A stretch of DNA of 64,000 nucleotides from Paramarasmius palmivorus (lineage: Eukaryota; Basidiomycota; Agaricomycetes; Agaricales; Marasmiaceae). Under the pieces are notes generated by a model. That model ran no database searches and had not been told where the DNA came from. It saw nothing but the letters and a program-made list of their open reading frames with translations. The first letter of the stretch is position 1. Every line of letters begins with the position of its first letter. Of the stretch, positions 1-64,000 are shown in pieces. The stretch covers positions 124,001-188,000 of the forward strand of contig JAYKXP010000092.1 of assembly GCA_037176845.1 (NCBI GenBank). The letters are read 5' to 3'. A program made the translations under genes and the position numbers.

Positions 1-990
1 TTGAAGTTTGTAGCAGGTAGCCTGTTTGCGGGTACGTTACGTGCACCTACTAAAATATGTAATTCACTTGCTGACTCCCTTGAACTTAGGCGGAACGGAT
101 ACGACAGTAACGGCTTTACATACGTTCTTCCTCGCCATGGTGCGTAATCCGGAAGTGCAGGAGAAAGCCCAGCTAGAACTGGACACTACGTTGGGGTGCG
201 AGAGGCTACCAGATTACGAGGATATTGAGGCACTTCCGTATATAAACGCCGTGGTCTACGAAACTCTCAGGTGAGTTTCGCGTTAAACGAGCTGGACAGA
301 TGCTAATGGTGCGGAATACTAGGTGGCAGCCTGTAACACCTCTGGGTATGCCAAGGTCCTTATTTTGGCGAGGACGACACTGACGACTATACGAATCTTA
401 GGACCACTTAGAGCTACTACCGAGGAAGACATCTACAGAGGATACAAGATCCCAAAGGGGGCGACTGTAGTAGCGAATGCATGGTCGGTGTCGTGATGTG
501 TCACCCTTTTTCTGAAGCCTAACGAATGTTCTATCCTCAGGGCATTTCTCCATGACAAGGAAACTTACGGCCAGGATGTAGAAGTATTCAATCCAGATCG
601 CTGGCTCACCAAGAACGGCAGTCTCAGAAAGGATATGACATTGCCTTTCGCACAGTTCGGGTATGGCAGACGGTACGTATAACCCATCATCTCGGTGCGT
701 CAAACTAATGCTTCTGTCGCAAAGACAATGTACCGGCCAACATGTAGCGATGTCTACACTCTTTCTTGGAATAGCATCCATTCTACACAGTTTCAATATT
801 AGGACGGCACGAGACGCAAATGGAAACGATGTCATCCCACCATGTAACTACATCTCATCATTCCAGAAGTGAGTGCCTCTCCTCAAGCCGATTCACAATG
901 CTAAAATGGCAATGTAGTCGACCGGCGGTGTTCCCATGTCGTATAGAAGTTCGATCAGCAACGCATGAAAGGCTCATAAAGGAGTTCTAA
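1..990 (+). CDS. Cytochrome P450 monooxygenase, C-terminal part (5' end outside window)
   Basis: This is the heme-thiolate monooxygenase C-terminal portion, probably microsomal. I read seven exons: 1-31, 90-270, 323-345, 402-483, 541-672, 725-868 and 918-990, all with GT-AG introns of 49-58 bp. The spliced product shows the P450 signatures in the right order: I-helix oxygen-binding motif FAGGTDTT across the first junction, the ExxR motif as ETLR at the end of exon 2, the FNPDRW segment, and the heme loop FGYGRRQCTGQHVA with the Cys ligand just after the 673-724 intron. The last exon gives a basic tail ending ERLIKEF and a TAA stop. The N-terminal membrane anchor and substrate-recognition regions lie upstream, so family and substrate cannot be assigned. 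The remaining reading frame is unbroken. Confidence 0.93.
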
Positions 991-3503
991 TCTACGGGGG
1001 TGGTTTTGTTGATGTTCTTACATTTGCCACGTTTCACAAGCTGGTCTGTGCTGACTGTCGTCGCTTCATGTGTACTGTATCATTTACCATGCGCATCTTT
1101 TGTTTTGAGCCGCTGCAATACCATTACAAAAATGAACCCCTTCAGGCATGTGCTTCGACTAGTGTAAAAGGATGTCGTACAAGTGAAGCTCAAAGGTGCC
1201 GGTGGCAAGAGGATTGCATTGCAGGTCGGTAGTATTGTATTCCGTGGTAGACGGAGATTACATCTGCGAATCATGTGTACAGAAAAAACTCTTCTAGAAC
1301 GTAGCCGCTTCACTTTCATGGATGCAGAAATTGCCCCTAGCAGGCAAGCTATGTTTCGAAAAGAAACGGTGCTGGCCGGCGGCTAGTGAAAGACTTCAGG
1401 TTTGACGGCACACCAATGAAGAAACGTACTCTACCTGCAGGGTACGAAGCTTTGTCTCTTGATATCGAAGACACGAGAAATCGAAGCAAGTCTTGCGCCG
1501 AAGAGGATGTCTTCCGAGTTATACGGAGCATGCCCGGTTTGAACTTGGCAAATTGACCGCGAATGTCCAGAGCCATGGAGCCGTGGAGCACCACGGGCCA
1601 CCTGTATCGAAAAGATATGAGTTCAGTGTTCCCCGTCTGCTCAAAGTGGAAGTACCTCAGTGATCCACACACGCGTACATAAGACAAAGTACAAATATCC
1701 TCCTACGAGAAAGTGACTGGAGTCGGCCTTCCAGGCACCAACAACCATGCAGCCAAGGAGACCAAGAGCCGCGTTGTTGCTGCCTTTTCGGTGCTGTCTG
1801 TCCCTCTTTGAGGCACATAACTTAGCCAGAGACAGATGGATAAACAACTACTAACAAGAACAGCTTTTATCAGCGGGTGTCTGACTTATGTTTCAGAAGC
1901 ACTTACAAGACCATCATGGTAGTCCCCGCGGCACACATTACTTTGACGGATGCCATGTGTGAAGCGCAGAAAGCGGCCGTTTCTGAATGGGACCATGTGC
2001 CGTTACCTCCTCCTCCTCCTCCTGAACAAGAGCAGATGGGGCAGTGTCAACGGCTTTCCCACCAAAGGGGAGCTATATGTCTAAGTCGGATGGCTAGGGT
2101 ACGCGCCGATAGTAGAATAGTCGTGCCTGCCAGGACAGAACGTCGGTATCCCTGAAGCTACGAACTGGCTTCCGATGCACTAGCCTGACAAGCGGAAACG
2201 CTTGAAGCTACCAGAACAATCTTCTATGTAACTTTCTCGTACATCTTGCTTGCCTTCGTCGGTGCCCTTTAACGGTTTCGATGTAGAGTTCGATATTTGC
2301 TGCGCTCAAACCCTGGCGCACCTTGAGGCTCCATCTGGCCAGGACATCCCATTCATGGTGATTTTGGCATGCTGTATCTTGATAGCGTGTAGGGGCATTG
2401 AAAGCATGGTCACTGAAAAGAAAAGAAACCTATCAGCTCGTTCTGGACTATGTTCTGAGGACAGACATACGTACGAAGCTACACCACTCCTGCACCCCTG
2501 CCAAATACCCAACACACCCCAGTTCCAGCCCCCTCCAAGCACTATTCCGGTGACTTTTGAAAGGAATACATACTGAATCGGGACTAGTATAGAGCCGAGT
2601 GATAGACATGAGCAATGACGAAGATGAGGATAGAAAGGATATCTCACCAAGCCTCTGGCTCACGCGTTCGCGTTAAAAGCGCATCTATTTCGTTCGTTAT
2701 GAATTCTTGACAACTGCTGAGGTTCGCCTTGAAAAGAGTCATAGTGGTCCGAAGGAAAGCCGCGTCGAACGGCTGACAAATACTTTCAACATCCTCTATC
2801 ACTGATAGTATCACCGTCATTGTCGACCTGCGGAAACTCTTCTCGACTAGATACTTATCGCTCTATGGCCTAGGCACGCTCAGGCTCTTTTACCCACCTG
2901 CGTCGTAAATCCTTCGGGCTAGCCCAAAATTGGTACCAGTTCGGAGAAACCCCTGCAATAATCTCCCGCATCGTGTATCTCATGTGCCCTGCACGAGCCC
3001 TTGGAAGTTTCTCAAGTAATTGAATCATGGTGGTGATAGTGCGTATTCCAAGCCTAATGGGTACTCTGTGACGTTACTCATGTCTGTTGACCCTTCGTCA
3101 GTGCCGATGTACCGTAGAGCTCAGCCGCAACGTGGAACCATTGCGACTTGCTGGCACCACTTCTTCCTTCTCATCCCCCCACAAACTCTATTACTGAAGC
3201 TACTCTTCATGGCGATAATGACCCGAATTTCAAGGCTCATTCTACTCTTAGCTTACAGTAATCTTCTGGAAGTTCAAAACCTGGGGTACGAGAAGGCTTG
3301 ACATTGGTCTGACATCGCATGTCGTATTGAAATGCTTCCCGGCGTCAGAAACGTGAGTACCTCGGGTTCTGCGTCATATTTTTTTCTTATGAGCCTCCTA
3401 GCCTTGATACCTATCGAGCACCATCCCTTTATCTCGCTCGTGCTGGTCGTGTGAAGCGCTGCAGGCGTTCCTTGCCCTGTCCTCCTTTCCACGCCCACTG
3501 AGG
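991..3503. other. 2.5-kb stretch without a recognisable gene
   Basis: Only short open frames occur on either strand, with no recognisable domain and no consistent exon chain. A run encoding six prolines lies near 2009-2026, but its frame has no other supporting feature. The final part must contain the promoter of the gene starting at 3504. Confidence 0.5.
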
Positions 3504-4685
3504 ATGTCGGCCTCGACCCTCGTTTTCGAACGGTATTGGTACCTCGGAATAGTTTTCAAGTCTATCATCTACGGTTCGTTATCATACAATCCTTGACTTG
3601 AACTACCGAAGTCCTGATCGACATTATGTTGTCCTAGGTCTCGTCCTATACATTTCTTTCAACACCATCCACCTTTTGTATCACGATCCTTCTCCGAGTC
3701 GTTCCCAACTGAACAGAAGGGTCCTCATTGCATATGTCGTCGTAATTGTGGTCTTGATGACCATTTCGATTGTGGCCAATGCTCTTCTAGGTCAAAACAT
3801 GTGGATAGAGAACCGTGACCATCCAGGGGGTCCATACGGATACTATACTGCAACCGCTGCGGACTGGATAAACGTTGCGGGGACAGCGTCTGTAATGTTT
3901 GGTAACTTTATTGGTGATGCACTCCTAGTAAGTTTACGTATCATTCTGAATGGCGCCCTGAAACGGACTAACAATGATTGTTAGCTATACCGTTGCTATA
4001 TCATCTGGAATTCAAACCTGTACATTGTCGTATTGCCGTTCCTGATCTTCCTCGGTTCCACAGGTAAGCCCCGCCCTCATCACACTCCAGCGCCTTGTCA
4101 ACCTCAAACTCATCTGTTATCTTAGCCCTGTCAATAGTTTCCCTCGTACACAGCGCATTACCCGGCGCAGACTTCTTTGGTCGGAATTCGGTCGATTTCG
4201 CCATTCCCTGGATTGCTCTGACATGCGGCCTCAATATCCTCCTCACGGGTCTCATTACCTGCCGGATTTTAGGGGCACGTAGAGAACTTAACCGGATCAC
4301 CAATTCCCAGGAGCTATCGCAGGTGTACACTGGTGTAATTGCCATTCTCGTAGAATCAGCGTTGCCGTTCAGTATACTCGGGATTGTTCTCGCGGCGCTT
4401 CTGGGCGCTGGCAATAGGGTGTACACACTCTTCGTGAATCTCTGGGGCTCATATGTTGTATGTCGAATTGTTCCCTATAAACATTTTTATACTGATATCG
4501 AATGACAGGGATTGGCTCCATTACTTATCATACATCGAGTCGCGTTGGGAAAGGCATGGTCAAAAGAAACGGCCAGGGATATCAACTCCACGCAGCTCCA
4601 TTTTGCTCCACCTCCCATCGATATTGCTCTAAGAGAAAGAGACCCGGAGAAGGCGCAGCCAGGTAGTTCGATAATGAGCGGATGA
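3504..4685 (+). CDS. Seven-TM integral membrane protein of an Agaricomycete-expanded family
   Basis: The spliced protein is a polytopic membrane protein of unknown function. Exons are 3504-3573, 3638-3927, 3985-4063, 4126-4457 and 4509-4685. The start is the first ATG in frame with a short N-terminal exon (MSASTLVFERYWYLG). About seven hydrophobic segments follow. A conserved feature is the LYRCYIIWNSN motif after the third segment, which recurs as IYRTWILWNRS and VYRTWILWGKS in the genes at 9458 and 51852. Between helices there is a PGGPYGYY loop. The C-terminal tail is hydrophilic and ends in SSIMSG. Such proteins are abundant in mushrooms and are usually annotated only as transmembrane proteins; I do not assign a ligand or role. 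It converges on the FAD monooxygenase that ends at 4960, with 274 bp between the stops. Confidence 0.82.
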
Positions 4686-4959
4686 GTACCAGAGCGGATG
4701 AGTACTAGAGGCTATGATGATGATGTACGTTATGATTCTCATGCACATTGTACGGATATATGCATACATGTCGACTGGATTTGGATAAGATTGTATTAGG
4801 GACCAGAAATAGAACCTTGTTAGCGAAAGTCTGACCTGGGAGTTGGTGAACGAGCTGTTTCGACCCAGCATCTAGCTCGTTAGAATTCAAGGAGTGCGGA
4901 GTTTTACAAAACAATATATTCCTGCTTTTATAGTAGAGTGGGGAATGCTATGTAAGCAG

Positions 4960-7223
4960 TTACATTACAGGTAGACTGACATCTACACAAAGATCCTTGC
5001 TGAAATAGCTGCTCAACCCAGCGGTGCTTTGAGCCGCAGCCCCAATATACTGTTAAATGAAACGTCAGCCAGTGTCCCTGAATGTGAATGTGAATGTCGA
5101 TGGGACTTACCCCATCTGGTCGAACGACAATAGCCAATGTGTGACCGGGCTCAACTCGATAGTTTGTATACGCATGTCCCTCGGTGTCGACGAGAACGTG
5201 GTTAGGCACACTCGTCGTATAGGATTGCGACACGGAGCCTTGAGGTAGGGTCAGGATAGTCTTCACCAAGCCCCTCGGGTACTTCGCCAGCAAGTCGAGG
5301 AAGCCTTGGATCTCCGAGATTGACCTTCCAAAGAGTAGAACCGTGTGAGAAGTAACATCGAAGAACTCATAAATACTGGTAGAGTCCTCATCATCCGAAG
5401 CGGAGCGCTTCAATCCAGGTGCTTCAGGTGCGCGATCACCAGCACGAACGGTTCCATCCAATCCTGAGCGATACAAATCTACCTCTTCATCCATGATGGG
5501 GTATCTTTCGTCGACAAAGAAGGAACTTGTGCCACGATATGTGATGCCAAGCTGTCTCGTCTCGAAGCCATGTTGCAAGGTCCTGAACGAAGCGTTTCCA
5601 GATCGCGCCTTTCGCATTATGTCTTTGGTGAGATTAAGCATCGTCGCAATGAGTGGTACGCGTTCCGTTGTGTACGATTCTACTAGAGAATGCGGCGACA
5701 AGCCTTTATGGGCGAGGGCAAGTTTCCAGGCAAGATTGAACTTTCAGCACAAGTCAGCTAAGCTTCTAAAGGAGGAATGTAAGTAAGCATGTACCGAATC
5801 TTGAACACTGGAATTCATTCCCTACGGCGAAACCATTATTTAATAAGACAAGTATTCAATGGTGCGTTACGTACCTGTCCACCAGCAGGAGTATGAACAT
5901 GAGCAGCGTCTACACTTCTGATAAGTGATCGATCCCAAACTTAATACAAGAAGGCAGACCTCCGACAACGAAGACCCGTCCCTCTTGGAACTTGTTGGCC
6001 ATCCGTACATTTGACCTAGAGCTCTTTGATCAGAATTTATTTCGACAGGTGTCGTCCAAAAACTTACTTCCAAACCGCATGTGTGTACGAATGCCCGAAG
6101 ACAAGATCATCTCTACCGGTAATCTCGCGGAACTCGCTGATAATGTTTTCCTGACTTTTCCCTACTTCATCTGTGTTCATTCGCGGTCCACTCAGCAGGA
6201 AGAACGCCATCTTGCGCCCGCGACTATCGTAAGGACATATGCCAGCTCTAAATTAGTAGGATGAGCATCACGGAGACACAATCACTTCTAAAAGCACTCA
6301 CGTCTTTTCTTTCATATTCCCCCAAAATGACCAGTTCTGTTAAGCTGTGTAAGCATAGAATAAGTACAGAAAAAGGGGTACGAACAGTGCCATCTACATC
6401 CCCAAGTGCCTCGATCTCGATATCACCAATTACCGAAGAGATAGTGGCATCCGATTCTCCCAGGAATGTCAGCCCAAGCTGCTTCCTGACGTTGCTCCGC
6501 GCTCCGTCCGCTCCTACTAGCCATTTTGCCTGCACGGTTTCCTGCCTGCCTTGTTTTGCTATATTGACGAGTACACTGTCGTCGTGCTGGGTGAAACCCT
6601 CCAGCTCAGTCGAGAGTTCGACTATGCAGCCATACTCATTCTGTAAAACTTCACGAAGAAGAGCTTGGTGCTCTTCTTGACGAAATACTCTGCTGTTAAT
6701 CTAAAAACAAGATTCAGCCCGAAGTCGCAATATCAGATAACTTGGCAGGCGCACTCTATAGAACCGTGTTTCGGAAGGCAGTTCATCTACTAGTGGTGCT
6801 TGGCTGATAGGTTTATCTTGTCCTTGGATGTATACATCTCTTGGGGGTAATTTAGTCGAACGTTTCTCCACTTCAGGTAAGATACCAAGGAGCTTGTAAA
6901 GCTCTAGCGTTCGGGCCTACAGAAAAGGGTGTCAGTAGTTAGCACAAGAAAACACGTCTATAAACGTACATGCATCCCAGCTCCTCGGGACCCGACGTTG
7001 AAATCGTCGCGTTGATCAATAACTCGGACAGAGAGACCATTGCGACAAAGGAGAAGTGCTAATGCCAAGCCTGTAAAATCGTTAAGTTTCGACCTAAAGT
7101 GCTCCTATAAAGTTGAATTGCACCAGAAGGACCAGCGCCAGCCTAGTATGGAGAAATCATCAGTGTCCGAGCCCAAAGCCACACGGAACGACTCACGATA
7201 AGCACATCGGGTTGTTTCGACAT
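4960..7223 (-). CDS. FAD-dependent monooxygenase, phenol hydroxylase type (copy A)
   Basis: This is a predicted flavoprotein aromatic hydroxylase using NAD(P)H and O2. Twelve exons on the minus strand read 7197-7223, 7124-7142, 6970-7070, 6755-6915, 6386-6700, 6302-6336, 6068-6247, 5960-6015, 5875-5909, 5795-5821, 5111-5740 and 4960-5049. The 6386 junction needs a GTTCGT donor, a little unusual. Family signatures are all present: GAGPSG dinucleotide-binding loop near the N-terminus, the WLVGADGARSNVRKQLG (DG) motif, then GRVFVVGG joined to DAAHVHTPAGGQGMN (GD motif, FAD ribityl contact), and a C-terminal thioredoxin-like region with GDRAPEAPG as in phenol 2-monooxygenase-type enzymes. The frame is intact, unlike copy B at 58584. 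Close paralogs at 58584-60906 and 62605-64000 confirm the exon model. The substrate cannot be deduced. Confidence 0.92.
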
Positions 7224-7967
7224 TGCAATAAAGAGTTTAGAGAGAACTAGAGAGAACGGGTGATGCTTTACGATGTACAAAGGTAGGGCCCTTTTATTGG
7301 CTTCTGTCTTTACTTGATTGCGCTTTGAGTCAGAGATGACAATGAGGTGGCGTTAGCGAATTTATCCGGCACGGGAATGATGATACACTACCTGGTTTGC
7401 CTGATCTGCACTACATGGGCATTCGATCGCGCTGCGTTGGGGTGGCTTCAATGACGCGTACTGGCATAGTGTTGCACAATCGAGAGGGGTACCTATAAAT
7501 AACAAGGCTCCTTCCCAGGATTACGCGTCACTATCAAGCAATTCAAACGAACGTGAACGTTTGTTGAGAACGCAGCAAGTAACATACCTGACAGCTGAGA
7601 GCAGGACCTCGCCTATGCGGCATCGCACAGCTCTGCATTGAATTGTTGTACGGAAGCAAAAGCGCCGTTTTGAAGACGTGTTGGCCCGGCTACTAAGGTG
7701 ATGGTCAGCAGCAAACAGTCAGTAATGCTGTACATCAACAAAACGGCATGCGCCTCGGCTTGTCGGCTACCTCCGCGGTTGCCGACTCGGAGGCGAGTTT
7801 AGCGCCAATACTTCTTTCGGCCTGATTGACTGCGGCCGCAACATAACTCCCAAAACTGTTATTGATTCCTATGAGCCTTGAGGCCTATACATACATGATG
7901 ATTGACTATTTTATACATTCGTTGGTGCTCAACAAGATGGACACCTGACGATACGTTTTAGTAGCAC
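7224..7967. other. Intergenic, promoter of FAD monooxygenase copy A
   Basis: This lies upstream of the monooxygenase start at 7223 and downstream of the superoxide dismutase stop. I see no gene. An AATAAAAGG-like TATA element occurs on the minus strand near 7290. A TATAAAT string on the plus strand near 7494 has no gene to serve. Confidence 0.45.
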
Positions 7968-8753
7968 TCAGAGCCTGGATCCACCGACGGCTTCCTTGTA
8001 GCGCCTTTCAGCTTCTTCGAAGTTGATAACGTTCCAAATGGCATTGAGGTACTGCCGAAACAGGTCAGTGATATCTCAGAGACAGCTCAGGTGAAGACAT
8101 ACGTCAGCCTTGACGTTAAGATATTGAAGGTAGAAAGCGTGCTCCCAGATATCAACACCAATGACAGGGACGTGGGTCAAGAGAGGATCTTGGTTAGCAG
8201 TAGTGACGATTTCGAGACGCTTGGTTTGTGGGTTGACGCCCTATCAACGGAAGGATGTGTCAGCGGATACTGCGAGAAAAGGCACCAAGTAACGGAAGAT
8301 AGGAACTCACAAGCCAACCCCATCCAGATCCTTGAATTCCAGCAGTGGTGGTGTTGAACTCCTTCTTGAGGTTGTCGAGACCACCAAAGCTCTCGTCGAT
8401 AGCTTTCTTGAGAGGACCGTCAGCAAGCTTGCCGCCGTTTCCGCCCTTCTCGGCCGAGGGAGCCAAGTTCTTCCAAAACAAGGAGTGGTTGATGTGACCT
8501 GTTATCAAGTATCAATATATGTTTATGTCGTTGAGAAATACAATACGTACCACCACCGTTGAATTTTAGGGCAGCCTGGAGAGCAATGCGCTCCTTGGGA
8601 GTGGAAGCCTTGGCGTACGAAGCCTCAGCCGCGTTGAGCGCATTGACATAGGTCTGGTGGTGCTTGGTGTGATGCAGAGTCATGATCTGCTGTGAAATAT
8701 AAGGGCTCAAGAGCATCGTAGGGATAGTCGAGAGGAGGAAGAGTGTTAGCCAT
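7968..8753 (-). CDS. Mn/Fe superoxide dismutase, frameshifted near its N-terminus
   Basis: The enzyme converts superoxide to O2 and H2O2 with a Mn or Fe centre. Exons on the minus strand are 8551-8753, 8311-8498, 8103-8240 and 7968-8051. The protein shows the standard order of the family: N-terminal DYPYDALEP, metal ligand region [21 protein letters not shown], the Gly-rich GSGWGWLGV, then [11 protein letters not shown] carrying the Asp and His ligands. The N-terminal [17 protein letters not shown] and the following [11 protein letters not shown] are in different frames, offset by one base around 8698-8702 where one extra base is present on the expected sequence. An in-frame ATG at 8716 would give a protein without the first 16 conserved residues. 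No mitochondrial presequence is visible, which suggests a cytosolic form. An assembly error is the likeliest explanation of the break. Confidence 0.93.
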
Positions 8754-9457
8754 TGTTGTATGTGGTGGTAAGGAAGAAAGAGCGTAGCCGTCTAGACGCT
8801 TGATTTATAAGAAATCAATCGATAACACGAATGACGCATTCGAGCACGTCTTTCCGAGATGCATTTCTCATCATTTGTAGTCAGCTTGTAAAGTCACGAT
8901 ACTGATTTCCGGCGGCCTTCTCTCAATTTTTGCCTACACGGCAAAGAAAAAGACGCTGCTTAGACTCTGGAGAATGAGAGGAAGAAAGAGTCTAATCGCT
9001 GCGACCAGTCTGGGCAGAAATTTCCAAATTTGATCCAAATCTTATCTGGTGCATTGACACGTGACAGCTCGGATGCTTTCCCACACCACGTGAAAAGGCA
9101 ATTTGAGTAAGCGCTTATGTTCGTCACTGTCACTTGCCATAGCCTCTTGCTCTTACTCTCACCATGATCCTAGGCAACGTGTATGACAGATAAAACCTAG
9201 GACGAAAGCAAGAACACTTGCGAAGGCAAATGACACAGTTTCAGTGGATTTGCCTCCCATGATCGGGCATTAGTTCGCTTCGATCTGCCAGTGGGAGCAT
9301 TTGGTTCCGCTACTGAACTAGTAGAAGCAGAAATTTTGCATATTCGCTCACGAGAGCTAGGCCGAAGAATTTCAATTGCATTCCGGACATTGTCATGTGT
9401 ATAATGCATTCTGACCCATTCTCGTTCTATCACGACCTCCATCTTCTCTCACCCGCG
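8754..9457. promoter_or_regulatory. Divergent promoter region with two CACGTG E-boxes
   Basis: This 0.7-kb region separates the divergent superoxide dismutase (-) and 7-TM gene (+). Two palindromic CACGTG motifs sit at 9058-9063 and 9087-9092, 29 bp apart. CACGTG is the core site of fungal bHLH factors. Regulation of either gene through them is inference. Confidence 0.4.
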
Positions 9458-10852
9458 ATGGGCCAAACATCACCGAGGAAATCGTTCTTGCTTTCCATCC
9501 ATCTGGAGGTAACTTTTGTCTTTTCTTCGCTTCTGATCTAACGTACACTCCACAGGGGTGGGCTTATGGTATCTATCGGTTCATCATGTTTGTCTGGGAG
9601 ACTCACTGTATCTTGTGCTCTTCACAGGTTTTCTCTTCTGCATGTACGCGTTTACCGTGTACATGAAGGTCACCATCATCGGTCAACAAAATCCGCAAAC
9701 ACAGGTCTTTTATCTATTCTCTTTTCATTTCCTCGATGAACCTTCTTATCCGTTATTGCAGGTGATGTTCGCAATATCAACAATTATGTTCTTCATCGCT
9801 ACCTTTCACATCGCCATAAACATGTATCGACTACTTCTGGCCTTCGGCGATTACTGCGGTCGATCGCATGGTCCTGAATTCTACCTCGGCAGGTTGAACC
9901 GCTGGGATCACGTACTCAAGGATGGATTTTACGCGACCCAAGAGATTTTTGGCAGTGCTGCAGCGGTATGTCTGGTATCTAATACTCTTATCATTCAAGC
10001 TCTAAATACTTTGAGTGTCATAGATATATCGAACCTGGATCTTGTGGAACCGATCATGGCGAGTGATAGCTCTTCCGCTGCTCATGCTCTGTGGTGAATG
10101 CAGTGAGTGACACTTCCCTTTCACTTGATCGATGCATTCAATACCTTATCTCTTCCAGTCACCGGCTACAGAACGCTAGCCATCTTCGCCCACGTTGATC
10201 CTACCCACAACATTTTCGATCCTCATCTTACCGCCTGGATCACATCGTTCTTTGCTCTCACCGTGTCGCTCAACATCATCACGACTGGCCTAATGTCGTA
10301 CATTATATGGATGACACACAAGCTATCCTTGTCGTACCAATCATCTGGCTCACGACTATTGCAAGTCATGCGGATTGTCATCGAATCGGCTTCTCTTCAG
10401 CTCATTGTCGAGCTGATCCTTCTTGTGTTTTACTGCAGTGATAGCAATGCGCAATATGTTGCTCTTGAGCTGGTTACGCCTATCGTGGTATGTCGGCATT
10501 CTTCATTGATCGTCTCAAATGCTAACCCGATCTTGTTGGATAGGCCATCACGTTCAACGCAATAACCATTCGACTCAAACTACTTGCAATCAAAGAGGAG
10601 GTTGAATCGTCTGGCATTCCCTCTATAAACCCGGGCCATGCGAATGGGACTGTTGGAAGCATCCCAATGCGACGCATCCAGATCAATATATCCCAGGACG
10701 TGGATATCGATGCAAACTCGAACATTGGGACATCGAAAACAAGGATAGTCCGAGAGACTCTGATGTTAGTCGCAAGTAGTTGTGCACTTGTACCGATAGC
10801 TATCTACTCGTTAATTTACGACCTGGGACTGCGTCTTTCTTACGAACAATGA
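9458..10852 (+). CDS. Seven-TM integral membrane protein, paralog of 51852-53148
   Basis: The function of this polytopic membrane protein is unknown. Exons are 9458-9508, 9556-9568 (a 13-bp micro-exon), 9628-9704, 9762-9965, 10024-10102, 10159-10487 and 10544-10852. The model is supported by the minus-strand paralog at 51852, which has the same exon pattern including the micro-exon that encodes GWAYG. Hydrophobic segments alternate with conserved loops: FGDYCGRSHGPEFYLGRLN and RWDHVLKDGFYATQEIFG, IYRTWILWNRSWRVIALP, FAHVDPTHNIFDPHLTAWI. The soluble C-terminal tail follows ITFNAITIRLKLLAIKEEVE and extends to SYEQ. The last hydrophobic stretch near the C-terminus may be a reading-through of an unrecognised intron, so the extreme end is less certain. 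Confidence 0.83.
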
Positions 10853-11242
10853 AACCCTTGATACCCATTTGATGCGTTGAGCCTCTACTTGAGTCTGATC
10901 AGGTCCGACGGACTCCATCCCGATGATGAGTGTATGGTGCAATCTGAACTTATTCTATTGCTAGTGATGAAGATGAAACTCGAGAGCGTGAAATAAGCTT
11001 TGAAGTGTGTCCTATGTCCCTTACCAATCCCACATCGGGAACGACTGACCGTAGAATCGTGGAAGCTCAATTGACCTATATCATACTTTACAGGGAACCG
11101 TCAGGCCAAGGCGTTCAATCTGTTCGTTTCATGATATGTCTGATGGAGTTTTGACACGTTGTTCCACTTGCTCATGACCGGAATATTCAATGGAGCGGTA
11201 TAAAAAGCCCAGACGAAAATGTAGATCGATATCAACAACCCA
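10853..11242. promoter_or_regulatory. Intergenic region with TATA box for the 11243 gene
   Basis: A good TATAAAAA element lies at 11199-11206, 37 bp before the ATG at 11243. Nothing else is recognised. Confidence 0.5.
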
Positions 11243-11833
11243 ATGAAGTTCGGTTTCACCAGTCTCCTCGCTCTCATCGCTGCTGCCACCGGGGCCGTAG
11301 CTGACTCTCCCATCGGAGACCCAAACTATGGCATTCTCAGTCCTTCCGGTGACGAGGTTGTTGAACACCGTATGTAGTCCTTCTTTTTGTACGCAATGCT
11401 TAAACGACCCGCTAACCTTCTCCACTGAAAAATAGCCTTTAAACTTTACCTTCAACCCCTTCCGCGTAGACCGAAGCATCGCGGACTACATCAACGTTTA
11501 TCTCGTGTCTGGCCTGGACGAAGGGTTCCCCGGGCCTCACGCTTTCATTAGTGGCGTGCAGTTGATTACAGAATTGAAGCCTAATCTCGACGAGAACTAT
11601 CCTGCGTACTATGCCGAGATTGATTGGGCACCCTGGAGTCAGATTCTGCCGAATAATAGGATTTATCAGTTGTGGGTTGAAGAGAAGTATAATGCGGGAC
11701 ACCCGTCAACGCATCCTCTGGTAAGTACATTTTACGCCTTTGAGAACTTTATCTGATATCGTTGTGAATACGACAGGGTGCAAGAACCGATGTGTCTTAT
11801 TGGCAGAAATCATTCCTTCTCAAACCGTTCTGA
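11243..11833 (+). CDS. Small secreted protein of unknown function
   Basis: The protein starts with a clear signal peptide (MKFGFTSLLALIAAATGAVA) and has about 150 mature residues. Exons are about 11243-11370, 11436-11726 and 11777-11833. The mature part contains FNFTFNPFRVDRSIADYINV, a likely beta-strand-rich domain, and ends SYWQKSFLLKPF. No cysteine pairs or known catalytic motifs are seen. At the start of exon 2 the run AAA at 11441-11443 makes the expected HPFNFTFNPF out of phase by one base; either one A is extra or an atypical donor further upstream is used. A TATA box sits at 11199-11206. I do not recognise the family; a role in the secretome or cell wall is only inferred from the signal peptide. 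Confidence 0.7.
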
Positions 11834-11971
11834 CACGACGGTCAACTGGGCGGAGTAGGGCTTTCGATTGCAGGAATGCAAATCGCGAGGATCAAAGTTG
11901 ATTTAGGATGTTGTAATATCTACACAAACGATGAATCCAAATGGAAAACAGACAATGACTACACACGACGA

Positions 11972-12664
11972 TCAAAGCGGCATTGTAGCCAGCGACCAGA
12001 CTCCCGCGGCTCTATTCGCCTCGCTCAGGGTATCCGGATGATCGGCAGATATGAAGCCAACACGAACGCCTACTTTCGCATTCCCTGAAACACTTCCCAT
12101 GGCGTATAGAATGTTGCTGTTTTGCTCGACGACGTAGTTTTGTTTGTCGATACACGTCTCGCAGGTTGGGCCACCATTCCAAGGAGGAACAGTGTTCTGA
12201 GTATAGCGATATTCATTTAATGTCCGGTTTTGGGAGAAGAAGTACAACCCAAGCTATCAACGAATGTTAATAGAATATCCCGCGAAAAGTCAATGATACT
12301 CACCTCTCCCATTTCATTAGGTTGACTGGCTCGCTGAGCAACAGCAATAGGTGTTCCCCATAAGACCTGTGACCCAGGTACGACGGCACTGAATCCGTTC
12401 GTGGTGGAGGCGGGAACTGTGAACCCATTGCTTACCGCTCGCATGACAATGTCGCCCGTACAGCAGTCTTGGTAAAACAAGAACGATTGGCCGTTAAGGG
12501 TCTGAGCACCAACAACTGGCCCAACTGCTTCGAGAGGAACATCTATTTGACCATATACGAGAGAGCCAAGGATAGAGAGGCCCTAGAACCGAGTTAATGA
12601 AATGGGTCGACTTTAGTAACGGTTTCTAGGAACGTACGAAGAAAAGAGCTTTTAGGTGCACCAT
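11972..12664 (-). CDS. Secreted protein, possible fucose-lectin-like beta-propeller repeats
   Basis: Exons on the minus strand are 12638-12664, 12304-12582 and 11972-12253. The signal peptide MVHLKALFFGLSILGSLVYG is followed by a compact domain with repeating aromatic strands such as SFLFYQDCCTGD and GLYFFSQNRTLNEYRY. These weakly recall blades of fungal fucose-specific lectins, but the evidence is pattern-level only. The tail NRAAGVWSLATMPL is conserved in the divergent paralog at 13439-14127 (NRQNLIWKLAKIPT). A TATA-like ATATAAG lies around 12704-12710 on the minus strand, about 40 bp upstream of the ATG. The reading frame is intact. Confidence 0.75.
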
Positions 12665-13438
12665 GTTCTTCCCACTGTGAGACCAAGAAATGCTAAAGGA
12701 GGTCTTATATGGCAAATTCAAGCTGCGGAACGGCCACCAACATGCTGAAGCAGTTCTCATGAATTGATTGGAACTTGAACTGGGACGCGAAATGGAAGCT
12801 CGACTTACCGTCGAACTGGCGATTGGGCTGGAAGCTTCTATTGCAGTACAAGTACCCAGCAAAGTCTCTGGTGCTGCTTTCATTGGGGAATCATCTTGAC
12901 TGGTATGGAACACAATGGGGCGATGAGCGTCTGAGAGGTTCTGAAGAAAAAGGCATTCTCTGATTGGCGCGGGAATTTTTTTTGGCATCACAACTACGGA
13001 CCTTTCCCCCATGTCGCAATGTAACTGTTCCCTCTACTTGATCTTGCAAAATTGTCTTATTCTTTGGCTTACCCCCGGGAATTAGCAGATTAGTTTCCTT
13101 TCGCTTCAGCTGCTGCTAGACTAGGAAAAGCTGGGATAATAGGCATGTACGCGTCATCCTTCTCGTCTGCTTCTATACTTACCAGGTCTGCAATAGCTTG
13201 GCCAAGACCCAAAGAGTCCATTCAAGAACTTACTTTTTCTATTTCGCTGAGACATGAGTCCAAGCTTTCGACCTATACATGGAGGAGAAATCGAAGAGTT
13301 GTTAGGAACGGGTGATGTTTGGTTCTGGTATGGAAGGAATGGCGGTCGGATAACGTTTGGTACGCTTTCTTCCTTTCATAAAGGCATCCTACTGAGTGGT
13401 ACTTTATCCCCAGACTCGTTAAATCGACCGCTTGTCCC
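12665..13438. other. Intergenic region between head-to-head secreted paralogs
   Basis: The region separates the two divergent paralogs and holds their promoters. I see no separate gene; the short open frames here lack any domain or splice chain. Confidence 0.4.
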
Positions 13439-14127
13439 ATGAAGTTCCTGTTGCAATTGAAACCCTGGTCATCGTACGCAACCTGCTTCACATTTTCAGG
13501 ACCTGACTTACGTGCCAATTCCATAGGCCTTAGCCGCGTACACTCAAGCCCAGGTTCCCTTCAACGGCGCCAATACAGGCTGTTGCTGCAGCGCAAGCCC
13601 CAAATGGTCAGACGATGCTGTTTTATCAAGACAAAACCACCGGCGACATCATTCTACGAACATTATCCAACGGTTTCACTGTACCTACCAGTAAAACCAC
13701 CAGTGTTCAGATTCTTGTCCCCGGCGAACGCGTTTTGCCTGGTACACCGCTCGCTACCGCGCAGTACGGTCCAAATGGAAATAACCTTGGCCAAGTACGT
13801 GTACTACGTATTCCTCCAATCTGATCGATACTGAGCCATTGATCCACGCAGGTCAGCGTATATTTCTTCTCCCAGAACTGGACGCTCAGCGAATATAAGT
13901 GGACGGACAAATGGCTATCAGTGCCTAACTGTGGTAACCAGGCATGCATCGATTCCGACAATTATGAAGTAGAACGCGGTAGTAGGGTCTTGTACGCCAT
14001 GGGGAGTAGCGCTGCCACCCGGAAGGTTGCGATACGGGTTGGACATGTCTCAAAGAAGTTTCCGGGAACGGTTAGCGAAGCAAACAGGCAGAATCTAATT
14101 TGGAAATTGGCCAAGATTCCGACTTGA
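13439..14127 (+). CDS. Secreted paralog of the 11972-12664 protein, frameshifted
   Basis: The mature domain aligns well with its minus-strand neighbour: TMLFYQDKTTGDIILRTLSN, then after an intron of about 55 bp VSVYFFSQNWTLSEYKWTD, ACIDSDNYEVERGSRVLYAMG and the C-terminal LIWKLAKIPT. The upstream part ALAAYTQAQVPFNGANT looks like the end of a signal peptide and start of the mature chain, but is offset by one base from the rest; a doubled G at 13578-13579 is the likely extra base. The first exon is unresolved: the ATG at 13439 is a candidate, but I could not find a splice path that joins it cleanly. Whether this is a real broken copy or an assembly error is open. Confidence 0.6.
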
Positions 14128-15285
14128 AGCGCTGTTTTTCTGCTCGTGTTGTTTAAGTCGTAGTTTATGTACCGTTGATGTACCGAGTACATTTTTCAAC
14201 ATGGCAAATAGCGAGTGCCAAGACTGGACCCTCTGGAGAACTTCAGAACTTGACCTGCCCTAAATTACCACGCAACTTGTCCCTGACGTTCATGGGCCTA
14301 CTTCCCAAAGTCTACCACATATCCACGCAAACTCTCGTGTCTATGCCATGACACTCTCTAGACCCGGCGTTCAATGACAATCATGACAGGTAAGCCCCAA
14401 TCACTCTGAAATCCTTTGACCTTGTTTTTACCCATTTTCAGAGATTGAAATCCGCCGCTTGTTAGCACTTCCACATTGGCGGCCTGGTGCGTATATATAG
14501 ACTCTGGGGCTCTGTTTTCCTGTCTGAAACCTTTTTTCCAGGCCTCCGTCACAAAAGTGGACCCCCACTATCAAGAACAAAGATTTGACAATCAAAGTTG
14601 GGCCATCGCCGGTCAACAAATAAGGATCGCCTGGAAAGCTTTGGTGGTGTAGGCCTCATTCGGTGAACAAGATAGCATACTGAAGGAATCTACGTGCGTT
14701 CCGAACGTGTCTGTACTCTTACTCTTTAACTCAAAATATCATCCCAGAACTCCTTTGACGATACATATGACTTACTGAAACATTCGACCGAAGCCTCCAT
14801 TTAACAACCGTCGGACGCGCCAAGATGGAACATAAAAACTCAAGTGTAGACCTTCTCGCAAGCTTCTGCCAAAGCATGCTCTATTTTGGAGGCCCGTCAC
14901 TCGGGAGATTCGTTCCAGGCCAACCCACTGCACAAGTTCACCTTACGATATCAACAGTCTGGCTAGCCAGAAGGCCGTTCTCCATCAATACGTCGCGACA
15001 GTCGGTGAGCAATCAGTTCAACCCTCCTGACCCTGCTCGTCTAACGCTATCAGTTCCAAGCTCCAAGTCTCGAGAAGTGCTACCCAACCGCGCCATGATA
15101 GCCATCGGCAGCAAGAACCCCGATGTCAATCAAACGTCCTAATACTCTATTCGGCTCCCCTTTGTGGGTAGAGCCAAGTGAAACACCGGCTTTCAACCAC
15201 CGTCAGTAGTGAGTGCTCTTTCTTCTTATATGAACCAGCTTCTTACTAGTCGTCTTCTTCCCCGTCACCTCTCCTTTAGTGATTC
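14128..15285. other. Intergenic, 1.2 kb, no supported gene
   Basis: An open frame at 14825-15142 encodes about 105 residues with no recognised domain, signal peptide or partner exon, so I do not call it. A TATA-like CTTATATG near 15224-15231 fits the peroxidase start at 15286. Confidence 0.35.
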
Positions 15286-17062
15286 ATGAAGATTTCCTAC
15301 AGTCTCCTCTTCCTCTCATACATCCTTCGCGTCAATGGCTACACATGGCCCTCGCCAGCAATCGACGAACTTGAGGACATCATGTTCCTCCAGTCAGGTT
15401 ACTTCCGCCGAGGTTTCCATGACGCTGTGTTGGGTTGCACCTTTTCGCCTTCGGGTTCTCGATTCCGTCAAGCATCCGCCGAATGGTTACGTACAGCCTT
15501 TCACGATGCCATAACGCACGATTCCTCCACTGGAACTGGCGGTCTAGACGCGTCACTCCGCTATGAACTGGACCGACCAGAGAATGTTGGCTCGGATGCG
15601 CTGAACAGCACGTTTGGGTTTATGAGTGGTTATCAGACCTTGAGGTCGAGTATGGCGGATCTATTGGCATTGGGAGTGTACACTGCGGTACGGGAGTGCG
15701 GTGGCCCTGTCGTCAAGTTCCGAGCAGGAAGAGGGATGCAAAGGACCTGGGGAATCCAGTGTACCCGAGCCATCGACGAGTTTAGAGGAGACGAAGAGAC
15801 GTTTTGAGAAGGCAGGATTCGGGGTCGGAGATATGATCACTATGGTATGTGGGCTTTGTTTACCTTATGACTGAGACATGGGCTGATGCACCAAAATGAC
15901 AGGTTGCATGTGGGCATACCATTGGCGGTGTGCATGGGAAAGACTTCCCAGAGATCACCGGGAACGACAGCACGGAGAATTTCCCCAGGTTTGACGGTAC
16001 GACCGCCAAGTTTGATAACGCAGTAGCAACGGAGTATATCTCCGGAAACACCACCAATGTTCTCATTGTTGGACCAGATGCAACGAACTCTGACAGACGG
16101 ATTTTTTGTGGGTAGCGTGCTATGCTCTACACCTGGAACGTTTTCTGACGAATCTTGTAGCTGCGGATAGCAATGTAACGATGAAATCTTTGACCGACCC
16201 CGATACTTTCAAGACTGCCTGTGCCAATATCCTTCAGCGGATGATAGACACAGTGCCGTCGTCGGTTACGCTCACCGACCCCATCGAGCCTATTGATGTC
16301 AAGCCGACGAATTTGAAACTATACATGACGAATGATGGAACAATGAAGTTCGAGGGCCAAATTCGCATACGTTGGACGGAACGTTCCGGGGATCCACCTC
16401 CTGTGGTGAGGGTACGCTACGCCGGAGGAATAATCGAAGCGCAGAAGGCAACATTCCAAGGCGGTGTTGGGCTTGGGTTCGATAATTGGTTTCAGGTACG
16501 CTGATACACTCCTCTCCTCTCGACTGTGGCTCATGTTTTCTCCTCGTAGTTTTACGAGTTTCAGCACGCCTTCCAACCCAACAGCTCGTTCTCATCGTTC
16601 ACCGTAGAGTTCAATGACGAGGTGCATACGAATGGTGGTGGTGGCTTCCCAATACAAACAGACATTCTTGCTCAATATCTCGATTCATGTCTCGTCTCAG
16701 CACCCAACGTGCCGTCGAGCAATCTTACCCTTGTCGCTGCAATTCGGCAGGGACGTGCTCAGCTCTCGACGTACCTCGAGGTGGCAGTGAAGAAATTTCA
16801 GATGGGAATCATGGGAGCGGCTGTCATTGAGAAACAAACAGTGGTCATGCAGAGTACTGGACGGCGAGTGGGCGGATATGAGATGTTCAGTGCTTCGATG
16901 ATACTGCCTCAACAGAGCGCATTCACGACTTACGATGTAGTGAATGGGGATGCGAGAGTCGAGTTTCAGAAAACGGCTTCGGTGCCTCCAAGCTGCGTGA
17001 GTGGTTTTGTGTATTCCTTACGTTCTACAGTTGCTTACGCGGCTCAACAGGTTGTGGTATGA
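15286..17062 (+). CDS. Secreted plant-type heme peroxidase with long C-terminal extension, one frameshift
   Basis: This is an H2O2-dependent heme peroxidase of the plant/fungal superfamily. Exons are 15286-15844, 15903-16107, 16161-16495, 16550-16996 and 17051-17062. A signal peptide ends around ILRVNG. The distal site is EWLRTAFHDA (Arg and His), the proximal heme ligand is in MVACGHTIGGVH, and KFDNAVATEYISG holds the Asp region expected after it. About 280 residues follow the catalytic domain, including an IRIRWTERSGDPPPVVRVRY strand-rich part, longer than classical lignin or manganese peroxidases. Between FRAGR and GPGESSVPEPSTSLEETKRR the frame shifts by one base; the G run at 15733-15735 is the likely site. 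Read without correction the frame stops at 15807. The substrate is unknown; ligninolytic activity should not be assumed. Confidence 0.87.
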
Positions 17063-17299
17063 GAACAAGGACACCTTTTTTGGTAGTAGTTCTTAGCGAT
17101 TACCCTCGTCAATGTAATCAGGTCTTTGCCAGGCCTGCTTGTGAACACTACAACCTTCCAACACGTTTATATTCACGAGTCAGCTAATTGTCCTAAGTCA
17201 CTAATGTAAAGAAAGGGAAATACCCAACGGTAAGTTAAAGCCACTGCAGTCCATCCCGGGTGCTCGATTAGCGCTAATGTTGACATTTTAGCTATCTAA

Positions 17300-18230
17300 C
17301 TAGAATGTTTCATCGTATCGTGGGGGAGGCGGTTCATCAGTCTCCGAAGTATCATGGCCAACTGGTTCGCTAAGTGGGTCTACTCCTGGAAAATCGATCC
17401 TTTCTTCAACGTTGGAGATCCGACTCGCTGTGCCGTTGTCAATGCCAGCACGGAGTTCCAGGACCTTTTCATTTCGGTATGAATATACGTTCTGCACCGA
17501 TAGTGGTTCCGGCTCATCGATAAGAATTGCCTCCGAAGGGATCCTTGACCGTATCCGACGCCGATAAAGGAACACCAAAAGTACGATAACGAGTATCGAG
17601 ACAAGTCCAGCGACGATTCCGAGGATCATCCCCACGTCGGACTTATGCCTATAACACGTTGTTCCAGGAGTCAGCAGATCTTATGACATTTGGTTTAGAT
17701 TGAGACGATACCTTGCAGTGCTATCACTGGCCAGAGTCGCGCTCGGGACAGATATGGTCACTGTGGAACCATTTGACTGGGTACTAGACACTGTGAGTCG
17801 ATACCCTTACTAATAGTATCCCATCAGCTTACACCGTCGTTGCTTTAATTGCGATGGCCGTTAGTGAGCTAGCGCTCTGAGTAATGGTACTCTCCGGGGT
17901 AGTCGTTGAATCAGGGAGCATAGTGGTTTCGCTGAAAGATGATGTATCAGAAAACGACTCGAGCGCATCCTGAGTAGAACTGGACGTCCAGTCAGGGGAA
18001 TGCATGGATATCTAGCAGATGCTCACTACTCACGTAGGCGTGAACGTTGAGGAAGTAAGGGAACGTTGGTTTTCCAAAGGAGTGTTCTCGGAAGGAGTGC
18101 TCGAGGTTCTAGATAATGATGACGATTAACCCATATCTGAAACTTGGACTTCAATAGAGCATACATTGGGGGTATTGAAGTGTCGGTGCTGGTTGGGGGT
18201 GGTGGCTCACTAAAAGAAGGCAAGTGTCAT
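17300..18230 (-). CDS. Single-TM protein with Ser/Thr-rich ectodomain; N-terminus unresolved
   Basis: Reading the minus strand, a Ser/Thr-rich stalk (for example RTSSTPSENTPLENQRSLTS and SFSETTMLPDSTTTPESTIT) is spliced through several short exons to one strong transmembrane segment, GMILGIVAGLVSILVIVLLV, directly followed by RRRIRSR. The cytoplasmic tail ends PPPPRYDETF with the stop at 17300. This architecture is like the Mid2/Wsc-type surface sensors and many mushroom proteins of unknown function. The amino-terminal signal peptide and any folded ectodomain should lie between about 18230 and 18750, where scattered coding-like pieces such as FGAPTYNSTLFVVDF occur at about 18420-18470, but I could not join them. 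The start coordinate given is therefore only the end of the part I can support. Confidence 0.65.
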
Positions 18231-19396
18231 TAACGAAATTTCTAAAAGATGTAATAAGGGCCGCTCACGAAGAGATCCAGCTACCATTTCGATTGATCAG
18301 GAGCGTGTACGTAGAACCTTGTAGTTTGACTCGAACGACAACTCACCCATTTCCCATGTCGGTAAACGGAAAGTTCATCTCCGTAGTTGGCGAAAGCATC
18401 CTTCCAAACTATCAGGTAAAGTCAACGACAAATAATGTTGAATTGTACGTTGGAGCGCCAAACGTTGGCATGGCTGCATTTCTGCGACGAGTGTAAGAAG
18501 TATACATATCTTAGGATGTGGCCACGGCACTCACGTAGGAAAGCTAAAGTTTTATTCAGGAAATCTGATGTGAAAGTATATGACAGATGACTCACAACTT
18601 AGAGAACGGGCCTTGAGGGGACATGACTATAAGAAAAGGGAAGCAAAGCCCAGAACGGACGCCGCTCAGTCGATTTTCTGCACACCAACTCGTTCAGAGA
18701 TTATTCACTCACCTTGGGGATGCCGAAGGGGAAGGAAAGGAAAACAATCATGACATTAGGCTCAAACTCTTTATGAATCTGGACACAATGTAACATCAAG
18801 GACTTGACAGCGCGATGATTCGACACCTAGTAAAGTTCTTGCAATATGGGATGCCGCAAAGAATTGTAGGAATGCGGCACTCAAGCTGTTCGGATGTGTC
18901 GTATTCGCAGAAGCTACATGTACTGCTTGCAGAACCCTCGCTTCTTCACAAGGAAACATTACTGTCATCCGTGACGGCTTGAATGGGCCCATACATGGAA
19001 CTCGCGAGTCGGGAGGCAAACATCTTTTGAGGTAAGTAGTAGTTGGGTCGGACCCGCATCATATCGGTACCACTCACCCCAACTCCCGCATATTCAGGAA
19101 GCATTTGGGCTCCAAAATAGGTTGGTGATATAGCAGATGTTCACTCTAGAATAACTCTGCTCGGTTCATCCATACCAGTGACTGGTGACCGGTGACAGCT
19201 TGAATAGCTTTTGGTCATCTGGTTGCACCTATATTAAGCCGAAAATGAGATACCGATGCAGCGGCGAAGGAAGCGAGTATATCACAAGCAGATATGGGAT
19301 GAGGTGACGGTCTGAGTCTGCGCAAGAATCTGGGTGATGATTATGAATGTTTCATAGATACAGCTTGAACACTAATATGACGGTCTGTCGTACTAC
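18231..19396. other. Left flank of the transposon; possible 5' exons of the 17300 gene
   Basis: Minus-strand fragments may belong to the N-terminal half of the Ser/Thr-rich membrane protein. Nothing else is recognised up to the 7-bp target duplication at 19397-19403. Confidence 0.35.
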
Positions 19397-19403
19397 CTGA
19401 AGT
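19397..19403. repeat. Left target-site duplication, CTGAAGT
   Basis: These seven bases immediately precede the left inverted repeat and are repeated exactly after the right one at 31670-31676. Confidence 0.88.
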
Positions 19404-19586
19404 CACCTAAGGTTCCCACCGTAATCAACAAATTAGTTGACGCGTCAGGGCCATCTAATCCAACAAAGTTGTGTTTTTGCCCGCGTTTTGTTCATCCGCG
19501 GGTAACATCCGCGGGCAGCTCTGACCTAAAAACCCTAAGTCTGCCTTTCCCGCGACGGCTCTATCTCTTTGAGCGCCTCTCCCTTC
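19404..19586 (+). repeat. Left terminal inverted repeat of the KDZ transposon
   Basis: The 183-bp repeat is nearly identical to the reverse complement of 31486-31669. It starts CACCTAAGG and ends around GCGCCTCTCCCTTC. An internal direct repeat CATCCGCGGG occurs twice, separated by TAA, at about 19493-19515, a candidate transposase-binding site. Confidence 0.93.
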
Positions 19587-19762
19587 AGAGCCTGTCAGTC
19601 CTTACCCTTCACTCTTCACTTCCAGTACTACCGTCCTTTGACCGTCCTGAGTTGACGGCTGCCTCAGTCTGAGCCTTGCCTATATTTTTATTTTTGTAAG
19701 ATTAATCAATGTAAATATCAGTATACATAGACCACAAACTACGTATTCAAGTAACTAGCAAT

Positions 19763-22107
19763 CTATTTACTCTTCATAATATTTCGACCAGTCTTAGAGG
19801 GAGGCTTGCGAGCTTTCTTGGGGGGAATCTTGGAATGCTCCGTGTCAGCAAACCTGGGAGCTGGGCCCTTACGACGAGGCGCGCGACGTTCGGCTACGGG
19901 TACATCAAGATCATCATTCTCTACCTCGCTCCTCACACGTTTCTTGCTCCGACCGACTTCATCCACGAGGACATCGCACCCTGCACCTTCAACGTCAACG
20001 TTATCTTGATCGCCTTCTCCAGATACTCCGAACCACGGCTCAGGATCGTCTTCGATGTCGGGATCAGGGTGACCAAAGGAGTTGGTATTGGAAAATAGGA
20101 CTGGGTCAATTGGAGGAGAAGGTCGAGCGTTGCAAGTGAAAGGGGAAGGGGATTCCAAAGGAAGAAGGGGAATCTCAGGCGAGGGGAGAAACAAGGGACT
20201 TTCGGCACGGCCTTGTACAGCACCGAAGCTGGTATTTGGATCGAAATCTCGAGCGTTGATTACCGTAGCCGCTGGCCCATCATTACCGAAATCCAGTGTT
20301 GGAACTACTTCTCCGAGATCGTCGTCGCTGAGGACTTCAAAACATGGGCGAGTGGGAGGATCATCGGAGAAGGGAGGCTCAGCACCTGGAGAACGTATTC
20401 TCACAAAGGGTATCGATGACGGCGTTGGGGAAGAAGGAGTAGGGGGAGAGACCGAGTCGAGAAGACCTGTTGGGGCAGTCAGGTCGTTTGCCTTGTCTGC
20501 CGACCCATCTTCCTCTTCGATGATGCGTTGAGACGGCTTCTTCGACTTGGATTTCTTCCTCTCCTTCTGACCTGAATCCTTCCCGTCCCCTTTCTTCCTC
20601 CCGCCTGTCTTCGGCTTCGACTTCGAACCAGAGTTCTTCGATTTCCGTTTCGACACTCCTACGACACCCTCATTGTCTGACTCTTCGAACTCGTCACCAC
20701 TTTCAGCACCCACTTCCTCAGACACATCCTGCGAGACAGGAGGAACACCACCAAAATCGACAACGACCTTGGATGTGTTCTGCTTTCTTGGACCCCGTTT
20801 CACGCCAGCGTCTGATCGCTCGTTTCTCTGGGGTACCGTTACTTCTCCATCGGATGCTCGTTTGGCGTAGTCGACCCGGAATGCTTCCCACTCCTCATCT
20901 GAAAGAAGTCGTAGTCGACATTGACCATTACTAATCAGCGACTGTAGATTCTGGAGGTCCCGAACTGAGCTCGATATCGCACTCAGGTTCTTGACCTCTT
21001 TGAACGGCCAGCCTTCGAGTACAATCCCCTGATCATATGTCATTAGTTTGTCGAAGTTCTCATAGTGTACTTTAACCTCTCTCCCCTCTTCCAACGTGCC
21101 TCGTTGACGTTTGCAATCTTCTGTCTGACTCCTCAGAGATTCCCGAATTGATGAACGGAGCGCTCGAACTTTCTGGTTTGCAGTTGTGGGAAGATCTGTT
21201 TGACAGAATTGAGTAAGTCATTCCCAGCTATAGATAAAAAACGAGCGCTCACTTGCAATTTCGCACTTAGCCACCGCAAACGCTTGCATCATCTGACCAA
21301 CACGCTCAAGATTGAAGCCACCCTTCGCCACAAGCGTCATGTAGTCGCTATACGCCCGATTCGTGATAAACCAATATGGTTCCATAAAAGGCTCGTGTCG
21401 ATTGCGAGTCACTAGAAGCATGGCCTCAACGCCGACCCGAAGGTTCATTGTTTTTATCTGGAGTCTGTGAGTATCGTAATGAGATAAATAACAAAATAAG
21501 CTCGCACCAGGCCTACGATGTTAGCCAAAAGGCTAGATGCCTCCTGAGTGAGCCCACGGCTTGCGATTTTCGGAACGGCAACTTCCTTTCGTCTGTCCTC
21601 CGAAAACTTCTCCACCAATTCAGCCTTCTTCTCCTTGGTAAACGTTCGATATTCTTCTTTGAGTTTCTGGCTGAGTTCTGAGGCAGAGAGCTTGGGTTCT
21701 CCCTCTACATGGCCATCAGTAGTATGAAAGGTAAGAAAATTGAGACCGTACGTACTTTTCCTATTGTCTTTTGCAACAAGTGACTTGAACGCATTGAACG
21801 CGTTCACCTGATTTCTAGGCCGGACCATTCGCACCCCTCCTTGATAAACGCGATCCTCCACATAGCGAACCTTTCGTTTGAAGTCGCTCGCAATTTGAAT
21901 GCACTGCGACCGGATGTAGCTAACTAGCCCTTCTATTGCAGAGTTCAGTTCACCCAATCTTTGCCTTTTTTCCTTCCGAATGCGCAGGCGTTCATCAGGA
22001 GCAAGAGGAGCACGTTTCTTCCTTGGGGCTTTGACTCTAGCTCGCTTCTGCTGTAGCGCCCTGGCGATTTTCCATTTTTTGGAGGCAAGTTTAGTGACGA
22101 GGACCAT
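19763..22107 (-). CDS. HMG-box-like protein with long basic, disordered C-terminus (transposon cargo)
   Basis: The start is the ATG at 22107 (MVLVTKLASKKWKIARALQQ) and the stop is at 19763; about four exons are joined by short introns, the last exon being 19763-21195. The N-terminal third is very basic. Then comes NQVNAFNAFKSLVAKDNRK spliced to SASELSQKLKEEYRTFTKEK and KAELVEKFSEDRR, which has the spacing of an HMG box (N-terminal strand, then a helix with KLKEEY...T.E.K). The C-terminal half has acidic and lysine-rich tracts, many PSPP stretches and a basic end (KKARKPPSKTGRNIMKSK). DNA binding, perhaps of the element's own ends or of cut DNA, is an inference from the HMG-like segment and charge. 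It reads toward the left end and lies 204 bp downstream of the next minus-strand gene. Confidence 0.72.
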
Positions 22108-22311
22108 GACCAGCGAGACAGGGAAAGGAAGGGATGAGACGAGCAACCGGGAGTATCCAAAGCCTGCGGCCGAACCTCCAAGTCAACGGAGATAGTTAAT
22201 TTTTTTGATCATGGTTTTTGCGCTATTCTAGATATTTCAGATCTGCTCAGATTGAGACATGTGGCCAACAATTTATTTTTCCAACCGATACAACAAACAC
22301 TTGCTAGACAT

Positions 22312-23623
22312 TTACATTTTCCTAAGCAATAGATAATACAACATCGTCAAAACTTCCCTGCCAAGTCTGGGTCTAACATCATACATTCTGCGAACGAAGT
22401 CAGAAAAACTATTCTCCGAGTCGTTAAAAGCCTGAACGGTCAGACGCGACCTCTCTGGCCCAAACTTATGAGTCTGAAGATACATTCTTGTCCAAGGACC
22501 CAAATCCAAGCCTCTGAAGGCTTCGTCCCATTCTGGTCCTATCAGGAAGTTGACGTCCGGCACATCGTCATCGTCCTCGTCCAAATCGTCACTGAGAATC
22601 GAGTCTAATACCCGTAGTTGACTTGGTCTCAGTCCCACAGTCACATCTTCAAGGTTCTCCCAGATATCATCTACAAAATGTATTTAATTAGTTGATCTAC
22701 GCATAAGTCTGGCAACTTGAAGTACTCACCGTCAGTGTTCCGAGAAGATGTGCCTCGTTGGGGAGTAGACTCTCGGCGCTGTGGAGGTGTAGCTACTACA
22801 ACGCGACGATGGGGTGTAGAGGGTGTCGTTTGCTGGCGTTGACTCGACGGAGATGGAGTCGGCTGAGTTGAGTGACTTGGAGTCACACTCGGAGTACGCG
22901 TAGTACGAGTTGCTGGTCTAGGAGTTTGGGGAGCCGGATCACGAGAATACGCGGGAGGTGCTGGGAGTGCTGCTAGTTCAGACGTTGACGGCGCTTGCAC
23001 AAAATCGTGTAGAGGAGCAGCGCCTTTCGTGAGCATGGCGAAAAACCCCCCAGCAAACGAAGTGTGACAAGTAACGTAGGCCATGACCACCCTAGTGTTC
23101 TCGATGTTCTCTTGAGCTCCATCGCTGTAGTGCTGATCAGACTTGAAATAAAGAATCAAAGAACACGTTTACTTGCCGACTGAAATACAAACTGATGCAC
23201 TTTCCCCTATGAAACGCATAAAACATCTCCGAATCTTCATCCATCTGGCGACAAATCGTCTCGAACGCTCGAGAGTCTTGAAAATATTGAATCAGTCGAG
23301 CTGGTTGGCGGTTCAGATGGACCGAGTTGTCGATCAGAGGCTGGAGTCTCTGCAGGATGTCCCGCGCCTTCTGACTCGAAGATACCTGGAAATTGACAGG
23401 CCAAGCGAGTGAGGTAGCACTATGACCCACTCGACCTGTCATAAAGACACTGCTCCACCGATCAGTTAGATCGACCAAAAACCAAAACACAGGACACTCA
23501 CGGCGTCCGATATATACCAGCTGCTACGTCCCTTTGATATCGCCCACCCGTAGACAGAAACCTTTCGCCCTGAGGAAAGCAGAAGATGAAAGAAGGCTCA
23601 TGAATGGGGGCTGGAGACTGCAT
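22312..23623 (-). CDS. Unknown Ser/Thr/Pro-rich protein (transposon cargo)
   Basis: I place the start at 23623 (MQSPAPIHEPSFIFCFPQGE), spliced through SVFMTGRVGHSATSLAWPVN and two more introns, with the stop at 22312. The N-terminal part is compact and globular-looking: LSTGGRYQRDVAAGIYRTP, then RLIQYFQDSRAFETICRQM. The middle is a low-complexity linker of T, P, S, Q and R. The C-terminal part has an acidic run (SDDLDEDDDDVPDVN) and a hydrophobic LGREVLTMLYYLLL end. I recognise no family. It is divergent from the dioxygenase gene, with about 400 bp between the two starts, so both may share a promoter. Its position inside the inverted repeats makes it a candidate partner of transposition or of the dioxygenase. 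Confidence 0.68.
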
Positions 23624-24021
23624 TGACGACTTGGATAGAGATATGGAATGGGAGCAGAAAGAATGTGGCGGCCCAGAGCCACCGATAAATCAAACAATCA
23701 TTGTGGGAACCTCTATCCAGAAAAGGATGCCATGTGTCACCAAGGCAACGTATGTTGAAATTCTTTTCCTCTGCTCCTTCTCATCCAAGTCTCAGCCGTT
23801 AGCCCGTCCGGTGCGTTTACACTCCATAGCACCCTTTCATCCACTTGAATACTCTTTTCAATGGGCTTATCGCACACTCTGTTGTACTCGAAGCCCGGGA
23901 ATAACGGAGTGGACGAACCAAACAAACAACTTTGAAATTCCCCTTCCTCCTTTGTCATTTGACACTTTTCATCTGATTTCTGTTTCTGGAAACACATACT
24001 GATAGCTCCGACAGTGTACGG
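23624..24021. promoter_or_regulatory. Shared divergent promoter inside the transposon
   Basis: This 398-bp region lies between the divergent starts of the unknown gene (-) and the TET/JBP gene (+). I identify no specific motif with confidence. Confidence 0.35.
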
Positions 24022-25504
24022 ATGGCATCGGCTGCAGATATTCAGCCGTTCACGCTCTCCGCGTCTATCGACCTTGAGCCACTCGTCCAGCTGGCGTTTA
24101 CAAACCAAGACGCTGTAGATCCAATATTTTCAGAATCTCCACTCAGCTCACCCCCACACTCTCCATTACCACCAAACTTCTCCGATTCCTCAACTTCTAC
24201 TCCTCTCCCCGGTCCGTCATCGATTGCCGAAACTACGCAAGCGCAAAGTCGATCAAAGCAGCGTAGCAAGGAGCTCCGGAAGCGAAAACGTGAGGCCGAG
24301 AAAGAAGACGCCACTGCTTACGAGCCGCCACCTCCAACCAAACGCCGACATATCGAACCAGGCATTGAACGTTGCCAGGTGGTGCAACTCGACGTCAGTC
24401 GATTTCGTGCATCTGGAAACGGCTTCACGGGCCACCACTCCCGCACCGGCTATCAGCCTGGAGAGTATACCTTGAGGGAGATGGTTGGCCCCAACTCGCG
24501 TTTCAAGTTCAATCTTCTTCAGTGGAATGGATCGTAAGTACTTTACCCTACGGAACTATGTGCCTCAAACTAATTCTTGTCAGGTTTACTCTACCAATCG
24601 TCGATCAGACGCGCCGAATATGGGTGATCTGCATCAGTAATCCCCGAGATAAGGAGTGGGGTGCCGTAACTACGAGGGCCGCCGACAAGCTGATGAAGCT
24701 ACGTTCCAGAGTCGCGTTTACAACTAAACAGAAGAGCGGAAGTCGAAGAGGTCAACTCTTCACTCTCAATACCGGTGTTGTCAATGGGCTGGGTCTCAAG
24801 GTTAGTGACATTTATTGGGGCACTACGTACTGAGCTTAACACTGCGTTAGGCTCCTATCACCAGAAAGCAGGCAAACAAGAAGAGTTCTGCTGTCGTCGA
24901 CGAGCTTCTTGCAGATGCTGATTTTCGCCGGATTGCTGGACACGGCTCAGGCGCGTTTCGGACGTGGCAGGAGAACATCTGGCAGAGCTACGCTCAGAAC
25001 AAGAAGGACTTACAGGCTCATGATGCCTCCCTGTGCTGGAACTATAACAACAGCATTTTTGCCGCCGCCGCGTTCAATTTTGGACCGCGAGTAGTTTCTC
25101 TTGATCATGTTGATTTTGAAAACCGCCCCGATGGGTTTTGTGCAGTCACCGCTCTTTGTCCGAGCGAGGGCGGGTACGACTACAAAACTGGCGGCCACCT
25201 TATCTTATGGGACCTACACCTAGTGGTCGAGTTTCCCCCAGGCACTACTATTCTTTTACCGTCGGCCATTCTTCGTCACTCTAATGTATCTATTGGTGCA
25301 AACGAGCATCGCATGTCCTTTGCGCAATACTCGTCGGGGCATCTGTTCCGGTTCGTTGAACGTGGGTTTAGAACGGAAGAGGATTTTTTTGCTTCTCTTA
25401 CACCGCGAGACAGAAAGTATGAAGAAGAGAGGGATGGTCGCCGATGGAAGGAGTCACTGAATAACTTTGCTACTTTAGATGATGTTTTGAATGATCGCAT
25501 GTAG
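24022..25504 (+). CDS. TET/JBP-family 2-oxoglutarate/Fe(II) dioxygenase (transposon cargo)
   Basis: The predicted activity is oxidation of 5-methylcytosine or thymine in DNA using 2-oxoglutarate, O2 and Fe(II). Exons are 24022-24533, 24584-24800 and 24851-25504; the last is a continuous 218-codon frame. The N-terminal region is low-complexity and basic (a KRKR-type nuclear signal around residue 100). In the catalytic exon I see the HxD iron motif in SLDHVDFENRPDG, the core strand GGHLILWDLHLVVEFPPGTT, the distal His in LPSAILRHSNVSI, and the Arg in NEHRMSFAQYSSGHLFRF that should bind 2-oxoglutarate. All iron and co-substrate ligands are therefore present. This arrangement matches the fungal TET/JBP group known to travel with KDZ transposons. 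Nuclear location and exact base substrate are inference. Confidence 0.9.
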
Positions 25505-26105
25505 ACATACACAGTCTTGTTGTACTCAATTACTTGGTCAATTGTACGTCCAATGTCCGAAATACTCATGAATCTAACTCAGCTAAGAAGGCAGGTTAAT
25601 GGATACTCTGTCAGCGGTGAGTTTCTCACTGTGTCTGGGTCTTTGAGTTCATCATCGTATGGACTCTATACAGAACGTTCGTTCTCGTTCAGGTTTATAT
25701 TCTTTCAAGTCTAAAGCATGCGGGAAGATGCTCCAGATTGATACTTTGGACAACATTGAACTAATTCATAATATTTGGATGCACCAGAGCTCAATGATTA
25801 TGGCTTGGTTTCAATGATACGGCCCAAAGTGAGGTTTGGTGGTGAGTTTCTCACCATTTTACATGTAGATCACTATTTGCACCTTTGGGTTTGAACCAAA
25901 TTTTTAGAAAAATGATATACATCATGTCAAGGCTTAGTCCATGCAGTTCGCGTACTTTCCTTGCAGTCTGGGGGTCATTGAACCGGACTATAGCAAAATC
26001 TATATGTGTGCGTTTATGCGCGCTAAAGTTCACGGAGCTATTTCCTTTTTTAAAATGAGTCGGATGATCGACAACCGGTTACTGCACTTCCTCTTTTCTG
26101 CCATC
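25505..26105. other. Spacer inside the transposon
   Basis: AT-rich spacer between two plus-strand cargo genes. An open frame from 25941 runs into the next gene and could be an N-terminal extension, but I prefer the ATG at 26106. Confidence 0.35.
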
Positions 26106-27005
26106 ATGCCTCAGAATTCGGAGCTGGAGCCCAACAACGAGAGTGGCCCCTTGGTCGATACCTCGTATATCTATCCTTCCTCTAGTCCTTTACCACCATC
26201 TAGTCCCTTACCACCATCTAGTCCTTTACCACCGTCTAGTCCTTTACCACCGTCTAGTCCGATGGACGAAACACGCGATAAATTCTCCGCTACACTTCTC
26301 AGACCAGTCCTTGTGGGCCGCCATCCAGAAGGACCCTTGACATCGACCTCATTAGACTTGAGCTCATGTCGTAAAGTTCCTGAAGGCGAAACGTGGTACG
26401 CTATTGGTGGGTAGCTTCTTTACCTCCTGCCCTATATGTTATCATTATTTTGTTTTAGATGATGAAGGCAACGAATACACGTTCGCGGAGTGGAATGCAA
26501 TGGAATCCAAGCGCATTCGCGAAGAAGATGAGGAGCGGCGCCGGGTTCGCCGAGCTATCCTTCTTGAACAACATTTTCAAACGGTGGCGCGTCGCGAGCG
26601 TGAAGCGAAGAAACGAGCACGAGAGGAGAGGCGTCGGAAGATGCTGGAAGAACAGGAGAGAATTAGGTTGGAGAAGGCTCGTCTGAAGGAACTGGAAAGG
26701 CAAAGAGCTAAGGCGAAACGAAGTTACAGGCGAAGAGCAGAACAGCTCCGAGAGAAGGCTCGTGAGCGTAAAGCACGGTGCGTGTCCTTTCCGTATTGAA
26801 AGCAGATTCAACTTACACTATAGTTTCTAGACTTCAAACTCAACTGAACTCATTACCAATAGGTGCTCAAGTCGAGCAGATAAACAACCGACGGGAAAAG
26901 CAGCGACAGTATTCTCGTCAGTACCGTGAGACTCACAGGGCAGAAGTGAATGCCAGGGAAAGGCAGCGGAAAGCTCGTATTCGTAGTTCATTATCCAGGG
27001 CATAG
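26106..27005 (+). CDS. Coiled-coil protein with PLPPSSP repeats (transposon cargo)
   Basis: Exons are 26106-26406, 26459-about 26779 and about 26830-27005. The N-terminal part holds about four and a half copies of a 7-residue-based PLPPSSP unit encoded by an 18-bp tandem DNA repeat. After the WYAIDDEGNEYTFAEWNAME segment, the protein is a long, highly charged helix (RIREEDEERRRVRRAILLEQ to KARERKAR), almost certainly a coiled coil or single alpha-helix, and the C-terminus is again Arg/Gln-rich (NARERQRKARIRSSLSRA). Such a basic helix could bind DNA or oligomerise; no domain is recognised. A start further upstream (25941 or about 26056) is possible. Confidence 0.6.
26181..26260 (+). repeat. 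18-bp tandem repeat, about 4.4 copies
   Basis: Unit TCTAGTCCTTTACCACCA with one or two changes per copy, lying in frame within the 26106-27005 gene and encoding the SSPLPP repeat. Confidence 0.9.
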
Positions 27006-27105
27006 TCGTATGAGAACTTGTGTTGATATTGTACCTATCACTCGTTGTATGAAACGAGCATTTGCAATGGATTCCTTTCGGTGTTAGTGTTATCTGGTCA
27101 TACCG

Positions 27106-27738
27106 ATGTATAGGAACATTTCCGGGGGCCGTGGACCATCAAAATGCGATCTACCTTGGCTGTTCCAGCATAGTGCGTTTTCCCATATTCTTGCGGCCAT
27201 GGGAGGCAAAATTAATCTGTACTACAAGGAGTATTCGAGATACGGTACGTAGTCTAGTCACTACTAACATACTTCAAGCTAATATGCACTGTCTTTAGTT
27301 CCAATCAAGCAAGAAGAGTCCGACACTGTGGACCTCTGTTCTGTACCAACCCTCGATGCGGACGATAGTCATTGTCAAGGAGCCGAGTTGGTCAGCATTG
27401 AGGAGATGCGACTCAAGGTACAGGAAGGACGGAGAATGCTAAAGAGGGGAGAGAAAATTGACGCGGAGACAACGGAGTTGATTCGAACATACGACGAAAA
27501 TGAACGAATCGATCAAGAGGCATGGGAGCGTTTCTGTCGTTGGTGGGAGGATCTACAGGCTCGAAGGGAAGCACGAAGGATTGAGCTGTTGGAATTTGAA
27601 GGTGGCGGAGGCAGTGGTGACGACCATGACGGTGGCGACGACCATGGTGACGATGGATCAAAGAAGTTGGACGGTTCAAGGACGGCTCATGAGGCTACTG
27701 CTGATAAATCAACCCACAATGTAGACGGTAGCGCGTAG
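27106..27738 (+). CDS. Small charged protein (transposon cargo)
   Basis: Exons 27106-27244 and 27299-27738 give about 190 residues in one frame. The first exon encodes MYRNISGGRGPSKCDLPWLF and HILAAMGGKINLYYKEYSRY; the second encodes VPIKQEESDTVDLCSVPT, a charged helix with ERIDQEAWERFCRWWEDLQA, and a Gly/Asp/His-rich tail. The VPIKQEESD stretch resembles a sumoylation consensus, but this is only a short match. I recognise no family. It ends 98 bp from the convergent stop of the transposase. The start ATG at 27106 is the one that keeps the first exon open and in phase; an additional upstream exon is possible. Confidence 0.55.
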
Positions 27739-27835
27739 TAAAAGTATTTCTTGAAACTCTTTCATTCAAGCTATTTCAATCATTACATTCTAACTTCGTA
27801 ATACAACTATTGAGTTTTACAGAAAAAAAAAACCA

Positions 27836-30800
27836 TTAATCTAGTCGTTCCCAAAAGGCTTGAAGCCCTTCAAGATCTTGTTCCGTGGCTTCATCCAACA
27901 AGTGAAGATCGACGTCCGCGTCGGAAGATACAAATTCCGGCGGTAGTACTTCGGGTACCTTGAGGGTCTCGGAGCCGCCATCTCGTGTTAGCCCCAAAAT
28001 GCTGACTGCCCAATCTGGCAAAGGCACTGAGTCTGTGAGAGCGGGATTGCGACCTACACGTTCCCCTGGAATGAGATCCAATTCCGGTAGCTGGGCTTGG
28101 TTCTCTAGACAATGATTGATATTCAATCAGAATAACAGTAGTACTTGTAGTATAGAAACTAACCTTTGAGTTGAAGTAACTGTGCAGTCTGAGCAAGCCG
28201 TGACGCAATTCGTCCGTGAATTTGTAGGCGATACTTATGCCGGCGTTGGAGCTCCGAAGCCAGTTCAAAATTAGTCGTTTGCAGTGCTTGAATTGCCAAG
28301 TGATAATCCGCGTGATCGTCCAACATGAATGTCACAAGGCGTTTCGCTTCAACGTGCAAGCGCTTGATCTCCTCATGTGCACGTAGTATGGAGAAATGCA
28401 GCCGCACCACTTCTCGTTTTTCCGGATCCGCCCAAGGTGTTTTGGAAAGGTCGAGATGCGTGTCTTTTAGCAGATCAAGTTCTGCAACTGTAACGAGGTG
28501 GATAATTTCCTCCCATGCCAATGTACGCTTCTTTGGACGCATCTGAAGTGCAACAGCGTTATATCGGGCTAAAGCCTTCTTAATGGCTTCGGATCGGGCG
28601 CGCAGGGCTTGAGTTATCTTGTCCCGCTGTTTGTATCCTAAATTTTTGATGAATGATAGAATTTGATCAATAAGGTTACCACATACCGATGCCATCCATG
28701 TCAAGTTTGGTTAACTCAAATAGTCGCGCAACAACAACCAGTTCAAGCTCTTCCAATGCATTCCGATACCGTCGCTCCACCTTGAGCTTCATTGCCTCCT
28801 GATACTCGCTTGAATCTCTTGTCCATCGTTCTCGAGGATTGGCATCCTCAAATCGAAGTAGAGCCTCTTGCGCGGTCTGGAACTTATCGTAATTGATGCG
28901 GTCGCGCGTTCGCGAGGCGGCTATCTGTTCTGCGGAATGGGCGGATCGATTCTTAGACATACTGAGGAAAGCCTCATGGGCTGTGTCGGCACTTTCTCTG
29001 ATGGAACATCAGAAATGGGCACTCCTAAGTTGGTACGTACTTACTTTGTTTTCCAGAACCGTTCCAAAAGCTCGGCATAGTCTATCTTTTCCGATATTTC
29101 GGGTGGCTCAGGGAAGTTACGGTTCTCGAAGTGCTCCCGTTCGCTAGCCAGAAGATCTTCGCAGGTAGCAGGGGTCATCTCAAATCTCTTGAGAGACTCA
29201 TGATATGTGTGCGTGTCCTCCAAGAGGCGCTGTACGACTCGCCGATACGTTTGATAAATGAAATTTCCTTGTCAAGTGTAAATTCAAATGCCTGCCTGAG
29301 ATTAAGCTACTCACCTGATAGGGCATGTTTATCGTCATCATTGAAATGAAAATGTTGCAAAAGGAGCTGTCGTCGATGAAAATAGGTCGCTAGCCGAGTC
29401 AAGGATGCCAGCCAGTTAGAACGTGAGAAGAATCGTTCACATTCCTCGAAGTCTTCAATGCCAACGCCCAACCGGTATTGGGGATGCCAGCATAACTGAC
29501 ACTTTCTGTTGTGAGCATGTCCGTGGAAGGCCGGGACTACTCCAGTGAGGCGTGTGTGTTTGACCTTACTTCCAAGACGACTGCGGGTTAATGTCTTGAA
29601 AAACGCACACATGATATCATATGCAACGCAAAGATCTAAGCCGAAGTCGTCCATCAAACGATTGACAATCGCCAGGGGATACTTCATCCTATCGTAGAGA
29701 TGAAAAAAAAAGTCTGAACGGTAAAACAATCACTCACAGTTCCCCACTCCGTCGCATATCGCACATGGCCAAGAGGTGTCCATGACGACAAACCGCCAGA
29801 AATACCCCGGAGATGGCAAAGAAAGCGAACATCTTCTTGCGCGACTCGGGGCCTGCATTTTTCCATCGGTCTACACAGGTGTCAACGCAAGCTGTAAGGT
29901 CCTCAGTTTCGTTGACGTTGAGCCACGGGATATCCTCATCCTTTGCAGCCTGAAGGTCAGGATATACGGCGTCGGCAGTTTGGACCACCCCATTGGACGA
30001 TTGGGCTTTCTTTCCTCGCTGGGTGTTATTGTTGAGATGTTATTTTTGAAACATCCACATGGTACGTACCTTATTCTGGGAGTTGGCAACTTCATCTTGA
30101 AATTGATCAACTTCTTCGGCCTCGACCCACCGATAATCGGGTAGCTGGCGTGAATCCTCTCGAGTGTTGCCGTACTTGAACGATTCATCTACCATCTTCA
30201 GCGAATTGTTGCCGTCTATCGCCATGAGCATAGAAGGAACTAGCCGTGGCTCATCCTTCAATGCATATCGACACGGGGGGCATACTGTATCAAAGAACGC
30301 TTGCCGTGACTGTCGGCCGAGGGCCTTGGTACATTCCGAATCAACTTCCCGAATGATCATAAGGTATGTGTCGTAAGCCGCTCGGAGTTGATTTTCAAGG
30401 TGCGAATCACGCGGTATCTGTTGGCTGTGTAAAACGCACTGTTGAATTCTTATGTTCGTGATCCTACCTGGTGTATGTGCTGTAGGGCTTTCGAGAGCGC
30501 GTCGATACTCAGTTTATTACAAACTCGATGCAATTGCCTATATATTTCGAACAGGGAAATAGGGAATCCCATCGACACATGCTCAGGACTGGCTCCTATG
30601 ATACCATGGCGGACAAGACTTTCATTGGTGCTAAAGACATCACTGGAGACCTGGAACAGGGTTCGATTGCCGTTGACTAGTGACAAGGTTTAGTGATGAA
30701 CTTATGGAAATATCGTTTCGACCTACAATTGAAATCCATGATGTGTAACTCCCATTCCGGCTGCGAGGTTGTGTTTTCAGGTGGGCCATGAGCCTTGAAA

Positions 30801-31401
30801 GCCAGATACGCCTTTGCGAGATGTGGAAGTTGTTCTTGCCAAGATTTCGTCTGCTTCTCTATCCGGTCGCTTCGGGTACGGGAGTCGGAGAGTCTGGAAC
30901 GTGTTTAGATATCAGACTGGAGTTGCGAAAGAGGCGACGTACCGGGTAAATTTGTCGCTGAATGATCTCAAGAAGTTATGATACCCGTACTCGCCGCCCT
31001 CATGACTCATCGTTACTGCCTCTTCTCCAGGTGGAAACGTCGGGGGTGGTTGCGATTGGTTCGGCATATCCACCCATTCTTCATCGTCCTCGGCCTGAGC
31101 GTTGTAGATAGGTATTGAACCGTTGTCGTCCGAGTCAGAGAAATCAGCCGGTGCATTGTCGACGCCATTACTTTCGGTGGGGTGCGGATCGATATCGTCT
31201 CTCTGTTGGAATGATAAAGCTGTGGTTCTCTGTCAGAAATATGTATTCCAGGCTCGGCGAGGACTTACTATTGAAAAGAGCTTGATGTCGAGAGCGATCT
31301 GATATGTACCGTTCCTCGTATTTGTCAATGCCTGCACGCCGTATGGTATCCGATCCATCTACACCACCATAGTGTATTGTCATGCGCTTTCGTTTGCCCA
31401 T
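27836..31401 (-). CDS. KDZ-superfamily transposase
   Basis: This multi-exon gene starts at 31401 (MGKRKRMTIHYGGVDGSDTI) and stops at 27836. It has the hallmarks of Kyakuja-Dileera-Zisupton transposases of mushrooms. The N-terminal cysteine-cluster region contains SLVRHGIIGASPEHVSMGFP. The first catalytic Asp is expected in SMLMAIDGNNSLKMVD, preceded by FFDTVCPPCRYALKDEPRLV. AISGVFLAVCRHGHLLAMCD is followed by the second Asp in VAYDIMCAFFKTL. The Cys/His set is VVPAFHGHAHNRKCQLCW, and the Glu is in GVGIEDFEECERFFSRSNWL. C-terminal helices end in a short acidic tail. I saw no frame break in these conserved blocks, so an active enzyme is plausible. It occupies the right part of the element and reads inward from the right repeat. 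Confidence 0.92.
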
Positions 31402-31485
31402 CTACTTTATGACAGGTGCAGGGGATGTGATGAGTACGAAAAAAAGGGAGATTGGCTGACATAAACAGAGTCGTCGTACCAATAG

Positions 31486-31669
31486 GAAGGGAGAGGCGCC
31501 CAAAAAAAATAGAGCCGTCGCGGGGAAGGCAGACTTAGGGTTTTTAGGTCAGAGCTGCCCGCGGATGTTACCCGCGGATGAACAAAACGCGGGCAAAAAC
31601 ACAACTTTGTTGGATTAGATGGCCCTGACGCGTCAACTAATTTGTTGATTACGGTGGGAACCTTAGGTG
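31486..31669 (-). repeat. Right terminal inverted repeat of the KDZ transposon
   Basis: This is the reverse complement of the left repeat with few changes: one substitution near the CCTTCCCCGCG segment, then divergence around a T-rich run. It also carries the doubled CATCCGCGGG motif. Confidence 0.93.
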
Positions 31670-31676
31670 CTGAAGT
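31670..31676. repeat. Right target-site duplication, CTGAAGT
   Basis: Exact copy of 19397-19403, directly adjacent to the right inverted repeat. Confidence 0.88.
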
Positions 31677-32693
31677 AGAGATCGGTCACCATATTCACCA
31701 AAATGATGTGAGCATACCTTTATAGTCCCGACGCGACCTTAGCACCTATCGGAAGTGTTCGAGAATCATAATTTGGGTGAAAGGCTTGACGAGTATTTTC
31801 GTAGAGAAGACCAAAACTGGGTGCTTGAAGGGTGGTTGCTCAGGCTGCAGTGACGTGGATCCTCCGAGAATTTACACTATACGTATAGCCCCATAGAAAT
31901 GGAAAGGCCGCTATTGCTCAGCCAGTCGTATCCGGAGCCTTGACCATCAGCGTGTTGAGGAAGAAGATAGCGGATGAAGAACCTAGCGGACAGGCGGTCG
32001 GCTGCCGGCGAGATTGTGTAGCCCTAACCCTAGCGCTTGGAAAAGTTTTTCTTCTTGGCATCTCTCACTTCGACTCCCATCATTCCCATGATGGAATCGC
32101 CACAGCTGTTCCTCTTTCGCATCTGCTAGCAGTCATTGGCATGAGATAGGAACTCCAGGTCGAGAGCTAGATGCTCAATCTAAGCTTCCGTCTGGATTTG
32201 CCGACCATCCATACGACGGTGTAACCCATATTGATCCACATACTGTGCAGGGCTTACAACTGGCAGGGAAAGGCAGTGGCTTTGGCCCTCGAACTAGATA
32301 TGAAAGCGCATTGCAGGACACTTCTGGTTTTGCTATTGATCCGCGCTGCCCGCCTGCGGTGTGTTTGTCGGTTGTCCTAATATCCCTGGCTTCCGGCCGC
32401 GCTCATACGCATGCGTTTCTTGGTATCTATAATGCAGCGTTGACACCCTTCAACGACCGGTAACAATGAATTCAACTCGACTTGATCATCATTCCAGGCA
32501 CCTAGTCTCACCCGCACAGTTAATGGCACTCTGTGGCAAAATGCAGTTGTACTCATCTGTTCCAGTGCGATCAGTTTCATCTTCCCGCGATGGCCACAGT
32601 ATACCTTGATGGAGGGCTAGATATTATAAGATGAAGAGTGTTTTTGTTTTATTCCCTCTCGCAACCCTCTCGCGCTTCACGGTTATCCCATCA
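31677..32693. other. Right flank of the transposon, no supported gene
   Basis: Short open frames only. A CCCTAACCCTAG string near 32021-32032 resembles under two telomere units and is too short to interpret. Confidence 0.35.
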
Positions 32694-34639
32694 ATGTCTA
32701 GCACTCGCCTCGATTCCCAGAACACGACAGGACATGCTTTGATTGGAATCATGATTGCATCCTGGTGGGTACTGTGCCCATACCATCTCACTTTCGAATA
32801 TCATGTTATTGAATTCTTTTCAGCCTCTATGGAGTTACAGCACTTCAAATCTGGCATTACTTTCGGAGCTATAACGATCGTTTTCTTATCCGAGCCATGG
32901 TAAGTGTAGGATCTGGCATGCTGGAAAACCTGTGCTCTAATGTTTCTCAGGTCATGGCTCTGGCGTTTGTCACTCTCCATCATTCTGGCGGACGTCGACT
33001 AATACCTCCTTATAGTGTCCTCGGGATAGGATTTGAGTTGGCGTCTATGCATGCAATATATCATCGCGTGGTTGTGAATCCTGGCAATCCGGGTACTTTT
33101 GCCTGGTTCGTAGACAACATTTAGTTCACTGGACATTACACGGCTAACATCCGTGCTACAATAGGACTGACCTTGTGAGAGGATTCATGATATTGTTTCA
33201 ATAATCACTGAACAAATTCTCACAGGCATCGATACCTCTGACTGTAGGAGTCCTGTCTTCATCAGTAGCAAGACTCTTAAACATATATCTCAGGCTGGTA
33301 TTCGTACTATCGTACACCTGTTCTATGCCGTACGAATTCATTTGCGTGAGCGTTCGTATGTGGTGCTAGCGATGCGTATTTATTAATGACCGACAGTTAG
33401 CCATCAAAGGGATTGGGTCACCCCATCGGTATTGGTACGTTGTTCAAGTTGCTCCCACATGCTCATGATAACCGTGATAGGGCTCTCTAGTGCGTGCTCA
33501 AGGTCGTTGAAATCGGTGGGCTGGTTTCAGAACATGTTATAAGCTTACTGATTGCTAAACGAGCCCCTCTTCTTATAGGATTAGCCATTAGTACGTCGCC
33601 TTTGGTTCTAGGTTGATGAATGCTAACACTCGCTGTCACGGTGCAGCCGCCACGATCAGAGTGTGAGTGGCGATCATATTTTTTTTTGACTTCCTACTTA
33701 TCTTTACAGCGCGCAAACACGATCTTTCGAAGGCGTCCTGGGGAGTTATCCAGTATTGGTGATTCTATTTTCACTATCGTTTGGGCATTCGAGTGTTTAC
33801 GAAGTGATTCACAGACAGTAACTCTGGCTAGCCTCTCATTCCTGATCGCGAGCGATGTGATATCCACTTTGGTGTTATCGTACTACCTTCATATATGCCG
33901 TTCAGGTGTAAAGAAGTGAGCCTACTCTCCAATATTCCTGAAACACTGCTCTTCTTTTATGTCTAACTGCCTTCTCTTGTTAGAACAGACACCCTTATTA
34001 ACCGGCTCATCCTTTATACCATTAATAATGGTGCCCTGACTACGTGCGTTAAACATTTCGCTTTGTGACTACGCCGGCGCCCAGCTGAAGAAATCACTAG
34101 TGCGGCCAGTATCGCGGTTATGATCTTTGTGCGCCGTTTGCTCAGTTCCTCGTCCTGCTCTCTGATACATGTGCCTCTAGCTCACATCCCACAGTCTCAT
34201 ATACTATGTCATTTACATGACAGTTGCTCACTGTAGTGGCTCTCTCCGTTTTGATTGCGATGTTACTCTAACCTTATGTTGTTCTACAGTATACATCGGT
34301 TCACTTTTGTCAACGTTGGTCCCGAATTTGATTCTTGTAATAATGATTAATCGTCAATATAGCCTCAACTCCCGGGACCAAATTGTGAACTCGAGAAAAC
34401 ATATCACAATTGATACTGTGGAGCTCGGGAGCCTTCAATTTGCGAATGGATGGATTGCATCTACCAATGCCGGGACAAATGCCACAAAGGCTGGGGAGAT
34501 CAAGGTGACTCGTATGGTCAACGTAGGGGTGTGGGACACTGGGCTAACACAGCTTTATAAGACTCCAGTTCAGGTACTAGTTGAAACTCAAGTAGAATCG
34601 GAAGATCCAAATCGTGATCGTAAGGTAACTGTCACTTAA
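32694..34639 (+). CDS. DUF6534-like 7-TM membrane protein, doubtful integrity
   Basis: The start MSSTRLDSQNTTGHALIGIM and the next exon CLYGVTALQIWHYFRSYNDR match the N-terminal pattern of a mushroom 7-TM family. Further on, TLASLSFLIASDVISTLVLS, YYLHICRSGVKKTDTLINRL and ILYTINNGALTT are the conserved central block, and VYIGSLLSTLNSRDQIVNSR is the usual C-terminal signature, followed by a hydrophilic tail to the stop at 34637-34639. Between about 33000 and 33800 and again around 34050-34250 I could not connect the hydrophobic segments in a clean frame, so the gene may be decaying. The function is unknown. A similar but cleaner gene lies at 61105-62469. Confidence 0.6.
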
Positions 34640-35955
34640 CGTATGCCTTATCTACCTCTCATGAAACGTTCACTAGAGTTCAGTAGAGATCAGACAGGCG
34701 GCGGGAGGCTCTCAGCCCGACATCCAAATCAATCAGTGAACAGGTCCCCGGGCCTGTTATTGTATATTAGATTGCGCTTTCGTAGCAGAAATTGTCCTTT
34801 TTCAGTATTTATGCTTCACGCAACTTTCCCATGGCTTCGAATCACATCTCATTTATGTTTTTGTCCATGGGGCGTCTTTGCTAGTCGATCTCGTACTCGT
34901 GCCAACAGGCGTGTTGTTTTTTTGTAGTGAGTATTAGAGAATCCGCTATTGCCGAGTCATAGACACGAAGTGTAGTGCTAGTTCCCAAAAGATGTACAAG
35001 ATGGATGTATTCAACGAAGCACAGATGTTTACATTTAATGAAAACGTCGACAGCCACCGCGTCTATAAATATAAAGATGCTGTTCAAGGCACATCACCTC
35101 GCGATATGTGCACAGGATATCGACCGGAGTTCCAAGAAGCGTTGTCGGACTGGCAGTGGGAAGTATAAAAGGCCTCTACACCTCCTCAAACTCCCTTCTC
35201 CACCGAGACCATGTGCCCGACAATGACTTCAAACAGCTCAGAGCCCCACACACCCTTAGGTCTCCATGTCCGAGTCCGAGATCCAGGTACTGATTGAATA
35301 AAAGCTGTTGGATATACGGAAACAAGTCACTGAGGTGCGAGTATCCTTTTGACAACGCTTGCCGTGTAGTTAAGTCGGACATGGTCAGAGAATGACATGA
35401 GGGGAGGTGACAAGGGTGGCGGGAATTTAGCGCTCGGAAATCACCATACGGAGCTACTTACCATGCGTCTGTTTACCCAAGGCAGTGCGCCCAGAATTCT
35501 TTTTCTCGAACCAACGCGGTGTATGGCCGGATATGGAGCACCTCAACAGCTTTTTGCCTTCCACCAAATTTTCCTGGTGTCTCGCCGAAAATCAATGATT
35601 TGGTAGGCTGTTACTACTGAATAGGTGTGGACCCTTTATACATCTATCATGGCTCAGATATTGATTAGAAAAGCAGTGAAACTGGCAGTACGCAACAAGG
35701 AATCATACGAGGCAGAGACGCGTCTAAAGAAGCGTTCGTTGGACCTAACAACAGAAAACAAGTCCTCATTGTACTGGCATTGCATTGGAACGAGAAAGGG
35801 CTGTTATTCACCGAACCTGGTCGTAGTAAAGTGAGTTCTGTGTTCCTCTTTTGTATTATTCTCAACAGCTTGCCTTTCAAATAGCTCAATCACAAGCATA
35901 TTCATCATAACGCTCCCACTCTGAATACCCTTCTCTGATATACCCTACATCCATT
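34640..35955. other. Intergenic, 1.3 kb, no supported gene
   Basis: Open frames are short and without recognisable domains on both strands. Confidence 0.4.
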
Positions 35956-38323
35956 ATGCACGATACCAACACGAGTAAACACGAGAACGGTCAGCATCCT
36001 TCGTCCTAGTTGTTTAACCTCATCTCATTCCATATTCCAGTCGTACCGGAAGAATACATTACCACGGGAGACAATAATTCTGTAAATGCCATTTCAGAGA
36101 GGATTCGATCTTCTCCAACACCGAGCAGAAAGCCCTCCTCGTCTGGTCTCCCCGAGAAGCAACAGGATACATACGTCGGGTGGATATGGAGCATCTTGGG
36201 AGTAGAGGATAACATTCAAAAATGGATATGTAAGTTTTCCATCAGCTCCTCAATATCTTAGTTTCTGAATTCCTCTTCTAGGGATAGCGATTCTTGTGCT
36301 AACGCCGATATCGGTGAGCACCGAGGCTTTCTAGTTCCCTGGGGAATACGGGTGATGCTGACAACCACTCCAGTGGGCTCTTCATTTCGCTCGGCCAAAT
36401 AGCGCGACGCTTATTTTCGTCTGTGAGTGCAAGCACCCACGTGGTTTCCGTTTTCTCATTCCCTGTAGTTACCTTCTTGGCCCTTATACCTCAAGCCCAG
36501 GTAGCAATAACCGTTACTTTCGGTGGCGAGACCTGACGTGTTATTCAGGTACTGGGTTATTACACAGAGCAGCTCAGTCTGTCGTCTGGAGAGAAGGTTG
36601 CCGCTTTGTTGAATGCATCTTTGGTCAATACCTTTATTCTAAAATATTTTACACGACACTAATATTCGTCGCTTCCAGGGCAACGCGTGAGTTTTTTTTG
36701 CAATGTAATCGTGGCCTTTTCGTTCATGTTCTACATCATGGTGATGTAGCGTGGAGCTGATCGTAGCGGTAAACGTTCCGCAGCACCTGAGCTCCCATTT
36801 ATGGTTCTGACATATTAGCCAGGTTATTGCGCTGGTGAAGTGCGAACTAGAGGTGGTCCAAGCTTCCCGTCAGTCTACATTCCACTCGCACGCCATCCCT
36901 TCTAACTTCTCTTTGGGGCAGTCATCGGGTCAGTCATAAGCAACCTATGTTCGTAACCATACAATCAAGTCTTCAAACCTATCACTCATCTTCAATTTAG
37001 TACTGGTAACGGGACTGGCGACGCTCATCGGCGGAGCCCGCAATGGGGAGCAAGTCTTCTCGAGCAGTATGTACAATTAGTTGCTCTCTTTCACCGAAAG
37101 CTATAAGCTAACACCCAATTGCAGGCGACGCTCAATTACAATCGGCCATGTTAGCCGTGGCCTTCAGTTCGGTGCTTTTCCCGACGATATTCTACTTCAT
37201 AGAAACCGAAAAATTAACGGATGATACTACGCAACGACAAGCGCACCTTCTAACTCTCAGCAGAGGGGTACGCTGTTCGCTAGCTATCAGCTGAAGAAAT
37301 ACTGATGACGTCTTCCAGACGGCCATTGTCCTCGTCATGAGTACGTCGTCTTTTCTTTACAGCTCCGTCAAGTCTCATTGCTTTCCGTTTAAGTCTACTG
37401 CGCGTATCTCTGGTACAACATGGTGTCCTCACGAAAACAAAAGACTGAAGATATGGAACTGTCCGAATTATCGAGCACCAGTGATGAAGTTGAATCACCT
37501 ATCGTGTCTGCCTGGACGGCCACGGTGATACTATTCGCTGATACAGCTGTGCGTGTTTCTCGTGTTCGTATGTGATTCATAGTGTTTACCTTCTAGTGCC
37601 AGCTTATCGGAGTCACCGCCGACTTCCTTGTATCTTCCATCAATGGATTGGTAGACGCAGGGCCGCTAAGCAAGCAATTTGTTGCGCTGATCCTGCTGCC
37701 CATCGCAGGCAACGCTGCTGGTAAGGTCTATCAACAAGTCGTACATTCTCCATGACTGACGGAGCTTTAGAACACGCCTCCGCTATTATGATGGCTTGGC
37801 ATAACAAGATGAGCATGGCGCTCGATATAGCTATTGGGTCAAGCATCGTGAGTCTGAATCTTTGACGTTCAGTTGCGTGAAAATTGAATTGTCGCTGCTA
37901 GCAAATATCCATTTTCTTACTCCCGTAAGTACCTGCAAGGTGCCTGTCGTTGGTTCATTGCTGATTGCTCTTTTGTAGACTCATTGTAATCCTATCATGG
38001 ATACTGGGAAAGCCTCTCACGCTCTACTTTGATCTTTTCCAGACAGCGGTTCTCGTTGTGACCGTGTTCGTCGTCCATTACATTGTACAGGATGGGAAGA
38101 CAGTTTGGATGGAAGGTGTCATATTGTGCTGTACGCTTCAGTCCGTTTTCATCGCGCTTGTTCGTTGCTAATCTTGGTTGTGCTCATAGCACTTTATGTG
38201 ATACTTTGCATAGCGTTCCAGGTGTACCCAGGTACGTACCTTACAACTTGCTCTTCGCTCTACGCTTATACGGCCGGTCTGTCAGGTTCTGACTCAGCAG
38301 CTTTGATAAATTCGTGTACGTGA
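35956..38323 (+). CDS. Vacuolar-type Ca2+/H+ exchanger (CAX family)
   Basis: The protein exchanges cytosolic Ca2+ for vacuolar H+ and so controls calcium levels. The gene is broken by about a dozen introns. The first exon is MHDTNTSKHEN, followed by a hydrophilic, Ser/Pro-rich N-terminus and 11 or so membrane helices. Both alpha-repeat signatures of the family are present: GNAVELIVAVIALVKCELEV, assembled from three small exons near 36680-36870, and ALILLPIAGNAAEHASAIMM near 37690-37800, each with the essential Glu. A hydrophilic acidic loop (KQKTEDMELSELSSTSDEVE) lies between the two halves. The C-terminus ends GSDSAALINSCT. No frame break is seen. It is most like yeast Vcx1-type transporters by domain order, which is general family knowledge. 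Confidence 0.88.
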
Positions 38324-38479
38324 AATGGAGGGAGCGTTATATGGACGCGCGTTTCGATAGGTGACTACCATGACACTATGTACAATAGGGTAATGTCCAA
38401 AAAAAAACAATGCTATTGCTAATCCATTCATCATAACTACACCCAAGGAAACTCTATATCTAAAACCCAGTCACACATC

Positions 38480-39939
38480 TCAAGCCGCTGATCTCTCTAA
38501 TACCTCAATTTCTGCCTTCTCCCCGGTGGAAGAGGAGCTCCGTTCAACGTTGGTTCCATGTTGACCGGCTCCAGCAACTGTGTTGTTTGCATGATGTTGA
38601 TGCACCATCATGAACTCACGTTGAGCGCTGGGTATAACTAGAATTTTCGGGAAGAGTATCAGCTGATGTGGACGCGAAGGTAACTATCATGACGCACCTC
38701 GTGCATAGTCAGCATGGAATAACTCGTGTATAACGAATGCGAGCAGAGTTGCAGGGATGTTGGTCAGAGCTGCGATCGCGGCATAGGAACCTCCGGAGGC
38801 TATCAACGGATAATTTGTTCTGTCAACACGATAACATGAATAGGAGCTAAGACGGCGTACCTTGGGTTCCCCAGATCGTTAGAGCGACTAGTCTTCCTCC
38901 CACGTCACGAGCTGCATTCGCAGCCACTAGAGAAAGAAGTCAGACGACATTGCACCCGGACAATAGCAGCCGAACGTACACCCAGGAGCTGAGAATCCCC
39001 AAATTGCAACCGCGCTGGGAAAAAAAAGTTAGCATCAGAGCCAAATCGCATGAATGGTAAGTGCTTTACTATGCCAGCGCAATGACCACAGGTATGAATG
39101 GGGGTGTTACGAAGATGTTTGTCGGGTCGAGACATCCGAAGATTACAAGTGCGATCATGGTATCCTGATGGATAGGACCGTGTCAGGTGGAGATCAGCAA
39201 GTTGCAGAATGGACAGCACGTACGCAGACAAACTCATTGAGGAAAACGCGACCTAGGTTTGAACCTGGAGTAACGTATAGACCAAAGATCCCTCCGGGGC
39301 CGTTCGGTGTGAACATCAGACTAGACTTCCCAGTCTGGGCAAGGGCACCCTCCGCAAGTACAATCATGTCTCGATACTGCGCGTAAATGAGTAGGCACGC
39401 AATATAACCGCCGAGAATTTGTGCAGTGATATATCTGAGAAAGACGATCAGCGCGGAACGTAATGCGAGATGCTGATATCGCACCTGAGACCTTTCAGTG
39501 GTGGGAAGCCTTTGAAAATCATGAATGTGATAGTGATACATGGGTTGAAATGTCCTCCAGATGTTGATGCGCAAACGACTATAGCGAATATAACCCCACA
39601 TGCGTAGGCGATACCGACTTGGAGGATGGCTAGAAAGTAGTGTGAGGAACGAGCAATTATATACGGGATTGACACGTACAACTTAAACCTTCTAGGGCTA
39701 GAATGTGACCCAGGATGAACAGACATTGCGACCCCACTCCAGCGTACACGTAGAAAAACACTCCCATCTAAGATAAAAGTCAGACTTGTAGGCATTTCCA
39801 TTAGAAAAGAGTATGTACTCACAAATTCTGCAAAGCATTCTACGAACCAATGCACTGCGCGATGACGATTCCTCTCCCACACGGTGAAGATCTTGAGAGG
39901 AGGTTGCACAGTCTTGAGGTGCACGATACTGTCCGCCAT
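38480..39939 (-). CDS. Aquaporin/aquaglyceroporin-family channel with altered NPA boxes
   Basis: The MIP-family membrane channel starts at 39939 (MADSIVHLKTVQPPLKIFTV) and stops at 38480. Six membrane segments and the two half-helices are visible. In the first half-helix the usual NPA is NPC (STSGGHFNPCITITFMIF); in the second it is NAA (GYTAANAARDVGGRLVALTI), while the following Arg of the selectivity filter is kept. FGCLDPTNIFVTPPFIPVVI and GVFFYVYAGVGSQCLFILG are other family blocks. The tail after the last helix is hydrophilic and contains VHHQHANNTVAG and a Ser-rich run. Such variant boxes are known in several fungal MIP groups, so the protein may carry solutes other than water, but substrate is not deducible. 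It ends convergently with the exchanger stop at 38323. Confidence 0.87.
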
Positions 39940-40925
39940 GTCGAAGAAAGGAATAAAGGGAGAGAAATCGAAAGGGGGAAAGAATGTCGGCGAATATTTA
40001 TACGACTCGTCCGGTAATTACCTTGTCCATATGTTAGAGAAACATTTGTGACCTGTTCCACAACGGGAAGATCAGGTGGTTCTCGAAAGGGGAAGGAACA
40101 ATATGGAATACACGGGTAGTATGGATCTGATACGAGGATGCGGGATCTCAGCGCCATATAATCGAGTTTTAGAAATGATTGAGGGCCTGGATATTTGTAG
40201 AATTTCATTCACGTTGCCTGCCTGCCTTTGGCCGCTAAGCGTATTTCAGGCAATCCTCCATCTAGCTTATCAGAATTGTATGAGAATTGAACCGTGTAGC
40301 AAATAAATTAGAGCTCTGGACTCACTGAGAAGGAAATAGCAGTTCTTGCCTGAGTATAGCGGGTATGAGATTGTCGAAAGGCAAGCGCAAATGCTGTGCT
40401 GGTGACGCGCGTCAAGGTATTCCCACGGCACACTGTCGCCAACGTGATCCGTTGCCGTTTTTTCACTTTCCTTCTTCTACCATTGCACCAACCCGTCAGT
40501 TACAGGTCAGCGACACCTTCTAGTCTTGAGATTGCAGTCATCACGATCCGAGTGGTACTGAGGGATACGGAGCAAAGGCGAGTCGTTCTATCTATCTTTG
40601 TAAACCACGCCTTTAACGATGTATATATCAATCTTCCCGGGTACTTAGCACTTAGCCGCACCCAGCCAACAGCGAACACTCAATTATAAGCATTTTTTGA
40701 GTACGCAGCGCACTGCACAGGATCTCCTTGGGTATCCACTCGTTTCCGCATTGTAACCGGCCCTGTCTCCTGACTGCATATTGATGGCAGGCGTTCCCCA
40801 CTTTCCCCACACGATCTCACGAGTAGTACCCCGCACTTGCCCCACGTGCGGTCGTGTAGCGCACGATAACGCGATTTTCGGCTTGCCGATCTTTCACTGT
40901 TTCTCCTTCACCATCACTAGTGAAG
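39940..40925. other. Divergent intergenic region, about 1 kb
   Basis: This separates the aquaporin (-) and MFS transporter (+) starts and must contain both promoters. An open frame at 40396-40689 has no support as a gene. Confidence 0.4.
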
Positions 40926-43560
40926 ATGGCAGGTTCAAAATCGTCCTCTCTTGAAGAAAAGGGATCTCAATTGCGAGTCGAGCACTATGATAACAAATCC
41001 GACTCTGCAGAAGACACACTTCTTGCAGCGCCTCCGACGTTAACAGAAGAAGAAGAGCGGAAGCTTTGGAGAAAGATAGATCGAAGACTCATGCCTATTC
41101 TCTGTCTCATGTATCTCATGTCATTTTTGGATCGCGGTGCGTTTGCTATTTGTGCTCTTTCACTCTCATCGCTGATGATGTCAATTGGCAGGCAATATCG
41201 GTTCGTTGAAAGTTATCATGGGTGTCGTTTGCCTAAAGCAGAGTTGTAGGAAATGCGAAGCTTCAAGGACTGGTCACTCAGCTGGACCTCAAAGGGAACG
41301 AGTACAACATTGCCTTGGTGTGTTCCTCGTGCTCAGCCAGCGAATTCTGATCCCATATTCTTCTCGAAGACCATGTACTTCATCGTGAGTTTCACTCCGG
41401 TTCTCGGGTCACTTCTTCGGTCCGATTTACGTTCCATGGTAGCCGTATTGCATTTTCGAATGTCCTGCAAAGTGAGGTGAACTCTCCGGCCAGTCCTCCA
41501 TCGAGCTAATGGCATTTTCAGTCTCGTACTGAAGAAGTTTCGTCCGAGAATGTACGTCTAGATACCCCATCTCACGCAGTATATTCTAACTGATGGAATT
41601 GGTTCAGTTGGCTCCCAGGCATCACGGTTTGTCGAACCCCACTTGTACTCCTCTTCTCACGTTCTTATCATTTCAATTTCAGGTACTATGGGGTGTCATT
41701 ATGTGAGTTTCTATCACGAATCCGAGAGGCAATCAATGACGAAAATATGTCAAGGACATTGATGGGGCTGGTGAAGAAGTGGGTTCCGTGAAGTCTCTCC
41801 TTGATGTTTCTCTAATATCGTTGTTCTGCGATAGTTATCCCCAGCTAGTAGGAGCTCGAGTTTGTTTAGGTGTAGCCGTGAGTTGTTTCATTTTCTCTTC
41901 TACTATTTGCCTGAGTTCCTTCCAGGAAGCTGGTCTATTCCCAGGTGTCGTTTACTAGTGGGTATTCTGCCGTCCATTCCTATCATTTACGGGATTGACA
42001 CCTGTCATATGACACCCACCCATTTAGCCTTACCTTGTGGTATCCCCGCCACAAGCTTCAATTCCGGATAGGCCTGTTCTTCGGAGCGGCATCGATGGCT
42101 GGTGCATTCTCCGGCTTGCTCGCTTATGGGATTTCCTTCATGAGCGGCACGCAGGGGCTACTCGGATGGTCCTGGATCTTCGTGGGTCGCGTTGTTGAGC
42201 TGCTCAACTGTATTTGACCAAATATTTATCGTACAGATTCTTGAAGGAATAGCGACGGTCGTCGTTGGGATCGTAGCGTTCATCATTCTTGTAGACTTCC
42301 CAGCAACAGCCGGTTTTCTTACACCCGAAGAACGCGCGTTCGTCATCTGGAAAAAGAGCGAGTAACTTTACTCATGATAGCAAAGATAGCACTTACATAT
42401 TCGACACCACAGAATACGACAACTCCACTGTCGGGGAGGAAGAGAACTTTTCGTCCAAGTACATAATTCAGGCCTTGACCGATTGGCAGGTGCGTTCGTT
42501 CGGTCCTTCTTTGACCCAGGTCTGTGCCCTTATTTTTGGTTCCAGGTTTGGGCACACATACTAGTTTATATCTCTCTTATCGGACCTCGTAAGTACTCCA
42601 GTCTAGGCGCATTCATCCACACTTAAACGAACCAATTATGAAGTGTATGGGATTACTTTGTTCCTACCGTACGTATTTCTGCGTTCAAGCAAACTCTTAA
42701 ATTTAATGCTGAGTTCTTCCTCGCTTCAACAGAACCATCATCTCGAAGTACGTCCCTGCCAATAATAGTCTCCGACGAAAATCCTGACGCGTTATGTCTT
42801 GGCTTACAGCTTTGGCCATCCACCAGCGATTAGTCAATTACTATCGGTACCCCCATATGTTGTCGCAAGTGAGCGCTCTCCTGATCTCCCGACGATTGTA
42901 CACTCACCACGACCAAACACCGCAATTTTCAGCAATCACACTATACGTTTTCGCTTATTTCTCCGATAAATTGAAGATGCGGTCGCCCTTCATATACGCG
43001 TCTCTTATACTATGCCTCATCGGATTCAGCATCAATATATCGAACGTCGCTCCCGGAGTGAAGTACTTTGGTACTTTCCTTTGCGTCACGGGTAGCTATG
43101 CGGGATTCCCGGGTGTTGTCGCTTGGTGTGTACTATAAATCATTTATATTAGCGCTCAACGAAGTGCTCACTAATAATGGGATACAGGTTAGGAAACAAT
43201 CTATCAGGCCAATACAAACGTGGTGTTGGAATGGCTGTCCATATCGGTATAGGCAATTTCAGTGGCGCGATCGCCTCGAATGTGTATAGGGACATTGACA
43301 AGCCACGCTTCATTGTGGGCCGTAGGTTCTCTTTCATCGACTCTTCTTACAGGGACGCTGACTGTCTTCCAGATGGTATCGAGCTCATGTTCATCGGAAT
43401 CGGATTGATTACTGTGCCTCTAGTCGTGTTGGCCTATAAACGTATTAATAGCAAGCGGGAGATACTTCTCCGCGAGGCTGAGGAGAGGGGCGAGAAGAGT
43501 TCCCCGGAAGAGATCAGGGCGTTGGGGGACAGAGCTCCGGAGTTCAAGTATACGCTCTAG
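40926..43560 (+). CDS. MFS transporter, allantoate permease / anion:cation symporter type
   Basis: This is a twelve-TM major facilitator protein that probably imports an organic anion such as a carboxylate, vitamin or ureide. The start is the ATG at 40926 (MAGSKSSSLEEKGSQLRVEH). The cytosolic N-terminus leads into the family block LWRKIDRRLMPILCLMYLMS then FLDRGNIGNAKLQGLVTQLD, which is joined through a micro-exon near 41192. The remaining helices are spread over many small exons. FSDKLKMRSPFIYASLILCL is the loop between helices 8 and 9, and VAWLGNNLSGQYKRGVGMAV is the conserved helix-10 block. The C-terminus ends ALGDRAPEFKYTL, common in this family. I did not resolve every internal exon between 41400 and 42800. 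Confidence 0.86.
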
Positions 43561-43605
43561 TACTTCATTTCGGGTTCAGGGTATATTTGGTGTACACAAA
43601 GGCAA

Positions 43606-44888
43606 TCACATCTGGCAATCTTTGAGAACGAGATCAACATAATCGGCCATGATACGATGTGTTTCCTTCGACGGATGTCTAAGAAAGTGTTAGCGGCTAT
43701 GGAAATCGAATAATTGACTCTGAGCGCTGACCCGTCGAACCAGTAGAAATGATGTGCTGCATCCTTGCACCAGCCGTTCTCGTCACAGTCCTCTGAACAG
43801 TTGACGCATTGATCTGTACTATTATATCCAAACGCTTTATATCCTGGAACGTCCCCTAGGACCCCATCCCATATTCTTGAGTAGTCCACAAACGCCACAT
43901 TGAGAGGTGAAGTAGAATTAGCATGGCGTTGGGCAAGGCCATCGTAAATGGTCTGTTTGAAGTCTTCTCCTGCGGGGTTAGTGGTACCACGACCATATAC
44001 ATCAAGAACCATGAAAGAACGTCCGTTGGTCGGTGAACTGGAGAGAATATCGATTTGTGCGAGGACAACCTCCGCGGCAGAATGCATGCGAGTGCCGTTG
44101 TCATTCTCTGTGTAAAAGGATCAGCGAGCGAGTGCGTGATGTCAAGCATTATTTCAATACCGGTAAGATGCGCGATGTAGTCACTTGAGGACTTGATCAG
44201 CATATGCAAGGGCTCTCAGAGTTAGACTTACTTTATCCCAAAGAAGGCGGCGTATAGCGTTGTCTCCGGATCTAGTTGATGACCTTGTCCGAGAAACGTC
44301 TTCACTGTCGGATTCCTTTTTTATTCACTTCAGATGGGGGGCATAGAAAGGAAGTCTACCTTGTCCGATGAAATCAACCCGCCTGGGATTGCTCGGCCAA
44401 AGAGACAAGTCTGTGCATGCGCCCCATTGCTATAAGTATAGATGAGGATGAACATCAGAAGGATGATTCCGGTCTCGTGGACATACAGCATAATCCATCA
44501 GGGTAGCATTATTCATGTCGTTTGCAACACCTTCAACCCAAACAGGCCCATTGGCGGATCTTCCTCCGGCTTTGGGATTGGGAGGCACGAGAATAGGCGG
44601 TAGAAGAGGGGATCCATCGTCGTTTCCACCATCGGTAAAGGAATCCTAGACTAATTCAGAGTGGCTCATTGCTGAGGTGGCCTGCTTGAAAGGACTCACT
44701 CCGAATGAGACAATCGTTCTAATACTCTCCGTAGTGATTCCAACATTAATATCCGCTACTGTTCCCGGAAACGTGCCGCAGATGGGCGACACGGCGAGAT
44801 GAATGCCGTCGTTCCGTCCAGGGTCTTGACTGTATGAGGCTTGAAGGATACCGAGAAGGCCAAGGGTATAGGAGAAAAGGTGCTTCAT
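43606..44888 (-). CDS. Secreted GDSL/SGNH-hydrolase esterase
   Basis: The enzyme hydrolyses esters or acetyl groups, perhaps on plant polysaccharides. The start at 44888 (MKHLFSYTLGLLGILQASYS) is a signal peptide. The catalytic Ser is in IVSFGDSFTDGGNDDG, which is joined across the intron that begins near 44700. NGPVWVEGVANDMNN matches the next conserved block. The catalytic Asp and His are in YWFDGHPSKETHRIMADYVD near the C-terminus, joined across the 43680-43734 intron. The product ends DLVLKDCQM. Cys residues in DQCVNCSEDCDENGWC suggest disulfide bonds in the secreted protein. It converges on the MFS gene, with 45 bp between stops. The substrate is not deducible. Confidence 0.86.
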
Positions 44889-46375
44889 CCTGTCGACCCG
44901 AGAACTGAGGCAAGTAAAGCATCCTTTATAAATCTCATGAAGGGTCCATATGGTTTTACGGAGATATGAAGAAGCGAGCTCAAGAAGCATATACAATGCT
45001 GTGACAGGTTTGATGATCATGGGTCTGGGAGTACAGTTTCAGTTGAGCGTTAGATGGTCAGAGCTTTCTTTTTGCAGGGTACCGGTGGCCAGCTATAGGT
45101 CAATGGTAGGCTTCCCAAGAAGCCAAAGTGATATAAAGGTTCAGAGAAGCTTGAAAGGTTATTTCCCATACATCTAAAGCTAGATGCGGGATGGTCAAGG
45201 TTGAAACCAAGAGATGAAACGAAGGTGTATTTATTTGTGCACCAGCTTGTGTATTCGGGTACAAATAAACATCCACGTGGCTTTCATTCGCTAACGCGTC
45301 TCCGCTGAGTCCGCTCGTCGTTTCTCATCAGACTCATCATGCACTGTTCATCATCTCGTAACTCATCAAGAGCTCACTTTCGAGCTGTTTTTTATCTCTC
45401 GACTACCTGTCAGAAATACGCCAAGACTCCATGGAGAATAAGATGGGGTGACCGTGCAGCAGGGCAAAGTTGAAAGTGGACCGGTATGTTTATAAATGCA
45501 AATTTCCTGGTGGTTGCCTGAATCACATGTCATGATATACCAGATAATTGAACAATTCGGAGCTTAGGGAGCTGGGATAGGTTCTGCAAAACGTATCGGC
45601 CGAAACTCTCAAAAATGCAGAACCGAGGTGGTTCTATGTCGGCTAGGGAACCTGTAGGATGTCGCACTGGCTGCATTATCGGATGTGGAAAGGTTGGAAT
45701 TGGAAGGAATGACTTCAGGTAAGAGCCGCCGGCCCGCGATGTTTTTTTAACTTAGGAAGGCCTTCACTGAGACTGCCGTTCTCCAGACCCCAACAGTTCT
45801 CTCAACTCATTATTTCCGTCCAACTCTGGTAGTGGCATGCGTCATCCTTTCACCCCGTACAGACGACGACGGTTGTGGGAGGAAAAATTGCTGGAAACAG
45901 GCGGATACTGCGGAGAACCATTTTTCCCTGTCTTCCTGGGCTTGCCGGCTCATCGATGGAACAACGCCACAATTCAATTTCAATTACGCAAATATGGGGA
46001 AAAAATTGCTCCTCACTCCACCACGCGGGTTTATGAGCACAAGATCACTGAGGCTTGGAAGTGGTGACCATAATCGAATCCTAGAGGTGAGCAGCATAGG
46101 TCATATGGATTGTTACATATCTCTGAAAAGTTTGATAAAGTATCATAAGATTGTCTTTTCGGGAGAAACGACGAGAAGCAAGACAACGCTCGACATAAGT
46201 ATATCTTCGGCACCATACTTCGCCGTCTCGTGATCAGCTCATCATTGCTCATGAGGTGATTTCAGGATAATTTTAGTCCTGTTCCTGATCCCAAGCGAAC
46301 CGTTAGGCATTGGCATTCGACGGTATAAGAGGCCAATGAGGTCTTTGCGTTCGCGCTTAGAACCCCCGTTCCAAA
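44889..46375. other. Intergenic, 1.5 kb, no supported gene
   Basis: This is the divergent promoter region between the SGNH hydrolase (-) and carboxylesterase (+). Open frames near 45832-46233 overlap in two frames and have no domain. A GTATAAGAGG element near 46321-46331 suits the esterase start at 46376. Confidence 0.4.
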
Positions 46376-48539
46376 ATGCGGCTTTTACCTCCTTTAACTT
46401 TCCTCGGGACCGCCGTGCTCGCAGGCACATATGCCTTCCCACACGCGTACAACTCGAACCTGAAGTTTCTGGACTCGCCAGTGGTTAGCCTTGACTGTAC
46501 GTTCCCTTTTGCAACACCTTGACAAGCTAACGAACCTCGTATTGCCAGACGGAACCTTCGTTGGTAAAATCAACGCCACGACTGGTATCACCTACTATCT
46601 TGGCGTTCAGTATGCAGACCCACCTCTTGGTGATCTAAGGTGGCGTGCTGCGGTATCTCCACCATCAAAGCAGCTGGGGGTAGTCAATGCAACACAAGTG
46701 AGCCTTCGGCTCATTTTGGATGACGTAGTACTGACACCGACGTGTTTCCTCAGTATCGAGATGGATGTATCACGACTAGTGCAACGCAGCTTGATGTCAC
46801 CGCTGGAACGTCCGAAGACTGTTTGTACGGAAATGTTAGTCTCCATACGTCTTCCGACAATTCCAGCCACTCACTTGTACTCGCCCAGATTTTCGTTCCT
46901 CCTTCTACAACTCCTCAGCCCAAGCTCCCTGTTTTAGTCTGGTTCCATGGAGGTGGCTTCCAAGGAGGCAACTCGCACGATGCTCAGCCAGAACTGCTCT
47001 TTGAATCATCGGGAGCCGACAGACCTTTCATCCTGGTCTCGATTGAGTACCGGTTGGGACAGTTTGGTTTCCTTGGTATGTGTATCACCTCACCTCCACG
47101 AATACCCTTCTGACAAGAACCATCCTACGCAGCGGGCGCCGCAGTTAAGAATGATGGCCAGCTCAATGCTGGATTGAACGATCAACGTACGGCATTGAGA
47201 TGGGTTCAGAGATATATCGGGGAGTTTGGTGGAGATCCCGAGTACGCTTCTTCCATTCCATTACTTGCAAGTCGCCAGAAGCTGATTCTATTTCTAGTCG
47301 AGTAACGATATGGGGCTTATCGGCTGGTGCTGGGTCGACCATGTTCCATGTATAATTCTTCCTTTTTCTTTGATTCTCCACACTGATGGCTCTTCTAGCT
47401 GATTGCCAACAATGGCGATAGCGAAGGCCTCTTCCAGGCGGCGATGGGTGATAGCCCTTCTTGAGCTACATGCCAGCATGGAATGATTCATATCTAGAAA
47501 GATTATATGGGCAGGTTGCCGAGTTTGCGTACGTGACATTTGTATAGACTTCGTCAAGACTCGCCTCACACTGGTTGGTAGCGGCTGCAACACCTCGGAA
47601 GATACCCTTTCATGCCTTCGCGGCGTAAACGCAAGTACTCTTGCTCTCGCAGGGGCCAAAACTCTACAGGCTAGAGGTTCAACGCTTTACGCGTTTGCAC
47701 CGTGTATGGACGGTGAATTGATCACTATGCGGCCAGTTGAAGCATTTGGGAGCGGAAAGTTCGCAAGGGTGAATGTATTGTTCGGGTACGCTCTTTTGCT
47801 TCCCCCATGGAGGATACCCTTCTAACTATGAGTTTCCAATTAGTTCAAACACTAACGAAGGAGCCAACTGGTCCAACTCGTTACCTTCCGCTGCTGCGAA
47901 TACCTCTATGCCCAATGCAACTGAAACAACTGTTTACAACTTCATTCGAGGACAATACGCGCCTTTCACGAACAGCTCTTTCGCTCAAGGACTCGAGCTC
48001 TATCCGAATGCAACGTATAATGCATCCATGAGTATGCAAGGACAACAGATGTATGGTGAAGCGAGGTACATCTGTTCCGCGAGTTTGATCGGTAGCGGGG
48101 TTGCTAGTGTGGGCAACAGAGCATGGGTTTACCGGTAAGTTCTCTGCTCATACGCCTGGATTGTGACTAACAATGGTTCGTTGTGTGACTCAGGTACAAC
48201 AACCCCAATATGGGATCGAACCATGGCAGCGAAATCCAAGCCATGTGGGGCACACCTTCGGCGAAAGCGACGGCTCAGGACAAAGAGCTGTTCAGCAGAA
48301 TGAGGGAATATTGGACGTCGTTCGTTACCGGTGGAGATCCAGTCTCCTCGAATGTTACATGGGAGGTAAGTACACTCCATTGACAGGGTCGTACAGAAGC
48401 TGACCGGTGGCGACAGGAATTCGGGGAAGGCAGGCGGTTGCTACTAGACCCCAGTGGGATCCAGATGGAGGATATTCCTTCGGAACAAGCAGAAAGATGC
48501 GCATTTTGGCATGGGATTAGCGAGGAACTCAATACATGA
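46376..48539 (+). CDS. Secreted type-B carboxylesterase/lipase, copy 1, one frameshift
   Basis: This is an alpha/beta-hydrolase of the cholinesterase/lipase family. The signal peptide is MRLLPPLTFLGTAVLAGTYA. Conserved blocks are YLGVQYADPPLGDLRWR, the EDCLYGNV segment, LVWFHGGGFQGG (oxyanion hole), NDQRTALRWVQRYIGEFGGD and the nucleophile elbow VTIWGLSAGAGS. An acidic/His pair should lie in the C-terminal half; NEGANWS is a conserved block there. At about 47461 the frame breaks: GDSPS is followed by a stop unless one T is added, whereupon LSYMPAWNDSYLERLYGQVA continues exactly as in copy 2 (GDSPALSAMPDYNDPYLEDV). The next intron runs from about 47530 to 47581. The paralog 54541-56689 is intact there, so this is a single-base deletion or a sequencing error. 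Confidence 0.87.
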
Positions 48540-48753
48540 TACACCCCACGCCAGTTAGAGTAAATTGTGGACCATAGTTTATAGATGCATCTATAGTCGG
48601 AGGTACAGTGATGTACAAGGGTGTAATTGTGCTTCAAACGATGTTAACAATAAGTTACCTATTCCGTATTCCTGACTGGCCGTGAAGATAGTGAGTACGT
48701 GTAAAGCAAGCAAGAAGTTGAAGAACTCGTAAACCTTACCATTCTAGCTCATT

Positions 48754-49957
48754 CTAATCCAATAGATCTACCACCACAGGCCCAAATCCCTTGCCACCAA
48801 ACTTGTCTGTCCCAAACTGCCTAGCTCGTTGGACCCATCGGCCAATTAGCGGCGTTGACAAAAACCGTCGTTTCTGCTTCGTCGCTGCCTGTATCTGTCG
48901 TTTCGTCGTTTTGAATTTCAGGGCACTTGTTCGCGTAGTCCCCCTTCCAGTGGTGAACGTGCGCACCATGGGCTTCGTGGATATGCCCAAAGACATGAAT
49001 TCTTGGTTTCAAAGAAGGTAGACGAGCAGTCAGAGCTTCACACCCAACGAACTCTCCGCCTGTCGTTACGTCGAATATTCGGTGGGGTGGGCCATGCGTT
49101 AGGAGGATATCGGTCTTTGGGAATTTGGAAACCAGGTCTATTGACGAAAGAAGTCATCGATATATTGGAAGGCGAAGAGTATAAACGCACTTTCGGCATC
49201 TTTTCCCCTGTTGTAGTTGAACGCCCAATCATAGAACCAAGGTGACCACTGTAGTTCAAGTCGTCGTCAGCCTCGTTGTCTCGTGCGCAGATGGTAAAGC
49301 TCACAGGAGAACCATAGACGCTCCATGTTCTGCCACCTTCCTTTACTTGAAACTGGGTTTCTTCGTCTTCAAGGTATATAACACCTGCTTTCTGTGCGTT
49401 CGGTCCCTTGAGCATTTCCAGTATCGGGTCGATTTGCTGAAAGCTGTTGGATGAGGACAGGAACAGCATTCCAACGAGAAGGCAGACATACCTGCTTTCC
49501 ACCATCGTATCTTCCATGCCACCTCTGCCAGTTAACATCGTACCACCCTGCATGAAGCGTCAAGTCATGATTTCCCGCGATAATTCTGCTTTGAGATGAG
49601 CATCTCCGGATACTGTTATGGTTTAAGGACGCACATTTTCTTTGTGTGCGGTAACGCGTAAAGCCAATCCATCGTCTTCTTGAAGTTTTCTACTGTCCCT
49701 GTATTTGTCAAGTCACCTCCGTGTAACAGAACATCCCCTGGAGGAACCTCAAACTCATGGGAATGTGTGTCGCTGACGCAAACGAAACGGGTCCAGGCAT
49801 CGGACGGCTTGGGTTTTAGTTCGGAGAGCGAAGTGTAGTCGACTTGGACGATAGCTTGGGTAGATGAAGAGCGCTCGGCTGAGGTCATGGTGGTAGAAGG
49901 GAAAGGAGAAGGGGGAGCTGGTGGTCCATGGAACGCACGGACCAGTTTCTTGATCAT
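48754..49957 (-). CDS. Calcineurin-like metallophosphoesterase, probable frameshift near the C-terminus
   Basis: This is a two-metal phosphoesterase of the MPPED/239FB-like group. The start is 49957 (MIKKLVRAFHGPPAPPSPFP). All metal-binding blocks occur in order: CVSDTHSHEFEVPPGDVLLH, GGDLTNTG, IIAGNHDLTLHAGWYDVNWQ, ILLTHGPPHRIFD and IHVFGHIHEAHGA. Late in the protein FVNAANWPMGP is followed by TS and a stop, but one base further the frame RARQFGTDKFGGKGFGPVVV continues to LLD at 48754, matching the usual family end. One extra base near 48829 is the simplest explanation. The natural substrate is unknown. It is convergent with the esterase at 48539. Confidence 0.86.
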
Positions 49958-50120
49958 GGGCGTTGTGTGTTAAGCGACGGGCGCCAAATGTGAGTTTGTA
50001 CACCAATTGGTATGTAAACAGAAAACGCCTGTTTCTCAACAACCATCATCAGTATCCTGCCCCCCGTATTTCCGACTCAGAGCCAAGACCATAACCGCTG
50101 TTGGCCTATTGGAACCAAGA

Positions 50121-51413
50121 ATGGACAAAACTGTGCGATTCTATTATGTTCATCGTCATTCCTACCTACTCATCTTTTTCGTGCCCAATCAGGACACAGT
50201 CGCAGTGGTTCCTCAGGAAGTGCTAGAAATCATCCTGGGGAATCTAGATCGCTTCAAGGATCGCGAATCTCTGCGTCAATGTGCTTTGACTGCACGATGT
50301 CTTCTCCCCGCTGCACAACGGGCACTGTTTCGTAGCATCAGTCTTACTACCATCTATGAAAGCAAAGGCTGCGCAGGCATCGAAAATTTTCGCGGTCTCC
50401 TTGAACAAGCACCTCACCTTGCCAATTATCCTACACATCTTTGCCTTGACCTTCAACCATCGGACTGGGGTGAACTTTTGTTCGATGCAGGATCTTACCC
50501 TTTCGTCATTTCACGACTACAGAATTTGGAAAGAATGGATATCTGCATATTTCGAGAAAATAGGATAGGGTTAACGTCACTGCAACTCTACATTTTGCTG
50601 GGCGGAACACAGGCACCCAAAATCAGGTGTCTTCAGTTGAGTGGCATGGAGAGCAAAGAGGCCTTCGGGTTTGTCGGGCACCTTGCAGCACATAGAAGCC
50701 TTCAAGAGCTTCAGCTCTGGGATGTGCTTCCAACCGAGACGCAGGCCCCAGCTCTTACCTGGAGTCCTTTGCCGGCTGTGCCTACTGTCCAACTTCGCAC
50801 GTTCCATGTTGACGGGAATGTAACAAACACCCTTTCCTGGGCAACTTCAGCAAACTCGTGCTTGCGATTTACCGAGCTCCGCGAACTCACTATCGGTGAC
50901 TTGACGGAACAGTCCTGCCCACCGCTTGCGCGTGTTCTTGAGGCGGCCAAAGATAGTCTTACTTGTCTGAATTTCATGGGACCAGATATAGAATTCGTAT
51001 CCTCTTTCCAATTCGACATGTTGCGACATCTCCGCACCATCTCCTACACAATCCCGCGGATAGGACCCACTATTTCCTACCACAGCCCTCTTGGACCTTC
51101 ATCCGTGCTGAATCCCTGGTGCTCTGCTCTCAAAAGAGGCAACGGGTTGAAGCTGGACAAGTTCATCGTCCGAATGGATTTTGGCACCGTACGGATCCCT
51201 AGCAGGTCAGAGTCAGAATGGGACCCTGCAGACGGGTTTGTGTTCCACTCATGGGAAGATTTCGAAGCTGCTCTCATTAGTGGCACTCGGACGAGACAGC
51301 TCGAACTACAAATCGTGGATTCGAACAGGAGAATAACCACAGATGTTCTTAGAGACTATTTGTCACTATGCCATTCTGGTACGGGTGCGAGCTCGTTGTG
51401 CTGCAGAGAATAG
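50121..51413 (+). CDS. F-box-like protein with a leucine-rich C-terminal region
   Basis: The N-terminal half-box VVPQEVLEIILGNLDRFKDR with ESLRQCALTARCLLPAAQRA matches the F-box-like domain of mushrooms, which recruits substrates to SCF ubiquitin ligases. A long region with irregular leucine-rich segments follows. A good model is a short first exon MDKT at 50121-50132, an intron to about 50193 ending CAATCAG, and one long exon of about 407 codons. An unspliced frame starting upstream at 50007 also exists. The stop at 51413 follows GTGASSLCCRE; an unseen 3' intron could alter the last residues. This family is large and rapidly changing, so no partner is suggested. Confidence 0.8.
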   Translation: MDKTVRFYYVHRHSYLLIFFVPNQDTVAVVPQEVLEIILGNLDRFKDRESLRQCALTARCLLPAAQRALFRSISLTTIYESKGCAGIENFRGLLEQAPHLANYPTHLCLDLQPSDWGELLFDAGSYPFVISRLQNLERMDICIFRENRIGLTSLQLYILLGGTQAPKIRCLQLSGMESKEAFGFVGHLAAHRSLQELQLWDVLPTETQAPALTWSPLPAVPTVQLRTFHVDGNVTNTLSWATSANSCLRFTELRELTIGDLTEQSCPPLARVLEAAKDSLTCLNFMGPDIEFVSSFQFDMLRHLRTISYTIPRIGPTISYHSPLGPSSVLNPWCSALKRGNGLKLDKFIVRMDFGTVRIPSRSESEWDPADGFVFHSWEDFEAALISGTRTRQLELQIVDSNRRITTDVLRDYLSLCHSGTGASSLCCRE

Positions 51414-51851
51414 GAAAAATTCGGCTGGGAGCTGTGTTAAACTATGAGGAACCCTACGAGGATTGGGAGTATAGATCTTGCTCAGGAGAGTGGAAGAAAG
51501 TGGACTTGGATTATATGTTTTACTCGCCGTGAAAGGTTCGCGAAGCTCGATACTTTCTTGTCATGTCATACACCCGTATCTTTGCATTTTCTTATGATAT
51601 ATAGTACATCGGTGGGTCCGATCATAGCGGCAGTAAAAAATTAAGCTCGAAATTTATCTTGTCACCGTTCCTTATACCAACACAGTATCTCCGTACTTGA
51701 ACGTCCTGTGGCGAACGTGCCGCTTCTCTCTCAAATAGTCTACGATCGCTGTTGTGCACATTCGAGATGGCCAGGTAGAGTATGACAGAAAAGCCTAAAG
51801 ATATATGTACATGTACATCGATCAAACAAGCATAAGAACGGAACAGTGTCC
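51414..51851. other. Intergenic, convergent
   Basis: Between the convergent F-box and 7-TM genes; no gene or clear signal seen. Confidence 0.4.
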
Positions 51852-53148
51852 CTACAGCTGACTATGTCGAACCGTTTTCCTCTCAACGTCCATATCCTCG
51901 TTCTGTCGTAAATCCTGCAACGGAACACTGAGAACAGTCGAGCTCCTCGGACATGTCAAATCGTCTAATGAGTGAATGGGATGAACCTCCTCTTCGATAG
52001 CGTACAACTTGAGTCGGATCGTGATAGCATTGAATGTTATACCCTGCGTATCATTGAGCAAAGTATACGCGAAAAAAGAAACAGTCATACCACGATCGGC
52101 GTAATCAACTCCAATACTACGTATTGCGCCTCGCTGTTATTGCAGTATAAACCCAGTAGAATTAGTTCTGCTATGAGCTGTAGCGCCGCCGACTCAACCA
52201 AAACCCAAATGATGGGTAACAACCTCGATTTTGCTCTGCCGATTTTGCCTGAGCTATATGTCAGTGATAGTCTGTGGGTAGACCAGATGCGGTAGGCCAT
52301 CAGAGCGGTGGTGATGATGTTTAGCGCGACACTTAGAGACCAGAAGGTTTTGATCCACCCGTTAAGGTGTGGATCAAAGACATTGTGTGTCGGGTCGACG
52401 TGTGCGAAGATGGAACAGGTCATGTAGCCTGCGACTAGAGTGTGGCAAATTAGCTTTAACAAAGGTGAACGTTATCGAGCAATGGATTAGCATACTTGCT
52501 TTGGCAATCAACATCACTGTAGGAAAGGCAATGATTTTCCAGGACTTTCCCCATAGAATCCACGTTCGGTATACCTAAGATGTAAGTTAAATCAAATAAC
52601 GAAACAGTAGAGCAACCCACGTACCGCTGCCGCATTTCCAAGAATCTCCTGCGTCGCGTAAAGAGTGTCCTTGAGAACATGGTCCCAGCGATTAAGCCTT
52701 CCAAGATACAGCTCTGGCCCGCGTATCCTCCCGCAGTTATCGCTGAAAGCTCTCAAGAGCCGGTACATGTTCATGATGACGTGAAAAGTCGCGATGAAAA
52801 ACATCACGGTTGATATCACAAACATTACCTAGTAAACTCATGATATTACTGGCTGTAGAAGGCGGTGAAAGGAAGGCAGGCGTACCATAGTCTGCGTATC
52901 CCGATACCCAAGGATTTTCACATTGAACTTGATGTATAACGTGCATGCGTAGAGGCAGAGAAGGAAGCCTAGGGCAGTGCATATAAAACGTTAGCCATAA
53001 ATCAAATGCCCGGAACAGGAAAGCATAACAACCATAGGCCCAGCCCTGCAGACTTTGAATGAGTAGATTTTAGAAAACATCGACGCGGGAAACTCACCTC
53101 TAGGTATAATGAGAGAAGAAACGACGTCCTCAAAGACGTGTCGCTCAT
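51852..53148 (-). CDS. Seven-TM integral membrane protein, paralog of 9458-10852
   Basis: Start at 53148 (MSDTSLRTSFLLSLYLE), stop at 51852. The exon pattern repeats that of the plus-strand paralog: a micro-exon for GWAYG, then FLLCLYACTLYIKFNVKILG, TVMFFIATFHVIMNMYRLLR, ELYLGRLNRWDHVLKDTLYA, VYRTWILWGKSWKIIAFPTV and FAHVDPTHNVFDPHLNGWIK. The C-terminal tail begins GITFNAITIRLKLYAIEEEV and is shorter than in the first copy. The two lie 41 kb apart in opposite orientation, which suggests a duplicated and inverted block. The function is unknown. Confidence 0.83.
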
Positions 53149-54382
53149 GGTGACGGTGAGGGGAAAAGAGAAAGAGTAAATAATCCAGTCCAATTCGAGT
53201 TTGGGGCCGAAGCGGGGTACCGAAACGTTCAAGAAGCGGAGATTGTTGATCGTTTTGCTGTCGGACCGAGCGGATATTACCAATTGGAGCGTGTAGAAGA
53301 ATGACAGATGCCTCTAAAGTTAGACATAGTCAGGCTTCGGGTGTCAAGAGAAGTAGAGGTTACGAACAATTTACTGGGGGTTTCGGCGCCTCAAGTAATG
53401 CATATGTCCAAACCATGGTCATTCTATGGGTGCAAATATTCCATTTGTGCTGTTGTGACTACGATGAAAGAGATTGAACGGCTGTCGTAAAGAATTTCAA
53501 TGGGATAGGATCGGTAGCCTTTTCAATTCATGTTGAAATCCGAAGCGAAACCCAGTGACGAGCATTTGAAATTGAGATTTGAGGAGTTGTGCGGTCTGTC
53601 GGAAGAGCTATGAAGTATCAATTGGTCAGCATAATTGGCCCAGAGAAAGAAATGCTAGTGAAGGCCGAATTCGATGATGGGAGAAGCTGGCAAGAGACGA
53701 TACCCTGGACCGGCGTCGCGCCTTCGACACAAACCATCATGATCACCTCTTTCCCTTTCTTTCCCCATTCCACTCAGGGCTTTTGAGACGCCTATAGAAG
53801 GTTAAAGGCTACAGATGGAACAGCTGCAGGACATCATGGATTTGAACGGGAGGTGAGCTACAGTTTCTATTGTGTCGTTTTGCAGCTGAGATTCATTTAG
53901 TTGGACTGTGATGTCTTTTTCACATCCGGTTTGGAACACTCCTCATTGCTTGTTGCAAGGCTAACTCTATCAAGCACGGCCGAGCTATTCGATTTCCTTA
54001 GCCCATCCTCTCGTTGGGCTCCTCGTAAATGTAGTCAAGAAATAGTGGAGGTCCCAGAAGGCTCGGCGAAGGAGTCGGAAAGGCCACCAGGACGCCAACA
54101 CGGTTAGCGTCAGAAATTCGACTCAGAATTGAATTTCGGTGCGTGGAAAGTAGCACTCATCGGACAAGATATAAAAGCTAATTGTATCAATGTTATTCTG
54201 GTACAGGCTATCCAGCATCCGCACCCTTGAAGTTATACACTGTCCCGATCGAAAAGTTGCCGATATTTTCACCGCTGCGCTCTCGTAGGCTCTCGTCTAG
54301 TCTTCCTGAGAAAGATTCGGTCAACAGCATCGGCGAAGAGGAATCCACTCTCCAGAAACGATGGTTGGTCTCGCGGTCACAT
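53149..54382. other. Intergenic, 1.2 kb, no supported gene
   Basis: No protein gene is recognised. The promoter of the 7-TM gene and upstream region of the tRNA lie here. Confidence 0.4.
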
Positions 54383-54465
54383 GGCTTCCTGGCGCAATGG
54401 TAGCACGTTTGGCTTCGATTACCGGGCGTACCAAAAGGTTACAGTTTCGAGTACTGTGGAGGTCA
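54383..54465 (+). tRNA. tRNA-Arg (anticodon UCG) with an 11-nt intron, probable
   Basis: The cloverleaf can be drawn: acceptor GGCTTCC pairing with GGAGGTC (two G-U pairs) plus discriminator A at 54465, D arm GCGC/GCAC with one mismatch and the loop AATGGTA, anticodon stem TTTGG/CCAAA, and T arm ACAGT-TTCGAGT-ACTGT. The anticodon loop has 18 bases, so a canonical 11-nt intron after position 37 leaves CTTCGA and anticodon TCG. A-box (TGGCGCAATGGTAGC) and a T-loop B-box are present, and a T5 run at 54486-54490 suits a Pol III terminator. The D-stem mismatch leaves some chance of a pseudogene. Confidence 0.68.
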
Positions 54466-54540
54466 CTGGAGGTGCTTGTCTAGACTTTTTGTTCGTGATT
54501 CAAACGTAATTACTACCATGTACATGATACTCTTTATAAA

Positions 54541-56689
54541 CTACGTGCGCAATGTAGCGCTTGCATTCCTCCAGAACGCACACCTTTCTACTTGAGCAGC
54601 AGTGATAGCCTCCATCTCAACCACACTTGGATCAAGCAGGAGACGTTGCTTTGTCAGTGAACCTGCGTCGACAGTCTAGAAACATCATCGTCAAACACTA
54701 GATTTCGGCAGCAGAGTACAAAGGTGCATACCTCCCAGACACTGTTTCCAACACTTGCTTCTTCTGTGACAAACGCCGACCAAAACTCCTTCATCTTCGC
54801 GAACAACGCCAAATCGCTCGGTGACGACAAGGTCGATGGGACGAATAGCCCTTGCAGTTCATCGTGGTGGTTGGAGCCGAGATGCGGGTTGTTGTACCTA
54901 GATTGTTCCATGTCAGCACAAAGGTCATCCGGAAAAGGACACAAACACCCACCGATACCGATACGACTTCAATCCTTCCCCAGCATAAGCAGTCGTTATG
55001 AGTTCAGCTGCACAGATAAACCTCGTTTCTCCATACATTTGCTGCCCTTGCAAGCTAAAATTGCCATAATCCGAAATAGGATACAGCTCCACAGCACGGT
55101 CAAATGTCTCCTTTGTCAAGAAGGGATACTGGCCGCGGAGGAAGTTGAACACCGTCTCCTGAGTCGCATCGGGCATCGATGTATTGGCATTGGGATTTCG
55201 GAGACGAGCAGACCAGTTGGAGCCTTCGTTGGTGTTGGAGCTACGTTCGCGTGTAAGTAACACGAGGCAAGTACGTGAAAGGGATGGTACGCACCCAAAA
55301 AGTACAGGGACCTGAGCGAACGTTTTTGAACTTGTGAATGCCTGAATAGGACGTTCCGTGATGAATTCACCGTCAAAGTAGGGTGCGAAGACGTATAGCG
55401 TCGAATTACGGGATGCGATTAGACGAGAACCAGCTGATGCGATAGCACCTGCATCCAGAGCACGAAGGCAAGACATGACGTTGGGTTGGGTTGGATTGCA
55501 CCCGCTGGAGATGGAGAAGTATGAGCTGTATCCGAAAGGAGATGAAGGAAAGTACGTACGCTAAAGAAGCAAACTGTTGAAAGACGTCTTCGAGATATGG
55601 ATCATTGTAGTCCGGCATGGCACTGAGAGCAGGACTATCACCTATGGCTGCAACAAAGAGATCCTCGTTGTTTCCGCCATTGGCTATGAGCTACAAGAAG
55701 GGAGTATGTTAGTATGTTTACTAGGCTGGTGTGGTGCTGAAGCAAACTGGCCACTGACATGGAACATGACCGATCCGGCGCCAGCAGATTGACCCCATAT
55801 CGTTACACGGCTGCGTCGGCGAGGTACAATAAGCACTCGGGTTCCTTTCGATAGAAGGATGGTCCACCAACCTAGGATCTCCACCAAAGTCCCCAATATA
55901 CTTTTGTACCCAGCGTAACGCTGCTCGCTGGTCTTGAAGTCCTATGTTCAGCTGACCATCTTCTTTCAGTGGTGATCCCGCTGTCAAACGATGTGAGTGT
56001 GGTGCGAACGGGAGCACATCTGCACGCACCAAGGAACCCAAACTGTCCTAGACGATACGCAAACGAGGCAAACACGAACGGTCTTCCTGCACTTGCACTC
56101 GTTTGCAAAATGGCGTCAGGAATGGCTTCACGCGTATCTCCTCCTTGATAACCTCCGCCATGGAACCATACCATCACGGGAAGCTTTGCCGATGAATTGG
56201 AGGGTGTTGAACCTGAGATAAAGACCTATACATAGACGCATAAGCATAGAACGAAGCCGCGAAGATGTGTTGGAACCCACATTGGCGTATAAGCAATCTT
56301 CTGATGTCCCTGGGACGACCCAGGTTTGCGTTGTTTTGATGCAGGTGTCTTTCCACTACGGTTCCTGTCGTAAGTCGGAGTATTAGGAAATACAGAGTAC
56401 GCGTACATTCGTCGCATTGACCACCCCTAAATGCTTCGTTGGAGGTGTTGCCGCCCGCCAACGCAAGTCACCGATTGGAGGATCTGCGTAGGGCACACCA
56501 CGCCATGAGATGACATTGGTCGTGTGATTATTGAGCCCGATGAAGGTCCCGTCTGTAAAGGAAGGTGTCGATCAGAGGTTCGAGTGAGTTGAGTTGGAAT
56601 TGCGACGGACAGTCCAGTTCTATGGGTGCCAATGTCTGGGCCAGGCATAGAAGGGGCAAAGTTGCCAGTGACACGAATGAATACTTCAT
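54541..56689 (-). CDS. Secreted type-B carboxylesterase/lipase, copy 2
   Basis: Start at 56689 (MKYSFVSLATLPLLCLAQTL, signal peptide); stop at 54541. Shares the exon layout of copy 1: IELDY joined to GTFIGLNNHTTNVISWRGVP, YADPPIGDLRWRAATPPTKH, MVWFHGGGYQGGDTREAIPD, LQDQRAALRWVQKYIGDFGG and the nucleophile elbow VTIWGQSAGAGSVMFHV. Unlike copy 1, the region GDSPALSAMPDYNDPYLEDV is in frame. NEGSNWSARLRNPNANTSMP is a conserved C-terminal-half block and the protein ends FWRNASATLRT. No break was seen. It lies in inverted orientation to copy 1, 6 kb away, so the pair is convergent around four other genes. Confidence 0.86.
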
Positions 56690-58583
56690 TGTTTGAGTAA
56701 AACCATTGACGGTGCGCCTCTTATATTCTTGGATGATCTATAAATGGAGATATTGGGAGGTGAGGTCAGCCGGTGAAACTTGTGATCGAAAGGGCCGCAC
56801 GCCTCACCTACTCCCCTTCAAACACTCCACAATTTGTGTTCCAGAGAATGATTATCCTTCATAATCAGTTCGAGTACCTGTACCTATCAGTCAGTCCAGA
56901 CGCGAATGAGTTGGCCGAGTAGTACTGGTGTCAACTGACCTTATGGTTTCTCCCCTGGATAGGATCTCCTCCCGTAAAGCCGCACGGACATACTCTCCGA
57001 ATAGTACGTTCCGAGAATGCCTGTGATGAGCGGTGGCGGTGAAAATCTGATGTTGAGCTTCCATGCATACAGCAGCGACTAAAAAGTAGGGTATAGATGA
57101 GTTGCTTGTAGAGAAAAAAGGCTTGTGCTACGTACCTTTATCCGAAAGCACCGTTTCTCCCGAATGTAGACCTTGGCAATAGGCCGCCGCAATAGACTCC
57201 ATAGTACACTAGAATTCAAGCGTGAAGTGGTATCAATTGGACAGCATGGGCATCGAGGTATGAGTTGGGGGCAGAGTGAAGTTGGGCATGGTGATGGTTT
57301 GTGGTCAAGAAGGGGACGGCGGTCGCGGCCCTGTCGGTCGGCTAGCCGTCTTTTCTCACAACCATCACTGGCACCAAATATTTCAGTCCACTGTCGAGGC
57401 TTCAAGAAGATGAGCACTTTCAATCTCAAGGTGATTTTTTCTTCTACATGGTGAGTCGTCTGTAGTAGCGCGAATCCAATCATTCCTTAATTAGCTAACA
57501 TGGTCTTTTACGTGGAACGGAATGCCGTTCTGATAAAATAGTAACCAATACGGGGCAAAAACTCTCACCAATACAAAGCTTTAGAGGCCTCCGGACCGAA
57601 GAGAACTCGAGACGCTTTGGCAGGCGTACTGGTTGAAGATTGCTCATGAGCGAGCGAATTCCTCATAGCGGCCGATACCATCTCTAATCGCTCCACAAAT
57701 CAAAATCTACAACACTAGAAGGTTCAATATATATAGAAAGAGGAAGCTCTCGTTCAGGAATCCGGGACCTTTGCTGCAAAATTAGAGTCTCTTATGAAGC
57801 AAAGACGTCAGTGAAAGCTGTCGTGCCAGAAGGTGCTGGGAAGGTGAGCGGTTCCCGTTCATCAGTACCGGATCTCATTGCCGTTAGTTAGCTACCGTCA
57901 TGCCATAGGCATACTAAGATGTGGAACTTGGAAAACTCAAGTATTGTGTCCCGTTGGGCATGATTGAATACCACGCTGCCTGGAAATGACGTGACTGTCT
58001 TTGAGGTTGAAGGCTCAAATCTGTGAGGCAAATTATGAGGTACAACCGTCAGTGCTCGCTGTTACTCCAGTAGTGTCTCTCCAATAACGGGAACCGAGTA
58101 CATTCAAACATCTAATCTTCCAACATGCTCACAATGGCACCGATAATGCCAGCATTTCTAGCGTCAAGATCCAAAACTTCGCTCATTCAGGATAATCGCA
58201 GGTCTTAAAAAGCTGGATGGTAATGCCATGACTGATTACCTGATACCCTAACCTCATGAGGACACGAACTTCGATGTAAGTCGTGCTGTTCAAGTTTCGA
58301 CACAACAACGCTGACCGTGCTCCTTCATTCTCCGATTGCCCACAATAGTCAATACAGTCAGCAATCTGTCGGCCGACCCTTTTCTCAAGGTTGGGGCCAA
58401 GAAACAGAGAATAGCCATATTTTACCGTTTCCGCAAACGCGTACCGGTCGATTAATTATCAACGTTGGACATCAAGGCCTGCCGAAAGCAAACGCGTATA
58501 TAGAACCGTTACTGGTATAAAAGGACCCATCCATACCAGACTCAAGCAACGAGCTGCCTGACTCAACATATCTTCCACATCAA
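56690..58583. promoter_or_regulatory. 1.9-kb divergent intergenic region with a TATA box for 58584
   Basis: No gene is recognised. A strong TATAAAAGG element is at 58516-58524, 60 bp upstream of the monooxygenase ATG at 58584. Confidence 0.5.
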
Positions 58584-60906
58584 TGTCGACACAACCTGAC
58601 GTCCTTATCGTGAGTCCTTTCTTCATGATGGTATCAGGACACTGCTCAATGCTTGGTGGACTCCAGGTTGGCGCTGGCCCCTCTGGTACGCAGCAGGATT
58701 ACAAATATATGGATTCTTTTTTGACCCCCCTGTTGCTGGTGATCAGGTCTAGCACTGGCACTCCTCCTCTGCCGGAACGGCCTCACTCCTCGCGTCATTG
58801 ACAAGAGCAGCAATTTTAACGTCGGCCAGCGGGGTGCTGCGGTGCATGTACGTACGGCCACTTTCTCCTGCATTCCCATTTTTTTCTGGGCAAGATCACC
58901 AATCGTGAAATTGACACGAGCTCGATACTAAACAGGCACGCACTCTCGAACTTTACAAAATTCTCGGTATTCTACCCAAAGTGAAGGAATTTGCAATACC
59001 TGTGCCGCTTCGCAAAATATACCCTCGTGACGGTGGCGAGCCAACCACCCACGCTTCTTTGATCGAGGATATGCCTTTGGAGCCGCAGTATCATTGCGTG
59101 AGTGCAAATTTTCGTTCTGTTTTATCTGCCTCATAATTATTGCCTCTGCAATACCAGATCAATGGATACCTCGTCCGTCAAGAAGACCACCAAAGCCTAC
59201 TTCGTGGAATTTTGCAGGATGAATACGGTGTGGTCGTGGAACCCTCGACAGAGTTGGTCAGTTTCACGCAAGATAGCGACGGAGTTACCGTGAACCTTGT
59301 GAAGCAAGGCAAGCAGGAAAATGCGAGAGTTAAATGGCTGGCAGGAGCAGATGGATCACGAAGCACCGTTAGGAAGCAACTGGGATTAACGTTCTCTGGC
59401 GAATCACATAATGATGTCAAAATGGTTATCGGTGATGTCGAGATAGAAGATTATGGGACCATCGATCGTGTTGTGAGTATCGCCCTGTCGGTGTAACCAC
59501 GGGCGCAAGCCATTTGTGATATTGTACGCTGATATAGATCTATAGAATTGGTCCATCTGGGGGAATCAGCAGGAAAGATCGTAAGTACTTTCACGCAATA
59601 GTCTGGAATCGGTTTTAACGCACTCTTACGCAGAGCCTTTCTATGCCCGTACATAAAGAATGGACAAAAAATGGCCTTCTTCATGGTGGGAGGAATACAA
59701 ACGGATACAGAGGCAGTGTCTGCGAATAGGGAGACTATCATAAATGCATTTTATGAGGTGACTGATAGGAGAGACGTGGTATTTGGCCGGTTGTATAATC
59801 ATGCCCTTTGGAGGTAAGCTTCTTATGGATAAGATTTGCGTTGGCTCTCACTGAATAGTGATATCAGGGCAAATGTGCGGATGGCCAATAAATTTCAAGC
59901 GGGGCGTGTTTCATCTTAGGCGGTCAGTTGCATTATAGATGTCGCAATTTCAATGAGGCTTGAGCTGACCATCAATAATTAGATGCCGCCCACATCCATA
60001 GCCCTACTGGTGGCCAGGTAAGCAAGATCACACTAGATGCCCTGTATGAGTAACTAACGCTCGTTCATCGCAGGGAATGAACTCTGGAGTCCAGGATTCC
60101 GTAAGTGCCAACGTTTAAACACTGAGCCTGGATCTAATCGTACGTCGTGATCCATAACAGTTCAATCTTGCCTGGAAACTTGCTCTCGTTCATAAAGGCC
60201 TAGCTCCAAACTCTCTCATCGAATCCTACAATGCCGAACGTCTACCAGTCATCGCCACAATGCTCAATCTCACAACAGAGATCATGAAAAGAGACTTCAA
60301 AGACAAGACGACATTTCAGCAGTGGCAACGAGGCTTCGAGACCAGACAACTGGGCATCACGTACCGTGGTACAAGATCCATCTTGGTCGATGAGAGGTAT
60401 CCCGAGTCGGATATTCAGAAGGTAGATCCCTATCGTTCAGGATTGGATGGGATCATTCATGCTGGCGATCGCGCACCTGAAGCTCCTGGGTTGCAAATTA
60501 TAGGGAGTGACCAGATGACCAGCATCTACGAGCTTCTCGATGCTACTTCCCACACCGTTTTGCTCTTTGGATCGTCGATCTCAGATGCTTCGGACCCGCT
60601 CGAGCTGGTCGCAAAGTATCCGAGTAACCTGGTCAAAGCTGTTTTGGTGCTTCCGTCTGGTTCCAAACCACAACCGACGTCAACACACCGGGTTCTCATC
60701 GATGTCAAGGGATATGCATACCAACACTATCCGTGTACAGCCCGGCGACATCTTCGTGGTCGCTGTCCGGCCAGATGGGGTGAGAAAATATTGTATGGTT
60801 CGCGCTTGGTATTACTGACTCAAATCCGTATTTTCCGCAGTACATCGGGGCCCTGGCGAAGGGATTACGTGGGCTAAATGACTACTTTATGAAGATCTTC
60901 ATGTAG
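58584..60906 (+). CDS. FAD-dependent monooxygenase, phenol hydroxylase type (copy B), two frameshifts
   Basis: The gene parallels copy A exon by exon: MSTQPDVLI, then VGAGPSG joined to LALALLLCRNGLTPRVIDKS, a WLAGADGSRSTVRKQLGLTF (DG) block, NWSIWGNQQERSAFLCPYIK, DAAHIHSPTGGQGMNSGVQD, the thioredoxin-like C-terminal region with GDRAPEAPG, and the final exon YIGALAKGLRGLNDYFMKIF. Two one-base breaks exist. At about 59909 a T is missing in the run that should encode GRVFILGGD, giving an early TAG. At about 60731 an extra C displaces YAYQHY from RVQPGDIFVVAVRPDG. Corrected this way, the protein would match its paralogs fully. It is either a young pseudogene or, given the same kind of breaks elsewhere, sequencing error. 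I report both breaks without further correction. Confidence 0.88.
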
Positions 60907-61104
60907 ACCCACCTACCAATTCTATGCCAAAGACCGATACTTCGGTCTTGTTTGCTATTAATCGTCAGCAGGTATCTCGATTATCATTCAAATTGCACTG
61001 CAGTCATAGGCACGAGGCAACGAGCACAAAGTGACAACGAGGCAGCCTACTTCTATAAATTCAGACAGGTCTATGAGCATTTGAGCTCTGTCATTCACGC
61101 ATTA

Positions 61105-62469
61105 ATGTCCGCGAATACCTCTCCTTCGACCTTGTAAGTCAAAATTACATTGCGCTTTTATCTCGCTCAACGACGGCGTGTTAGAGCCGGGCCACTGGTA
61201 TGATATTCTTCATTTTCACATACTCGATTTTATACTTACAGTATCTTCTACACAACACAGCTTTTGGGATACATGTTAAATTGGGGATTATACGGTGTCC
61301 TTACAGTCCAAATCTGTAAGTCTGTCTTTACTTTTCCCCGTGTCATCTCAACTTCTATTGAACACGATCGCAGATCTCTATTGGATAGCATTCCAAACCG
61401 ACCGTCGTATACACCAAACTCTCGTATACGGGCTTTACATCCTAGAAACAGCCCAAACCATCTCGCTAACATACGACGGCTTCCAGCAATTTGTCTTTGG
61501 GTTCTCAGATCCTGCATCTGTGAACAATTCCCAGAACGTATGGTTAAATACTTGTATTTTCGATGGTTTTAGTGAGTGCTTGGTTCTAGCCTAAACATGG
61601 CTTGTTGACTCGAATGTCAAGTTGCACTTCTTTTCCAGCTCTTCTTTCGCCAATCGAATTCATGCGCTCTTGCCTAAGGATTTGAAAAATACAGTGATCA
61701 CTGCAATTATCGTATCGGTGAGCTGCGTACAAATCATCAAGTTCGATTGCGCAAAATTACTGATGTGAACTACTAGCTATCAATCACTCAATTCGGTGGC
61801 TCCCTCGCTCAAGGCATCAACAACAAGAGAGTTCCTCTCTTCTCAGATCTTACAAGTCTTGTTCCACCATTCGTGAGTGGTGTCCTGTCCCATATTCTGA
61901 ATCCCGGTATAAGAGCGTCACGTAGATCGCAACATCATGCATGCTCATAGCAGACATTCTAATTGTTGTGACCATGGTCCACGCCGTACGTCAAAACCTC
62001 TCTAATTCAAACCTTAGCGCCAGCTTATACCTCAATGCATTGGCAGCTCTCCCGATACGACACAGCGTTCAGAGAAACATCCAACTTTCTCAAAAGACTT
62101 AAAATACTCTCTTTGGAAACCGGGGGTATCATAGGTCCGTACTGTCTCTTATCAACCATTCCCTCACTCAAACTCGAAATTGAAGCGGTAATCAACATCA
62201 TCGCCACAATATCTGTAGCCATCCGCCCAAACGAGCCTTATTATATACCAGCAGCTTTGGCTGCTTCAAAGCTTTATTCGAATTCGCTTCTTGCGATTTT
62301 AAATGCGCGGATTACGGCGACGAGAGGTGGTAGAAACCGTAACACGACAAGGAGGATGAATGTCTCGGGTACACCGCCGTGGAGGACGAATATCAGTGTT
62401 ACTGGGAATTTTGTTGTGACTCGGACTCGGGATCCGGTGACGAATACGGGTGCTAGTACGTCGAAATGA
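61105..62469 (+). CDS. DUF6534-like 7-TM membrane protein
   Basis: Starting with MSANTSPSTLAGPLV, hydrophobic segments follow in the order typical of this mushroom 7-TM family: TTQLLGYMLNWGLYGVLTVQ, then the QTDRRIHQTLVYGLYILETA block, VFGFSDPASVNNSQNVWLN, ITQFGGSLAQGINNKRVPLF, IATSCMLIADILIVVTMVHA and LSRYDTAFRETSNFLKRLKI. The C-terminal signature is AASKLYSNSLLAILNARITA, followed by an Arg/Thr-rich tail to GASTSK. Around eight exons are joined by short introns. Function unknown. It lies directly downstream of FAD monooxygenase B, 198 bp from its stop. Confidence 0.8.
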
Positions 62470-62604
62470 GATGGGGCTGTATTGTGTATATGTAGAGTGG
62501 TGTGGTGTGTAGTCTAATTTCGACGTGTACTACTTTCATCGTATTATCCAAAAAAAGTGGAGATTATACTTCAACTTCACCTTACGATCCCATGCCCCGG
62601 ATCG

Positions 62605-64000
62605 CTACACGAAAACCTTCCCAAAATATCTACTCAACCCAGAAACATCTTTTACCACCGCTCCGATGTACTATCAATCCCAATCAATCAACCCAAGCAC
62701 TCACACGAAACAAACTAAAAACACGACTCACCCCATCCGGTCGAATAACAACCCCCATCCCAACCATCTCCTCAGCCTCAACTCGATAATTCTTATACGC
62801 ATATCCCTGGGTATCAACCACCACCTTCACCTTTCCCGGCACTTCAACGGAACCGGATCCCTGAGGTAAAACCAACAAAACCTTCACCAACCCCTTCGGA
62901 TACGTCGCCACCAGATCCACCAAACGCCCGATATCCAACCCAAACCCAAAAAGCAACACCGTATGACTCGTCACATCCAACACCCCATACACACTCGTCA
63001 TCCTCTCCCCATCTACTAACCGAAGCCCAGAAGCCTCAGGTGCACGATCCCCAGCTTGAACTGTCCCATCTAATCCTGCTCTGTACCTATCCACCACCTC
63101 CTCTTCTCCTTCTACCTTTTCTTTACCCGGATATCGCTCGTCGACGAGTATGGAACTCCCACGATACGTTATACCCAACTGTCTTACCTCAAAGCCCCTT
63201 CTTGACTGTCCGATTCCCTGGTTGCCCGTAGAGAGGTCTTTACGTAGAATCGAGGTAGTAAGATCGAGCATTGCAGCGATTAGTGGTAGACGTTCGGATG
63301 TGTATGTGTCGAGAAGGGTTTGAGGGGAGAGGTGGTTGTGCGCGAGGGTTAGTTTCCATGCGAGGTTGAACTAGGTGTGTTTTTTTTTTGGTTAGTGTTG
63401 GGGGTAAGGGGATATGGGAGAAGGGACGTACGGAGTCTTGTACGCCAGAGTTCATACCCTTTATACCGCGAAACGTTAGCCACCAACACGTCGGGAAGCG
63501 TAAATGTAAACGTACCTGCCCACCGGTGAAACTATGTACATGGCCCGCATCTTTAGTTCTTCCCTTTTAGCACGCCCCAAACACCCCAAACAAAAGACAA
63601 ACACACTGACCTCCGACAATGAACACCCTTCCTTCCTGAAACTTGTTCGCCATACGGATGTTTGATCTACACCCACCGTCACCAACACTCTACACCACAA
63701 AAAAAACGTGGACACGTACCGCCATAATCCATTCGTATACACATCCCCAAAAACCACTTCCTCGCCTTTCTTACCGGTGATTTCGTTGAACGCTCTAAGA
63801 ATGCTCTCTCTATCCTTCGCCGTGTTTTCGAGGTCGAGCTGCGCGCCGCCGAGTGAGAAAAACGCCATTTTTTGGTCGGCGTGGGTGTAGGGTGCTAGGA
63901 CTGCTCTGTAGTGCGTAAAAATGAGCACGCAAGTCAAAAAGGTGTCGATGGCTTACAGTTTAGTGTCCTGCGTGCCCCAGATTGACCAATTCTTTTTTCA
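62605..64000 (-). CDS. FAD-dependent monooxygenase, phenol hydroxylase type (copy C), 5' end outside window
   Basis: The stop is at 62605 and the gene runs off the right edge. Exons read from the 3' end are 62605-62670 (YIGAVVKDVSGLSRYFGKVF), 62732-63370, 63432-63458 (GMNSGVQDS), then DAGHVHSFTGGQ, NIRMANKFQEGRVFIVGG, the exon with HADQKMAFFSLGGAQLDLEN, and a partial exon with NWSIWGTQDTKL at the edge. In the conserved GD motif the usual DAAH is DAGH. The thioredoxin-like C-terminal portion retains GDRAPEASG. No frame break was seen in the visible part. It faces the 7-TM gene tail to tail, with 135 bp between. Confidence 0.88.

Follow-up and report, generated by a model that had tools for sequence, protein, structure and literature searches.

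The DNA analysed here, referred to as the window, is a stretch of 64,000 nt from the basidiomycete Paramarasmius palmivorus (C92:124001-188000 of a 68.3-Mb assembly; copies elsewhere in the genome are named by their contig, e.g., C3 or C16). It contains a DNA transposon of 12,266 bp (window positions 19404-31669) that is flanked on both sides by CTGAAGT, has the termini CACCT..AGGTG and carries two terminal inverted repeats (TIRs) of 97.3% identity (4 mismatches and 1 gap in 184 columns). Six genes were modelled between the repeats (Table 1), with introns being accepted where donor, acceptor and reading frame agreed in both six-gene copies, i.e., the one in the window and the one on C3. These introns (GT/GC..AG) are conserved, and the genes of the window element are free of premature stops. 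Rfam gave no match at gathering score within the window, and a search of viral contigs found no relative. A preliminary description of this DNA had proposed a whole, precisely bounded KDZ element with TIRs and a target site duplication (TSD), and this was borne out by the exact coordinates of both as well as by the recurrence of a 7-bp duplication in related copies (see below), so that we regard the anatomy of the element as settled.

Table 1. Features of the transposon, in window coordinates
Feature	Position	Strand	Details
Left 7-bp TSD, CTGAAGT	19397..19403	.	exact repeat at 31670-31676
Left TIR, starts CACCTAAGGTTCCC	19404..19586	+	183 nt
Subterminal tandem motif ATCCGCGGG-4 nt-ATCCGCGGG	19494..19515	+	CpG-rich putative protein binding site
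G1, HMG-box-like, 745 aa	19763..22107	-	exons 22107-21508, 21457-21253, 21195-19763
G2, protein of unknown function, 372 aa	22312..23623	-	exons 23623-23502, 23419-23177, 23124-22730, 22670-22312
G3, TET/JBP dioxygenase, 460 aa	24022..25504	+	exons 24022-24533, 24584-24800, 24851-25504
G4, coiled-coil/basic, 264 aa	26106..27005	+	exons 26106-26406, 26459-26777, 26831-27005
G5, small acidic, 161 aa	27199..27738	+	exons 27199-27244, 27299-27738
G6, KDZ transposase, 1021 aa	27836..31401	-	11 exons
Right TIR	31486..31669	-	184 nt
Right 7-bp TSD, CTGAAGT	31670..31676	.	exact copy of left TSD

Stop codons in the spliced transposase had been named in advance as a possible objection, and none was found: G6 is free of frameshifts and stops over its whole length. 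It matches Pfam PF18758 from profile position 2 to 217 of 217 (E 4.8e-72, 242.6 bits at a cut-off of 26.6) and carries the D/D/E motifs DGNNS, YDIMCAF and GVGIEDFEECER, whose acidic residues we take to be the catalytic ones and which have matching motifs in all five other large elements of the genome. In G1, the assignment comes from a fold match to HMG boxes and from Pfam HMG_box, which is found in close homologues below the cut-off. A protein search with G2 returned the host's own C3 copy as its sole match, and the public annotation of the host joins part of G2 to G1 (P0121). One G2 intron (23125-23176) is apparently of the GC-AG type and is conserved in both six-gene copies, and G4 has an 18-bp tandem repeat (26181-26260, 4.4 copies) encoding proline/serine repeats.

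The G3 protein has a double-stranded beta-helix fold of the TET/JBP type, in which H86, D88 and H143 of the HxD...H motif are invariant in 30 of 30 relatives and R154, presumably the 2-oxoglutarate arginine, is kept in at least 90% of them; the earlier assignment of G3 to this family with its iron and 2-oxoglutarate ligands therefore stands. Pfam finds no family in G3 itself, and its Tet_JBP profile matches 6 of the 30 aligned relatives (best E 1.1e-06); identity to CcTet of Coprinopsis cinerea (PDB 7VPN, 7W5P, 8JKK) amounts to 12-14% over the aligned fold. In sequence searches, neither G3, nor two of its relatives, nor the 30-sequence profile found a TET structure (E ≤ 1 for G3 and the profile). 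By ungapped spacing from HxD, the places of CcTet residues 331 and 337 are taken by Asn91 and Cys97, both present in all 30 relatives, while the TETs of Kyakuja transposons have Gly or Ser together with Asp there, according to the accessible part of PMC12730594. The active site of G3 thus possibly differs from the one described for Kyakuja TETs, as far as such spacing can be relied on. In the genome as a whole, 123 TET matches were counted, some of which are two pieces of one gene. When the proximity to KDZ genes was evaluated for 98 of these 123 (the 25 weakest, with E 9.3e-10 and above and including second gene pieces, were left out), at least 58 of the 98 TET loci had a KDZ match within 8 kb among the KDZ matches listed (144 of 178), and 3.3 would be expected if they were evenly spread.

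The KDZ name reportedly comes from Iyer et al. in 2014 (PNAS), who are also said to have described the association of TET/JBP with KDZ genes, a feature shared by the element in the window; their abstract is said to name additional proteins, including one with a divergent HMG domain. Within KDZ, the sequence features make the Kyakuja group the most likely home of the element. Kyakuja-1_LB and Kyakuja-2_LB of Laccaria share with it a KDZ transposase and an internal TET/JBP gene, 7-bp TSDs next to CA..TG ends and an Agaricomycetes host, but are said to lack TIRs in the accessible part of Kojima 2025 (PMC12730594), whereas the TIRs are 183/184 bp long in the window element and span 129-377 nt among the six large copies. 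The contrast concerns these two families and need not be a defining one. Zisupton and Dileera are also KDZ transposons, but are given there with 8-bp TSDs instead of 7 bp. The same text already reports TET-bearing Kyakuja elements with 7-bp TSDs and CA..TG ends from Agaricomycetes, so the seven-base duplication, which the preliminary description had thought worth recording for the superfamily, is not new. It also proposes an escape from methylation for these elements and states that the function of transposon-borne TETs is without experimental validation. HMG, Marasmi- and Moniliophthora are never mentioned in the accessible main text of PMC12730594, nor are KDZ, Kyakuja and HMG in that of PMC8889193, which deals with oxidised methylcytosine in Laccaria and Coprinopsis, and a literature search returned no paper uniting three or more of KDZ, HMG domain, TET JBP and transposon. 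The kind of element is already in print; the present one is a new member with complete boundaries, distinguished by its long TIRs, the conserved HMG/G2 set and a TET-less sibling.

Further copies, which the preliminary description had suggested looking for with the TIR, do exist in the host genome: the TIR query gave 22 matches, counting the window element's own two ends. The terminal 14-mer CACCTWWGKTTCCC occurs 74 times in the assembly (6 times for the reversed control pattern), and 56 of these termini were paired by eye into 28 inward-facing pairs, of which six are longer than 10 kb, twenty measure 2.6-5.6 kb and two are shorter than 300 bp; many short copies therefore share the termini of the element. 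Sixteen of the 28 pairs were checked for TSDs at both ends (those of C3, C147 and C36 were read by eye), and 15 had an exact 7-bp duplication, each with a different heptamer, the sole exception being C78. An empty site (TACTACCTGAAGTAGAGATC), also suggested at the outset, could not be found: in the assembly of this one strain, the joined flanks matched just their own two flanks. The second six-gene copy (C3:1077702-1089994, 12,293 bp) is 75.5% identical to the window element over 12,075 aligned positions, and the four other large TIR-bounded relatives measure 12.7 kb (C147), 13.2 kb (C78), 15.8 kb (C36) and 10.7 kb (C16). The last of these (C16:274309-285027; TIRs 98.9% identical, exact TSD ACGTGTC) has KDZ, G2-like and HMG-like G1 genes colinear with those in the window, and a gene at the place of G4 whose likeness to G4 was seen by eye alone, with no phmmer match. 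A TET gene was not detected in it by sequence search or motif.

Coding sequences of the two six-gene copies were compared by the Nei-Gojobori method, which gave dN/dS values of 0.116 (G1), 0.175 (G2), 0.071 (G3, TET), 0.114 (G4), 0.291 (G5) and 0.066 (G6, KDZ) at a dS of 0.85-1.43, i.e., near saturation. By these ratios, all six genes are under purifying selection between the two copies, which argues that the TET is a working part of the element, and that G1 and G2 are conserved partners and not chance cargo. Their distribution was also recorded: among the five other large elements (tblastn, E ≤ 0.01), G1 and KDZ were found in all five and G2 as well as TET in four, with G2 appearing weakly in C36 (phmmer E 0.0067), while G4 and G5 were clear in C3 only, G4 being weak in C36 and C78. 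Additional matches to G4 in C167 (E 2.3e-08) and to G5 in C23 (E 3.1e-06) both lie near a KDZ gene. The orientation of the TET relative to its neighbours is reversed in C147. Four further proteins had initially been described as cargo, a label that does not suit at least two of them, G1 and G2, given their recurrence in the large relatives.

Polarised CpG decay was counted in six short copies that are largely noncoding and were compared in threes (C308, C370, C12 and C25 had fewer than two close partners and were left out). Changes of CpG to TpG/CpA, compared with other C-to-T changes, amounted to 13/256 vs. 4/995 in C9, 21/248 vs. 19/987 in C77, 5/242 vs. 7/933 in C239, 16/260 vs. 3/1018 in C13, 35/260 vs. 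3/1015 in C116 and 8/257 vs. 5/1006 in C17. The excess at CpG is at least 2.8-fold in all six, which points to methylation-type decay, and methylation probably acts on the element family. The genome has four places with a cytosine methyltransferase domain over the cut-off. The TET gene of C3, the only visibly broken gene of that copy, has a single premature stop such as a CpG transition would produce; this copy was not spared, which speaks against protection by the TET. The lowest CpG observed/expected ratio measured (0.394) belongs to the flanks of C116, and the copy inside them has the strongest CpG decay.

Signs of protection by the TET were also sought in base composition and substitutions, and the following candidates were set aside. 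The CpG ratio of the whole window element (1.008) owes its height to coding sequence (1.045); its noncoding part (0.811) resembles the eight short copies pooled (0.843), which speaks against protection. The short copies are CpG-decayed, but CpG content lends no support to the earlier idea that the element might alter DNA methylation around itself. The pair formed by the window element and C3 gave a ratio of 1.12 and is too diverged for this purpose, as the likewise diverged short pair C9/C13 gives 1.3. The close pair C78/C262 (11/932 at CpG vs. 13/3209 at other C/G) consists mainly of transposase sequence, and C262 has no TET within the stretch examined. Transitions at CpG within the TIRs (1/18 in five large copies vs. 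22/77 in nine short ones) did not differ significantly (Fisher p 0.063), and the grouping was flawed, with C36 (4/11) and C308 left out and the TET-less C16 counted among the TET-bearing copies.

Taken as a whole, the element is probably an autonomous KDZ transposon inserted by G6 with the help of G1 and G2, whose TET oxidises 5-methylcytosine (5mC) placed by the host. Judging from what is known of the family, G6 would bind the TIRs, probably aided by the HMG-like G1 and by G2, and would insert the element in a cut-and-paste manner that creates the 7-bp duplication, and short copies with these TIRs may be mobilised by G6 in trans as well. By oxidising the 5mC put on the element by the host, the TET would keep promoters and CpG-rich subterminal sites usable. 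Catalysis by G3 and G6, the roles of the proteins at the ends and anti-silencing as the benefit of the TET are inferred, the last of these being the best reading so far. Since C16 was mobile although no TET could be detected in it, the enzyme is not strictly needed, unless it is supplied in trans. A more specific version, in which the ATCCGCGGG-4-ATCCGCGGG motif is the transposase/HMG site that methylation blocks and erases and that the element's TET keeps readable, is doubtful. In the window element as in C3, C9, C77, C239 and C17, the motif lies at TIR positions 91 and 104 of either end. It is slightly shifted in C308, has an altered second half in C147 and C370 and shows damage at CpGs in C13 (one end) and C116 (both ends); the TIRs of C78, C36, C16, C12 and C25 do not have it. 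If this version were true, the TET would be a licence for transposition in addition to expression, and one that extends to the short copies in trans.

Other explanations were weighed against this one. That the repeats and the flanking heptamer arose by chance or as an assembly artefact could be argued from the missing empty site and from C78, but different exact heptamers in nearly all copies checked and the excess of termini over the control refute it, and we consider it next to impossible. It is somewhat unlikely that the TET acts in trans without target preference, so that oxidation is genome-wide, 5-hydroxymethylcytosine (5hmC) and its relatives serve as a chromatin mark and the benefit is indirect. 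The many TET matches in the genome and the mobility of TET-less C16 would suit such a role, and the accessible part of Kojima 2025 (PMC12730594) both speculates on action without target specificity and mentions, citing others, oxidised methylcytosine on retrotransposons in Coprinopsis and Laccaria; yet a purely public good would vanish from single elements, and selection on the TET inside the element is easier to understand if its own copy benefits the element.

The idea of a captured passenger that is useless to the transposon could draw on the absence of the TET in C16, its opposite orientation in C147 and its breakage in C3, but is contradicted by dN/dS, which shows equally strong purifying selection on TET and transposase in a comparison of copies whose dS is near 1, and by the frequent proximity of TET loci to one of the KDZ matches listed; this makes it very improbable. 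A substrate other than 5mC (6mA or a further modification) would also be improbable, even though CcTet oxidises both 5mC and 6mA according to the accessible part of PMC11040006 and is so distant from G3. That source links Gly331 of CcTet, at the place of human TET2 N1387, to the accommodation of 6mA, and G3 has an Asn three residues after HxD (N91) like human TET2, by ungapped spacing and not by alignment to CcTet.

A possible release of transposons from DNA methylation by the TET enzymes that they carry, as favoured here, can be approached in this single assembly, which holds an intact six-gene TET-bearing element, the broken TET of C3, the TET-less C16 and numerous short copies, with CpG decay recorded in six of the latter. 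As these are exactly bounded siblings, their methylation and oxidised methylcytosine can be compared directly, and the purpose of the TET becomes testable within one family that has relatives with and without it.

Some related sequences were observed in addition. The elements on C12 and C25 are 2.8 kb long, with CACCTTTGG at their termini and TSDs of 7 bp; in common they have a gene of their own, marked by the motif NKD(T/S)INAKRRESRQ, and nine pairs of CACCTTTGG termini are spaced 2.78-2.85 kb apart. Within a TET gene of a related element, a 3-kb stretch (C31:315483-318486) matches its reverse complement at about 98% identity, which could reflect either a nested fold-back element or an effect of the assembly.
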